This document shows, piece by piece, positions 1 through 64,000 of a stretch of 64,000 nucleotides of DNA. This DNA is from Pocillopora verrucosa. Its lineage: Eukaryota > Cnidaria > Anthozoa > Scleractinia > Pocilloporidae. A model generated the notes under the pieces. That model was not told the DNA's origin, did not search any database, and saw nothing but the letters and a program-made list of their open reading frames with translations. The stretch covers positions 9,219,824 to 9,283,823 of the forward strand of contig NC_089322.1 in NCBI RefSeq assembly GCF_036669915.1, read 5' to 3'. Both the position numbers and the translations under genes were made by a program. Position 1 is the first letter of the stretch, and every line of letters begins with the position of its first letter.

Positions 1-360
1 CCGGTATTGTTGTCTTACGAGTTGTTTTAGAAATTGCATACTGAGAATTACTGTTCAACTACATCCTGATCAGTTCGATTTCCCGCTCAAAACGCCGGTG
101 GCAAATTTCATCTACTAGCTCACGTGAAGCCCTCGTGCAATGTCTAACCGTGTGCCCACAGTACGCTACACTGCAGCTCGACGCTCGAGTATGCGCACTT
201 TATCGTCATCTGACAGTGTCTTCTAGCACACACCAATGGGGTATCCAAGTTACGCACGCAATCGCGCCTGCGCATTACCTTCTCCCTCGCCGTTCCATTA
301 CGTAATAGCTAAGATAGTGCCCGTGGTACAGTTGGCCACGCATGCTAAAAGTAGCACCTT

Positions 361-412
361 GTACGGTCATACAGTCGTACGGTCGTACGGTCGTACGGTC
401 GTACGGTCGTAC
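361..412. repeat. 8-bp tandem repeat (GGTCGTAC)n
   Basis: About five head-to-tail copies of an 8-bp unit, GGTCGTAC, bounded by slightly degenerate copies. Simple tandem repeat with no evident gene around it; positions 1-760 otherwise show no supportable gene. Confidence 0.85.
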
Positions 413-763
413 ATCCAAACTTTTTCGGCTTGATGGGTTACTACTATTTCGTATAGTTAAGGGGCTACGCTTTGCGAGCTCCGCTATTAAGAATATTTTG
501 GAAGCATGTCGAAAATCGAAATCCAATTGCCAGATCATTTTTTACTGGGGTACCTGTGGTAGCCCAGTCATAAAATGCCTTTGTTTTTTTGTCTTTTTTT
601 TTCCTCCGCCACAAAATGGAAAAATTGTGCAATAGTACCCAGTGGTCATTGGGCCCTCAATACCATGACAACAAGCTGTGATCCAATGAGGTGTTCACAT
701 GCTGATCACGTTGTCATGCACGGACTAGGGCCGGGTCACATGACGAACCACGAGATTTTTGCT

Positions 764-769
764 TATAAA
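764..769 (+). promoter_or_regulatory. TATA box upstream of the 829 gene fragment
   Basis: TATAAA lies 65 bases before the ATG at 829, inside the context GCTTATAAAACTC. The spacing is right for a core promoter with a short 5' leader. That it drives the downstream fragment is inference. Confidence 0.4.
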
Positions 770-828
770 ACTCTTTTGTCCATCGCTTTGTATTTCAACG
801 TGTTTGGATTGCGATCACCTGGAGTATT

Positions 829-1224
829 ATGGCGCAAACGCCCAAAATACTTACAGACGCATACACAAGTCGTATTGTTCGCGGCCAATCCACACTAAGA
901 GATGTTATTGAGCGGTAATTTTGGAACGGATTGAGTCGCGAACGCTTGAAAGCCGTGAAAGCTTTGGATGCCTTGTATGCCAAGTATGCTAATGTCTTGG
1001 TTGAAAAACGTACACTTGTTGTAAAAAGCAAAATCGGAAATCGGAAACCAAACTGCATATACTCTATGCAATCTATTGAACAACACTACTACCGTGAGAC
1101 TGGAGAACAAAACTCTAATGAATGGAAACTGCTTGTGAAGAAAGACGCCATGTTTGATTCACTTGATGCCAGGGAACTTAGCTACGATGACAGTGCGAAT
1201 GAAATTAATTTCAAGATCAGAAAG
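829..1224 (+). pseudogene. Unrecognised gene fragment with in-frame stop, possible first coding exon
   Basis: An ATG at 829 opens a frame of 29 codons (starting MAQTPKILTDAYTSRI) that meets TAA at 916-918 and then continues open in the same frame for another 102 codons, to a plausible splice donor AAAG/GTGAAT at 1224/1225. The part after the stop is rich in Lys, Ala and Leu and looks like genuine coding sequence (ALDALYAKYANVLVEKRT). A TATA box lies at 764. I do not recognise the family. The simplest reading is a first exon carrying a nonsense mutation; a later start at 931 is the alternative. No following exon could be identified downstream. Confidence 0.4.
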
Positions 1225-1350
1225 GTGAATCTTATGTTTGTTTTCATTGTAGTTGTATGAATATTCTTTCTTAATAAATACATAATCCAAAATCGTGTGG
1301 TTTTTGTGTATAATGTCATTATGTTAAGTATCGTTTACGCAATTGTCTTG

Positions 1351-1503
1351 TCACAGGCGGCCCAAGCTCACGTCTCGAGAAAAAGCCAACGACTAATTCA
1401 TGAACGCGTCACGCGTTGTGTGACTCGGTGTTAAGTTACGAAAGGAACCGTTGAAAATTTGAGCACGTTACTAGAAATAGTATAGGGAACGAAATATGGT
1501 CGA
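1351..1503. repeat. Dispersed repeat, copy 1 (pairs with 47668-47806)
   Basis: About 150 bp closely matching 47668-47806 in the same orientation. Shared stretches include CTCACGTCTCGAGAAAAAGC, GTTGTGTGACTCGGTGTT and GAAATATGGTCGA. The second copy lies just upstream of the ATG of the SAM-like gene at 47626, so this may be a mobile promoter-containing sequence. No SAM-like exon is seen next to copy 1. Confidence 0.75.
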
Positions 1504-1892
1504 TTTACAACGATAAATACTTCGAAATATGAACAATTTTCTGGTAAAAATCAATAAAACTTACGCATACCCTATGTATCCGTTGTAGTTTCTGGCGATT
1601 TCTGCCGTTTTAAGCTTGCTTTACCATAATTGTTATTCAAGTCATCTACTTTTGTTACGTTGGTAAAATCTGTACAGACATCTCACCAACCAACTCGCGC
1701 GCAAAGTAAGAAGACTATATTGAAGGCTTGAAATTATATCACGATCGATATTCATCAAGAAATGGGCTAGGAATATTCCACAATAGGGCAAATAATCGTG
1801 AAAGCTGATCGCGGAAAGCGATTGCGTGACGCTTGGTAAGCTGTAAGATGACATGTTATTATATACCAGAGGTAAAAGCTCTTTTGATTCTC

Positions 1893-1976
1893 AGTCTGCA
1901 TTTTGTACCCATTCTGCAGTCTGCAGTCTATATTTTGTATCCGGTCTGCAGTCTGCTGTCTACATTTTGTACTTAC
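1893..1976. repeat. Imperfect tandem repeat of CTGCAGT / CATTTTGTA motifs
   Basis: Alternating CTGCAGTCTGCAGTCT and A(T/C)ATTTTGTA blocks recur three times. Low-complexity intergenic tandem repeat; no coding signal. Confidence 0.6.
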
Positions 1977-2453
1977 AGGTATCCGTGGCACCAATACCGT
2001 TTATTTTTGGTTACATTTACTCGCACAACACACATAATCTACCACAAAATACCTGTGTGTAAGGTAATTAGACATTTTCGTTCTTTTCCGCGTTAATACT
2101 CTTCTTTCCTTCTGTAAGAATGTAGACCACCTACAATGTTTCAAGTAATCCACCCACCCTACAAAAAATAACTCTTGCATGCATAGCATGCCTATGTTTT
2201 GAAATAGGTGTATGCCCTTGGCCAGACTTGAGCTCGCTATTTCAGTGTACTAGTGCGACACCCGTAGTATCACTACACTTGATTCCAAGGATCCAGTACC
2301 ATCCAGGTATCCCAGTTACCCTGCTCACAGGGTCTAGTCTATATATCTTATATTATAGACAAAGTGTTGTGATGAATCAAACCCAAATAACTACTTATAG
2401 GCGATCGAGGCGTTTTTGCCTAAAAGTGCTTTGAAGGCACTCCAGGCAAGTGT

Positions 2454-2513
2454 CGTACCCAGACCTTCCACGGCCAAGCGGCTGTAACAGTTACGTGGTA
2501 TGATCTGGGTACG
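2454..2513. repeat. Short inverted repeat (stem-loop)
   Basis: CGTACCCAGA at 2454-2463 is exactly complementary to TCTGGGTACG at 2504-2513, giving a 10-bp stem with a 40-base loop. It probably belongs to a small foldback element. The surrounding 2.0-2.8 kb holds no supportable gene. Confidence 0.5.
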
Positions 2514-3708
2514 AGATTAACTCGAGTTGCCTTGAGGGGGTGCCGTTATAAATATTATGTGTAAGGTTAGTTGAGGTCATAATCGAAGCACAAAGAAACA
2601 TATGAAATAATGACCGAAAAACTTTGGTGTAAAGTCAAAACTGCGCGTTCATCACACGAGTTTATAAGGTTAGGAATGTTTCGCTTAAATCGCTACCGTG
2701 ACTTTTTTCCCGTCTTAAACTGGTGATTTGTACACGTCGCGTGTCAGAGACAACAGTCCGAATTTCGAACATTTTGTAGCCTGATATTGGGCAAAGGTTT
2801 CTGTTAATTAAGAGAGGCTAAAAGTAGAATTAAAGTATTATTTGGGAAAATTTGAAGTGTTTTTCTTGCGTGCTCTCTTGAAAAAAGATGCGGAAAATTG
2901 CGAATAATCTCTAAGCTTCTATAGGTGCACCTATCGGAGTTCTGGAGTTGGACATGATTTGGGGATATTTCCTTGCCATCCAAATCGCCAAAGCAGAATT
3001 CTGTAGAGTCACGGACGTCAGAGAGGACAACGCAATCTGTTCCGTTGATAGGATTGGGTGATCTTCCGCGTGGATGCCTAACTTTTCCATCTCGATGCAT
3101 GATACATTCGTCTTCTCCATAAAATGCAAAGAGGGCACCAGCCCCTAGAATGCCGGCATAATCTTACCACCAGCGACATGGTCGATATATCCAAATAAGT
3201 GAACCGTTCAACTGGTACAAATCTGACCTTGAGCTGTTCTTGATCAGATTAGTTGCTATGCAGGACTAAGGAGCCTTCCAGATGAACGATTTACCCGACA
3301 ACCGACGGAAAATTGTTGTCCATTTTTCCTCGTTCTTTTGTCTGTCTGTCACGTCAACTGCGTCTTCTACACCGATTAAGATCTAGATGGAGATCATTTC
3401 TTTTACTATCCTGACTTAAACGAGTGATTTAGGGCTGATATTACGAGAAGAGAAGTTAGATAATCGATAATAACTCTTTGGAGTCAAACGAAAGAACATG
3501 CCATAAATGCGTTTGGTGTTTGGCTTTGCTAGGGTTTTTTCTTTCGCAATGGCGACCAAAGCAGTCGCAAACAGAGGTTCTAAGTTGTCTGAATCTTCGT
3601 CGCTGTCCCTTACATAGTTGTCAAACTTTCAACTATGTTAACTCGATCTTTAGTAAGATAATCTTGTCGAGTAGTTATTAAAGATAAAAAAGGAAGTAAA
3701 TAACTTAC

Positions 3709-3831
3709 CAACTGTTTCTTTGCTCGACGCGGGGGAGAGCCATCCTGATGTTCCGTGTGTTCTGACTCCTCAGGCTCTATTGGGTAGCATTCAACAACAG
3801 CAGTGTGCTCTTTCTTCTGCCTCCCCCACAT
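3709..3831 (-). CDS. Possible 41-codon first coding exon of an unrecognised gene
   Basis: Reading on the minus strand, an ATG at 3831 opens 41 codons, acidic then basic in composition (includes ECYPIEPEESEHTEHQDGS and PPRRAKK), ending at a near-consensus donor AGTTG/GTAAGTT at 3709/3708. The composition and good donor make an exon plausible. A further minus-strand open stretch at 2911-3138 could be downstream sequence, but I cannot connect the two. Family not recognised; this could be a chance ORF. Confidence 0.3.
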
Positions 3832-4639
3832 AACGGTTACTTTTTGTCCTGTCTGACAGGAGACGGATCAGCTATGTCCGATCGTGACACTTCAGAATAC
3901 TGACTACAGCTCCACTTTACTTGAACGAGTTTTTTACAACTAAATTGTAAAACGTGATTTTCAACAACCCCTACTTGTCTAAAGGGCTAAACTAACGCCC
4001 CCATATGATAGATTACAATTGAAAATAAGATGACGGGTGACCACTAAACTAAGCTAAGGAACTAAAAGATAATTTGGTTTCATCACCTGAGTTGAAAATG
4101 GAAATTGGCCACCGTAAAGACTTTCTAGGCTGACGTTTCGAGCGTTTGTCCATAATAAATCACAATGGAAAATATGACAGTAGCTGAACTCTAAACTCTA
4201 GAGCAAATCTTATCTTTCAAATCGGCACTCTTAATTTCCACGGCACCAACGGACGCTTTTTAGTCAACTAACTTATTCTTGTTGCCATGTTCCCACCAAA
4301 GGCATTGCTTCATCTTCTGCGTAAAGGTTAAGTAAGTTTATTTTCGTTTATAATTATTCAGACCACACAGACGATAGACCACGAAAACGGTATTACCGTT
4401 TGTATAACATCAGTGTCTTGTGCACAGTTTCGCGCAATATTATGTTATGTTATTCAAACATATTTATGCAGGATTGCTGCTTCAGTTTCAACTGCTATCA
4501 ATGCAGGTCCTGTAAAAAATAAAAAAAATATAAAAATAAAAATAAAAAAAGATTTAAAATATAGATAAAAATCAAATTACAATATTACAAAATAGTTACA
4601 CTAAACGAAAGATCGAACAGTTATAAATTCTAAGAATTA

Positions 4640-4966
4640 TTAAAAATTATTAAAAATTTTTGCACCTTTGTAGGAAAAAGCACGCTTGGTGCATTCTAAA
4701 TTAATTTTTTCTAAAATAAGGTCATTATTATTTCTAGTTTTGTGGCGGTGAATGTCACGGTTTCTTACATTGAAATAATTAGAAAGGTATCTGGGAACTC
4801 TATTTGCAATGCACTCATCAACAAATCTTAAAATGTGTGTCCGTCTTCTATAATAGAGAGGTTCCAAGCCCAGTTTAGTCATAATTTGATCAGTTGATAG
4901 TTTTGAGGCAGCTTTGAAGTATAAATAAATCATGACCTTTTCTTTCCAATCTGACGTTTTTGTCAA
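4640..4966 (-). mobile_element. LINE (non-LTR retrotransposon) 3' fragment, end of reverse-transcriptase ORF
   Basis: The 108-residue minus-strand frame ends with the layout usual for the C-terminus of CR1/L2-like LINE ORF2 proteins: a RRRTHILRFVDECI block, then RVPRYLSNYF, a TRNNNDL block and the closing AFSYKGAKIFNNF. The catalytic RT palm is absent, so this is a 5'-truncated copy, the normal outcome of target-primed reverse transcription. An A/T-rich stretch at 4505-4570 lies on its 3' side. Family assignment is from recognised motif layout, not from a search. Confidence 0.7.
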
Positions 4967-5702
4967 TGTTCAATCCACTGTTTCTTCTTTTTCACTTTTT
5001 TTGTTGCGATTATATTGCGCACTGTACGTTAAACGTAAACCCCTCTTACAAGAGCACGCAAATTTTAATTCTCGACTTAAAAAGAATATTAAAAACATCT
5101 TCGTAAAGTAATACTAGTGTCCAGCGTACAGGAAGAAGAATCTTTGTGTAGCATCAGTAATCACCCTGTTTCTTTTCCGCCTCGTTGCTGTCCTCCTCGA
5201 GTTCTTCTTTCCTAAAAAATAAATTTTTACATGTATCTCTATTTCAACTTTGAAGTGAACGGAACAGATTTCCAATAAAAGAAATTACTTTTTTTCGTCA
5301 TGACATTGGCTATGATCATCCAGACCTGTCGAACATACCATGTATGATTCAAAAGTGACTAAGATTGTGAATTTACTGTTATTTTTGTTTATTTTTTGCA
5401 GATAAAGTTAACTTTTTTAGCTTCTCAAGTTATCGTCATCGTCATAGCATCTAGCATCGTATCGACTTCAGTAATTATTTCTGAGTATAACACATACATA
5501 AGAAACTCTAATTCAACGCCAATTTTAGAGAGTAATTCGTCAGAATCTTTTATCTTCGCACTAGATAAAACTAACTGCTTTTTCTTGGCATTTCATTGAT
5601 GAAAGACAAAGACAAAAACAAACAAACAAAATTACGACAACTAAGTAAACTGAACAAGTTAAGTATGTTTATCGGTTCATCTTAGAAAATTGCTCATTAT
5701 AA

Positions 5703-8700
5703 TCAGACGTACCCTTTTTTCATAAAATAAAATGTCACGTTATCTCCCATCAGCACAAACGGAGCCCATTGGAAAGGTCTGGGGAAGCCATTGCTTCTCA
5801 ACCATTGAACAGCCTGGTGAAGAGATTCACTCGCACTTTCTCCACGAACAAGGTGTGCGTAGAAATGTTTCATGAGCTTTGACGTTGCTTCATCTTCTAC
5901 AGCCCACGATGCTACCAACACTGAACGTGCACCGGATGCTAGAAATGCTCGAGCGATTCCAATAACTCCTTCCTTTTTGACCAATCCACGCCCACTGTGA
6001 CAACAACTAAGTACTACTAGTTTAGCTCGCACTTGAACTCCTTCGATGTCGGACATTGTCAGGAGGTAGTCTTCCTCTTGTGGAGTACTGTTACAAGTAT
6101 ACTGAGGAGAGAGGGCAATCTCTCCTCTTTCGGCATTTCCATGGGCAGCAAGATGTATCAGACTCACTGAAGGTATTGCTTGAAGAACCGCGTGCTTTGT
6201 TGCGCGACTTCCTAACAAAGGCTGAACGCCCAGCAGTTGACCAACCATCTCTGCTTCCTTATTTGCACAGAACAATGGTTTAATGTCAGTGAGACGTCCA
6301 TTATAATGCACTTTGCCAACCGTAGGATCACCGGCAACCAATGCATCAGTTTGACTGTGATAGTCTGCTGGACATTCTTGAATGAGCCGGAGAGTCGTCA
6401 GTGAAGGGACGATGCGTATTCTGTACTTCTCCGATAAATACTTTCCAGCTGGTCCATCACGCAAGGCAGCAAATGGGACTCGGTACGAAAAACGATCCGG
6501 TACAATAATGATTTCGGGCTCTGTAAGTAAATCTGCCACAGGTGCGAAGATCCATTCGTAGCACAAATGATGACTTCTTCCGGTATCTTTGATTTTGTCA
6601 CCTCGCAAATTTACTTGGCTCTCTTCATGAACGTTGTCATCCAGCGATCGGTCTTCGCAGTTCGCTGTGGGTAAAACACCAAAGCAGGCGGCGCTCTTTT
6701 TGAAAATTCCTTCCACTTCGCAAACTTGCTCAGCGATAAGAGTCTCTACTTTCACCTCGTCTGTTTTTCGAAAGCAAATGTCCCCATTTGTTTTCCATAC
6801 CCAGAGAAGAACTTGCCGATCTCTATATGAAATGTACAAAAAAACACAGTTACTTTCTCTTTTCACGACGTTTTCGATGCCGAACCATGATCGTGGATCG
6901 GCTGAAATGTGGCTTTCAGCGGAGTACTTGTCTGCCATAAATTCTGTGAGGACTCTTGCTCGTCCCAGCTCCTCAACATAGAGAGCATCTCGAAATTTTC
7001 CAGTATCGCAAAGCAAATCAGTAAATAATTGATAGGGAAAAGTACCGTGTTCCTCCAACAGAGACATTTGAAATTCACTGTTTCCTTTCAGTAGAGTTCT
7101 GATTTGTTCATATTTTCCAATACAATGAAGAAGATATTCCATTGCCTCAACAGTCTCTGACTGTGATGTCTTTAATATTGTAATACTGAGAAGGCTGTGA
7201 AACTCAGCCATTTTGTGTCCAATATGGCTGCTTATGGAACAAGCTTTCTCTAAATAATCTGCTGCCTTGCCACATTCCCCAAACGATTGGAATAGACGTC
7301 CAAGGTTTAGATAAACATGTGCTTCCAAATATCTATCGCTACATTCTCTGCTGATTGTAAGCGCCTTCTCGAAATGCTCTTTTGCCTTCTGACTGTCATT
7401 GACAGAAGCAAAGACAGCTGCCAAACTTACAGTAGCCAAGACCTCTAGTTTTCTGTCACCAAGTGTAATACTGACGCTGACTGCTTTGTCCAAATGTTCT
7501 TTAGCTGCCCGATTTTTATGAAGCTTAAGGTAAATTTTTCCAATATTTAAGTGTGCGAAACCTTCTCCTCTCCTGTCGCCAAATTTTATTGCGATGGCAA
7601 GCCCTTTCTCTTCATATACTTTAGCCTTCTGATATTCGCCAAGGGACTCAAACACAGCTCCGAGGTTAACGTATGCTGTTCCTTCTTTTTCACTGTCGCC
7701 AATTTCTATCATAATGGCAAGTGCTTTTTCGTGATATTCTTGAGCCTTCTGATATTCGCTAAGGCAATCAAACGAAGCTCCGAGGTTCCCGTAAATTGTT
7801 CCTTCCATGTTTCTGTCACCAATTTCCATCGCTATGGCAAGTGCTTTCTCTTGATATTCTTTAGCCTTCTGATATTCGCCAAGGGAATGAAACACAATTC
7901 CGAGGTGTCCACATGTTGTTCCTTCTCCTTTTCTGTCGCCAATTTCTATCGCGATGGCAAGTGCTTTTTCGTGATGTTCTTTTGCCCTCTGATATTCGCC
8001 GAGGGAACGAAACACATTTCCGAGGTGTCCATATGTTGTTCCTTCTCCTTTTCTGTCGCCAATTTCTATCGCGATGGCAAGTGCTTTCTCTTGATATTCT
8101 TTAGCCCTCTGATATTCGCCAAGGGAATGAATCACAGTTCCAAGGTTCCCGTATGTTGTTCCCTCTCCTTGTCTGTCGCCAGTTTCTATCGCGATGGCAA
8201 ATGCTCTCTCTTGATATTCTTTGGCCTTCTGATATTCGCCCAGGGAATGAAACACAATTCCGAGGTGTCCACATGTTGTTCCTTCTCCTTTTTTGTCGCC
8301 AGTTTCTTTCGCGATGGCAAGTGCTCTCTCGTGATATTCTCTAGCCTTTTGATATTCGCCAAGGGATTCAAACACAGCTCCGAGGTTCCCGCATGTTATT
8401 TCTTCTCCTTTTCTGTCGCCAATTTCTATTTCGATGGCAAGTGCTTGCTCTTGATATTCTCTGGCCTTCTGATATTCGCCAAGGAAATGAAACACAATTC
8501 CGAGATGTCCACATGTTGTTCCTTCTCCTTTTCTGTCGCCAATTTCTATTGCGATGGCAAGTGCTTTCTCTTGATATTCTTTAGCCTTCTGATATTCGCT
8601 AAGAGATTCAAACACGTTTCCGAGGTTCCCGTATATTGTTCCTTCTCTTTGTCTGTCGCCAATTTCTATCGCGATGGCAAGTGCTTTCTCTTGATATTCT

Positions 8701-9844
8701 TTAGCCCTCTGATATTCGCCAAGGGAATGAAACACAATTCCGAGGTTTCCACATGTTGTTCCTTCTCCTTTTCTGTCGCCAATTTCTATCGCGATGGCAA
8801 GTGCTCTCTCGTGATATTCTTTAGCCTTCTGATATTCGCCAAGGGAATGCATCACATTTCCGAGGTTCCCGTACGTTGTTCCTTCTCCTTGTCTATCGCC
8901 AGTTTCTCTCGTGATAGCAAGTGCCTTCTCTTGATATTCTTTAGCCCTCTGATATTCGCCAAGGGAATCAAACACATTTCCGAGGTTCCCGTATGTTGTT
9001 CCTTCTCCTTGTCTGTTGCCAATTTCTATCGCGATAGCAAGTGCTTTCTCTTGATATTCTTTAGCCCTCTGAAATTCGCCAAGGGAATCAAACACATTTC
9101 CGAGGTTCCCGTATCTTGTTCCTTCTTCTTTTCTGTCGCCAATTTCTATCGCAATGGCAAGTGCTTTATCTTGATACTCTTTAGCCCTTTGATATTCGCC
9201 AAGAGAATGAAACAGATTTCCAAGGTTCCTGTTTGTTGTTCCTTCTCCTCTTCTGTTTCTATCGCGACGGCAAGTGCTTTCTCGTGATATTCTTTAGCCT
9301 TCTGATATTCGCCGAGGGAATCAAACACAGCTCCGAGGTTCCCGTATGTTGCAACTTCTCCTTTTCTGTCGCCAATTTCTATCGCGACGGCAAGTGCTTT
9401 CTCTTGATATTCTTTAGCTTTCTGATATTCTCTAAGGCTAGTACATACATTTCCAAGTCTTCCATAAGCCATCGCTTCTTGTCTTTTGTGACCAACCATT
9501 TTCATGATGGTGAGTGCGCCCTTAAAGAGTTGCTTCGCCTCTGTAAACCGGCTTTGTACTTCACATTTGTCTCCCAGTTCTATGATTAATTCCCCAGCAT
9601 GTTGGAACGTTTTAAGAAGTTTGACGGCATGTCTTTCCGCATCTGTGTAACCAGAGATGGCGTAGTATGCATTGAATAGTTCATCGGAGATATTAAGGTG
9701 ACTACCAGAGCCAAGGTTTTGAAGTAGAATCACACATTCATTACATAACTCAGTCGCTTGTAGGCCACGATCAGTGTTCAGAAGAAATATGACGACATTT
9801 AGACCTATTTGGACTGATTTTAGGATTTCTGCAGCCTCACTCAT
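5703..9844 (-). CDS. TPR-CHAT protein (tetratricopeptide repeats plus caspase-like CHAT domain), frameshifted
   Basis: From ATG 9844 the minus strand encodes an N-terminal helical region and then about 19 tetratricopeptide units of 40 residues (consensus GDRKGEGTTYGNLG then VFxSLGEYQxAKEYQEKA). After less regular repeats a C-terminal CHAT domain follows. Numbering from the downstream ATG at 9095, the catalytic His of HLAAHG is residue 985 and the Cys of LSCCHSG is residue 1032, both present; the closing VLVASWAVEDEATS and FQWAPFVLMG blocks are typical. CHAT is a caspase-fold peptidase family often joined to TPRs, and cnidarians carry many such genes; here it is probably intracellular, with the TPRs as a ligand or partner sensor (inference). 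A 7-bp loss near 9256, inside one repeat, shifts the frame between the first 200 residues and the remaining 1,130 plus. Stop at 5703. The gene may be a pseudogene, a start at 9095 may be used, or the assembly may be wrong there. Confidence 0.85.
7300..9530 (-). repeat. 120-bp coding tandem array (TPR units)
   Basis: The TPR-coding DNA is a tandem array with a 120-bp period, visible as the block CCTTCTCCTTTTCTGTCGCC (plus-strand view) recurring at 7921, 8041, 8281, 8521, 8761 and with variants between. Units are so alike at DNA level that unequal exchange or gene conversion is the likely cause. One unit, at 9241-9353, is 113 bp and carries the frameshifting 7-bp deletion. Confidence 0.9.
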
Positions 9845-9899
9845 AACGGCTCTCTCCTGTCTGTTGTCGTCAGAAACGGAAAAAAAGATAAAAAGAAAG

Positions 9900-12600
9900 T
9901 AACACTTTTATAACTTTATAAAGTGTTTTTAGGGAATTTCTGGTTGTCTTCCTCCTTACAAATGTCTAAGCGCAACATTCCTTTTTCATTCTTTTTTTTT
10001 TTTTCAAACCAGTCACAAGTGTATCATACGGGTTCAAATCACAATAATTGTAGAGCTGATTTGGATACAGCTTTTAAAAAATTATCACCAGTAGAACAGC
10101 GGTTAACTTACCAATCGTGTTACGTTAGCATTCTTGTGAAAGGAAAATTATCGGTTAAAAGGAATCAGTGAAAACCTGATAAGGATGGAACTTGCACTAC
10201 AGATAAGATATCTCAATAAATATTGAAGCATATCATTGATAAGAGTTTGATGGTTTTAATTTCTCTTTGCCCGATTTTTTAAAACCTTCAAGTTACAGAA
10301 GTGAGGAACATGTTGCTTCTCTCTCCAATATCAACATAATATTCAGTGAACAAGCGACGAGAATACTTATCAGCCGTGGGTTTTTTTCCTCATACAACAT
10401 TGAATTCTCCTTACTCACTAGCAAGGTAATGTAGGGGAGTTAGAAGAAAGAATTGCTGATGAGATCATAGCTTCAAAAGGCTAAGATGATGCAGACCTTA
10501 AATATTTTGCAATGAAATCAAAACTTGATTCGAATTTGGAAGGTCTTCACAAATATTATCAGATTGTATGGAATTACAACTCTTTAATCACTGAATTTGC
10601 TAAATTGTAATCAGAAATAATTCTTTTTTCAAAGCGGGAAAAGAATAACTATTACTAAATTTAGTTTTTCTTTCCGCGTCAAAAATCGCTTGTCTTGTAT
10701 TTGATTTTTGTTGCGCCATATTTGAGTAAGAAAGTGTCTCTTGTTTCGTATTGTGATCGAATGACTGAAGAAGCCGAGATGTAGAGACTGAGATAACGCA
10801 TTCCCTACAAAACAGAGATGAATGACAATCTGACAAGAGGGAAAAAAAATTAACAGCTTTATTGCTGAAACAAAAAATTTGTTTAGAAAACGTAAAAATA
10901 TACTACGTTGCTTTCTTACCTCCCCGTAATTTAAATAAAAATCATGGCATTTTCATGTTCTTTTTTTGAAAAAAAAAACTCAGATTTAAAAATCTGAATT
11001 TCCCGTTCGTGCATTGCGTATCCGCTTTTACTCTTTCACTCTCAGACTCGCCAACAGTTTTGGAGAATAAAGAAACTTATCAGCTGGACGGTGTCAAATT
11101 GACGCAACACTTCATTCTCTAAAAATATTTACTGTCATATTTGAAACATTTGCAAAGGAGACTAAGTAAGATGATGAAAGTTAAAGGCCTAAAATTGAGT
11201 TCATCATTTTATTTTGCAGACTATGATAAGTTTAAGTCAAACAAATATTTTCCAATTCTAAGATTTTTTCGAGGTTTAAATGCTCTGGCTTTGAATATCT
11301 AGTGTAAATCATTCCAGTATTGTAAAGCGGGAAAAATTGTTTCTTATATTATTTTTTACCTTTTATACAAGAAGCTTGTTGTGTTTGATATTCTGGTCGT
11401 ATGACTGATGAAACCAAAAGCACGAAACTGAAATAAGACTTTTCTGAAAAACAAAGATAAATGCAAATAGCTATTGCAAGAAAGACGTAAAAACGTTTGT
11501 AAAATAGAAGTAAAATGAATGAAAAAAAATTGATGAAGCAAAGAGGGAAAAACGGTAACCAAGTATAAAGACTATGTTCGATCTGTACAGAACAACAACA
11601 ACAACAAACCGCTTAGGAACCTGAAAATCAAGCGCTCATCATCTTCTCCATAAATTAAGCGCACAAGGTTGAATTTTCAAACAGACTAGATTTCCCCGCC
11701 TTGAATTAATATGAAATTTAGCAATACTGCGCGATTTGTATATACTCTGCGTTCGACTGACTCTGAAAAACATTAAGCTACTCAGGACGGCCAAGTATAC
11801 AACATTAGACGAACCGGGAGATATAAAGATTTGATATGATTTTCAATTTCGAGCGGCCTTATTTTACCTATTTTTTACATTGGGAACACTAACAATGTAT
11901 ACCGTCTTTCAGAATCTGAAAACTTGTTTTGCCGAAGATAACTGACCTCGCGCGTGAAAAGCAATGTGTACATGATGCTAACATTTGTAAACTTCGGGTA
12001 CAAATTGGGCATGTATATTTGATTAAATTCACACAAGCGGTTTGATTGTTATCCGGCTGATGGATAGGTATGAGTGAAACGAATTTGACTCAACGTAGCA
12101 CAAGTACTTATGTTTTATGCGACAGAAATTTTTTCTCCGAGGAATACGAAGAAAATTTTCAAAAAAGAGGGGATTTATTAAGAACGACGTCCTACTATAG
12201 CAATTCAAATTGTGTCAGAAAGTTAATAAATATAGTAATGGCCTCTGTAAGAACAGCTCCAGCTACAAAGGCGTTGAAATGTGAATCATAAAATTGATGA
12301 GAATCACATTAACACATCAGGACGTTAACAAATAAATATCGTACTTACCTTAGCCCAAGCCCTGAGCGCTTTATTGCTTTGTATGGTGAAACAGCCAATT
12401 TAAAATTAGAATAAGTAGCGTGTGTCTATTTTAAGGTTATAGGCGCATGGTGAATCTCAACCCACCACTGAGGGGCCTGAAATCGCGTATGCATTGTAAG
12501 ACAAGTCGGCGTGAGATTTGCAGGGAATCTGGCACTAATTAGTAGTACCAGACCCCGTACACACCTCTCGCTGGCTCGTGCTCCTGAAGGTCTCATACGA
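9900..12600. other. Gene-poor stretch with a degenerate direct repeat
   Basis: No supportable gene. Segments around 10748-10832 and 11386-11469 resemble each other in the same orientation (GAATGACTGA..GAAGCCGAGA against GTATGACTGATGAAACCAAA, then AAACAGAGATGAATGACAAT against AAACAAAGATAAATGCAAAT), pointing to an old dispersed repeat. Poly-T and poly-A runs are common. Confidence 0.4.
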
Positions 12601-12659
12601 TCCGGCAGGCGAAGAAGCGCTGGTTACCAAATGCTAATAATGATATCTCTCATGCTAAC

Positions 12660-12769
12660 GTAATCTCCCTCGCAGCTGTTGTTCGCTCTCGTCACGCAAC
12701 AGTCTCTCTCCAACGTGGGAGAGAGAGCGTTGCATGACGAGACAAAAAAATGTCTGCGAAGGAGACTAC
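12660..12769. mobile_element. Foldback element (MITE-like), about 110 bp
   Basis: The left half, GTAATCTCCCTCGCAG followed by TCGTCACGCAAC, is complementary to the right half, GTTGCATGACGAG then CTGCGAAGGAGACTAC, around a short GA-rich centre. This is a palindromic non-autonomous element of a kind abundant in coral DNA (from memory, not searched). Confidence 0.6.
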
Positions 12770-13362
12770 AGTGTGCGTTAAACGACAATAAGCCACGGTG
12801 CGCGTTTACTTCAGATAAATTGGAAGTTTTCTCTCAGAAGTTTTATTATTATCTCTTTTTTTTGTCATCATTTTCATGATAAGTTTTATTATTATCATAG
12901 TGATTTACCATTTACCAGCACACCTTAAATGAAGCGCCCCTCTATTAGTCAATTCAGCGTCTACCATTCGCTCATGAGTTACCGCTCACGATTGCTTTCC
13001 GTATAAGCAGGCGCGCTAATGTGGCGCGACATAGCGCCAACGTTCAAGGTCGAAAAATGAAAATGCTACTAATTCATGAGTTTTTATATTTCATTTCGAT
13101 TTCCTTGCGAAATTGAATTGCTACGTATAAAGAATAGACAGCGTGATACTGAAAAATTGGAACTCTACGATACGTTCCACATTTTTTCAAAGCTTGACTC
13201 CTTTCAAGTTTTTGTCGAGGATTGCGTAATAACTACACGCGTTAAACTGAAAAAGTTGTGTTATAGAACAAATGGTGCCAAAGCCTATGCTTTGAACGCA
13301 CCTGGGAGATTTGCAAAGCACTTAAGAATCTAAGTCGCCCTCGGCTTTCGCCACATAGCGTT

Positions 13363-13690
13363 ATGAGAAACTGTGAGAAAAACGATAAAGAGCTGGGAAC
13401 AAAAAAGGCAGCCAAGGAGTCCGGTGAATGTGAACTCGTAATAGCTGACTCCCTGGGTACGAACAAGCTGCCTGGAAAGAAGGTTTTGTTACAAGCATTG
13501 CAAAATTTATTTGCAGAAGAAATATCGTTGCAAAGTTTCACCATGTCTTTGGTTCGAGAAAAAATCCAGTCTGACCCGATATTGTGCAAAGAAAGTCCAA
13601 AAAGAGTATAGGACAGGATCCGTGCGGAATGGCGTTACAGTTTCCAAACAGCCTGCCAAGCTGACGAGATTACTTTATTACCTATTGAGA
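13363..13690 (+). pseudogene. Unrecognised coding remnant with nonsense codon
   Basis: From ATG 13363 the frame runs 82 codons to TAG at 13609-13611, then stays open and protein-like (DRIRAEWRYSFQTACQADE) for about 25 more codons in the same frame. The region around LLQALQNLFAEE and SFTMSLVREKI looks helical. No family is recognised. A nonsense mutation in an exon or in a domain of a mobile element is the best reading. Nothing else supportable lies between 12770 and 14300. Confidence 0.25.
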
Positions 13691-14299
13691 ATACTCGATC
13701 TCGATTTTTTCTTTTTGTTGACAGGTCCATTTTGTTTTCCTTTCATTTATCCACTGACCTGTATCTATGGCTGTTCCTACTATTCTTGAGTACTTTCCAT
13801 AACCTTGGCGGCTATTTATTTATTTATTAAAATAGATAAGTTATGACGGTTGTCGGTTGGTGGTAAAATTGTAAGACCTAACATTTAACTGTCAACCGTC
13901 AAAGCTCTCCCAACCCCATATGCACAATTCCCTCATATTTTTGCAACTTTCGAAACTTCCCGAACATTTTGCAACGGGTTTCTAGCAGCTATCCGAAGAT
14001 GTTTCGCAAAATACTGACGCCGCTTTTCATATTCCACGTATTTATTATCATATTTTTCATATTTCATTTTCATTGTACACCTTAAAGCGACCGCATCTTT
14101 ATTTTACAGAAGGTCTCCCTGAAGTTTAACCTTCAGCCGTCAAAAAGGATAAATTTTTACCGTCATACGAATACAGCTTAATATTAACTTTCAAACGGTA
14201 TAAACGTGAATATGAAAGCGATCTTCGCAGTTATGAACACTACTTGAGCAGTAGTAAATAAGGCCCGGAAAACAAAGAAAAAAAAATAAATTCAGACAC

Positions 14300-14370
14300 C
14301 AGTTGGCTTGTTAGCTCTGATGGTAGAGCACTGCATATGGGGAAGGTCATGGGTTCCTTACTCGCCTGAA
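14300..14370 (+). mobile_element. tRNA-like SINE head (A-box and degenerate B-box)
   Basis: TTAGCTCTGATGGTAGAGC (14311-14329) matches the D-arm/A-box of a tRNA, and GGTCATGGGTTCCTTACTCG (14345-14364) stands where the B-box and T-arm should be, but GGTTCGAATCC is mutated. Text of this kind is a common tRNA-derived repeat in cnidarian genomes. There is no acceptor-stem pairing for a working tRNA gene. Confidence 0.55.
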
Positions 14371-14399
14371 AAAGCTGGACAAGTAAAACGCTTTGGTTC

Positions 14400-16840
14400 T
14401 TAAGTAATAGTAAAGGCGGTAACGGGGTATGTAGAATCAATACGCCCGGCATGCGTATTGGTAACACCCATTAATGAGATTCTGTGGCGGACAATTCAAG
14501 CATGAAAAGCTTAATGAAACCGCCACAATAAGCGAGGAAAGGACTGAAATTAGTAAAATGAGTGAAACAGATCTTCTGTGATTTTTTTTTTTTTCGTTTA
14601 TAAAATGTTCAGAAAAATACACGCGCCGTGATTGGTAAGAACGAGTTTATTATATTTCCATTAAGGACGCGCCTTACGTCACATGAGTGCACTGTTGAGA
14701 TATAATACACGCACCCTACGTTATTGGTACGAGCGCGCGCAATTCACGATATATTTCATAAAAGAAATAAAAAACTAGTTCCTCAAGCATTGATGAATTA
14801 TATAAGCACTTGGGAATTTTTAAGAACACTTGACGAGTACTCCGCACTTCTCTCTTCTCTTAACCATTCATTCTCTCTATGATTAATCTGTTGCATCCTC
14901 TGGAAGACCATCCCCCATAAAATTTTTAATAGACTCACAAACTCCTCCACCCTCCCACCCTTATCATCTCCTACTCGAAAAAGCTTTCGACAGCACTTTA
15001 GACCACGCTACCAGACAAATACAGCAAGGAGGGAACCCCATCACTTTAAACGCAAATACGCACTTTTCGTTTTCGTGTAAACAAACGCTAATGAAGCTTG
15101 AATTCAAGTTGGTTTCACCATATTTTTAAATTCATCCCCTTTTTATTTATCTTTTCATTAGGATGTGTCAGGAAAATATAATATGTTGCAACACCATTGA
15201 CTATCTTTAGCGCCGTGGTCTTCGCGTGATTTCATCACAATCATTGTTGTGGAACTATTCTTTCGAAAAACAGCTGCCTTCGTTTGTATCTTAAAAAATC
15301 GATCGCAGTTGTGGTTGCAAGCTACGAAGCAAGTATTATGGAAAGTTTAAGTAGAAGTACGTTTTTGGTTCGGTGCACGATATTCCCTCCACCATCTTTC
15401 TTCCTTTGACACGTTCTGAACGCTTCGCCTCATTTAAGGTAAGTACAACGTGCTTTACATCACGAAAAATCCTTTCACGTCCGTGACAGATACTACGCAG
15501 AAAAGAAAAGCATCTTCGAAGCAGTGGAAGAGATATAATGAGGCTTTTAAGTTTGACCTGATGTATCTCAGTTCTAGAACAAAACTAAACACACGATGTA
15601 AATGAAATCCCGTAGCAGGCTATCTGTTATGATATAATAAACAAAATATTTTTCATATTTTGACCGCCGAATTAAATTACAGTCTACTAATCTTAGTTGG
15701 ATGCACAGGACATGTGGCACTCACAAAATATTTCACTTTTCCATCACTCAGTCTTTCGAAGAGCATCGATTGGCTTTTATTTAGAAGGTATGAGGCTTGA
15801 AACCTCTTAGAAAAAATACTGAGGAATTTCAAAACGTTTTCAGCTGTGGAGAGCAACACGAAAATTCTATCTTTTCTCGCTTTCTTGGGTCAATATGGAA
15901 AGGTGAAAGAGAAGCAGAGTCAATTCAGTCAGGGCGTCATTAACTTGGATCCGCAACTTTAGAACTAAAGACTTCACGGCAGAACTATGCGAAAGAAGAA
16001 TAGGAAACAATGACTTGAATCATCGGATACTTTTATTTTCAGCCTCTTTTCACTGCGAACCTTTGAAAGTTGCTCAGTATGAACAGAACAAAAATTTATT
16101 CTTGTCTTGTCAGGCGCAGTTTTCGAGAATTTCCTTGCAAATTTTTAGGTCATACGGTATCTCCTTTTTGGCGTTCTCGTTCTTTTGTTGTTTGGAAACG
16201 TGTCGCTCACCACGAGAAATCTTGCGACCAAAACAGATATTCCGTAGAACAGGAGAACCAGGCTCGTTCAGCAAAGTTTGAAAAAAAAGGAATTGTTATG
16301 TCCTTTTTCAATATAATATTGTCAGTCGTGTTACATATGAAAAATACGCCAATCTAAGGTAATGTTTAAAAATAGAGATTATAACATAGAGCGCGTGCTT
16401 GGCCTATATAAGTCTTATTGAGCCCTTATGAACAAAATCTTTACTTACGCACGCTCGTGCGTAAATAAGATGACGTGAGCACCTTTTTTTATCTGGCTTC
16501 AGAGTTTCCGTCCTGTTAAGCTGCAGGGCAGTTTTCCTTCCCTTTTAAATATGGAAGAAACCAGCGAAGAACTGCCCAATATTTTTTATCGACATTGACT
16601 TTTTAAAAGAAAAAAACTTGCAAGTTGCACGTTTCGCAAATTTGTCAGAAGACCAGCTGCAGCAAATTTTGGGCGAAAGACATTCACTGGGAACAAAAAA
16701 GTCACCAATTGGTCATTAACAACATTTATTTCCGTATTTATTGTTGCCAATAGGGACGTTTGTCTGCTTTTTTTTTGCGTTGTGAGAATTTTGCACTTTA
16801 TCACAATAAAAGGCTTCTTCTTGCGATGCTTGTTGTCGCT
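14400..16840. other. Gene-free stretch
   Basis: No gene recognised. It holds short ORFs without domain signals, a small perfect palindrome TTACGCACGCTCGTGCGTAA near 16442-16461, and A/T runs. Confidence 0.4.
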
Positions 16841-16850
16841 CTGTTATAAA

Positions 16851-17040
16851 AGAATTTGCTCATGCTTTTAGCTGTGCGTATATCGAGTTATGGATGCACT
16901 TGGGAAGTTTGGAGAGCACTCAAAAAGCTAGAGTTGCTCTCGGCTGCGCCTCAAGCTACTCTTATGCATTTTTCGTACTCTCCAAACTTCCCGCGTGCAT
17001 CCATGACTCGATATACGCACGCTAAGCATGAACAAATTCT
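16851..17040. mobile_element. Foldback MITE, about 190 bp
   Basis: AGAATTTG at 16851 pairs with CAAATTCT ending at 17040. Inside, CGTATATCGAGTTATGGATG pairs with CATCCATGACTCGATATACG, and GGGAAGTTTGGAGAG with CTCTCCAAACTTCCC, around a short unique core. It has terminal and subterminal inverted repeats, no ORF and a near-complete hairpin, so it is non-autonomous. Confidence 0.8.
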
Positions 17041-17213
17041 TTATTATTTGATAGACCATTTTCGATGAATGAAAATTTTAACTTAGATATACGATATGTT
17101 ACTAATACTTCCATGCGATCTAAATAACAAAAAGGTACATAATCGTGGCACCCATAGACATGACACCGGATGCACCTACTAAAACTATGTATTGACTAAT
17201 CCCTTTAGGAATA

Positions 17214-18266
17214 ATGGATTACATATCAAATACGCTTAATAATATCGTTTTATTGGGTTCTCCCCTTGGACCGTTGCTGGCTAACGTCTTCATGTGCTCG
17301 ATTGAGGAAAACCTCGAACAACACGGTCAACTTCCGCGCTATTACCGGAGGTACGTCGATGACACCCTGACCGTAATGCCTGATAGGGTGACCGCTGGCC
17401 AGTTTCTAGACACCCTTAACTCTACCCATCCCTCCCTCCAGTTTACCATGGAAGTCGAACGGGAAGGATCCCTTCCCTTTCAAGGAACTGAACTGCTTAA
17501 CCGTGCACCAAAGATTGAGAGCAAGGTCTACATCAAAAGAACCAACACGGGTCTCCTTCTGCATTTCCAGAGTCATGTTGACATTAAGTACAAGCGCAGC
17601 CTAGTTAACACCATGGTGGATCGCGCTTATCGATTATCTTCTAACTGGTCTTTCTTCTCCGAGGAATGTGACCGCCTTAGAGGGGTTTTTCATAACTTGA
17701 AATACCCAAAGCCACTGGTTGAAACTACAATTAAGCGGTTCGTTGAGAGAAGGATTTCATCTGCAGATCCCTGTCCATCACCAGACGTACCATCGGAGAT
17801 TGTGAGATTAGTGTTACCCTTCAAGGACCAGTCGTCAGCTAATCATGTTAAACAACAACTGAACAGTCTAAGCTCGAAGTTAAGCGTGACTGTCCAACCA
17901 GTGTTCGTTAGCCCTAAGCTCGATCAACAGCTTAAGCAACACGAAATTAAGCCCCCTATTGTTAACCAACAATGTATCGTTTATGAATTTAAATGTAACC
18001 TGTGTGATGCAGGGTATGTGGGCTATACTCGTGGTCACTTACACGAGCGCGTAGAAGGGCACACAAGGAAATCATCTTCTATCTACAAACACTACCACCT
18101 CCAGCACAATAGTGAAATGCCTGAACGCTTGATCGAGCAATTCAACGTCATCGCGAAATGTAACGGCAAATTTGATTGCCTTGTTAATGAAATGTTGTAT
18201 ATTCGCATGCGTAAGCCAACACTGAACGTGCAAACGGATTCCATCCGCGCCAAGGTGCTTGTTTAA
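17214..18266 (+). CDS. Penelope-like element: reverse transcriptase C-terminal part plus GIY-YIG endonuclease
   Basis: A 350-residue frame. RT motifs: GSPLGPLLANVF (about 15-26) and the catalytic YVDD at 47-50, then LPFQGTELLNR in the place of the later palm motif. A linker with a CxxxxxxCxxC cluster (Cys254, 261, 264) leads into a GIY-YIG endonuclease: VYEF (257-260), GYVGYT (268-272), His283, catalytic Glu326 in LVNEMLYI. RT followed by GIY-YIG is diagnostic of Penelope-like retroelements, which cut and prime chromosomal targets. The N-terminal RT domains are missing and homology begins abruptly at about 17250, so the copy is 5'-truncated and dead, although the remaining frame is intact and so fairly young. 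Confidence 0.92.
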   Translation: MDYISNTLNNIVLLGSPLGPLLANVFMCSIEENLEQHGQLPRYYRRYVDDTLTVMPDRVTAGQFLDTLNSTHPSLQFTMEVEREGSLPFQGTELLNRAPKIESKVYIKRTNTGLLLHFQSHVDIKYKRSLVNTMVDRAYRLSSNWSFFSEECDRLRGVFHNLKYPKPLVETTIKRFVERRISSADPCPSPDVPSEIVRLVLPFKDQSSANHVKQQLNSLSSKLSVTVQPVFVSPKLDQQLKQHEIKPPIVNQQCIVYEFKCNLCDAGYVGYTRGHLHERVEGHTRKSSSIYKHYHLQHNSEMPERLIEQFNVIAKCNGKFDCLVNEMLYIRMRKPTLNVQTDSIRAKVLV

Positions 18267-18410
18267 GCCGTTCATTCTAATTTATGCTATTCTTGTACCT
18301 TTCCTTATTTGCATGTTTTTAAACTAGTCTCTTGATAATGGAGTCACGATGACCCCGAAACGTCGAGTAATAAATTTTTCCTGGTTTTTTCTAAAACTTT
18401 ATTAATTATT
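17230..18410 (+). mobile_element. 5'-truncated Penelope-like retroelement
   Basis: Spans the ORF above and a 3' tail with GATGACCCCGAAACGTCGAG (about 18347-18367) and AATAAATTTTTCCTGG, a segment typical after the stop codon of such elements. No second copy or long terminal repeat is seen, so exact ends are approximate. Confidence 0.75.
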
Positions 18411-18419
18411 TTTTTTTAT

Positions 18420-20300
18420 TTGTTGTTGTTTTTTTAGGTAAAAATAGCTTTTGTGGTGACAATATCGGTTTGGGGAATGGGTTGTTTTATGCCCTTTTTT
18501 ATGGTAAGTATACATGAGCAAATACTGGCAGCTATTTATGAAAATACTTCAGTGACAATGACGTGCAATACTTTTCAGTGTGCTGGTGCCTCCAAACCCG
18601 TATCATTATATACTGAAACCAGGAATATATTTATGTGAATCTCCCAAACGCATCGCTATGAGTTTGACGGCCAAACGGGCGACACAGGAACAAACAGATT
18701 TGAGCTCAAGATTTACGATTTTTTTGGAAACAAACAAACAGAAAACATGAACGAACAACAGTTAAAATACGAAGAAAATGACATACTACATAAGCCGAGA
18801 ATAAATGCAAATAATATACGGCGGGGAGGGAAAAGACATGATTTCCAACATTAAATATGCGAAACGCTGTATTGAATAAAATGTGAATCTAATACAAAAG
18901 CAATTTAAACCTAAACAGGAAATTGCGTGACAGAACTAACACAACAGGAAATTGTGTGGCAAAATCAGATTGGTGAAGATTGTATGAGATGAAAAACAAC
19001 GAGGTCAAGTTAGATATAGTCTGCAGCCGTTTATTGGTTTGGTCACGGAAACTTTTTTGCCCCACGAATCGCAGAGACCATTGCAAGAAACAATTACGAA
19101 ATAAGGTAGCAAAAAAATTGTAAATTTGACCGATAAAAGGGCAAAATGACAAACAGACACGTTAACATTGCTGAGTCAGGCTTAAAGTTTCAAAATGAAG
19201 GAATAGTCCTAAATAAGAAAAAAAAGCTAAATACGGCTCGTTCAGCTATATACAACTAGACTAATAGAAACGAATGCCAAAAACTAAAAGAGAACGATGC
19301 AATAGCGAAGTGACTTAAATTTGGATAAAAAGTACAGAAAATTAATAAGTAATTATAGAGCTAGACACTGACAAGAACAGACAAGTACTGGCTTGGCAAG
19401 TTGTAATACTTTCGCTCAGCTAACCAGCTAAATCAACTGAATGACAAGCAAAACGTGGCCAATTTATAGGACATTTAAGGAAATGATAAAAATAATTCTG
19501 GCCAAAAAAGGGAAAGGCGTCAATAACTGCTTATGTACGACAACAGGATTTACCTAAGGGAAATCAGCCGGAGTAAATACTGTACCACCTACACTACAGG
19601 ATTTTGGTACTAGAGGTATACTCGGGAACAGTACAACTATACAAAACAAAGAAAGTGTTGAGGGAAAGTTAGGAGTTTAGCAAGATATCTAGATTCCTTT
19701 GCCACAAAAACAAAAGCAAGTAAAAAGTAGTAAAGAACAAAGCGAAAAAACAAGAGAACAATACAAATTCGTGACTGAGTCACATTTGTACTTGACCAAA
19801 AAAGGGTTGAACGGAAACGATCCTCAGCTTTGCCGGCGTCATCCAGATAAAGGCGACGATGAAAAAAAAAAAAAAACTAGAGAAATGGTTTAAATAAAAG
19901 GATCTAAGTTACGCAGGAAAAATTAATTCGTTTTTCGAATTTCCAGATAGTCACAATAGTAACAACGACCCTGATGAAACAAACCCGCGCGAAGATCACA
20001 ACAGGATGCTAATAAAGCGATCATTGAAAAGAACATGACTCTAAATTTTTGATTAAACCAAGTTGCATTAGCCTTTCTTTCTTTTCCGAAAGTAAAACGT
20101 GCGTAATTGTGTGAATGGGAGAAGGCTTCCTTCTTCCTTCTTCTTTTGGTTGGGGGGTGAGGGGAACCCCCCGCCCTGGCCTTTAAAAGGTTTGCGTGAT
20201 AAATAATCTAAGTTATATTTTCAATATACCCTTTTTTTCGTGAAAATCACATGTAGTGTATGATTAACTGATTTATTGATTCCATTTATCGTTTCTTTAG
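18420..20300. other. Stretch without recognised genes; first exon of the 20.3-kb gene may lie here
   Basis: No domain-bearing ORF. By comparison with the paralogue at 32.2 kb, a 46-bp signal-peptide exon should lie upstream of 20301, but no sequence like ATGCAGATCTCT is found on the plus strand here. Confidence 0.35.
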
Positions 20301-22167
20301 CATTTCTCGTTGGAAAACACGCAGCCCTCCCAAACATTGGTAAATGTTCTTTCATGGAATCCGCTTGCGCTTCTCGCAAATGCACCACATCTTTCTACAA
20401 AGGACTTCAAAAGGACCCCAAAGGAGACTGCCTGTAAGTTAATTTAATTAGCTCTAAACTTTGAGGTGTTTTGTGCAGCGACTGCGATTCAAACGCAATA
20501 CTTTATCTGTCAAGTGACCTGGTCTGGAGGGCTTCCGAAGGCTTTGTGAGTGGGAGCTGAGGGGGGAAGGGGGGAGGGGAGGGTGAGTCATATATTTACC
20601 TGAAAGTTGTGGCAACAGTCGTTCAGACAAAAGGATGTTATTAGAAAAAGCCAAACAGAAACAGCCAATCAGAAAGCGGGAAAACACGAGTGACCCAGTT
20701 GCAATAGGCAACAGCATACCAGAAGAGTTTACAAGCATCGGCTGCGAATGAGATTAAGAGCGAATCGAACTAAACTAAACTCATAAACGGATTACCTTAG
20801 ACCCTTACTTAAAAAATTGCTCTAACTTCATGAGTTTCTTGTTTTCATTCCAGTGTTAAATTTGACCAAGTAAAAGAGTGTATGCAGAAATTGGGCAAGT
20901 ACTGTTTGGACACTCAGCCAGGCAGGAGCATGAAGATAAAAAGAGAATGTGCTGATGATCTCACTTTAAGACCATTTTCATCTTTGGAAATTTTCAATTG
21001 TTCCAGCTCAGTCACCACTAAAGCGAAAGTCTGCATGGAAACCTTTCGACGCATATTTTCCGCGGACAAATCGAATTCCTCTCTTTGCTCGTGAGTTTAT
21101 GCAAACCATTTCTATTGCAAACAGAAATCGAAAAAGATAATTAATTTGTGGCATGGCTGCGGAACAAGAAACAAATTAGACTCTTGTTACAAGCGTAAGG
21201 TGAAAAAAATCAATGATTACCGTCTTGAATGTAAACCTTAGATGTTTTGATTTCCGAGCTGCAGAGAAGATACGCACTTATTGGACCATATATCAACTAC
21301 TAGGTTAATATTTAACAAGGCAACCTATAGGTATAAATAACATTAAATTCAGGACCAAGAATTACTTTTTTCGAAGACTGTTACATTGTTCAGGAGAATA
21401 ATTAGGACATTCTTGTCATTTGTTTCTTGAAAGCAAAAAAGGTTTAACTTTATCTATCTATCGTTCAGACATTATAAAGTTATGCAAAAAACTGATAACA
21501 ATCTCAGATTGTGATTTGTCTTTTTTTCTTCTCAAACCTTCTTCAAATTGAAAAAGGTTTGAAGGAAAAAAGAGAAAGATACGATCGCTTTTGTTTTTGT
21601 TCGAGTATAACAAAAACAAACAAAATATTATATTTGATAATAATTGCCGGTACGAAAACAAAATGAAAATTTTAAGAACCAAGCAAACTGTTGCAATTGG
21701 TCGAGAATGACTGAATGGTTAAAAGAGTGGCGTTCACAGAGAGGAGCAAATCAACATGCAGCCTCGGAAAATTTCCGACACTCGTTAAATATTGTCCAAT
21801 AGGGCAAAAAAAAAATGACAAAAATAAAGAGACTAATAAACTTTTGATGACCTTCATTGTTTACAGGGAACACGCTAAGTCGAAGAAGTGTCTTAAGAAT
21901 CTGATATATACTGAGTGTACCTTATCTCCTGAAACGCTGGAATTGACAGAATTGGCTTTGGCAGACCACAATCCTTTCTGCGCTGATAATCGGGACCCTG
22001 GGGCGACCGGAAATGACCAGTGCTACGGGGTGAAAGACATCAGTGGACCCGCCGGCATTAACACTGATAAACCCATTACCACCAATGCAGCTGCTGGCAT
22101 CAAAACCAATGTTTTCCAGGCGTTTTTGTCTGTTTTCCCGACCATTTGGTTCTTTTTCAGCTTTTAA
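20301..22167 (+). CDS. Secreted Cys-rich, probably GPI-anchored protein, copy A (exons 2-4)
   Basis: Three exons with consensus splice sites: 20301-20433, 20854-21090 and 21867-22167 (stop). Introns follow GT-AG and phases join in frame. The mature chain has regularly placed cysteines (GKCSFMESAC, RKCTTSFYKG, KECMQKLGKYC, FNCSSSV, KKCLKN), and the last exon carries the family signature NPFCADNRDPGATGNDQC. The C-terminus, VFQAFLSVFPTIWFFFSF after a small-residue stretch (NAAAG), looks like a GPI-attachment signal. Likely an extracellular membrane-anchored protein; function unknown and the family is not recognised. The signal-peptide exon was not found, so expression is uncertain. It lies in the left arm of the inverted duplication; copy D at 63 kb is its mirror image. 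Confidence 0.75.
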
Positions 22168-22644
22168 AGAGATTACTTTCGCAATCTTTGTTTTTAAACG
22201 TACGTTTTTAGGCAAATTTTAAAAGTTTTAGTATTGAGCGAGGAATTTGAGCTGCTAGCTTATCAAAAGTCTGAAATGTTTCCATATTGTTTGCCTTTTA
22301 TTTCATTAACAAGCACTTTCTAATTGAAAAGATAATTTCCTAAATCGACAGTAATGAAAATTTGTATAAAATAATATTAAAAAGGGAACTTTTTTGCAGC
22401 AAACCAATAAAATATATTTGTTTCAGAAATGATCGTGTCAGATCGTGAAACTTATCGTTTCCGTAACTGGTCTTAATCGCCTTTTACAATGCTTACATGA
22501 TAATTACATGATTTAGGGCGTTATATTTCCAATAATTTACTTTGCTTTCATGAAACTGACTTGTATCGAACGGTTGACTTTGCTGAGCTCGACCAATTGA
22601 AACAATGCGTGTTGAAGGTGGTCAGTCGAGGTGTTCTGTCGCTC

Positions 22645-22790
22645 TTTGAAATAATCGTAGCACTTTATAATACCTGTCGTATTTTGCAATACCTGTCCCA
22701 CTTTGTAATAAAATCGTCGCAACTTTGTGATAAAAAAGCTGTCGCACTTTGTAAGTGTGAGCTGTTACTCTTTGTCATAAAAGAGTAACA
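22645..22790. repeat. Degenerate tandem repeat of CACTTTGTAATA / CTGTCGCA motifs (left-arm copy)
   Basis: Three to four imperfect units of the type TCGCACTTTGTAATAAAAGC. The inverted counterpart in the right arm is longer (62020-62345), so copy number changed after the duplication. Confidence 0.6.
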
Positions 22791-22814
22791 GTGGTCATGT
22801 GAGCTGAGTCCTGG

Positions 22815-23700
22815 AGGTGAACTATGCCAAACATGGTCCACCTGATCGCCTTCAAAGCGACCGGGGATCGAAATTTGAAGGAAAGGTGAGATTCCCTTGC
22901 AAAAATATGGAAGATAAAATTAATTAAGTGAAGGCCTTGCCACCCGCAGCCTCGGGGAAACGTAGAGAGATCACATAAACGACTCAGAAAAAAGGTAATG
23001 TACGACCCAGTAACACTAGGAAGGAAAGGAATTAATTGGGCGGCAAATTTTGATAACTACAACTGGATTTTAAACGACGAAAGCAAGGAAGAGCGTGGAT
23101 GGAGAACTCCTTTTGGAGATCTACTACGGGCGAAAAACTGGTGAAAGCGTCACTGGTTTAGACTCAGAAGGTGATGAGATTAAAACGAGAACTGGTCGCG
23201 TAAAGGAGGCACGTTAAGAACATAGGGCGAAAAGTTAATCTTCACAGCGCAAAACTTAACGATTGAATGGTAAGACGCCACAAGCGGCTTCACAAGGCTG
23301 AAATATTTAAACCCAAAGACAAAGTTCTTATCCGCCAATGACCGCGGAGAGGATGTAATCTCCCAAAAAACAAGAGTTTTTTAGTGAAAGGCACCGCCGT
23401 TAAAAGAAGCAAAAAAAGATACATATAAGTTAGAAAGAACAAACAGAAGGATAGGTTTCCGTGAAGAATATGGTGAGCGTTGGACGTCGACTGCACTGAT
23501 TATAAAACGATGAGTTTGTTTCTTCGGTTTCTTTCCGCTTAGTCACAGTAATTTGGTTCAGGTCCCAAACGGCACCTTTTACTAATCCCCACTGAGTCTT
23601 CTGGGGTCCTACTTTATCACCATGCCCCGGATGTCGATACGGTACCCTCGATTCACGCCAATGTCGTTGACATTCCCTTCGCTAAAGAAGTTTAGATACT
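22815..23700 (+). pseudogene. Integrase (KRBA2-like / Ty3-type) remnant, left-arm copy
   Basis: The plus strand reads, with several frame changes and stops, KHGPPDRLQSDRGSKFEG (near 22830-22890), which contains the second catalytic Asp region of a DDE integrase core. Farther on comes the equivalent of GINW and the LVKASLV stretch seen in the better preserved right-arm copy at 59.7-61.2 kb. The 5' part of the integrase (zinc-binding end) is absent here. Decayed transposon sequence; no working protein. Confidence 0.6.
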
Positions 23701-24544
23701 TGGGATGGTAAAAACCGAACCGATAAGTAGCTTCTTGTTCAGTTTATTTTTCAAAATGCGATTCAGTACTTTTTGGATTCTTCTCGCCCCTGGTATCCAG
23801 TTTGAGAAGTTCAGCAAAATGCATTACGTTTTTATAAATGTTGTTATGTTCTTATCAATCGTGCAACGTGTCAATCACCTATGTTCTGGCATTTTGACGT
23901 TTATCGACCAATGCGTTTTAGTTAAGTTCGAGTTATCAGGGTAAATTTGAGCCAAGAGACAGTAAAAAAATTAGTTTGAGTTAAAGAGGAGTTTGAGTTC
24001 GAAGTAGCTGATAGTAAATTACCGGAAAATTGGGGTGAAATGCAAGGGAAATCGGACCTTATTCGAGTTACTGGCGGGTCGAGTTCACAGGTTTCAAGTT
24101 AGCGGAGTCCTACTGAATAAGCAAAGACATTTTTGACGCTTAAAAATTAGATATTTTTTCATTGTTTAACGTTCCAGTTGTTTGCCTTTAAAATTCTTGT
24201 AATGTTTTAATTTTTCTTGGGATGATTGCGGATTCTGAGGGAAAAATGAACAGATTTTTGGCGTTGAACACTTATTCGATGTTTATAATAACAACTTTGA
24301 AAACAAAGAATTGTTTTATTGCCTTCATTGTACTACTTAATAGGTATTCATAAATATTTCTCTGTGCTGTGCCGGGAGTCAGGGATTTGACCCACAGATG
24401 AGCAATTTTTAAATGTTTATTGAGTCCTTGAGAGGTATCCCTGCAATGGGAACGTTCAATAAACGCAGCGCACTCTGTCATTACAGACCACGACAACAGA
24501 AGAAGGATATGTATACATATATCAAAAAGTGTCTATTTAGCTTA

Positions 24545-25240
24545 ATGTAACTGCTTCATCCCGCAGCCATAGCTTGTTTGGCAGCCTCGTAGACTTCTCC
24601 ATCTACCGACTTTGAACATCATCTCCCACTGACTCTTGGATTTCCCCCTCTCCTAACCCTTGGATGGCCTCCTCGTCCGATTTATTAACAGGGTCCTTCA
24701 CTGCTTTTTCCGTTTGTACCGGATGCTATTAGCTGCATGTTACGGGAAAGTTTGTATTGAAATTGATTCGTTTCTGGCAGCAACAGCAGAGGGTAGAGAT
24801 GAAGACGCTTGACCAATTTCCCAGTTAACTCAGCTTTGATGGTTGCGATGCTGGTAAGACTATTGTTATTTTTGACAGCAAGCTCTTTTGAGGTGAGCTT
24901 TGCAAAAAGCTGTTGTTCACGCTTCTCCTTTGATTTTGCTGCCTTTTTTTCTGCGCAATTGCCAATCTTTCCTAATGCGAGATGGAAACTTCCTTTCCAG
25001 TTCTATTAGGGTTGTTGTCAGCTTATAGCTTCATGAAAATATTTCAGTTCGTCAATTGCAAAGGGTTTTGGAGTAAGTCTTCTCTGTAAAGAATTTTTTG
25101 TTCGCTGTCGATGAATGATAACAAATCTGCCACGAATTTCAAGGTGTCATCTTCAGTGGCCAAGCAGGACTCACACTTGACAAAGTCATCGTTGCTCTTG
25201 CAACCATCCACGCCTGCCGCTTAATTTTGTAATTTTTTGA
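24545..25240 (-). pseudogene. Decayed, unrecognised coding-like region
   Basis: Minus-strand stretches look protein-like but are broken: CKSNDDFVKCESCLATEDD near 25200-25090, and a Lys/Glu-rich helix with EKKAAKSKEKREQQLFAKLT near 24960-24880, then more with stops. Present only in the left arm of the inverted duplication, so it was inserted later or lost on the right. Family not recognised. Confidence 0.25.
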
Positions 25241-25741
25241 CCTTCTGAAATTCTATTCTGATCAATAGCACTGTTGTAAAACTTCAGCTTATCTGTTTGT
25301 GGTTTAAGAAGTATATATTAACATTGGTTTTTTTAAGTGGTTGAAAAGAAGGGGGGGAGGAAATCTTACACTGACAATATGGGGAAATCAAAGAGAAACA
25401 AGATACTTAAAGGAAGAGATCGCATAAATACATAAATGCTCCGTTGTCGCAAAAAGAATCCTCCACATCCTCCCTCCAAACCCCCCCCCCCCCCCCCCCA
25501 CACTTGATTCCCCTGCAAGTAGAAATTTTTAGGCTAAGCTTTTTTTTTTTTAGGGGGGAGGAGAAGGAGGAGGGGTTAGGAAAAAAAATCCAGTACCAAA
25601 GGGCTAGTGAGTTTCATATAGCTATTCTAGAGAAGTGTTTGCTGGGTTCAGGGAGGGGGAGAGGGTGGGTGGGGCGTAGGTGAGTTATAATACCAAACTC
25701 ATAACATAATAAACATAACAGACATAACAAACTTAATAGTT

Positions 25742-26824
25742 GGGAAAGGAACAAATGAACATGAGAACTACCAATAGTGTATGCAATACAGCCATTTTAA
25801 TGCTAGCAGCTGTATTAAAGCCAGCAGTTGCCTTAATGACAGCGGTTGTCTTAATGCCAGTGGTTGCGGAGCGTAAAGTAGCGCGGGAGATTTAGCCTCC
25901 TACTCTTTTCAATAATCGTTTCATTGGGATTACGTCAGGTCAAACCAGATGATGCAAGACTAAACCTGTATTTGGCGTCATGATCTTCTCGCCAATCGCA
26001 TCATCAAGATCATTGATAAGGAACTCATTTTTTTGTAAAACAACTGTCTTCTTATGTTTGAGTCGAAGAACGTGTTTGTCTTGATGTACGGTAAAAATCC
26101 TACTTTTTTCCTCCTTTCCTTCGTCGCCCTCCGAAACGCTTTCGCTGCTTCTGAGACGCAAGACCACAATGATATATGTTATTGATTAAGTATGTGGTTA
26201 AGGTACACGTTATTGGTCAACGTACTTTACTTCGTGCGAATTGATCACTTTCATGTCCGTGATTCATAGTGATATTATCCCAAGAATATCAGAAACGAAA
26301 TCTATGTTCTTCAAGACATTTCTTTTGTTCAGTCAAAGTTATAGAATTTATCTTAATGTTTATTTCCCTTCCGCCTCGATTGGCTTCGCTATTTTACGGG
26401 AGGGATATGCATTTTAATTGCAAAAAGTAAATAAATGTTGTCGATTTTTACTGTGTATTCGTGATGTATCATTGTATAGAAAGCAATATTACACTGCGGC
26501 CAACTGCTTACTCTCGTCACTCGATTCTGAAATGTTCGTAACTTAGAATCCATATATTAAGTGAAGAAACAATGCGAAAACATCCAAAGCTACAAGATGG
26601 AAGAATAAAAAAAGGACAACGAAACCATCCGAAACGAGATTAAACGCCAATGAAATGATTAATCTTTGCAACCGTGTGCATTTTGTGTGCTGTCATACCT
26701 TGCAAACACCCACGTTTTTCATGTTCAACAAACCCTTTGATTAATACTTGAAGGTAGAGCAGTAAAAGATTAACTTACCTACGGCCACGACGAGAATTAA
26801 AGTAAGACGCATAGAGATCTGCAT
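25742..26824 (-). pseudogene. Secreted Cys-rich family, copy C: exon 1 and a fragment of exon 4 only
   Basis: Exon 1 is intact: ATG at 26824, hydrophobic signal sequence MQISMRLTLILVVAV, donor GTAAG after 26779, exactly 46 coding bases as in copy B. About 0.9 kb on, 25742-25870 matches the end of exon 4 of copy B (CCAGC(A/G)GTTG blocks and GAACAAATG(A/G)ACATGA), but exons 2 and 3 and the cysteine-bearing part of exon 4 are gone. The flanks at 26060-27120 match 31270-32560 in the same direction, so C is a decayed tandem paralogue of B. Confidence 0.75.
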
Positions 26825-27237
26825 CTTCGCTACTCCTTTACAAATGAATTGTCGAGAGTAACCAAGGTCCTATCATAATTATTAAAAACCGCTTGCTTTA
26901 CCGATTTTTCCGCCTTTTTCTGGGTGACGTCATCTGAAGGGTTACACGAGCATGGCTGGGCACCAACTACAATACACAGTCACGTGATTTTGTACAATAT
27001 ATTTACAAGATGTTTAAAGACCTGATTATTAATCTACCCTGTCTGATGAGTTTAAAACCTTTTCCCGTCGCAATCTCGCGAGGTTTCCATACCGCTGTCA
27101 GAGCCACTGATATCCACCCTGATATTGGAAATATTTAAGTATAGAATTAACGTTTAACATAAATGCGTTCTCGCAATTCTGTTCCCGAATCATTTCATTT
27201 TTGGATAATTATCGATCAAAGTGCGACATGGGTATAC

Positions 27238-28943
27238 TGTGAGAAAGGACCCAGACATGAAAGATGGGATGAGAAGATGACAGAAGAGAGTCAGACGACA
27301 CAGATTACACGTAAGACTGTCAATACTCACGGATAGTTTAATTTTACCATCGTGACTGCATTTTGAGAGGTCACATGGAGCGAGTTACTGTAATGATGTA
27401 GTTAGTTTGTGTGTCACATGACTTGTAACTTGACCCCCCTTTTTTTTCATTTTTAAACTTCTTCTGTTTGAACAACACCGTTGGCCGTTTACTACATTTT
27501 TGGCGACGGGGATTAACTCTAGATTCGTAACGGGATGGCAACCTACAGAAAGATAGGTGAATTCAAAGAATCGAAGGAGTCGTGGATCCAATTTAACGAG
27601 CGTCTAGAACAATATTTCCGGGCGAACGACGTCGAAGATGTAAGGCAAAAGCGAGCGATTCAACTCAGCGTTTGCGGCAGCAAAAAGTATTCTCTAGCAA
27701 AAGATTTACTTCAGCCAGCGAGACCCGCGGATGCAACTTTCAATACGATTGTCGAAACTTAAGAAAAGCACTATTTACCCGGACCAAGTGAGATATTGGA
27801 GCATTTTAAATTCTACAGCTGTAATAGCAAAGAAGACGAATTAAGGTGTGGTGACGCATGTGGCAGCAGCGATTGCTGAACGAGTTGTATTTGACTCTCA
27901 AGAAGGCCGAAGAGATTGCCCTAGCGATGGATTTAGCTCCAAAGCAAGAGGTGGATATTCAGTCAATCGAAACGACCCCCAGCAAAGTGCAATCAAATCA
28001 ACTCAGCGTCAAAGTATGGAGGCAAGGAAGCTTCGAATGCCGAATGCTATCGTTGTGGCGAGAAACATGAAGCGTCAAGCGGAAAATGAGCCCATTTAGC
28101 TGAGATGTGTCGTAGTGCAAGCTCGGGCAAGACAATCAAAGGAACCACCGAGTCTAGAAAAAGGTTAAACAAGCAATCTCAAGGTGGCAAGCCCAGAGAG
28201 GAGAAAAAGGAACAGCCGACACAATTAATCGAGAAAATTTTCGATGATGTTTACGTTGCGACAATGTACCACTTTCATGGGGTAAACAAACTGAAGCCAT
28301 ATGTAAGCCAGAAAGTATAAAGGAACAAACTACGTGAAAGTCCTAGCCTCCCACACAGCCGTTTTTAATGGATCGTGTTTCGCTTCTTCCCACTAACGCG
28401 TTTAACCTGATGAGTCGTATGACCGATAGAAGTGGAGAGTGCTCACTCCGTTATGCATTTATTACAAATATCCACTTTGCACGATGTTAATTTATGCAAG
28501 AAATTTTGGAAATGCAGCCAAAGAAGCCTTAAAGAGGACAACCCAGTGGGTAGCGTATTATTTTAGAAATCCAAAGTCTTAGTACCTTGTACCCGAACGT
28601 ACCATGATCCTGTCGGCCATAACGGTATTCAAATGTTATCACCTGTACCGATAGCACCACAGAACATACAGGAGATGAGGGACTGCGGGTAAACATTCGG
28701 TGTGGCAGTGCGTCCGATGGCAATAGTTGGAACCCTCCCGTCGTACCTTGATCAGAAAGAAATTCATCCGAGTGAACCGCTCAGCTTCGAACTCTGACTA
28801 CGAGGAGCAACGAAAAAAAAATCGAAGATGAAAATCAGATATTAGAGTACGATTCCCCAAGCAGAGATGAAGAATCGGATGAGTCACTTTCGGACGACGA
28901 GACTGCATGTGATGACGGTGACATTCCTTCTTTGGAACGATAG
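27238..28943 (+). mobile_element. Ty3/gypsy LTR retrotransposon remnant (gag and tail of pol)
   Basis: ATG 27535 starts a gag-like protein (ATYRKIGEFKESKESWIQFN, then FRANDVEDVRQKRAI) that hits TAA at 27760. Gag-like text continues in other frames to about 28080, with a TLKKAEEIALAMDLAPKQ segment. The reverse transcriptase, RNase H and integrase are missing. 28560-28943 resembles the acidic C-terminal tail of pol. TTTGGCGACGGGGAT just before gag is a usual primer-binding region, and 27238-27498 (TGTG to ACA) could be the 5' LTR; no 3' LTR was identified. It is absent from the right arm, so it is a later insertion or lies in a segment the right arm has lost. Confidence 0.7.
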
Positions 28944-29398
28944 GCTCATTTTCTCCGCGGAAGATTTTACTCGCTCTGAAAGATGTATTCGCTTCAATAC
29001 CAGAATTGTGTTCAGTTAGTTTTTCAGTATTTTCCTTGTTATAGAACCAAAGACTTCAAACAGTTGGGTTTCTGGTTAATTTTCTTAATTCGAAATATTA
29101 TTACGCACATGGCTCAGCGTAAAATCTAATACGACCGTTGCGAAAACAAATTAGTTCAATCGGTTTGCTGAAAATATAATGTTTTTAAGACTTATTTAAT
29201 TGTTCATAATTTTTTTATTTCTAAAATGCTTTTATAAAAATTGGACGCTCAAGCAGTCAAGAGATAAAAGCCAAGGAATTATTCCAGACTTAAGGTAAGC
29301 TAACACTTTATTCAAAATGCCTCGCCGATACAAAAACTTATCAAACTTGTCTAATAATGTTAACAAACTGGAATAAAATGATGAAGAGGGAAACCCCT

Positions 29399-32221
29399 TT
29401 AAAAGACGAAAAAGGAACAAATGGACATGAAAACTAACAAAAGCGCCTGCATTACACCAGGTTTAATGCTAGCGGCTGTATTAAAGCCAGCGGTTGGATT
29501 AATGCCAGCGTGTCCATTGATGTCTTCCACGCCATAGCACTGATCATTTCCGGTCGCCCCAGGGTCCCTATTGTTTGCGCAGAAAGGATTGTAGTCAGCA
29601 AAGCCCAAGTCCAACACTTCCTGGTCAGCAGAGGAAAAGGTGCAGTCAGAATCTACCAAATTCTTCACACACTTTTTCCGCTCGGCTTCTTCCCTGAATA
29701 ATGACAGTTAACAAAATCATTTTAAGTATACCTGTTTCCGTCGCTGTGGAATTTCGATCTGTTTCGATTTACAAAGCCGAGCCAACTCTGATCTGTAAGA
29801 CTCGGTCACCCTCTGAACGCGACTAAATCAGTGACGTTTACCTACGCACGCAAGCGTTGAGACAGTTTACTGGGTCTACGCAAAGTACCTTCTTAACTTG
29901 TCCATAATTTTTTCGGATTTTAAATACATTTTTTTCTTACAGAGCTTTAAAAGAAATATGTGGCTTTGAATATCAGTCAAAGTTAGCGCTACATAAAGTC
30001 AAGGCTTTTTTAACACACCCGGATAACAGAAAGAACTGAATATAATGTTTCGATTCTTGTCTTTACAAAAATTTCTACAGTTTTACGCGTGTTCCCAAAT
30101 TTAATGTTATTTCTCAATTTTTTCAGAGGGGAACATTCTCGAGACGAAAGTGTGAAATTTTCTATTTTCCACAACCTAATAGCGTCCTAATCAATCATCT
30201 CCGTTAATTTATCGATGTTTAACAATCAAGTGCAAATACATTCTAAGGAAATCCATGGCATAACGAAATCTGTTTGTTTTAAATCACAAAGAAGCATGGT
30301 TGATAATGTTGACGTCATTTATGCGTTTCCATCATTAGTAACAACCAATCAAAATGCGTGTATGATTCAGCTTGTTGTATAAAATCAAGTAATCAACACA
30401 AACTCACGCGCAAAGAGAGGAATTCGATTTGTCCACGACAAATATTTGCCGGAAGGTTCTCCCACAGGCGTTCGCTTTAGTGACGAAAGAGCTGGAACAA
30501 GGCAATGATGCCGCTGATGAAGACGGTATTAGAGCGGGGCCTTCAGAGCATTCTGTGCTGCGAAAATTCTGGTCTACAATTCTTCTGATGGTGCTGTGTG
30601 TCAGTGAGTCAGCACAATACTTCAACACCTTCACCACACAGTCTTTCATTTGGTTGAACTTAGTACTGGAATAAGAACAAGGTCGCCAATGAGTTAAAGC
30701 TATTTTTAAATTAGAGTCCATTGTAATCCATGAACAAAACATGCAACCTGACAGATACCGCAATACTGCGTTAGAGTGGAATAAGTGGCCGTTCAAAACG
30801 CCTCAAAATTTAGAGCTCATTAAGTGAACTTACAAACAGTCTCCTCTGGGGTCCTTTTGGAGTCCTTTATAGAAAAACGTGGTGCATTTTCGAGCAGCGC
30901 AAAAGTACTCCATGAAAGTACATCGGCCAACGTTAGGGAGTGCCTCATGGCTTCCAACGAGAAACGCTGTAAAAGCAATAATTGACGGAAATCAATAAAT
31001 TAGTGAGCAGTTTTTTTATGATAGGAATTTTTATGAATGTAAAGTAAGTAATTAGGAAGGAATGTAACACTTTAGATTGTTATTACACAAATATTTTTTA
31101 ATTAGCCAGAGGCATTAAAGGGTAAAGGGGTTGGGGGGCTCATCGGGGAGTAGTAATTTTTGAAGTAATTCCCCGACAAAAAAAGTTTATGGCACTGTCC
31201 CCCCCATTGAGCAAGCATGTAGACATGGTAAAGGAGATTGCGTCTACAGAACATTGTGTTCTACAGGATACGTTTTTGGCTTGATGTACGGTAAAAATCC
31301 TGCGTATTTCCACTTTCCTTCGTCGCGCTCCAAAACGCTTTTGCTACTTCTGAGACGCAATACCACTTAATGATACATGTTACTGATCACACAAATGGTT
31401 AAGGTACAGGATATTAGCCAACAGACTCTATCTCATGCGGTTTGATAACTTTGTGATATAAGCCCAGGAATATCAGAAACGAAATTTATGCTATCCTCTC
31501 TAAGACATTTCTTTGTTCAGTCAAAATTGAATTTATCTTAATGTTCATTTCCCTTACGCCTCGATTTGCTCCAAAAAAAAAATAATTGTTGTTGATTTCG
31601 TTGAGTATTCGTGGTATATTACTGAATAGAAAGTAATATTACAATGAAGCCAACGCCTCATTTTCCTCGCTCGAATCTAACTATTATCAAAGTATCTGGA
31701 ACAAATGCTTCTCTCTCCTTATGTCGCTGATCGGAAAGTACGCTAAGGTGCAGTTCTTGCCCTAACTTAAAAGAGTTCAAATAGTTTGGCGAGAAAATCG
31801 AGCAGCAAGTTGTTGAAAATTTTACCGATAGCGACAAAAAATGCATCGAACGCACAGTGATAAACGTAGGTGAATAAAAAACCAGGCTCAATTCAGTCAG
31901 GATGTAACTGTGTTGGTCCGTAACTTAGAATCCATAGACGAAACGACGAAACAGTGTGAAAACATGCAAAGCTACTAGAGGGAAGAAGAAAAATAGCAAA
32001 AAGAAACCATTTGAAACGAGACTAAACGAAATCAACTCCACGCGAGGAATGAACTGATTAATTTTTGCAACCGTGTGCATTTCGAGTAGTCATACCTTGC
32101 AAACGCCTAAGTTTTTCGTGTTCTATAAACCCTTTGATGAATACCTGAAGGTAGAGCAGTCAAAGATGAACTTACCCACGGCCCCGACGAGAATTAAAGT
32201 GAAACGCACAGAGATCTGCAT
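29399..32221 (-). CDS. Secreted Cys-rich, probably GPI-anchored protein, copy B (complete, four exons, 243 aa)
   Basis: Exons on the minus strand: 32221-32176, 30966-30834, 30665-30408 and 29693-29399 (stop). All introns are GT-AG and phases join exactly; the sum is 732 coding bases. Exon 1 encodes a signal peptide (MQISVRFTLILVGAVA). The middle has paired cysteines (GRCTFMEYFCAARKC, KDCVVKVLKYCAD), then a Ser-rich spacer (IPSSSAASLPCSSS). The last exon has NPFCANNRDPGATGNDQC and ends in a hydrophobic tail (VMQALLLVFMSICSFFVF), as expected for GPI attachment. Role unknown: a cell-surface or extracellular-matrix function is inferred from topology only. This is the only complete member in the window. 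It lies in the left arm of the inverted duplication; its mirror, copy E, is dead. Confidence 0.85.
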
Positions 32222-33096
32222 CTTCGCTGCTCCTTTGCAAATGAATTGTCGAGAGTAACCAACGTCTTATTATAATTAGTAAAACCACTTGCTTTACCGA
32301 TTTTTCCACTTTGTTCTAGGTGACGTCATATGAAGGATTACATGAGCATGGCTGGCGCGGTTGGCTGAGCTCCAACTATGATACACAGTCACGTCATTTT
32401 TAACAAGATATTTACAAGATATTTAGAGACCTGATTATCAGACAGGGTAGATTTTTCAACCCTTTTCTACTCTTTTCTACCCTTTTCACGTTGCAATTTC
32501 GGAAGGTTTGAATACCGCTGTCAGAGCCACTCATATCGACACTGATATTGGAAATGTTTAAGGGGTGGGGGAGCTCATCATCGAGGGAGTAGAGATCTTT
32601 GCTCCGACAAAAATGTTTATGGATCTGTCCATCGGTCACGAAACACAATGAACAATTGTGAAATTGTGTTGAAGTTTAGTGTTTGTGCCGAGAAATATAC
32701 GGAATCCAAATTGGGATATTTAAGAAAAAGTGCGTGTTTGACTCGGGTTGCGATTAACTACCCCCCCCCCCCCCCCCCCTTTTTCTTTGTCCAAAACGCT
32801 TCGCCGCCTTTGGAAAGTAATTTTACTCGTTACCATGACGAGGCAGGCTGCGGATGTTGTTGACTAAGCAAGTAGTTCTAGACACCATATTTGCCAATGA
32901 GCTGTAACGACGTGAACCATATCACGCGCACCGTTTTATTTTAACGTTAGTGTCAAATTAGCAAGGTATGTTTTTAATAACAGTGAGTCGAAGTGAAAGA
33001 TACGTGATAAAGCTGAAAGCACAATTTGTACGTGTATCAAAGCAGGTAAAGGGAATAGCACGATTTTTCGCTGGGTAAGTAATATTACTTCTTAAA

Positions 33097-33119
33097 ACCT
33101 CCACTTGTCAAGTGGAGGT
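33097..33119. repeat. Conserved short hairpin, ACCTCCACTT inverted repeat
   Basis: ACCTCCACTT and AAGTGGAGGT form a 10-bp stem with a 3-base loop, framed by two AGTAATATTACT palindromes (33078-33091 and near 33127). The mirror copy at about 56550-56575 keeps the stem (CTCCACTT/AAGTGGAG) although the loop differs. Confidence 0.6.
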
Positions 33120-34899
33120 CTCAGCAAGTAATATTACTCTCTATCCGTCATTGAGCAAGCATGCGGACATGATACAGGATATTTGCGTCCACACTATATT
33201 GGGCTCTACAGGATATTGTCAGTCTACATCACGTAGGTCGCTTTCAAGTCCGTGATATTTATGGGAAACGAAAGGCTTCTTCGGAAAAGAAAAAGGCAGA
33301 CAAAGAAATTTCAATAGCAATTTTTTTTTTATCATAGCATTAAAAAAACCTGAACATGCAATGCAAATTGAACTCCTCAAACAGACTGTCACTGATCATG
33401 AAATAATCTCTTGCTGAATATATTTTTACTCTGACTTTCCAAAGAAAACCCCGGCTTCATTTATTTTTAAATTTTTTAAAATTTTTAAACTTTTTTTTTT
33501 ATTCTTTCAGTTGTAAATCGCAGTCAAGTCCGTAACACGCGTAAGCGACGTTCTGACGCATGCTTGACGTTTTGACCGATGAGCACATGGCACGGCGTAA
33601 TGGCGGAGAAGAGAAGTTTCCGCGTGCAAAATCAGCACAGATACTGTGTGTAATACGCTCAAAACGCATTCAAAATATGCAAACAGCGTTCGCAGTAGAC
33701 CCACGCTAAAAGGCGTCGAGCGTTTTCGGAACAGGTCGGTCCGCAAACCTTATGAGAGACCTCTTTTTGAGCGAACATATTTAATGAACCTTCATCGATA
33801 AACACGCTATATCAAATCAGCTATCTCATGTTAATCGAGAGAAGCATAAACGCAAATCTCATCGTATATGTAGACGTGATCGTGAACCAAGCAGAATACC
33901 AATACGAAGTTTGAAAATTTAAAGGAACAGAAGCAGAAAGGTTAGAGAATTTGTCTATGCACAGATTCTTTCATGTATAATCATGTCATCTACATTGTAC
34001 TGTTATGTTAATGCTAAAAAAACTATTAAGTAAAACGACGTTTAAGTTTAACCGTCGTGAGAGAATTTGTCAAAGTATAAGAAAGATAAAATATCGTGCC
34101 AGTCGATATGTAACATTGTTTTCTTATAACAAACTGATGTGTTCTTGCAAGAGTGAGGCTCGTATAGCAAATTATTGCAATTATAAATTAAGTCACATAC
34201 AAAATCCTGGTCCTCTAATATGTGTTGACCCTATCAAAATAATAACAGCTTCATAAAGTTAGGGTAATGAGTTTCTGGGCAGAATGCAGGACAGCAATGT
34301 GTACTTGCAATGAGTTTGTGCTCTTTGACTTACAATAACAAACAGGGGATCAGCTCTGCAAATGATCTTACACCTTTAAAATAAATTCTTATTAATGTTC
34401 TTATTGGACGACAATTTCTAACATTACACCCTTGAAATATTATCATTGTAATCAGTAGATGTATAACCATATAAAAAAAAATATTAAATTTATTATAATC
34501 TTACAGAATGAAAGCACTAGGATAATTTTCATATGCAAGTGAAAATTTGCACTTACTGTAATTAGAAGACTCTGGATTTTTTTGTTCATTATCAACTGCA
34601 TGCTAAAAACTAAGTAGTCTTTTTTCAGTCAAGGGCAAATGAAAATAGTGGTTTTTAATGAAGTGATTTCAATAAGCCTTAGGGTACTGCTGATGAATTA
34701 CATAAAAGTAATACTTTTTCACCTTTTGTTTCTTTGCATGTTTTAGGGTGATTTTCATTCGCCCATGAAATAAAAAAAAATTACTATTAGTAGTTGATAA
34801 AGAACGAAAGAAAACAAAAGATACACAGTACACCACTAACTATAAGTTACCCTATTCTTTCACGGAAAATGAAAATCACTCTAAACACCAACAGTTAAT

Positions 34900-35270
34900 T
34901 AGTACACTGTAAAATTAAAAGAGTTGATTTGGCCCCAAAAATGGGGCGAAACGAGTGAGTCCAGTTTGGCACTCGCTTAGGGTCAATTCAGCCCCATTGA
35001 AATGGGGCTGTTTTTGGCACCAATTTTGGGGCTGAATTGACCCCGTTGTAGGGGCCAAATTGGACCATGTGAAGGGTGAATTTGAAAAATACAGGGGCCA
35101 CTTTGAAATTTATAGGGGCCAAAACAGCCCCCGAAATTTCAGCCCTCTCACAAATGGCCCCTTTAAAAAGAGCCAATTCAGCTCCAATGTGGGCCACTTC
35201 AGAAGTAGAGGGCTCTTTCCTCTCCATGCTGATTTTCCCCCTTACATTCAAATAATGAAAATACACCACA
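34900..35270. repeat. Subterminal-repeat block, left (GGCCAAATTGG-type units with AGTACACTGTAAAAT end)
   Basis: Starts with AGTACACTGTAAAAT and AAAAGAG, then about ten degenerate units of the form GGGGCCAAATTGG or its complement. The block at 47845-48098 is its inverted partner and ends in the complement of the same 15-mer. The arrangement looks like the two ends of a DNA transposon, about 4.1 kb once the nested 9.1-kb insertion is subtracted. No exact target duplication could be read next to the ends. Confidence 0.65.
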
Positions 35271-35279
35271 TACTTTATC

Positions 35280-36200
35280 TTTCAAACACTCATTTATTAG
35301 GTTCTAGATATTGTTTATGTAAAAACCTTTTATGCTACCTGATTTTACAGTTATTAAGAATCTTAATTGTGGTATAAAACAGACAAACTTTGAAACATCA
35401 TTTGAAAGAATATAACATACATACATATTTAACATTAATTCAACCATTTTCTAAAATAGATCTCTTCCCTAAATCAGTATACTTCTTAACAGTGCAAGCA
35501 TTGCAAGAAATTACACCCAAGAGACACTTGTGAGTAAAGCTTCCCTTTTCAATGACTTAGCAAATGTGGTAAAGTAAAGCAGCTTATAATTAAGACTGAT
35601 TTAAAGTACTGAAAATTATCAAAATAAGACAGAGGTAACAAATGGTCCAGTTCCTGCACAAGAATATAGATCTTGTTTGATTTGTGCATATGAAAAACAA
35701 AGAGCCTTAGAGCAGCAAAGAGAATTCTTCCAGTGGATGTGAGAATACATGCACTCATATTGCTACTTTAGATATTATCAAAATATAAACTATCAGCAAG
35801 TACTACCGCAGGCATTTGCCAAGTCATTGAAAATAGAGGAAACAGTGACAAGAGTCTGCCTGTGCCCAATTTCAAGCAATGCTTGCTCTAAAAAAAAGTC
35901 AAAATTGCCTTTGACCGATTGTAAGAAAATATGAATGAGCCAAGTAACCCAATGAGAGCATCAAGAATCTTTTCTTGTGAGAAGTGACAAATTACACTTC
36001 CCTCTGTTACTATATTCAGGTGATTGATGTATTGAAGATCTCCAACAATTAAAATTTGTGCTGGACATAATCTCTGATTGCTGAATCAACATCAGCTACT
36101 CTATGCAATAAAAACAAGTTTTAAAACCACATTAAAATCAAGCCAAAGTGCAAAAAGTGCCTGTAGCCAGAAAAAAAAAAGAATATATATATACACACTT
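35280..36200. other. Gene-free AT-rich stretch
   Basis: No supportable exon on either strand. It lies between the inner repeat block and the SAM-like gene and could hold its 3' untranslated region. Confidence 0.35.
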
Positions 36201-36350
36201 AAGTTAAAGAATTAAAGAGGACGCATCAATTCTCTGTGACTGAGTTTTGTGCCTAAGCGCTTGTCAGACAGAAAAGTTCTGTCTGACAAGCGCTTAGGTG
36301 TGAAATTCAGAGTCACAGAGAATTTATGTGTCCTCTTTAATTCTTTAACT
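36201..36350. mobile_element. Near-perfect foldback MITE, 150 bp
   Basis: AAGTTAAAGAATTAAAGAGG at 36201 is complementary to the segment ending at 36350, and the arms stay paired for about 73 bp, up to CTAAGCGCTTGTCAGACAG with only AAAGT between them. A few mismatches only. A (TA)n run follows at 36418-36436. Confidence 0.85.
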
Positions 36351-37390
36351 TATGTATACTTAGCTCTACAGCATTGAGCACTTTATGCCAAGGTAGACTC
36401 TACCCCCATATTTACATATATATATATATATATATTGTTTTTCTAAAACTATAAGCTAAAACACCAGGAATGGAAGTGGAAGTTTAGCTCAATGTGTGTA
36501 ATTTGTCTCCCATTCAAGACTTGAAAAACTAATGTATGACTCCCAAAATATCTGGAAAAAATCAGCTATTCTATGTCCAATATTTATCTAATGGTTTGAC
36601 AACAGGAATATTTTAAAAAATTGCAAAATCAAAAAAACTAAACAAAAAGGCAAAATTAATACAACCCCAAAGTACTTGAACCTTTGTATCTGGACTTCAT
36701 TGGCAAATGGGCTCAAAAATTTTAGCTGTTCATCTTAGTACCAAAGTAGCAGTTTTTTGGACTTGTACCTCCAAAATGGTCACAACTTCATTAAATGCAT
36801 GTGATAACAAACACACAAGAACAAAGGTCATGAACTTAAAAGGTGAGAGTGATTATTTTGCAACTTTTTAGTTTAAGGCAAGAGATTCAGCACCACAAAA
36901 TTGTCTCTCTTCACTGCAAGCAGAAGAGGTGAAGCAATAGATTTTTAGACCATACCAATCCATTCAGTTTCCAAGTCAACTTAGTCTAGTATCCTGCTAA
37001 CCATACAAGAATACTCTGCAATAATTTTTTTTTGCAATCCACTGTTGCTCAGAGTACTTTAGGCTGCTGATGAGATATCCCTTCTGGGTATCCAACTCTA
37101 CTGAGGCAGAGAACTGTACAAAAAAAACAAACAAATGAGCAAATTAATTTGTTGTTGGAGAACAGTAAATTTTTGCAACTACAAAGTTGCAAAATATTTG
37201 TAAGCAAACTGTGCATAAGAAGTAAAAACACAATAATAGTGATCATCAATGATGTATTTTCACCAAACTGTATATGTACTTATCAAGAAAAGAAATCATA
37301 CCTCTATGCACTTCAGTTTTAGTTCAGTATTCATGAATAAATAAGGATTGCTTGTAGACTTAAAAAACAAAACAAAGAAAAGTTTCTTAC

Positions 37391-38508
37391 CCTCGATGGT
37401 AGTTGGAATTTTGAAAGCCATTCAGGAGGAACCTGTAGGTAAATATTTGTTTTCAAAAAAATTAAACTGTCTGATAACATCCTATCAATTCACTAATTTT
37501 TTAATTTACCAGATTTAAAAATTGGGTTTACTTTGTTTTATGCATGGTGCAAGTAAATACATATCTAATATATTTCAAAAAAAATAAAGCAAATCTCGCC
37601 ATTTTTGTAGGTGCAATCCCCGAGATTTGTCATCTTTAACTGACCAACTGGCACCTTGTGTGTTTTCCTTTAGGATATAATCGAAAGAAAGTAATCGATA
37701 ATGTACTCTTCACTATCCTGCTAAGTTTAATATACGAGAACTTACTTAGGCAGTGCTCAGTTCTGTCGCCTCGTCCGTAAAACAGAGATCCCTGGGCGAT
37801 TTACCCTTTTCTTTCGGTGCCAATGTCACCTCTAAATTTTCATAATCGCTGATGTTATCTGAATCATCAATCGAAGTTTGAACCGTCTTACTCGAAGGAC
37901 TTGATTCTGCACGCTGAAAGAGTGAGAGCCAAAAAATCAGCTTAAGTGGATGCAAACAAAGACATAAAAATATCAGTTCATCTTTTCAAGAAAAAGATTA
38001 AGAATTCAGAGTGAGAGATCCTAAAATCAGAGAATCTTGAAATAAGTTAAATCCATCTTGTGCAAATGCAGTATTCGAACAATAACCGTCTCTATCTCTC
38101 GGCGCCAGAATTTGATCACGTGACTTTAGTTGCGAAACCGCTGAGACTCAACAAGACTCGGGAGAAGAGGCGAACCATTCAAATTCTCTGGTGGGAAAAT
38201 TAATTATCGTACCGACGAAGAACTCGTGTCATCTCTAGGTTCAGCGTTCATTGCAATCAATTTCTTGAGCTTTAGACGCTCTTTTATAATAGGGATGTAG
38301 TGCCTTAGTACGTCTGCATCTTGGGCGATGGCAAGGAGATCTTGGCCATCGCAACCGTCTTTTTCTGCAAGATAAGATACGAACAAAGATCAATGGAGCG
38401 GTCAAGTTTGAGAATGTAAAGTTGCAGTAAAATACGTTGTTAAGAAATTTCTTTTGCCTACCTTTCCTTTCTTAAGTCTCATTCCATGCGACTGTAGCCA
38501 AGAAACAG
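37391..38508 (-). pseudogene. SAM-like gene, part downstream of the transposon (rest of exon 1 and exons 2-4)
   Basis: Minus-strand exons: end of exon 1 at 38508-38462 (WLQSHGMRLKKGK), exon 2 at 38364-38213 (CDGQDLLAIAQDADVLRHYI, then IIKERLKLKKL), exon 3 at 37913-37746 (acidic, Ser-rich) and a 42-bp exon 37432-37391 (VPPEWLSKFQLPSR). The pattern WLQ..GMRLKKGK and DLL..YIPIIKERLKL is that of an uncharacterised SAM-like family common in cnidarians and fish (from memory). Exon 1 is cut by the 9.1-kb transposon. A GT donor at 38461 leaves the wrong phase for exon 2, whereas a GC donor four bases later (TAG/GCAAAA) would fit. TAA stands immediately before the exon 3 donor. Both features suggest the gene may be decaying. 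Later exons were not identified. Confidence 0.55.
38501..38508. repeat. Target-site duplication, left copy (AGAAACAG)
   Basis: AGAAACAG at 38501-38508 is repeated exactly at 47585-47592, immediately outside the two terminal inverted repeats of the 9.1-kb element. Confidence 0.95.
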
Positions 38509-38634
38509 GGCTGATCTCCGGTGTAATAGCCACAGCTGACGTCATGAGTCGCTTACCATCGGACTTCGCATAAATATAATACTGATAAAACGGTAATTGT
38601 GTAGTTCTCGGTAGTTCTTTGGTTCTCGTGGTTC
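38509..38634 (+). repeat. Left terminal inverted repeat
   Basis: About 126 bp, matching the complement of 47459-47584 with one clear mismatch (GTAGTTCTTTGG against GTAGTTCTCTGG). It contains a palindromic GCTGACGTCA and runs into the first GGTTCTCGT unit. Confidence 0.92.
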
Positions 38635-38691
38635 TTATACTATCAGACTTCACGTAATATAACTCTCAGTTACGGTGATTGTGTATTTCTG

Positions 38692-38858
38692 GTTCTTGTG
38701 GTTATCGTGGTTCTCTTGGTTCTCTTGGTTCTTCTGGTTCTTCTGGTTCTCTTGGTTCTTCTGGTTCTCGTGGTTCTCGTGGTTCTCGTGGTTCTCATGG
38801 TTCTCGTGGTTCTCGTGGTTCTCTTGGTTCTTCTGGTTCTCTTGGTTCTCGTGGTTCC
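38692..38858 (+). repeat. Subterminal 9-bp minisatellite, left (GGTTCTCGT)n
   Basis: About 18 units of 9 bp, mixing GGTTCTCGT, GGTTCTCTT and GGTTCTTCT. The reverse-complement array is at 47176-47470. Arrays of short units next to the ends usually serve as transposase-binding sites (inference). The 9-bp period keeps every frame open, so the Gly-Ser-Arg ORFs here are not evidence of protein. Confidence 0.92.
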
Positions 38859-39005
38859 ATGTTATTTTCTTCATTTCCGGTTCAAGCGGAAGTAAAAAGC
38901 GAGATTGTGCAGGCTCACATATACTTTCGCCAGTGGTATTTCCCATTAGTCAGAGATCGGCTGTGTGTCGAACGGGTTAATAAAATCGTAGTTTTATCAC
39001 AAGAA

Positions 39006-42000
39006 ATGAAGTGTTTTACCAAAGTTGTGTATCTTTTGGTGGCTTTCAACATCTTGGGCTTCTCCTACGCTTACAACATACCAATTTCGGAAGCAAGTTA
39101 CAGATTTATACAGCTTGTTTTGAGCATTCATTCATCTGAATCGAATGCGAATTTAATATGGTTGCAACATGGTGTGGTTATTAGGGGTGATCAAAGAAGG
39201 CCAACATCCAATAATCCTGAAGATTATGTAGTACATGATATCATACTATGGGATCCATTAAGTGTTTCTTCGAATATTACCTTATGTTGTCCCAATTGCC
39301 TCGAATATTCTGGAATGAATCAGTCTCTTAGAGCTACAAGATGGAAGGACGGGAGAACAAAATGTGATGAACCACGTCGCCTTTACGGTTTAACGAACAA
39401 TGTCTTACTAGTTAGTAGAGTATATGTTTGTGACCGGAAACACCAAATAATTGCCCACGATCCCTATGTTTTGTCACAAGTTAAAGGTATATTGCCTATT
39501 CCATTCGTCTTATTTCACAAGGCCGGAGTGACGAGAGAACTGCACAGCTTTATTATCTCTCATGCAAATGCTGGGTTGACGATTAGTGAAATTCAAACTC
39601 TCTGGCTACAGACAATGTATGATGCCTATGGTTCACGAAGGGAAGCCTATATCTCTGCATGGAACAAAAATTCAAACATTTGTCTTTGTTTTCCCGAGTT
39701 TGACCAAAGATTTCAACAACCAGGTGAGAAGATCATAGCCTCTTGTATAGCCAGGAATTACTTTGAGAAGGAGCATTTATATACAAAGAGAATGTGTCAA
39801 ATGACAGCCAGGAAGTGGCTAAGTTGTGATCATACGTTTAAGGTGTCTGCAAATATTGGATTTTGGTTTAATAAGAGATGGGTGAAGCTGTATGATACAC
39901 TATTTATTGTCCTTAATGAGGAGGGACATGTGTTAAGCTGGAAGCTGTGTAAAGGAACCAAGTTTTCATCTATTGAAAATGTTTTGCAACTCGTAAAAGA
40001 CAGGCTAGATAAACAAGGACAAAAGCCAGCAATTTTTTTTTAGATAATTGCTGTTCATGGCGTGCAAAGCTATTAAAGATATTTCCCAATGTAACTATAA
40101 AATTGGACCCTTTTCATGCAATACAAAGAGTTGTAAAGAAAATCCCTAAAAAGAAAGGTTGCACTGAAACAGTTACACAGCTTCAAAGGAAAATGATACT
40201 CTCTTTAAGGCAACTTTTCCGTGATACAAAGGATAGGGGTGAACAGAGAACAATGGACACCCCCTCACCAGAAGTTATCCTGGAAAATATTGAGATTTTT
40301 ATGAGGCAGTGGAGCAAAGCTGAAATAGATTCCATTCCATTGTTGTCATCTAGTGCAGTAAAAGAGATTAATAACCTGAAACATCATGTCATCAAAGGCT
40401 GTTTGTCTGGAATACCACCATCAGGAGGGACAAATAGAAATGAAGCAATACACAAAAGTTTAAACAAGTCTCTAAAACGGTCCAGGATCGGCCTAGAATT
40501 GGCTCTTGCATTTCTGGGGTTATTCTTTTACAAATGGAATGAAAAGAAAATATCTTGCAAGCTTACCAACAAGAGGAAAAAAGTTACCTATATTCAACCT
40601 GTGGAAACTTACAATATGATGACTGAGGATTCCACAACTGATGAGCAGTTTGGTGGCTCTCTAACTATTCAGGAGAATGCAGAAGCAGCAGACTGTGAGT
40701 TTGGGGAAAACTTGTCAGACATTGATGAAGCTATTGATTGTATTAACTATTTACTAGAAGAACATTCAGATACATCAAGTGATGATGACAATCTCTTATT
40801 GGATGACCAGAATTGTGACATAAGTGATGATGAGGACTGTTTTAATTTTCTCAACAATGCAGAAATTGCCAATGTTATTCAGCAAGCATCAAACTTTAGT
40901 TTTTTAAGTAAACACCTGCAAGATATCAAGGGTGAGGCATCTATTTCACGAAGTGCTAATGATCTGATAAACCTTAAAAATGTTCTTTGTCTCTTATCTA
41001 CTGTTACAAGTAATGCTCAGTATAATGGAACAGATCTTGATGCATTTCTTCTTTTAAACAATTTGCAACGAATCAAAATTCCTGGAGATGGAAATTGTTT
41101 TTTTGTGTCTTTAGCAATTATGATACAGCAGCAGTTGGCAAAAGGCACTTTAAGTGCTGAGGCAAAGGCACATATGGAAAATTTAGGGTTAATGAAAGGT
41201 GCTCACACAGATGTTAAACAAATGGCTATGGCACTACGACAAATCATTGTGAAAGAGTGGTTGGCCAATCCCTCTTCCTATAAGCCTTTCCTCACTTCAG
41301 AACAAGATTATGAAGTAGAAGCAAATGCCTTTTTACAAGATGGCCACTTTGCATCAGAACTTGGAAATTCTATGCCTCTTGCTGCCTCCAATGCATTGCG
41401 CATCTCAGTTGTGGTCTTCACAGCAATGTTAAACTTCCCAGTTTTGCCAATTTGCCCAAGAGATAGGACTCTAAGTGACAATCCAATATATCTTGCTTAT
41501 GAAATGCGTTTTGCTGGCCATTATGATGGCATTGAGCAGCAAAATACTGTACAGCAAGATGAGGAGCAGCAGAGAAGTGTACCTTCTTCTCAGTGTAGTA
41601 ACCAGCATCAAATAACATGCAGGTGTGGACAGGGAGCTAAAAAAAAAAAACAGGAAGCATTTCCTGTCATGAATATAAGAGTGGCTGCAAGTGTTTTCAG
41701 AAAGTGATGGGGTGTAGTGCATACTGTCAGTGTATAAACTGCAATAATCCTAGAGGCAAGAAGGTATCATCAGGCTCTGCATCAATTACATGTTCAGCTC
41801 GAAAGCGGCGACATCATGACAGTTCAACAGAAGGGTTAAGTGGAAAATCATATACGGAATTCAAAGCAGGTGGAACAATGACAGTACACTGGACACTCTT
41901 TGAGGAGCTTGTTTTGATGGAGCTTGTAGTAGCTCTTTTAGCAAGTGACAAGCTTGAAACAGAGGTCCTTTACAAAGAGTATAATCATGTAGTTGACACT

Positions 42001-42141
42001 GTTAGACCGACAGCTATAAAACACTGTTTGGGCAAGAAAACAGAAAGACAAGTGGCTCATAAGCTTTCAAAATTGTTAAGTAGCCAAAAAGTGTTTGCCG
42101 CATTGATAAAGGAACAAATTCGGCTTAATTTGGGGGAGTGA
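39006..42141 (+). CDS. Transposase: DDE catalytic core, OTU domain, CXC domain (two one-base frame breaks)
   Basis: About 1,045 residues across three frames. The N-terminal third has paired cysteines (TLCCPNCLEY). The RNase H-like core has candidate catalytic acids: Asp of CDHTFK (39828), Asp of DNCC (40043) and Glu of GTNRNEAIHK (40442); LDPFHAIQRV follows the second Asp. An acidic linker leads to an OTU cysteine-protease-like domain with PGDGNCFF (Cys codon 41096) and AGHYDGI (His codon 41519). Next come a CXC domain (CRCGQG, SGCKCFQK, YCQCINCNN; 41618-41752) and a helical tail. The frame breaks lie in T9 at 40033-40041 and in A12 at 41639-41650; each is one base short of the continuing frame. 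Start 39006 is chosen because upstream codons lie in the minisatellite. It presumably cuts at the terminal repeats; the roles of OTU and CXC are unknown. Confidence 0.85.
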
Positions 42142-44430
42142 ATGATGCAAGTCTAAAGCCAGTTTTTGTGCAGAATAACCTATAGAGGGTGAAATATCTT
42201 TCCTGTTTTATTAAAAATTAAGTAAGTTGTAACTCTTACCTCACATGGATAAATTTGAATTTTCAAGGATAAACTACTACTGTGGAATAAACATTTACTT
42301 TGTTATCACCTTCAATTAAGTACTGCAACAGACAGCTGAAATTTTTAGCATGCAAGCAAGGGGCTAACAGTCACTCTAAGAGTCAGCTGTTTGTATCTTA
42401 AGGTGGTTATTAGATAATGACCAGTACAACTCTGGACACTAGTTTGATTCAGACGACAATATCTAATGTTTACATGGGACTGGTATGCACATTTGGTCTT
42501 TCCTGGTTTACATAGCCAAAATTAAGGGTTTTGCTTTCTGTAAATCATTTTTAGTAGTGCATAGTTACTAGAACCCTGTTCATGCATACATGTACAAGAA
42601 AGGTCAGCTTGACATCCCCTTAAATTAAGTTCTCGTTACTGTTTTCAATGTCATCAGAAGATGAACACATACCTAATAGTTTTTCTTTGTAGATCAAAAT
42701 TTACCTTGGGCCTCTGACACAACAAACAAACCATTGAGTTACTTATTTTTGTTGACTCTACGTGGACTGTTCATTTTTCATCAGATATGGGGATGGGCCT
42801 GTGAGATTTGGGACTAAATTTTAGGCTTAGTTGGTTCTTATAGTTTAGTAGACTAAAATTTTCATGGTTCAACAAGAATGTTTGTTAAGGAATCTTGCAT
42901 CTTTAAAGTGCAGGAGATAGATATAATTATGGACACCTTGTGTGGTATGATTTTTTTAAGAAGCAAGTGATACTAAATTGCATCCCTTGGTTGTGTGGAC
43001 TAAAAGTGTCTTGCTACCTTACAAGAGTAATGATTTGTGTAATTGGTTATATAGGTAATTTTTAATAAACAAGCACAAAGTAACACAAGCCCACAGGGAT
43101 ATTTTTGAAAATTCTATGAGTGTTTATTTTCTCCAGATTGCACAAGAAAATCACCTGATGATTTGTCAATGATAGGGTGGAACCTCCATTAAGAGGGCAT
43201 CCCCAGGACTATGAAGTGTCCCATAATATACCTGTGTTCCTTGAATAGAGGGTGTGTGGGGTTTTGTTTATAATTAACCACCTAAACAAAAATGCCAGTT
43301 TTATTCCCTTTGAAGCAGCCATCTATTAAAGCAACCAAAAATGCACAACATAAGCTATCGATAGGAACCTTGGACTTTTTTTAAATTGTGATTTGACTTG
43401 CTACCAGTAGATTACTACTGCAATAACCTGTCAATAAGTGCAGAATTAATGTACAGTAAAAATACAAAGTGTGTTCATATTTATTTTGAAAGGCATGCAG
43501 AAACTGGAACAACTCAGTGTCTTTGGTGGCATTGTAATCATTAGCAGCTTAGTAGTTGTCCCCTTAATGGGGGTTGAAAAGCATTTGCAGCACTCAAAGT
43601 GTCCCAATCTCCCTATAGAGGTGCCCTTGTAATAGTGGTGGTAAATACAAAGTTTATCTGAGCATTTTACCAGGACCAGGAAAAGCATCTCCTTGTCAAG
43701 GTGTGCCATGAATAGATGTTCCAAAGTGGAGGTTCCGTAGTACACATGATGCACAATAACATTTTTAAATTCAACTTTCTGTCTCTATTTCAATTTTTGG
43801 CAATCAATTCAAATTTCAGAACTGTTTGGGATTTTTGACATGGTCAAAGTCAATCAGCAGGCATAAATGTTTGTTGTCATAATGTGGTATACATTATAGT
43901 TGTTTATTTTCTTATCAAATTTAAGTATGACAATGCATAATGTATCAATATGTTGCATTTTCCATGCAACAAAAATTTAAATGTAATTGGAATGATTGTC
44001 CTGTTAATGGCATGCAGGCACATTGTGACAGCAATGAATCACTTTTGTATAACATTCTAAAAATTGAATTAAACTTTCATATTTGCTTTTTCCCTTATGA
44101 AATCACTCAATTCAAACATGTCCATAATTTGAATCAAGGGTATTGTTTCATTGTTTGGTTGCATAATGCATAATACATATAGCATTTTAACTGTAACTTA
44201 AGTAAAAACATCTCTATCAATTATGCCTGTTGCAGTTTTAACAAAGATTCAACTTGACAACCAGAACTGGATAAATGGGATTTCAAATGGCCATACCTGC
44301 TAGTAGAATGTGTTGGTAGCAAGAAATAATCTGTAATGAATAACATGTTAAGTGTCAGGTCTCTGCATTGTATTATTCAAGCATATTTTAAAACTGTAAC
44401 ATTTTATAACAAACATTGTTTTTGTTTGGT
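42142..44430. other. Non-coding interior of the 9.1-kb transposon
   Basis: No gene between the convergent transposase and ATPase. Around 43173-43740 GTGGAACCTCCATTAAGAGG and, at the other end, GTGGAGGTTCCGTAGTA suggest a degraded nested inverted-repeat element (low confidence). Confidence 0.4.
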
Positions 44431-44930
44431 ATTCAACTATTTTCTTTTAAATAAATGTCTCTTTACTTTCTTTCTCTAAAATGTCTCTATTTTTAGGTTT
44501 TTATAATTTCTCAGTTTCCATCCAAAGTTAGTTCATAATTTCTTTCAATTAAATGTCTCAATTTACAGGTATTCATAATTTCTCTCAAGTTAATGTGTAG
44601 TTCCAGAAAATATCAATATCCCAAGAATGAAAGGCATCTTCCCTAAAACCCCACCAACCCCCTGGAAATTCCAATTCAGCTTCATACATTGCTTTAAATT
44701 TTTGGGTCTCTAAGACCCCACCCTCCTGTCCAGGAATTTCCAATCCCTTCTGTGGGGGGTAGTACAGATATTTTCTGGACCTACACAACGTCTTTCATAA
44801 TTTCTCTTAAATAAATGTCTATTTAACAGTATTCTCAATTTCCCTTAAATAAATATCTATTGAAAGCTACATATATTCTCAATTTCTCTCAATTAAATTT
44901 CTATTAAAGTTTTCATAATAATTTCATGTA
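44430..44930. repeat. Degenerate tandem repeat interrupted by a MITE
   Basis: Six or more units of about 40-50 bp based on TTCATAATTTCTCTCAA(A)TAAATGTCT, on both sides of the foldback element at 44594-44787. Confidence 0.6.
44594..44787. mobile_element. Small MITE (194 bp) nested in the transposon
   Basis: TGTGTAGTTCCAGAAAATAT at 44594 is the complement, with one mismatch, of ATATTTTCTGGACCTACACA ending at 44787. The core has CCCCACC/GGTGGGG-like pairing and no ORF. It sits inside the tandem array, so it inserted later. Confidence 0.75.
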
Positions 44931-44957
44931 ACAATATTATTTCAACATTCTTTTCAA

Positions 44958-47049
44958 CTAAAGCAATGGTGGCAATGTTGCTCTCTCTCTAAAGGCATTG
45001 AGTTCAGCTTGAAATGGATGACCCTCTGACATTGTGAAGATATTGCTTGCAGTAAGCTTGTCATCATCCTTCAGGAAGGTTGATCTGTAGTCTTGCACAG
45101 AGATGTTATATTTGGCCAGCTTCTGCTGAAGGTTATCATTGGGCAGCATTTTATAAAAAATTTTCAGTTTGTTGATGACTTTAAATATGCCAAGACCAGC
45201 AGCTGCCAGATCTTGCATGGACTTTTGTACCAGACTGACATTTGGACGGCAGTGCGAGGAAAAGCTTGTGTAGATGCGGCGGGCAGTTGTGTATGGCCCT
45301 TTCATTGTTAAGATTCTAAGGGTAACATCCTCATTTGTCACACCCACTTTTATTACCTTAGCAGAGCCATTAAATTTGCTAGCCTATGATAAAGGTAAAT
45401 TTAAAACACTATAAGTAAAAATTATTTTACTTTGAGTTGGATTTTATATTTTCATGGTCTGGTAAATGGCAAATACCTTTTCTTTCTTAATTCATACATG
45501 TAAATGCACAAGGGAACTCAGGGAGGTTTGAAATTGAATTTCTTTTTAAGTCCTGACACCTTGGTAGACTGGGCACACATAAAAATTTCTACAAAAATAA
45601 AGTGATTCTGGTTGAGTTGGGGCATGAATGTTGGCTTCCTTATTCCATGACCAAGAGTTTCATAAATATTAGCACAGGAGAAGTTTTTGTTCTTATTCTT
45701 AAATTGTAAGTACAGTATTGCACTTGTTGTTATTGATATTGTCACAGTTGTAAACCTGGTCCTTTCAAATGCCAAATTGACACCCCAAAAAATGAATGTG
45801 TGATTGTAGAGATGTTGCTTCCCCTCCTTCCCAGAAGACTTTTTTGGGTATGAAAGCTACTGGAAAGAAAACAAAGCTTTATAACCGATAAGAGCAAGCT
45901 AAGAAACTAGTCATACAAGTACACGTGCGATACTTCATTACTCACCGTGTGCGAAATTCCCTTGTAAATCTCGAGGCTTTGGACAAGAGTTATTGCCATG
46001 TTTAGTGTTCCCAAGGAAATTTTGTTACTTGTTACCCCTGTCTCCAAATTTATGGCCTTGCTCAGGCGATCATATAGTACATGCATGCTGAGAGCAAGGC
46101 GGAGTACGTGTTTGTTACGCTTAGAATTGTTGCAGTTGGCTTCCTCTTCCGCGCTGGCCCCTTGTGTGCTTGGCAACTTATCTTGAGGCTTAGCGAATTT
46201 GAAAAAAGCCTCACGGGCACTTGCACTCAGGGAGTACTTCACTGGTGGAACACTGTTATGTTCTACATAAATTTGCTCAAGCACTACATTAAGCGACTGG
46301 ATAGGATAATTATCCAGCTCTTCGCAATGCTGGGCCATTACCTCCAGGTCTTTCTCCTCCTTTTTCTGGTAGAAAAGGAGCATTCGCTCAGCTAGGCCAT
46401 TTTCAGCAGACAACATCTTCGGCCAAACCGTTTCGAGGAACTGCTTTGGGGTAGTGAACGCAAGGAGCGAGACTCGTGCCGACGGGACCCCTGTACGTTT
46501 ACCCTTGTTGCCCTTCAGCACGTACCAGCAATCGCCGTCGTAACACTTGCATAGTCGTTCCATGGTCAGATTCGCTTGAGGACCTTTCGATAAACTCGTA
46601 ATCTTCGTTAGAAATGAGTGGGCCTCGTCGATGCAGATGATAGGGTTGGTATTGCCCGTAGTGAAGTGATTGAACAGGCCATTACTCGACGCGTCATCGA
46701 TAACGATGCTTTTTTCTATTTTGGGCTCGATATGTTCCACGATAGGATCTATGCATCCTAAATGGCACGCAGGTGTCTTCCCAGAACCTGAAGGGGAGAC
46801 CACAACAACGAAAAGATTCCCCCCTTCTTCGTACGTGGAGAAGACCTGTACTGAGCTCTTTCCAATCAGCGCGCTAGTTGAGGTCAATGCACTCAACAGA
46901 AGCATCTCCCGCGTTGTTCCATGGCTACGTGCGAGCACATTTAGCCAGTCTTTCACTGCTGCTGGAACAATCTCTTCGAATGGCAGGGATACATCCGCCA
47001 ATTTAGCTTCTAAATCGTAAATAGTGCGAAGCTCGCTCTCGCCATCCAT
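44958..47049 (-). CDS. P-loop ATPase of the DUF3987 type, carried by the transposon (two exons, about 509 aa)
   Basis: Exon 1 is 47049-45946 (368 codons, donor ACG/GTGAGT) and exon 2 is 45383-44958 (141 codons plus stop, acceptor CATAG/GCT); phase 0 joins cleanly. Walker A SPSGSGKT (85-92), Walker B PIICIDEAH (136-144) and a conserved ENGLAERMLL (216-225) with a likely arginine finger agree with DUF3987, a primase/helicase-associated ATPase family best known from phage and bacterial mobile elements. The C-terminal exon has a winged-helix-like segment (VTLRILTMKGPYTTARRIY). The intron shows it is a eukaryotic gene. Convergent with the transposase and inside its terminal repeats, so it is element cargo or a second mobility protein, possibly an ATP-dependent regulator of transposition (inference). 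The frame is intact. Confidence 0.85.
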
Positions 47050-47175
47050 AATTGTCGAAGGAAGAGGTCAACAGGAGGTCAAGAAAGCGCGGGAAAATGA
47101 TTAAAATGTTTACAGCCACTGACCATACTGCTGGCTCAGACATCCAAAGGCTAAGAACTTGGGGGGTGGGGGGGG

Positions 47176-47470
47176 GGGAGAACCACGAGAACCAAGAAAA
47201 CCAAGAGAACCAAGAGAACCAAGAGAACCAAGAGAACCAAGAGAACCACGAGAACCACGAGAACCAGAAGAACCAAGAGAACCAGAAGAACCAAGAGAAC
47301 CACGAGAACCACGAGAACCACGAGAACCACGAGAACCACGAGAACCAGAAGAACCACGAGAACCAGAAGAACCAAGAGAACCACGAGAACCACGAGAACC
47401 ACGAGAACCAGAAGAGCCACGAGAACCAAGAGAACCACGAGAACCAAGAAAACTAAGGGAACCACGAGAA
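47176..47470 (-). repeat. Subterminal 9-bp minisatellite, right (GAGAACCAC)n
   Basis: About 32 units of 9 bp, the reverse complement of the left array. GAGAACCAC, GAGAACCAA and GAAGAACCA variants alternate. Longer than the left array, so unit number changes independently at each end. A G-rich run at 47160-47179 precedes it. Confidence 0.92.
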
Positions 47471-47584
47471 CCAGAGAACTACCGAGAACTACACAATTAC
47501 CGTTTTATCAGTATTATATTTATGCGAAGTCCGATGGTAAGCGACTCATGACGTCAGCTGTGGCTATTACACCGGAGATCAGCC
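47459..47584 (-). repeat. Right terminal inverted repeat
   Basis: Complement of 38509-38634, ending CACCGGAGATCAGCC at 47584, directly followed by the target duplication. Confidence 0.92.
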
Positions 47585-47592
47585 AGAAACAG
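47585..47592. repeat. Target-site duplication, right copy (AGAAACAG)
   Basis: Exact copy of 38501-38508, flush with the end of the right inverted repeat. Confidence 0.95.
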
Positions 47593-47626
47593 CCTCTTCA
47601 GTGACGAATTCGCTGCTATAATTCAT
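47585..47626 (-). pseudogene. Start of the SAM-like gene, separated from the rest by the transposon
   Basis: ATG at 47626 begins 14 codons, MNYSSEFVTEEAVS, ending in the target duplication. When the element and one duplication copy are left out of the comparison, the frame runs directly into WLQSH at 38500, giving a 27-codon exon 1. The repeat at 47668-47806, upstream, probably includes its promoter. The gene is interrupted by 9 kb and so is presumably dead on this chromosome. Confidence 0.75.
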
Positions 47627-47667
47627 TATTGTTTCCGACGCACGTGGTCTAGGTTCGACTAATGCCA

Positions 47668-47806
47668 TCACAGGCAGCTCACGCTCACGTCTCGAGAAAA
47701 AGCCAACGATTAATTCGTTGTGTGACTCGGTGTTCAGTTACGAGAGGAACCGTTGAAAATTTGAACACTTTATAAGGAATAATATATAGGGAATGAAATA
47801 TGGTCG
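47668..47806. repeat. Dispersed repeat, copy 2 (pairs with 1351-1503)
   Basis: Same orientation as copy 1, lacking about 13 bases (GAACGCGTCACGC) present there. Located 40 bp upstream of the SAM-like ATG. Confidence 0.75.
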
Positions 47807-47844
47807 AAAAAAGAAAATTATTTTTATATTTTCTTTTTTTTTCA

Positions 47845-48098
47845 AAAATTTCACCTCGTTGGGGCCAAATTGGTCAATCCTACTTGGCTCTTGGAAGGGC
47901 CAAATTGAGAAAAAGTTCCAAAGTAGAATTCATATGGGCCAATTCAGATTTTGGATGGGTCGAAATGGTACCTGTCCCGCCCGTTTTGGCTCAAATAGTC
48001 CAAAACGAACCTTGATGGGCCAAACTGGCCCTCGAGAAATTGGGGCCAATTTGGCTTTTGGGGTCAATTTGGCTCTTTTCATTTTACAGTGTACTCAC
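47845..48098. repeat. Subterminal-repeat block, right (partner of 34900-35270)
   Basis: Repeated GGGCCAAATTG-type units ending CTCTTTTCATTTTACAGTGTACT, the complement of the terminus of the left block. Confidence 0.65.
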
Positions 48099-48099
48099 C

Positions 48100-50570
48100 A
48101 GGTTTAATGAAATCACTCTAACTAATAAACCAAATTGTATTAACTGGAGTATACCAGCCCTGTAACTCCAAATGGGAACAAAAAAAATTGGAAGGTAATA
48201 GTACAAAAGATGCTAAAGTGTATTTCACAGGTTCATGAGAACCATTCTAACAACCCTAAAAAAATTAATAGTTCATCTGCTAATAATATTTGGTAGTAAC
48301 TTTTTGTTTTCTTTAGGTGATAAGAAAAATAATCAACTGGGTTTTAAGAGTGGAATAAGTGTCATTACCCTAGCACTTGGGGCTGTTTACAATTAAAAGC
48401 TATTTCAGCCTGGAATCTTTTGTTAACCAAGAAAATGAAAACACAAGAAGACAGTCTTTTTGGCAAATGACTCACCCTGTTACAACCCCTTAACCCACAA
48501 AAAAAAAATTAATTAAGTCAAAATAGAAAAAAAAATAGATATAGTGTCTGGTGATAAGTCTTGAGATAATAGCCAATAATATATGGCACCACATCCCCGT
48601 ACCCCACCCCAGAAAATGATCTTCACACTTCATAAAATGATTTTTTAAGCTCTCTGTATACATATGTGAAAAACCTGCATCTCTGGCATACCAGGACAGA
48701 GAACAGTTAATGGATAAACCGATACTCGCATGAAAAATTAAGCAAAATACAGGCACAAAGGACACAAAGTTCACAATCAACAGAAAGCCTGAGCCTGAAC
48801 ACATTTTTGCGTTTAGTTTTTTATTTTATGATCCTAGTAATGCACAGGAAACGTGGCAAAGACGAACATAAATATTTCATTTTGCCATCTCCTCAGTCCT
48901 TCAACAGTGCACCGAGTGACTTGTACAGATGGAGTACGATGTTTGCAACTTCGTCGGATAATTTCAATAATTTGCTACACGAGCTTCACTCTCGCAAGAG
49001 CACATCAGTTTATAGGAAAACAATGTTAAATATCGACTGGCACGATATTCTATTTTTGTTATACTTTGACGAATTCTTTCATGACAATTAACTTAAACGT
49101 CGTTTTATTAAATAGCTTTTGTTTTGTTTTGTTTTTTTTTTTAACGTTTACATAACAGTACAATGTAGATGACATGGCTATACATAAAAGAATATGTGCA
49201 TTGACAAATTCTCTAACCTTTCTACTCTAGTTCCTCTAAATTTTCAAACCTCGTATTGGTATTCTGCTTGATTCACGATCACGTCTACGTACACGATGAA
49301 ATTTGCGTTTATGCTCCTCTCGATTTACATTAGATAGCTCAGTTGATATAGCATATTTTGTGATGAAGTTCGCTCAAAATGTTTGCTCATATAGAGATCT
49401 CTTATAAGGTTCGCGGACCGTCCCGTTCCGAAAACGCTCGACATCTTGTTGCGTGGATCTACCGCGAACGCGGTGTGCAAATTTTGTATGCGTTTTGAGC
49501 GTATGATACACAGCATCTGTGCTGATTTTGCACGCAGAAAACTTCTCTTCCTCCGCCATTACAACATACCATGTGCTCATCCGTCAAAACGTCAAGCATG
49601 CGTCAGAACGTCGCTCATACGTGTTAAGGACTTGACTACGATTTGCAACTCAACGAGAAACCAAGCCGGAATTTTAACTCGAGAGTTTCCCTTGGAAAGC
49701 CCGAGTTAAAGATGTATTCAGCAAGAAGTTATTTCCTTATCACTGACAGTCTTTTTGAGGAGTTTAATTTACATTGTATCTTCAGTTTTGTTCTAATGCT
49801 GAGATAAACAAATTGTAACTGAAACTTCTGTGTGTCTTCTTAACTTATTCACATGCACACAGCGCAGTGAATGAGTTGTTGTGGAGGGCCGGATTTGTGG
49901 ACAATTAATTGCGTCGACGGAAATCAAATTGGAATTAAATTTGCGTAGGCGGAAATCAAATTCCGTCTAGCTCGCAATGTATGCTGAATCCACGTTCTGT
50001 CATCGCAGCCATTTCTTCGAGGAGTTCTGCTTCCAGCTGTTTTGCCGTCCTTTTGGGTGAGTAACAATTGCTTTATTGTGCTTTAGTAACCTTAGATCTA
50101 AAGCATACATCGCACACATCAATCATAGCGGCCTGCAGTCACAGTTAAGCCTTTATAGAGCTCCCAATTCGATCAGACTTGACGGTCGCTGCGTTCAATT
50201 GCTATACAAACCGCTCTTAGACTGCAAAACAATACCGCATCAAAATACGAAATAGAGCCTTCTTCGTGAATGGGTATCAGTCACATTGTTTCATTTATAG
50301 ACAAAGTTACGAAGTTCATTAAGTCCAATTTGTACTTCATTGCTGGTAAGCTTCGCTCGTTCATTTGTCAATCACAGGGACATGCGAAGTCGAATGAATC
50401 TCGACACGAGACACAAGCGGAGGAATTGATGACAAACTCTGAAGATACCGATAATTTTGGTGACCAGACGAATGAGCAAGCAGTGCAGGTGAATAACATA
50501 TCCAGGAAATTAAGATTCCAAACTCTCCTCTTAGTAAAACAAATCTCATTTGAGATTTTCATGGAGGACA
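48100..50570. other. Stretch without recognised genes; contains inverted-repeat block 49085-49775
   Basis: The ORFs at 48807-49091 and 50270-50581 have no domain I can name and no codon-level support. 49085-49775 is the inverted partner of 33360-34060 and includes short coding-like text in both copies. TTTTGGGTGAGTAAC near 50053 could be a splice donor of a non-coding exon. Confidence 0.35.
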
Positions 50571-50574
50571 AAAA

Positions 50575-51601
50575 AAATTAAGTCAGTGATGATAAACTAG
50601 TAAATATACTTTTTCATTCTCACTGTCGCTGTTGCTAAAATTTAATAACGCCATTTAGGCAAAGAAGTTTGCGGCTTTTCTGATCCTCACAGGACTTTTC
50701 TATTCCTTGAAATGTTATTGTCGTTGATAGCAAGTTATTGTTGCTGTCGTTAATCACAAGTTATTCTTGCGGTCGAAGAGGACAAAGAAATTAAGACAAT
50801 GAAGGTAAAGAACTAAATATAATTTGTCATCCTCACTGTTGCTTTTGCTATAATTTAATGATGCCACTTAAGGCAAAGAAATATGTGGGTTTTCTGATCC
50901 TCAAAACTCTTCTATATTCCTCAAAACGTTGTTGTTGATCACAACTTGTTCTTGTTGTTGATCGTAAGTTGTTCTAGCGATCAAAGAGGCCAAAAACTAT
51001 GTAAATGAAGATATAGAGCTAAATATACTTTGTCATCCTCACTGTTCCTGTTATAATAGTTTAGTAATGCCACTAAGGCAAAGATGTATGCAGGTTTTCT
51101 AACCCCTACATGACTTTTCTAAGAATATTATTGTTGTTGATTGCAAGTTATTCTTGCGATCAAAGTGAGCAAAGAAATTAAGTTAATAAAGATAAAAAAC
51201 TAAATATACTTTGTCATCCTCACGGTTACTGTTGCGATGATTTAATAATGCCACTTCCCGGGAGGTACTTCCTTATAAAAGCAATATGGGTGTGCTTCCC
51301 CAAACAATAAGGATTTTGAGCCGTTTTGGTCTAAAAATGGGTAGGGATTTTAGACATTTTAGCCTGAAATTGGGAATTTTTCGCCTGCTTGTCTGAAATA
51401 GGGCATACATTTTTGCCATTTTTAAGAGTCTGGTCTGAAATTGGGTGGGGGAAATCGCATATTTTGGTCTAAAATAGGTAAGTGTTTAAACAAGCGGGTG
51501 GCACACCCCCAGCACAAGTTGTTCTTGTGATCAAAGAGGACAAAAACATTTCGTAAATGAAGGTACAGAAGCAAATATACTTTGTCAATAATGCCACTTA
51601 A
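50575..51601. repeat. Tandem array of about 200-bp units, left part
   Basis: Four to five imperfect units, each with ACTTTGTCATCCTCACTGTT, then AATGCCACTTAAGGCAAAGA, GGTTTTCTGATCCTCA and a TTGTTGTTGAT(C/T)GCAAGTT stretch ending GCGATCAAAG. A foreign segment at 51260-51510 interrupts the last units. The array resumes at 55799 after the TTAA transposon. Confidence 0.8.
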
Positions 51602-52719
51602 GAGCGAATTTTTTTTATCACCGCGTGGGAGGTGGCACATGATCGGAAAAATCACTATCCTCATATTTCGCTCAGAGATACCTTAGGGTAAGTCTATAAA
51701 CGTGGTATAATTTTTTTGTTCAGAGCTTTTTATTTTCTAGAAAATCACCAAACACTGTATCGAGCCCCAACCGCCATAAAATGGCCGAAATGAAGTCGAC
51801 GAGTAGGGCAACAAAACCTTTATTCCTCAAAAGCGCAAAAGAAAGCTAGTCTTTCTGAATTTTACCTATTTGTATACGAGGTATTAAAAAATGATTTGAA
51901 TCTAATAACGGGCTTGTTGACATAACTATGAATTATTGGCGAATATTTGAAAATTGCCAAAATTTGATTGATTAAAAATTACATTTTGGAGCAGTTTTTC
52001 AATAAAAATTTTTCCTACCTGGTATAACTCGGAATCACTTGAGATGAGCATTTTTACAAAGTGGAAAGAATGTTCTTTCCATGGATATAAAAATTAATTT
52101 GGGGCTCTTAATTACTGCGAAGAAGTAGGCCAGTCTATTTGGTGCAAATCGCAATGCCGCCATGTAAACAACCGCAGATAATCCAATTAGGCTTTTTATT
52201 ATCGAAGCCATAATTCCAACAAAATCTTATCGCTTTGACCTATACTAGATTGTAAACTGGATTTCTTAAGCTCACCTGGCGAAAAACACCTTTCTAAGAT
52301 TGGTTCCTTGCCTCAATCTTGTTATAAAGAGACTTGACAACAGCTTCGATAGTACAGCACTACAGGCTGTGTGTACCAAATCACAGTGAAAACATCTCAC
52401 GAAGGTTCCTGCCGGAAACGTCGCATTGCTGGACAGTTAAAACCATATTTCAGCTTGGAACACTCACATTTTACAAGTCTTCCTTTCACAATAAGAACGG
52501 AAGTTTGTTTTTTATAGAACGAGCCAGAGCATCCTGACAGATGAAGTGAATCATTGACGTTCGTCTTTTGCGATGGTGTCACGCAATAACATGTCACTCG
52601 AAAGGAGGCTCGGTTACCAATACGCTCTTATTTTCTTTCCTTCTTATCCCCTATTTTTTGTTTCCGGGAAAAAGTTTTAAATCCAGAATTTAAAATTACC
52701 ATTGTTTGCATTTTTTAAG

Positions 52720-53471
52720 CGCGATACCACACACGGACATTCCTAAGGTATTCTTCAATGCAGCGACACTTAGATTGTGGTAAACACGAGCGAGCTCTAG
52801 AGCGCGAGACCTTAACAGACAGAGCTGTTAAGGTGTATGGAGAGAAACTGGAGGGAGAGACTCCTTCAGTACCAGAGGTTATTGCAAACAGTAGACCTGA
52901 CATCATACCAGATTCGTGCAGAAAAGTACCAATGGGCTGGGCACTAAGGGCTGGTGCTCCACGAAAGAGATTTACTTCCAGCCAGAAGGCCTATCTTACT
53001 GTCAAATTTAAACTGGGGGAACAATCAGGACAGAAAGCAGACCCTGCATCAGTTGCACGTGCGATGGTAAGCGCCAAAGATGCGAGTGGTAACCGCCTGT
53101 TTACAAGCGACGATTTCCTTACAGCAAATTAAATAGCTGCCTTCTTTTCCCGACTGGCTGCGAAAAAGACCCTCCAGGATGACGAGGAACAGTCTGATGA
53201 CGACTTGGAGGCCGCTGCAAGTGAAGCAAGAATCCAAGAGCTGTCGAATGCGGCTTTAAAGGAACTGGCGCTTAGACGCCCTATCACATATAATGCGTAC
53301 AATCTTTGTGAAATGGCAGCAAAGTCCAAGTTAAAGAGCTTTTCCATTTCATTGCTGAAGGATATTTGCTTATTTTTTAGCATTGATATCAGCGATATCT
53401 CCGTTCATCGTAAGCAGCCTTACGTGAGCAAGATCGAAGCCCTTTGTTTTAGCTGTGCCTGTCAGCAGTGA
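52720..53471 (+). pseudogene. Zinc-finger / homeodomain-like protein remnant inside the TTAA transposon
   Basis: The plus-strand frame reads RYSSMQRHLDCGKH (the C-terminal half of a C2H2 finger; the Cys pair is absent or on another exon). Next comes a helical, homeodomain-like segment (KRFTSSQKAYLTVKFKLG, then KADPASVARAMVSAKDASGN) up to TAA at 53130-53132, and the same frame continues open (IAAFFSRLAAKKTLQDDEEQ) to TGA at 53469. The context LTAN-stop-IAAFF suggests CAA mutated to TAA. The domain order resembles an uncharacterised repeated cnidarian family (memory, not searched). It is either cargo captured by the element or its own decayed gene; the stop argues against function. Confidence 0.6.
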
Positions 53472-53479
53472 CGAACTAC

Positions 53480-53553
53480 ATGTAGCTTGAATATTGGTTT
53501 CATTGACCAGGAAAACACCTAAAGTATATGACACTATATTCTTTTCCTTCCTT

Positions 53554-53593
<40 letters not shown>

Positions 53594-55130
53594 TTTTTGC
53601 TTTATAAAACCCATTCAGTTAGCTGGTAGATTTCTTGAATCTCCGAGGGTACGCCGCCTCTGTCTTGTCGAGAATTCGGGATCTCAAAGAATGGCCGATT
53701 AATTGTTTGATTTAGGGACGGGAAACAACTTTTTCCGAGTTCGAGTTGAGAAAACTGTCAAGTTTCTAGCGATGGCCATTATTATCGTAGCAATCAAGGT
53801 ACAAAATCGAAAGGTTTAAATTGATGAGCACGCTATCGTAAGGAAAATTTAAAAAAACAACAACAACAACAAAAACAAAAAACAGAGATTGTGTAAGTCC
53901 AAAGCTTTAAAAAATGTAATTGTAATGACCTACAGTCAGGCGATATCAAATAACACGTACTGTCTCGCGGCCTGATACAAGCGGCCGACTTTGTGACTCG
54001 AAGATTTACGTTTTTAGTGAAGTTTAACGTTCAAAGTGCTTAGATAAAGCACGAAATTGTTAGTCTGTTGTTCTGTTTACATAGTCGGTAGAATTTTTCC
54101 AGTGTCATTAGAAAAGAACGCCTCACCGTGGAACCTGTCTGCCTGCCACTGAAGGTCATGGTAGACCTTATCGATCCACTAGGGACACGTAGGTGATGTA
54201 TATAATCACGGAGCACTAGACAATTAACTTCCAGTTGTTTTAGTTAACTGGGAAGTTGGTCATTTGAGAGGTTACGCATGACTTTTGTTTTTCCCGCGAA
54301 CGTCAAAAATTCAATTTCTGTCGTCTGTCTTTAGGCGTGTGTACACGGAATTAAGTAGGTTTGTGTTTGTCGTGAATGTGTTATTTTATTTTATTTTATT
54401 TTTTGTGCAGGATTTTTTTAAGAATTCCATAAATAGGTAACCAAATGAAAGGCAAGCTTGCGTTTGCCGTTTGCCGTTAAACGTCATACTTAAAGTGCCT
54501 ATTGATAAATATAATCTTTGCAAGCGCGAAGTCGTGGAAATAGAGTCGATAACAACGCATGTATAGTCAGTACCAGGGGGTGACTAAATTTAAGAAAACG
54601 TCAAAAAGTAGTTTTTCAGAATGGCACTGATTCAAAACACTCAAAAGAGATCTACAGCGTTTTTTAAGTGAATTCGCGCGGGTTTTTGTTTAAAACATAA
54701 CATTGACTAAGAAATAAATATTAGTTGGCCCTGCACTCGGTACAGCGATGTCTGCAGACGAATGCCTGTCTGGGTGTCCTGTGCACGTTTAGCGTGATTG
54801 CGTGACAAAAATGAGTGATGACACACGACTTCGTTGGTGAACATCGTTGTGCCATTTGGGGAGCCAAACGTTTCTTAACTGAAACTGTAAGCAATCAAAG
54901 CATCTTGGTTTATCATGCAAAAAAGATTTTTGTATATACTGGAGTTGTATGGAAGCAGAAATAAGTCAAGAGGTGCGATGGTCTGCGATGATTTATGAAC
55001 AGCTTCGAGTATTATAAATGGTCAAGCCGGACGTTGTAAACACTTTTCAAGTGAACATGGCGATTTGAAACAAAAATAATGGAAACATCATTCCTTAATC
55101 ACTGGTTTCAGAAGGTAAGGGTAACATATT
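53480..55130. other. Non-coding part of the TTAA transposon, with simple repeats
   Basis: (CTTT)n at 53546-53597, (AAC)n near 53860 and (TTTTA)n near 54385. No gene. Confidence 0.5.
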
Positions 55131-55798
55131 GAGTTTCTGATAAAGCACAGCTCAAAGCGGTAAGATTTTGCAAAAATTATGGCTTCGATAATAAAAGAAT
55201 AATTGGATTATCTGCGGTTGTTTACACGGCGGCGTTGCGATTTGCACGAAATAGATCGGGCCATTTCTTCGCAGTTATTAAGAGCCCCAAATTAATTTTT
55301 ATATCCTTGAAAAGAACATCGTTTCCAATTTTCAGAAATGCTCATCTCAAGTGATTCCGAGTTATACCGAGTAGGAAAAATTTTTATTGAAAAACTGCTC
55401 CAAAATGAATTTTTAATCAATCAAATTTTGGCGATTTTCAAATATTCGCCAATAATTCATAGTTATATCAATAATCCCGTTATTAGGTTCAAATCATTTG
55501 TTAATACCTCGTATACAAATAGATGATATTCGGAAAGATTTGCTTTCTTTTGCGCTTTTGAAGAATACCGTTTTTGTTGCCCTACTCGTCGGCTTCATTT
55601 CGGCCACTGTTATGGCGGTTGGGGCTCGATACAGTGTTTGGGGATTTTCTAGAAAATAAAAACAGTTCTGAACGAAAAAATTATACCACGTTTATAGACT
55701 TACCCTAAGGTATCTTTGAGCGAAGTATGAAGGTAGGGCTTTTTCTAGGCATGTGCCGCATTTTTTTGATTTCACGCGGTCTCCAGAAAAATTCTCTC

Positions 55799-55915
55799 TT
55801 AAGGCAAAGAAGGTATGTGGGTTTTCTGATCCTCACAACACCTCTCTGTTCCTCAGAATGTTGTTGTTGTTCATCGCAAATTGTTCTTGCTGTTGTTGTT
55901 CAACCATAAGGAAAG
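55799..55915. repeat. Tandem array of about 200-bp units, right remnant
   Basis: Continues the unit cut by the transposon: AAGGCAAAGAAGGTATGTGG, TTTTCTGATCCTCACAACA and the TTGTTGTTGTTCATCGCAA stretch. Confidence 0.8.
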
Positions 55916-55919
55916 TTAT

Positions 55920-57940
55920 GGGAGGGACTGGACATATGATGAAGGATTTTTAGAGTGTGCACTGTCGCAAGTACCAATGTATAGTCCACTCCTTTTATGT
56001 ATCACTGGCCCACTTACTTTGTTCTACTGCCCCGTCCACTTTTGTTAAGAAACTAACCAGAAGTTGCAAGAGTTTGTGGAACTGCAAGGAAAGCAAACAA
56101 ATTGTAGTATGGTTCACTTCTACTCACTTTCAGTGAAATGCACCACTCCAAAGCCCCAAAAAGCTAGTTCCCTGTGCGCATTACCGAATCCTTCTAATTA
56201 ACAATTAACCACTCCTACCCATTTTCAGCGCACAATTATGAAGATCCACGCACACAGCACACTTATATGAAGCTCATAGCAATGCATTACACTGCAAACA
56301 TTCATAAATTTCAATAAAAGTAGGGAAAAATGAAAAAACCATGAAGTGCAATTACGCATAAAAACTCAATCTCATCCCTCAAATAATATCAATGAGTCTT
56401 TGATTCTGTTCCGAAGATGCCTTTCATTTCTCATGATACGTAATGTAGAGCGCTATATCCTGTATTGCACAATATCCTGTAGACGTAAATATCCTCAGTG
56501 TACCATGTCTGCAAGCTTTTTCAATGACGGATAAAGAGCAGTACTACTTCCTAAGATCTCCACTTTACAAGTGGAGGTCTTATGAATTAATATTACTCAC
56601 CCAGCGCAAAATCGGGTTATTCCCTTTACGTGCTTTATTACACGTATAAATTGTGCTCTCCGCATCATCACGTATCTTTCACTTTGATTCACTGTTACAA
56701 ACATACCTTGCTAATTTGACCCTAACTGTAATATAAAACGACCCGCGGAATTTACTTCACGTCGTTACGGCTCATTGGCAAATATTCTGTACTTGAACTA
56801 CTTGCTTGGTTGATAACATCCGCCGCCTGGCTCGTCGCGTTAAAGAGTAAAATTACTTCTCAGAGGCGGTGAAGTGTTTTGGACCAAGCAGAAGGAAGGA
56901 ATAGGGGAGGGAGCTGGGCAACTCATCGCAACCCAAGCCAAACACATTGTTCTTCTTAAACATCCTAATTTGGATTCTGTATATTTCTCGGCACGAGCAC
57001 TAAACTTGAATGCAATCTCAAAATTGTTCATTCTGTTCGAGACCGATTTTTGACAATGCATGTGTATGAAAATGGTGAAAAAGTCTTACGACATGACAAA
57101 GGACCGTCATGCTTTCGACGGGAAACCTCTTGTCAACACTTCGTTAACCGCGCGAAAGATGGTTCCGAACAGAAGAAGACATGACGTTTTCGATGCGTTG
57201 TACGAACGGCAAACACAGGAAATAATTACGTTTCCTCCATTTACACTCATTAATCTACCAGAAAAATGGTGTTTTCAGCCGCTAACTCCGGTGAATACAT
57301 TGTTGTACACTGGGAAGATGGCAATGAACAAAAGGAAAACAAGCTGTTTTCAGTATGTTAACCGAGCGATTAATGCCGGAAAATGATTTGTTTACCTGCA
57401 TTTACCGCGAAGGAAAACTACCGTACAATAGAACGAATACTGGGATTCACCGATGCGAAAACGCATAGAAAATGTCGGATTTTCCGTTCGTAAAACATGC
57501 ATAAACGTTTGTAAAATGCCGCGTTTTCCGTGAATTCAATCTTCGTTTTCCGCGCGGTGAACGCTACTTTTTTCGCCGTGGACGCAAGGCAGGATATTTG
57601 GCCCGAGAAATTTTATGCCGAGCGAGCGTTAGTTTCCGGTCCGAAAGTGTGACTTCTGTGTTTGGGCGCGAATGGGGAGGGGGGAGGAAGGGGAGGGGGG
57701 GGGAACACTGATCAATACACTTTGTCGAGGGATTACTTCAAAGATCACCGCTCCCTCTATGACGGCTCCCCTACCCCCACCTCCTTAGTTCCTTAGTGCT
57801 TCCGGCTTTTACAATATTTGTGTGATAACAATCTAGAGCGTTGCATTCCTAGCCAATTGCTTACTTTGCATTCATAAAAAATTACTCTCGTAGTAAATGG
57901 CTCACTGATTTACTGATTTCCGTAAATCATTGCTTTTACA
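55920..57940. other. Stretch without recognised genes; holds inverted block 56540-57045
   Basis: 56540-57045 mirrors 32641-33130, including the CTCCACTT/AAGTGGAG hairpin near 56550-56575. A 108-codon ORF at 57060-57386 has no recognisable domain and lies in a right-arm-only segment. Confidence 0.4.
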
Positions 57941-57941
57941 G

Positions 57942-58499
57942 CGTTTCTCGGTGGAGGCCATGAGGCACTCCCTAACGTTGGCCGATGTACTTCCATGGAC
58001 TGCGTTTGCACTCTTCGAAAATGCACCACATTTTTCTATAAGGGACTGCAGAACAACCGCAGAGGAGTCAGTTTGTAAGTTCGCTTACTGAGCTCTAAAC
58101 TTTGAGGTGTTTTGAACGAAGACTCATCCAATTGTAACGCAATACTGCGGTATCTGTCAGGTTGCCTGTTCTGTTCACAGACTACAATGGACTCACACTG
58201 AAATTTAGCTCTAACTCCGTGGTTATCTTGTTTTTATTCCAGTGCTAAGTTCAACCAAATGAAAGACTGTGTGGTGAAGGTGGTGAAGTGTTATGTTGAC
58301 TGACGGACAGAAAGTAGCATCAGAAGAATTGTAGACCAGAGTTTTGACAGCAGCGTATGTTTAGAAGGCCCGCCTCTAATACCGTCTTCGTCGGCAGCAT
58401 TAGTGCCTTGTTCCAGCTCTTTCGTCACTAAAGCAAACGCTGTGGGAGGACCCTCCGGCAAATATTCGTCGCAGACAAATCGAATTCCTCTCTTTGCGG
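57942..58499 (+). pseudogene. Secreted Cys-rich family, copy E (exons 2 and 3 only, broken)
   Basis: Exon 2 at 57942-58074 (133 bp, same length and splice sites as copies A and B) has lost a conserved cysteine (RGVS in place of RGDC). Exon 3 at 58243-58499 has an in-frame TGA after KCYVD and is one base shorter than in copy B, shifting the frame before SNSSLC. Where exon 4 should be, about 58970-59000, the alignment with the left arm skips straight from intron 3 to 3' flank, so exon 4 is deleted. No exon 1 is found upstream. Clearly dead. Confidence 0.85.
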
Positions 58500-59699
58500 G
58501 TGAGTTTGTGTAGACTATTTATTTTCATACAATAAGCTGAGTCATACAAGCATTCTGATTAATTTACTTATAATGTAAGCCCATAGATAACCTCAACGTT
58601 ATCAACTATGCTTCTTTGTGATTAAAAAAAAAGTGTATTTAAATTGAAAAAAAAATGGAAGAGAAAAAGGAAAAATAAAATTCTCCTTGGTTGAGTATAC
58701 AACAACAACAAAAACAACAATGTTGTGGTTATTGTTAATAGTAATAGAAATAATGGACAAGTTAAGAAGGTACTTTATGTAGACTCAGTAAACTGTCCAA
58801 AACGCATGCGCAGGAAAACGCCAATGATCAAACCGCGTTAAGAGGGTGACGCGAGTTTTACCGATCAGAGTTGGCTTGGCTTTGTAAACCGAAACAGATC
58901 ATATCAGTGTAGTCTCAGATCCAAAATTGCACAGCGAGGGAAACAGGCATACGTAGAATGATTTTGTTCTTCTAGTCTGTGGACATTTTTAGTCAATTTT
59001 GATAAGTTTTTGTATCAGCGAAGTTTTTGTATCGTGGGTTTAAAACATTTCCTTTTAGTAGTTGGCTTTCATTTCTTGACTTCTCGAGCGACCACTTTTT
59101 TAATAAAAGCATTTCAGAAATTAAAAATATTTGAAATTAAAATGTCTAAAAAAAACTTTCTTTTTCAACAAAGCGACCAAACCAATTTGTTTTGACAATG
59201 GTCGTATTATATTTTACGCTGAGCCATGTGCACTGATGATATTTCTAATAAAGGAAATTAATTATAAACCAAAGTATTTTGTTCGTTATGTTATGAGTTT
59301 GTTATCATAACTCACCTATGCCCCACCCACCCTGCCCACCCTGCCCCCCCTCCCCGAACCCAGCAAATACTTCTGTTTTTCTGTACTTCGAACTCCTCTT
59401 TAACTCAAACTAGTTTTTGTACTCTCCCTTGGCTCAAATTTACCCTGATAACTCAAACTTAACTAAAACGCATTGGTCGATAAACATGAAAGGCTAGAAC
59501 ATAGGTGATTGACACGTTGCAACCTTCGTCTACCGCGATTGATACGAACATGACATTATTTATGAAAACGTAATGCATTTGGCTGAACTTCCCAAACTGA
59601 ATACAAGGGGCGAGAAGAATCCAAAAAGTCCTAAATCGCATTTTGAAAAATGAACAGAACAGGAAGCTATTTATCGGTTCAGTTTTTACCATCCCAAGT

Positions 59700-61190
59700 A
59701 TCTAAATTTCTTTAGCGAAGAGAATGTTAACAACATGGGCGTGAATCGAGGATACCGTATCGACATTGGGGACATGGTGATAAAGTTGTACCCAAAGGAC
59801 TGGGCATTAATAAAAGGAGCCGCTTGGGACCTGAACAAAACGACTGTGACTAAGAGGAAAGAAACCGAAGAAACAAGCTCTTCATTTTATAATCAGTGCA
59901 GCATGTACGACCCTGTTGTCAACGTCCAACGCTCACCATGTTCTCCGCGGAAACCTATCCTTCTATTTGTTCCCTTTGATTCGACAGCGCAAATCTAACT
60001 TGTATGTATCTTTTTTTTTTTTTTGCTTCTTTTAACAACCATGCCTTTCACTACAAAACTCTTGTTTTGTGGGAGGTTACCTCCTTTCCGCGGTCATTGG
60101 CGGATAAGAACTTTGTCACTGGGTTTAAATCTTTCAGCCTTGTGAAGCCGCTTGTTGCATCTTACCATTCGATCGTTAAGTTTTGCGCAGTAAAGATTAA
60201 CTTTTCGCCGTATGTTCTTAACGCGCCTCCTCTAAGCGACCAGTTCTCGTTTATGCTGGTAACCTCATCTCCATTTGAATCTAAACATACTAGTGACGCT
60301 TTCACCAGTACATTGGATCTTCGCCCGTAGTAGATCTCGAAAGGAGTTTTCCATCTACGCTCTTCCTTGCTTTCGTCGTTTAAAATCCAGTCGTAGTTAT
60401 CAATATTTGCCACCCAATTAATTTCTTTCCTTCCTAGTGTTACTAGGTCGTACATTATCTTTTTTCTGGGTCATCTATGCGACCTCTCTACTTTTCTCCG
60501 AGACTACGGGTGGTAAGGCCTTGACTTAATTAATTTTATCTTCCAATTTTTTGTAAAGGAGTTTCACCCTTCCTTCGAATTTCGATCCCCGGTCGCTTTG
60601 AATGCGATCAGGTGGACCATGTTTGACATAGTTCACCTTCAGGACACGGCTCACATGACTACTTTCTTTCTTATTTTTCTAATGTGTGCAATCACGAATC
60701 ACGGCTGAAAACATCCGTAACACTCAAAGCATTTCTGCATTTCGCCCTTTGTGTTGAACGGCATCCCTACTCAGGTCCGTTAGACCAATTTTGATGTTGA
60801 GCTAGTACAGATTTTACAGTGACTGGTCTCGGAGTAGCTTTACTGGTAAACTTATGTACTCGATACTTCACTTTGCCGTCTACTTCTCGAAAAATGTTAC
60901 TTTCACTCAGACCTACATAACCAGCAGCTCGATTTCACAATTTTTTGCATCTACTAGACTTTGCATCTTCAAACGCTTTCAAAAAAAGACTTGCTCTAGT
61001 TGACTTCGTCGCAACCTTTTTGTCATCAAAGTACAGGGTTGGCGTATCCTGAGTCCAAGATGAAAGCAATCGCGATTTCGCCAATAACGCGCTTCACGAT
61101 TACGTGCTGTTACGGACGTGTTAAATTTTCCTTGTACCAGCAATAACAGGGTTTCATAAGCCTCGGAAACCACTTAATGGATGAAAATAT
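59700..61190 (-). pseudogene. KRBA2-like / Ty3-type integrase remnant, right-arm copy
   Basis: In minus-strand order: a zinc-binding-end segment (VSEAYETLLLLVQGKFN, then REARYWRNRDCFHLG, 61173-61000), the DDE core piece KHGPPDRIQSDRGSKFEG (about 60650-60600) containing the second catalytic Asp, and then 60455-60162 with EINWVANIDNYDWILNDES and TPFEIYYGRRSN, the usual end of the integrase core in KRBA2-like proteins. Stops and frame changes separate them. The left-arm copy (22.8-23.7 kb) lacks the first segment. Transposon-derived and inactive. Confidence 0.65.
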
Positions 61191-61789
61191 TTTCCTTTCC
61201 CTTGTTTTGCCGAAACCACTACACGCTAATATAGATCAAATCATAAGGAGTAAGATAAATTTGACAACCAGCTTGACTATGCAGTAATGTAATTGCAAAA
61301 GCCTACATATCGATTTTTCGCAGTATTAGGTTAGATTTTTGGGTATTAGAATTCACACGAAACTAAACAACAGGCGTGGGAAAATTTGTACTTTATTGTT
61401 GACATGTATCATTAAGGACACAAAGTCAAGACCAAACAGAAACCACGTTATCTTTTCTTCACATCACTTGATGAATAAGAACTTTCCCGCGAGACTTTCT
61501 CTTGCAGATGTTGTTTCCTAGATTTCCTGCAACATTTTCTGGGATCACTGGACTTTCGCTAATTAGTAGCCTTTTCTTAAACGGTGAGATTACCCATCAC
61601 TACCGGCACATTCAATCAACCGATTTTTATTTCCAAGTCCTTTTACTTTGAAATTATATTCCTGATTCTTTGGTGAGAGTATTCTTGCTATTTCACGACG
61701 ATAAAGTTTCATTCATCCCATTCGTACCCTTAATCAATTATTATGTTTCTACATTATATCCCTTGTTCCAAGGTTGCCACCTTGCTCGT

Positions 61790-61935
61790 CATTATTTATA
61801 ATTATGATAATAACAATAATAATAATAACAATGATAATGAGAACAATAATAGTAACAATTAAAATTATGGTGATGATTGAATAATTATAATTATAATGAT
61901 AATTATAATAAATTATTTATGTCATCATTATTGTT
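61790..61935. repeat. AAT/ATAATG microsatellite-like stretch
   Basis: Interspersed AATAATAATAAC, AATGATAATG and ATAATTATAATTATAATG words. Right-arm-only segment. Confidence 0.75.
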
Positions 61936-62019
61936 ATTGACACGTATGTTGGTTGTGATTGGGTCTACTTGCCCTCCGACCATCTGTACTGAGTTTTTTT
62001 ACTGAGTGCGACATCTTTT

Positions 62020-62345
62020 TTTATTACAAAGCACGACAAGAGTTATTACAGAGTGCGACAGCTTTTTCATTACAATGTACGACAAGAGTTATTACAAAGT
62101 GCGACAGCTTTTTTCTTACAAAGTACGACGTATGTTATTACAAAGTGTGGCAGCTTTTTTTATTACAGGTTGCGACTTTATTTCATTAGAAAGTTGCGAA
62201 AAGATGTTATGACAAAGTGCAACAGGTATTTCAAAGTGCGACAGCTTTTTATCAAAAAGTTGCGACAATTTTATTACAAAGTGTCACAGGTATTGCAAAA
62301 TGCGACAGGTACTATAAAGTGCTACGTATAATTCAAAGTACGACA
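62020..62345. repeat. Degenerate tandem repeat of about 26 bp (right-arm copy)
   Basis: Ten or more units of the type TTATTACAAAGTGCGACAGC. The inverted left-arm counterpart (22645-22790) has fewer units. Confidence 0.8.
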
Positions 62346-62965
62346 GAACAACTGACCACCTTCACCACACACTATTTTAATTAGTCGAGCTCAGCAAAGT
62401 CAACCGTTCGAAACAAGTCAATTTCATAAAAGCAAAGAAAGTATTGGAAATATAACGCCCTAGATCATGTATCTTGCAAACATTGTAAAAGGCAAGTAGG
62501 GCCAGTTACGGAAACGATAAGTTTCACATACTCGTTGTAAAGTGCCATGTGATGCGTCGGAAAAGGAGTGGGGAGGGTCGGTGGGTGAGTTGATGGCACT
62601 GTTAAGACAACAACAAAAAATCAAGTTAAACTGGCTCCAGCTTCCTTTAATCGAAATGCCTTTAACGCTTATGGCTCGGAGTAAGTATCATGATGTCTGA
62701 CAAGATCATTTCTGAAACAAATATCTTTTATTGGTTTGCTGCAAAAAAGGTCTCTTTTTAACATTATTTTATTTAAACTTTCATTACTTTCGATTTATGA
62801 AATGATCATGTTAAGAAAGTGCTTGTTAATGAAATAAAAGGCAAACAATACAAGGAAACATTGCAGACTTTTGATAAGCTAGCAGCTCAAATTCCTCGCT
62901 CAATACCACAACTTTTAAAATTTGCCTTAAAACGTTTAAAAACAAGGATTGTGAGAGTACCCTCT

Positions 62966-63272
62966 TTAAAAGCTGAAAAAGAACCAAGTGGTCGGGAAAA
63001 CAGACAAAAACGCCTGCAAAACACTGGTTTTGATGCCAGCGGCCGCATTGATACTATTGGGTTTATCGTTGCGAAGGAATGCGGCGGCGGGTCCAGTTAT
63101 GTTTTTCACGCCGTTGCACTGGTCATTTCCGGTAGCCCCAGGGTTCCGATTATCAGCGCAGAAAGGATTTTGGCCAGCAAAAGTCAAGTTAAACAATTCC
63201 AGCGCTTCAGGGGGGAAGGTACACTCAGTAAGCATCACATTCTTCAGACACTTCTTCATCTTAGTTTGCTCC
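62966..63272 (-). CDS. Secreted Cys-rich, probably GPI-anchored protein, copy D (last exon)
   Basis: Exon 4 from acceptor ACAG/GGAGC at 63272 to the stop at 62966. It begins EQTKMKKCLKN, keeps the signature NPFCADNRNPGATGNDQC, and ends in the hydrophobic tail VLQAFLSVFPTTWFFFSF, nearly identical to copy A. It contains a short insertion (AAAFLRNDKP) relative to A. Frame intact; exons 1-3 would lie beyond position 64000 on the minus strand. It is the mirror partner of copy A. Confidence 0.75.
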
Positions 63273-64000
63273 CTGTAAAAATGAAGGTCATCAAAAGTTT
63301 AGTAGTCTCTCTCTTTTCTTTTCTTTTTTTTTTTTGTCTTATTGAACAATATGCAGTCTCAGAAATTTTCTGAGACTACATGCTGATATGCTCCCCTCTG
63401 TGAACGTCGCTCTCTTAATCATTTAGCTATTCTCGACCAATTGCAAAAGTTTCCTTGGTTCGTAAAATATTCCTTTTGCTTTCGTACCAGCAATGATTAT
63501 CAAATACGATATTTTGTTTGTTTTTGTTATACTCGAGCAAAAACAAAAGCAATCGTATCTGTCTTTTTTTACCTTCAAACCTTTTTCAGTTTGAAAAAGG
63601 TTTTTGAAGGGAAAAAAAGACATTACAATCTGAGATTGTTATCAGTTTTTTGCATAGCTTTATTTTGGAAGAAGTAGTGAACTGCATTATCTGAACGATA
63701 GATAGATAAAGTTAAACCTCCTTGGCTTTTAAGCGCACCCATTAAAGAATCAAATGACAAGAATGTCTCAATTCATCTCCTGAACAATCCTTTCTTCATT
63801 CTCTTCCTTTATTCGAAAAAAAGCAATCGCTTGGCCCCGAATTGAATGTAATTTACACCTATAGGTTTTCTTGTTAATTATTAGCCTGGTAGCTGGTATA
63901 TGGTCCAATAAGAGCGCATTTTCTTGGCAGCTCAGAAATAAAAACATCTGCGGTTTACATTCACAACGGAAATTATTGAAATTTTTCACCTCACGCTCGT

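Follow-up and report, generated by a model that had tools for sequence, protein, structure and literature searches.

A DNA transposon of 9,076 bp lies in the genome of the coral Pocillopora verrucosa, at positions 38509-47584 of the window (the whole stretch of 64,000 nucleotides analysed here), and carries two convergent genes, one for a DDE transposase and the other for an ATPase of the DUF3987 family. The locus raises the question whether the two are parts of one transposition system or merely share the ends of the element. We found this kind of transposase repeatedly paired with the helicase-like ATPase, a partnership that is known in bacteria and of which we saw no description for eukaryotic cut-and-paste elements in the open literature.

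Ends and gene content of the element

The ends proved as clean as a sequence-only reading of the window had claimed. The target-site duplication AGAAACAG was read from the sequence at 38501-38508 and again at 47585-47592, and directly inside it lie terminal inverted repeats of 126 nt that are 99% complementary (left, 38509-38634, plus strand, starting with GGCTGATCTCCGGTGTA; right, 47459-47584, minus strand). A subterminal tandem array with a 9-bp period, TGGTTCTCG, follows on the left (38690-38857, plus strand, 18.7 copies) and is mirrored on the right (47178-47489, minus strand, 34.7 copies). With up to three mismatches allowed, the 23-nt terminus occurs at two places in the window, which are the two ends of the element, and at none in 100 shuffles. 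Perfect 8-bp duplications were also detected around the copies L048, L049, L054 and L066, while L050 matches at 7 of 8 positions, and the sequence duplicated in these other copies differs from that in the window. The inverted repeats are 126 bp long in family 1, to which the window copy belongs, and about 180-300 bp in family 3. The claim that the element holds only two genes stands, because a tblastx comparison with family 2 showed no protein-level conservation between the genes beyond one stretch of 9 residues.

The transposase and its relatives

The transposase gene (39006-42141, plus strand) is homologous to an uninterrupted ORF of 1034 aa in family 2. In the window it is interrupted and consists of three overlapping open frames (38679-40043, 40013-41707 and 41641-42141), with frame shifts at homopolymers, a T run near 40035 and an A run near 41640. 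The shift at the A run is common to L048, which has a stop elsewhere in addition, and L049 has two stops, so that the frame is broken in all three near-full copies of family 1. Three conserved acids had been proposed for the DDE core, and alignment with D272, D344 and E476 of family 2 places the predicted catalytic codons at 39828-39830 (first D, DHTFKV), 40043-40045 (second D, DNCC) and 40442-40444 (E, TNRNE), all on the plus strand.

The OTU-like and CXC-like modules that had been read in the transposase were both recovered. The OTU-like protease module (41048-41548, plus strand), with its Cys codon at 41096-41098 (GDGNC) and its His codon at 41519-41521 (GHYD) as read from the motifs, was placed by alignment of the family-1 stretch to L068, the one relative with a Pfam OTU match above the cut-off (E 5.7e-5, 24.1 bits vs. 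23.3). The window transposase has no Pfam OTU match of its own; families 1 and 2 give weak otubain matches below the cut-off, with the motifs GDGNC...GHYD or PNGNC...GHYD, and according to the alignment the Cys is gone in L066 and L067. The CXC-like cysteine-rich module (41618-41759, plus strand) matches Pfam TCR under the cut-off in the window (E 0.007), and its family-2 homologue matches MSL2-CXC just below it (E 1.5e-5, 25.5 bits vs. 26.7). A search of PDB sequences gave the CXC of MSL2 at E 0.095 for the transposase alone, and OTUD3 (0.022), a chain named RNA-dependent RNA polymerase (0.78) and MSL2 (1.5) for a three-row profile, whereas a search of NCBIfam gave no match.

The DDE core aligned with a profile of the bacterial IS256 family (E 2.6e-4, hhalign probability 42%, 157 columns, 19% identity in the aligned part), with D344, DxxH (of the [C/D]xxH kind) and E476 in register and the first D outside the aligned region. 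Control profiles of IS3, IS5, IS30 and Tn3 gave E 0.18-0.48, a weaker comparison, as they contained 2-3 sequences each against 8-9. ISL3 was first suggested as the parent family by Pfam (DDE_Tnp_ISL3, E 4e-4 and 0.028 in two members; 20.7 and 14.6 bits, both below the cut-off of 23) and by its profile (E 6e-4, 46 columns), and was rejected since IS256 scored better than any of nine ISL3 proteins. In the single-sequence comparison, where 13 further transposases and 107 ORFs from plasmids served as controls, an IS256 protein gave E 9.8e-4, and another copy of IS256, detected among the plasmid ORFs and 91% identical to the first, gave 6.1e-5; the best ISL3 protein gave 0.0056, with one unrelated plasmid ORF close to it (0.0081). 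As the ISL3 and IS256 profiles are themselves related (E 7e-11), our claim is limited to the IS256/ISL3 group, with IS256 slightly better.

The sequence-only reading also knew of no described superfamily with this gene pair. This holds for the pair: among the best-listed matches in the open-access literature we found no description of a eukaryotic DNA transposon joined to such an ATPase, and matches for DUF3987 together with transposons were bacterial or phage by title. The enzyme core, however, is not wholly without kin, because it can be remotely aligned with IS256. It is conceivable, though we think it unlikely, that the enzyme already has a place in Repbase, in a group catalogued there without publication (such as one of Mutator, Zisupton or hAT), and only the label is missing, which would be compatible with any reading of the ATPase. 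Duplications of 8 bp are given for some Mutator-like elements (available part of PMC6446971) and for Zisupton and hAT (available part of PMC12730594), but the 12 transposase rows matched 16 Pfam families at E ≤1, and none of these was MULE/Transposase_mut, KDZ, hAT, P element or integrase.

The ATPase gene

The partner gene agrees with its first description as a spliced P-loop ATPase of the DUF3987 family. On the minus strand, exon 1 (45946-47049, 368 aa) matches DUF3987 (PF13148, E 8e-25, 88.2 bits vs. a cut-off of 27) and contains Walker A (PSGSGKT) and Walker B (IICIDEA) motifs, both of which are kept in families 1-3. It is followed by a predicted GT-AG intron of phase 0 (45384-45945, minus strand), whose position and phase, like the convergent gene order, are common to families 1, 2 and 3, and by exon 2 (44958-45383, minus strand, 141 aa), which has no Pfam match and is conserved between families. 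The 386-codon first-exon frame is open in the window, L048 and L049 alike. Three phage primase/helicase families of PHROG, annotated as DNA primase and DNA helicase, were matched by the window ATPase at 2e-13 to 3e-10. At E ≤0.1 the window ATPase had no Pfam matches besides DUF3987, DEAD (0.066) and AAA (0.09), and thus none to TnsC/TniB, IstB or MuB; the family-2 ATPase matched nothing except DUF3987 at E ≤10, and among PDB sequences only an antibody chain was obtained (E 0.97).

Both proteins diverged under purifying selection between families 1 and 2 (pS 0.82 and pN 0.37 for ATPase exon 1; pS 0.77 and pN 0.39 for the N part of the transposase). Among the three family-1 copies the ATPase is constrained (omega 0.12-0.21 for exon 1, with p 0.0002-0.004 in a one-sided Fisher test, based on 13-17 changes per pair) but the transposase is not significantly so (p 0.07-0.82), which is unexpected for a strict pair.

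Recurrence of the pair

Several loci hold both genes between alike ends, an observation that had been named beforehand as support, and they represent three families whose transposase pieces are 36-49% identical. The three near-full copies of family 1 with both genes (window, L048 and L049) were inserted independently, each at a site with its own perfect 8-bp duplication. In family 2, both genes or pieces of both were present in all seven loci found by the terminus, and in L063 both are uninterrupted. Family 3 has both genes in L066 (target-site duplication ACCCAAGG) and at C6:12.58 Mb and C8:11.52 Mb. A transposase place was found within 12 kb of 20 of the 25 ATPase places, with about 0.06 expected (0.0024 per place), and 18 of these 20 linked pairs are convergent, although the pairs are not independent, being copies of few families, with those at C11:12.26, 12.32 and 12.37 Mb sharing one flank. 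This count used 31 of 48 ATPase rows (the other 17 being further pieces of the same places) and one row from another search, together with 43 of 48 transposase rows (5 extra pieces dropped) and 7 of 18 from another search; an earlier count by Pfam matches had given 16 of 18. The copy numbers found are lower bounds.

The ATPase is multi-copy and located inside element ends, not a single-copy host gene, and other copies of the element do not consistently lack it, although 16 of the 36 transposase-like places have no ATPase within 12 kb. Five of those 16 match the OTU part only, and in the two whose core was read the catalytic acids are altered (all three in L067, the first in L068). In a fourth family (C3) the genes are divergent, Walker B is abnormal and no ends were seen within the stretches examined. 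Outside this genome, searches of viral contigs, prokaryote genome contigs and phages with both proteins, and of plasmids with the ATPase, gave only three phage records (E 0.7-0.9), which says little on other animals, as these collections are not eukaryotic.

Possible role of the ATPase

We lean slightly towards reading the pair as a lineage of cut-and-paste transposons in which the ATPase would serve as a dedicated cofactor of transposition. The functional unit of this autonomous-type lineage would be the gene pair. Its first gene would provide a large DDE transposase, remotely of the IS256/Mutator kind, with an N-terminal zinc-knuckle-like region, the OTU-like module and a CXC-like module that probably binds DNA. 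The enzyme may bind the long inverted repeats and probably also the subterminal arrays, and would insert the element with an 8-bp stagger, with which the ends, the duplications and the conserved acids are consistent. The second gene, read towards the first from the opposite end, would supply a P-loop ATPase of the phage primase/helicase type as an ATP-driven DNA-remodelling subunit, which could aid target capture or strand transfer and later repair, and the OTU module would most likely deubiquitinate the transposase or host repair factors at the break. More tentatively, the DDE enzyme and the DUF3987 motor might be two obligate parts of one machine, functionally comparable to Tn7, Mu and IS21 but derived independently from a phage replication helicase, with the deubiquitinase module acting on the break response of the host; we regard this stronger form as possible but doubtful.

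It is less probable that the ATPase assists replication or repair and stays outside strand transfer, unwinding or copying the element (copy-out or gap repair) and raising its copy number while target choice is left untouched. DUF3987 is a replication-type family of phages and prophages, and this would fit the PHROG matches and the lack of Pfam matches to known transposition ATPases; yet no primase or polymerase gene was seen in the element, few copies were found even if these are minimum numbers, and the duplications and ends are what an ordinary insertion by cut-and-paste leaves. We consider it rather improbable that the ATPase is an accessory to life in the host (for example against silencing, as with vanC in the plant element Hiun, or against competition), selected but dispensable for the chemistry. 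Second ORFs occur in several Mutator-like elements (mudrB, vanB/C, mutB), one of them anti-silencing (available part of PMC6446971), and the stronger constraint on the family-1 ATPase and the transposase relatives without an ATPase point the same way, but the Walker motifs kept in families 1-3 and the order and intron conserved across diverged families argue for more than a late passenger. Chance nesting, in which an unrelated ATPase gene of the host or of a virus was once enclosed by the ends and multiplied along with them, is very improbable and was already disfavoured: gene capture by transposons is known, and the phage, plasmid, viral and prokaryote collections yielded no close relative of the ATPase, but the pair is older than the split of the three families and both genes have been under purifying selection.

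Comparison with known systems

Among the known families compared, IS256 has the enzyme core that probably comes closest to ours, in a remote alignment that takes in the second D, [C/D]xxH and the E. IS256 makes duplications of about 8-9 bp and, to our knowledge, has one gene without an ATPase, protease or CXC module; ISL3 has 8-bp duplications and GG... ends. The Mutator transposase is kin to IS256, and in MuDR the two genes are convergent. Mutator-like elements (MuDR, Hiun/VANDAL, Mutyl, Spectre) have a DDE transposase and share long inverted repeats and duplications of 8-11 bp with our element, and minisatellites occur in some of their groups (available part of PMC6446971). Our element is unlike them in its OTU-like and CXC-like modules and in having a DUF3987 ATPase as the second gene, and no SWIM/FAR1 was seen in it; neither "OTU" nor "ATPase" occurs in the main text of the Mutator-like survey (PMC6446971).

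Ginger1, an animal DNA transposon with many members from Hydra, has an OTU or Ulp1 protease at the C-terminal end of its transposase, inverted repeats of about 40-270 bp, an integrase-type core and 4-bp CCGG/CCGT duplications, and an ATPase is not mentioned in the available part of its description (PMC2836005). It was rejected as a parent, as our duplications are of 8 bp, no integrase family was matched and the OTU module alone is in common. Zisupton has 8-bp duplications, and KDZ elements of fungi hold accessory genes (TET/JBP) inside their ends (available part of PMC12730594); this group was rejected in spite of the same duplication length, as no KDZ match was obtained in the 12 rows and the second gene differs. 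Coral CMITEs are piggyBac-like with TTAA and unrelated (available part of PMC2872659). For hAT and P elements no family-specific profile was matched at E ≤1 in the 12 rows. The RAG2L partner in RAG-like transposons is not known to be an ATPase, and their duplications are of 5 bp. These transposons, found in animals, likewise consist of two convergent genes, a transposase and a partner (available part of PMC7204232). Their transposase differs from that of our element.

In bacterial Tn7, Mu and IS21, transposition is regulated by an ATPase, which determines the choice of target and also switches the transposase on. IstA/IstB, TnsB/TnsC and MuA/MuB each combine a transposase with a dedicated ATPase, a functional analogy to our pair, although these ATPases are AAA+ proteins of other families (available part of PMC11208146). 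The parallel with Tn7 and Mu, raised from the sequence at the outset, remains a guess at function, as our ATPase matches phage primase/helicase families and no Pfam family of TnsC/TniB, IstB or MuB. If the pair does work in this manner, the division of labour would have arisen independently in eukaryotes with a different motor, giving a new system with built-in regulation and suggesting a role that can be tested in eukaryotic proteins of the DUF3987 family. Should the ATPase serve replication or anti-silencing instead, the two genes have still been inherited together for long, which would make the pair a clear example of a DNA transposon with a conserved accessory gene. Compared with these systems, the element is best read as a putative new two-gene variant of the IS256/Mutator-like cut-and-paste elements.

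Structure and copies of the element

The element at window positions 38509-47584 has the clean ends that the sequence-only reading claimed for it, with inverted repeats of 126 nt that are 99% complementary, a 23-nt terminus present at both element ends and nowhere else in the window (0 in 100 shuffles) and an 8-bp target duplication, AGAAACAG. An array of a 9-bp unit lies immediately internal to each inverted repeat, and the two arrays mirror each other. The left array (38679-38857) also reads as an open frame of collagen-like GSRGSLGSS repeats (Pfam Collagen, 1.8e-8) in the reading frame of the transposase; this probably follows from the length of the unit. The transposase gene (+ strand, first ATG likely at 39006) and the ATPase gene (- strand, predicted exons 45946-47049 and 44958-45383 with a GT-AG intron) are convergent and about 2.8 kb apart, and tblastx of the sequence between them against the diverged family 2 gave nothing except one 9-residue stretch. 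Elsewhere in the window, a 1,196-codon open frame (5706-9293, -) has TPR-like repeats, their type judged by eye from the first 70 residues, and a 356-codon frame (17196-18263, +) with YVDD, again judged by eye, is likely a reverse transcriptase fragment.

Copies were searched in the entire genome of the window (353 Mb, 52 contigs), and the expected further loci with both genes were found: L048 and L049 match almost the full element length (long pieces 96.6-98.4%) and carry both genes. These two and the window copy occupy separate sites with perfect 8-bp duplications, all different (AGAAACAG, ATGTTTTG, CATCTTTC). Five copies of this family 1 are internally deleted (L050-L054); the duplication is ACAACTTC in L054 and matches at 7/8 positions in L050, and one left flank is common to L051-L053, which look like a single insertion duplicated along with its surroundings. 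Each of the three near-full copies has an open 386-codon first-exon ATPase frame and a broken transposase frame: the window frame has two breaks, both at homopolymer runs, namely an A-run shift common to the window and L048 and an additional T-run shift; L048 has one stop besides its A-run shift, and L049 has two stops.

The same pair in diverged families

The pair recurs in families well separated from the window copy. Family-1 transposase pieces are 36-49% identical to family 2 in a protein search, and the family-2 locus L063 has an uninterrupted transposase of 1,034 aa; its ATPase has two exons, and the gene order is the one seen in the window copy. A search with the family-2 terminus found both genes or pieces of both in 7/7 loci, the transposase piece being limited to residues 1-101 at C13:17.0 Mb. 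Family 3 (L066) is 36-38% identical to family 2 by pieces. Its gene order is unchanged, its ends are GGCTATGTCCTGGTGTA, its duplication is ACCCAAGG and its arrays show 9/18/27-bp periods, and both genes are present at two further family-3 loci; the array periods of family 2 are 8/16 bp, not 9. The termini of families 1, 2 and 3 are alike (GGCTGATCTCCGGTGTA, GGCTTATCCTCGGTGTA, GGCTATGTCCTGGTGTA), two family-2 copies having GGGTTATCC... instead of GGCTTATCCTCGGTGTA at the ATPase end, and the ATPase intron has an identical place and phase in all three. A CRE-like palindrome, TGACGTCA, a possible promoter or binding site, lies about 30 bp from the terminus at both ends in families 1 (window 38537-38544 and its mirror at the right end) and 2 (L063:403-410 and its mirror) and is absent in family 3. 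On contig C11, two family-2 copies face in opposite directions, L063 at about 9.953-9.962 Mb and L069, L070 at about 10.109-10.117 Mb, and their flanking duplications are swapped (CAAATTTC, AAATGGAT), as if recombination had inverted the intervening 150 kb or it was misassembled there.

A transposase place was detected within 12 kb of the ATPase place in 20/25 cases (18 convergent, 2 divergent); the expectation by chance is 0.0024 per place, or about 0.06 for 25, although the paired places are not independent because they are copies of few families. The five unpaired ATPase places are C6:8.02 Mb (L055) and C13:13.64 Mb, both fragments having a known end, C2:8.94 Mb, C4:19.17 Mb and a weak match on C7. 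From the transposase side, 20/36 places have the ATPase, and in 5 of the 16 others only the OTU part was matched. The C4 locus (19168300-19169300, L074) holds a 283-aa DUF3987 frame on a contig where the protein search matched no transposase; this ATPase may be a stray or have been domesticated.

Between families 1 and 2 silent sites are saturated and other sites are not (pS and pN 0.82 and 0.37 in ATPase exon 1, 0.81 and 0.45 in exon 2, 0.77 and 0.39 in the N part of the transposase, 0.75 and 0.43 in its C part). Comparison of the three family-1 copies shows constraint on ATPase exon 1 (omega 0.12-0.21, one-sided Fisher p 0.0002-0.004, 13-17 changes per pair), whereas no significant constraint was detected in the transposase (N part p 0.07-0.26 in three pairs, C part p 0.82 in one pair). 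This stronger constraint on the ATPase is a mild point in favour of a role beyond a strict pair.

Identity of the two proteins

The three catalytic acids proposed for the transposase are conserved (D272, D344 and E476 in family-2 numbering), with spacings of 71-72 and 125-131 in families 2, 3 and 4 and a DxFH pattern after the second D. Of the proposed modules, OTU was just over the Pfam cut-off in the relative L068 (5.7e-5) and MSL2-CXC just under its own in family 2 (1.5e-5); DDE_Tnp_ISL3 was likewise below cut-off in L068 (4e-4). Named plasmid transposases were used to build reference profiles, and a six-row core profile was compared with these. The IS256 profile (8 sequences) gave an alignment of 157 columns at E 2.6e-4 in which the second D, the xxH motif and the catalytic E are in register, and the ISL3 profile (9 sequences) one of 46 columns at E 6e-4; IS3, IS5, IS30 and Tn3 (2-3 sequences each) gave E 0.18-0.48. 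In a single-sequence comparison with 107 unselected plasmid ORFs the best match was another IS256 copy and the second an unrelated ORF (E 0.0081). Because of the profile and single-sequence comparisons, the core appears to belong, remotely, to the IS256 group, which includes eukaryotic Mutator. The alignment with IS256 has a probability of 42%, and for this reason we do not file the transposase as a Mutator element.

Family 3 (L066) and L067 have lost the catalytic cysteine of the OTU module, and therefore not every member of the lineage would have the predicted protease activity. L067 (C2:1533500-1538100; 134-2464, 2833-4470), a transposase relative with long open frames in two likely exons, is altered at both catalytic D positions, at the E (now D) and at the OTU cysteine and retains the zinc-knuckle and CXC parts; it has the look of a gene domesticated by the host. 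In families 1, 2 and 4 the transposase has a hydrophobic N-terminus resembling a signal peptide (window 39006-39080; L063:734-810; L064:4360-4438, -), an odd feature for a nuclear enzyme. The best 15-residue hydropathy is 1.9, 2.3 and 2.8, respectively, with a second stretch of 2.1 in family 2; no such N-terminus was detected in family 3 counting from the ATG used.

The assignment of the ATPase to DUF3987 held firmly (88 bits, cut-off 27), with PSGSGKT and IICIDEA present. In PHROG it matches families of DNA primases and DNA helicases (window ATPase 2e-13, 4e-11 and 3e-10; family 2 3e-7 to 1e-5), none of the TnsC/TniB, IstB and MuB profiles was matched, and no close relatives were found in phages, plasmids, viral contigs or prokaryote contigs. 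The ATPase is therefore a motor of phage-replication type that has diverged, and it has probably been long resident in the lineage.

Comparison with known systems

Alongside the ends, duplications, two genes and conservation observed here, a scheme may be drawn in which the transposase would cut and join, the subterminal arrays would be putative binding sites, the ATPase would act as a transposition cofactor and the OTU module could edit ubiquitin at the site. Among the open-access literature matches listed, no eukaryotic transposon pairing a transposase with a DUF3987 ATPase was found. Mutator-like elements are known to have long TIRs, to duplicate 8-11 bp of target and to carry additional ORFs (PMC6446971), and OTU occurs in transposases of Ginger1, with OTU domains also known from Helitrons (PMC2836005). 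Bacterial elements have dedicated AAA+ ATPases (PMC11208146), and the parallel with Tn7 or Mu that had been offered as a hypothesis would be one of function only.
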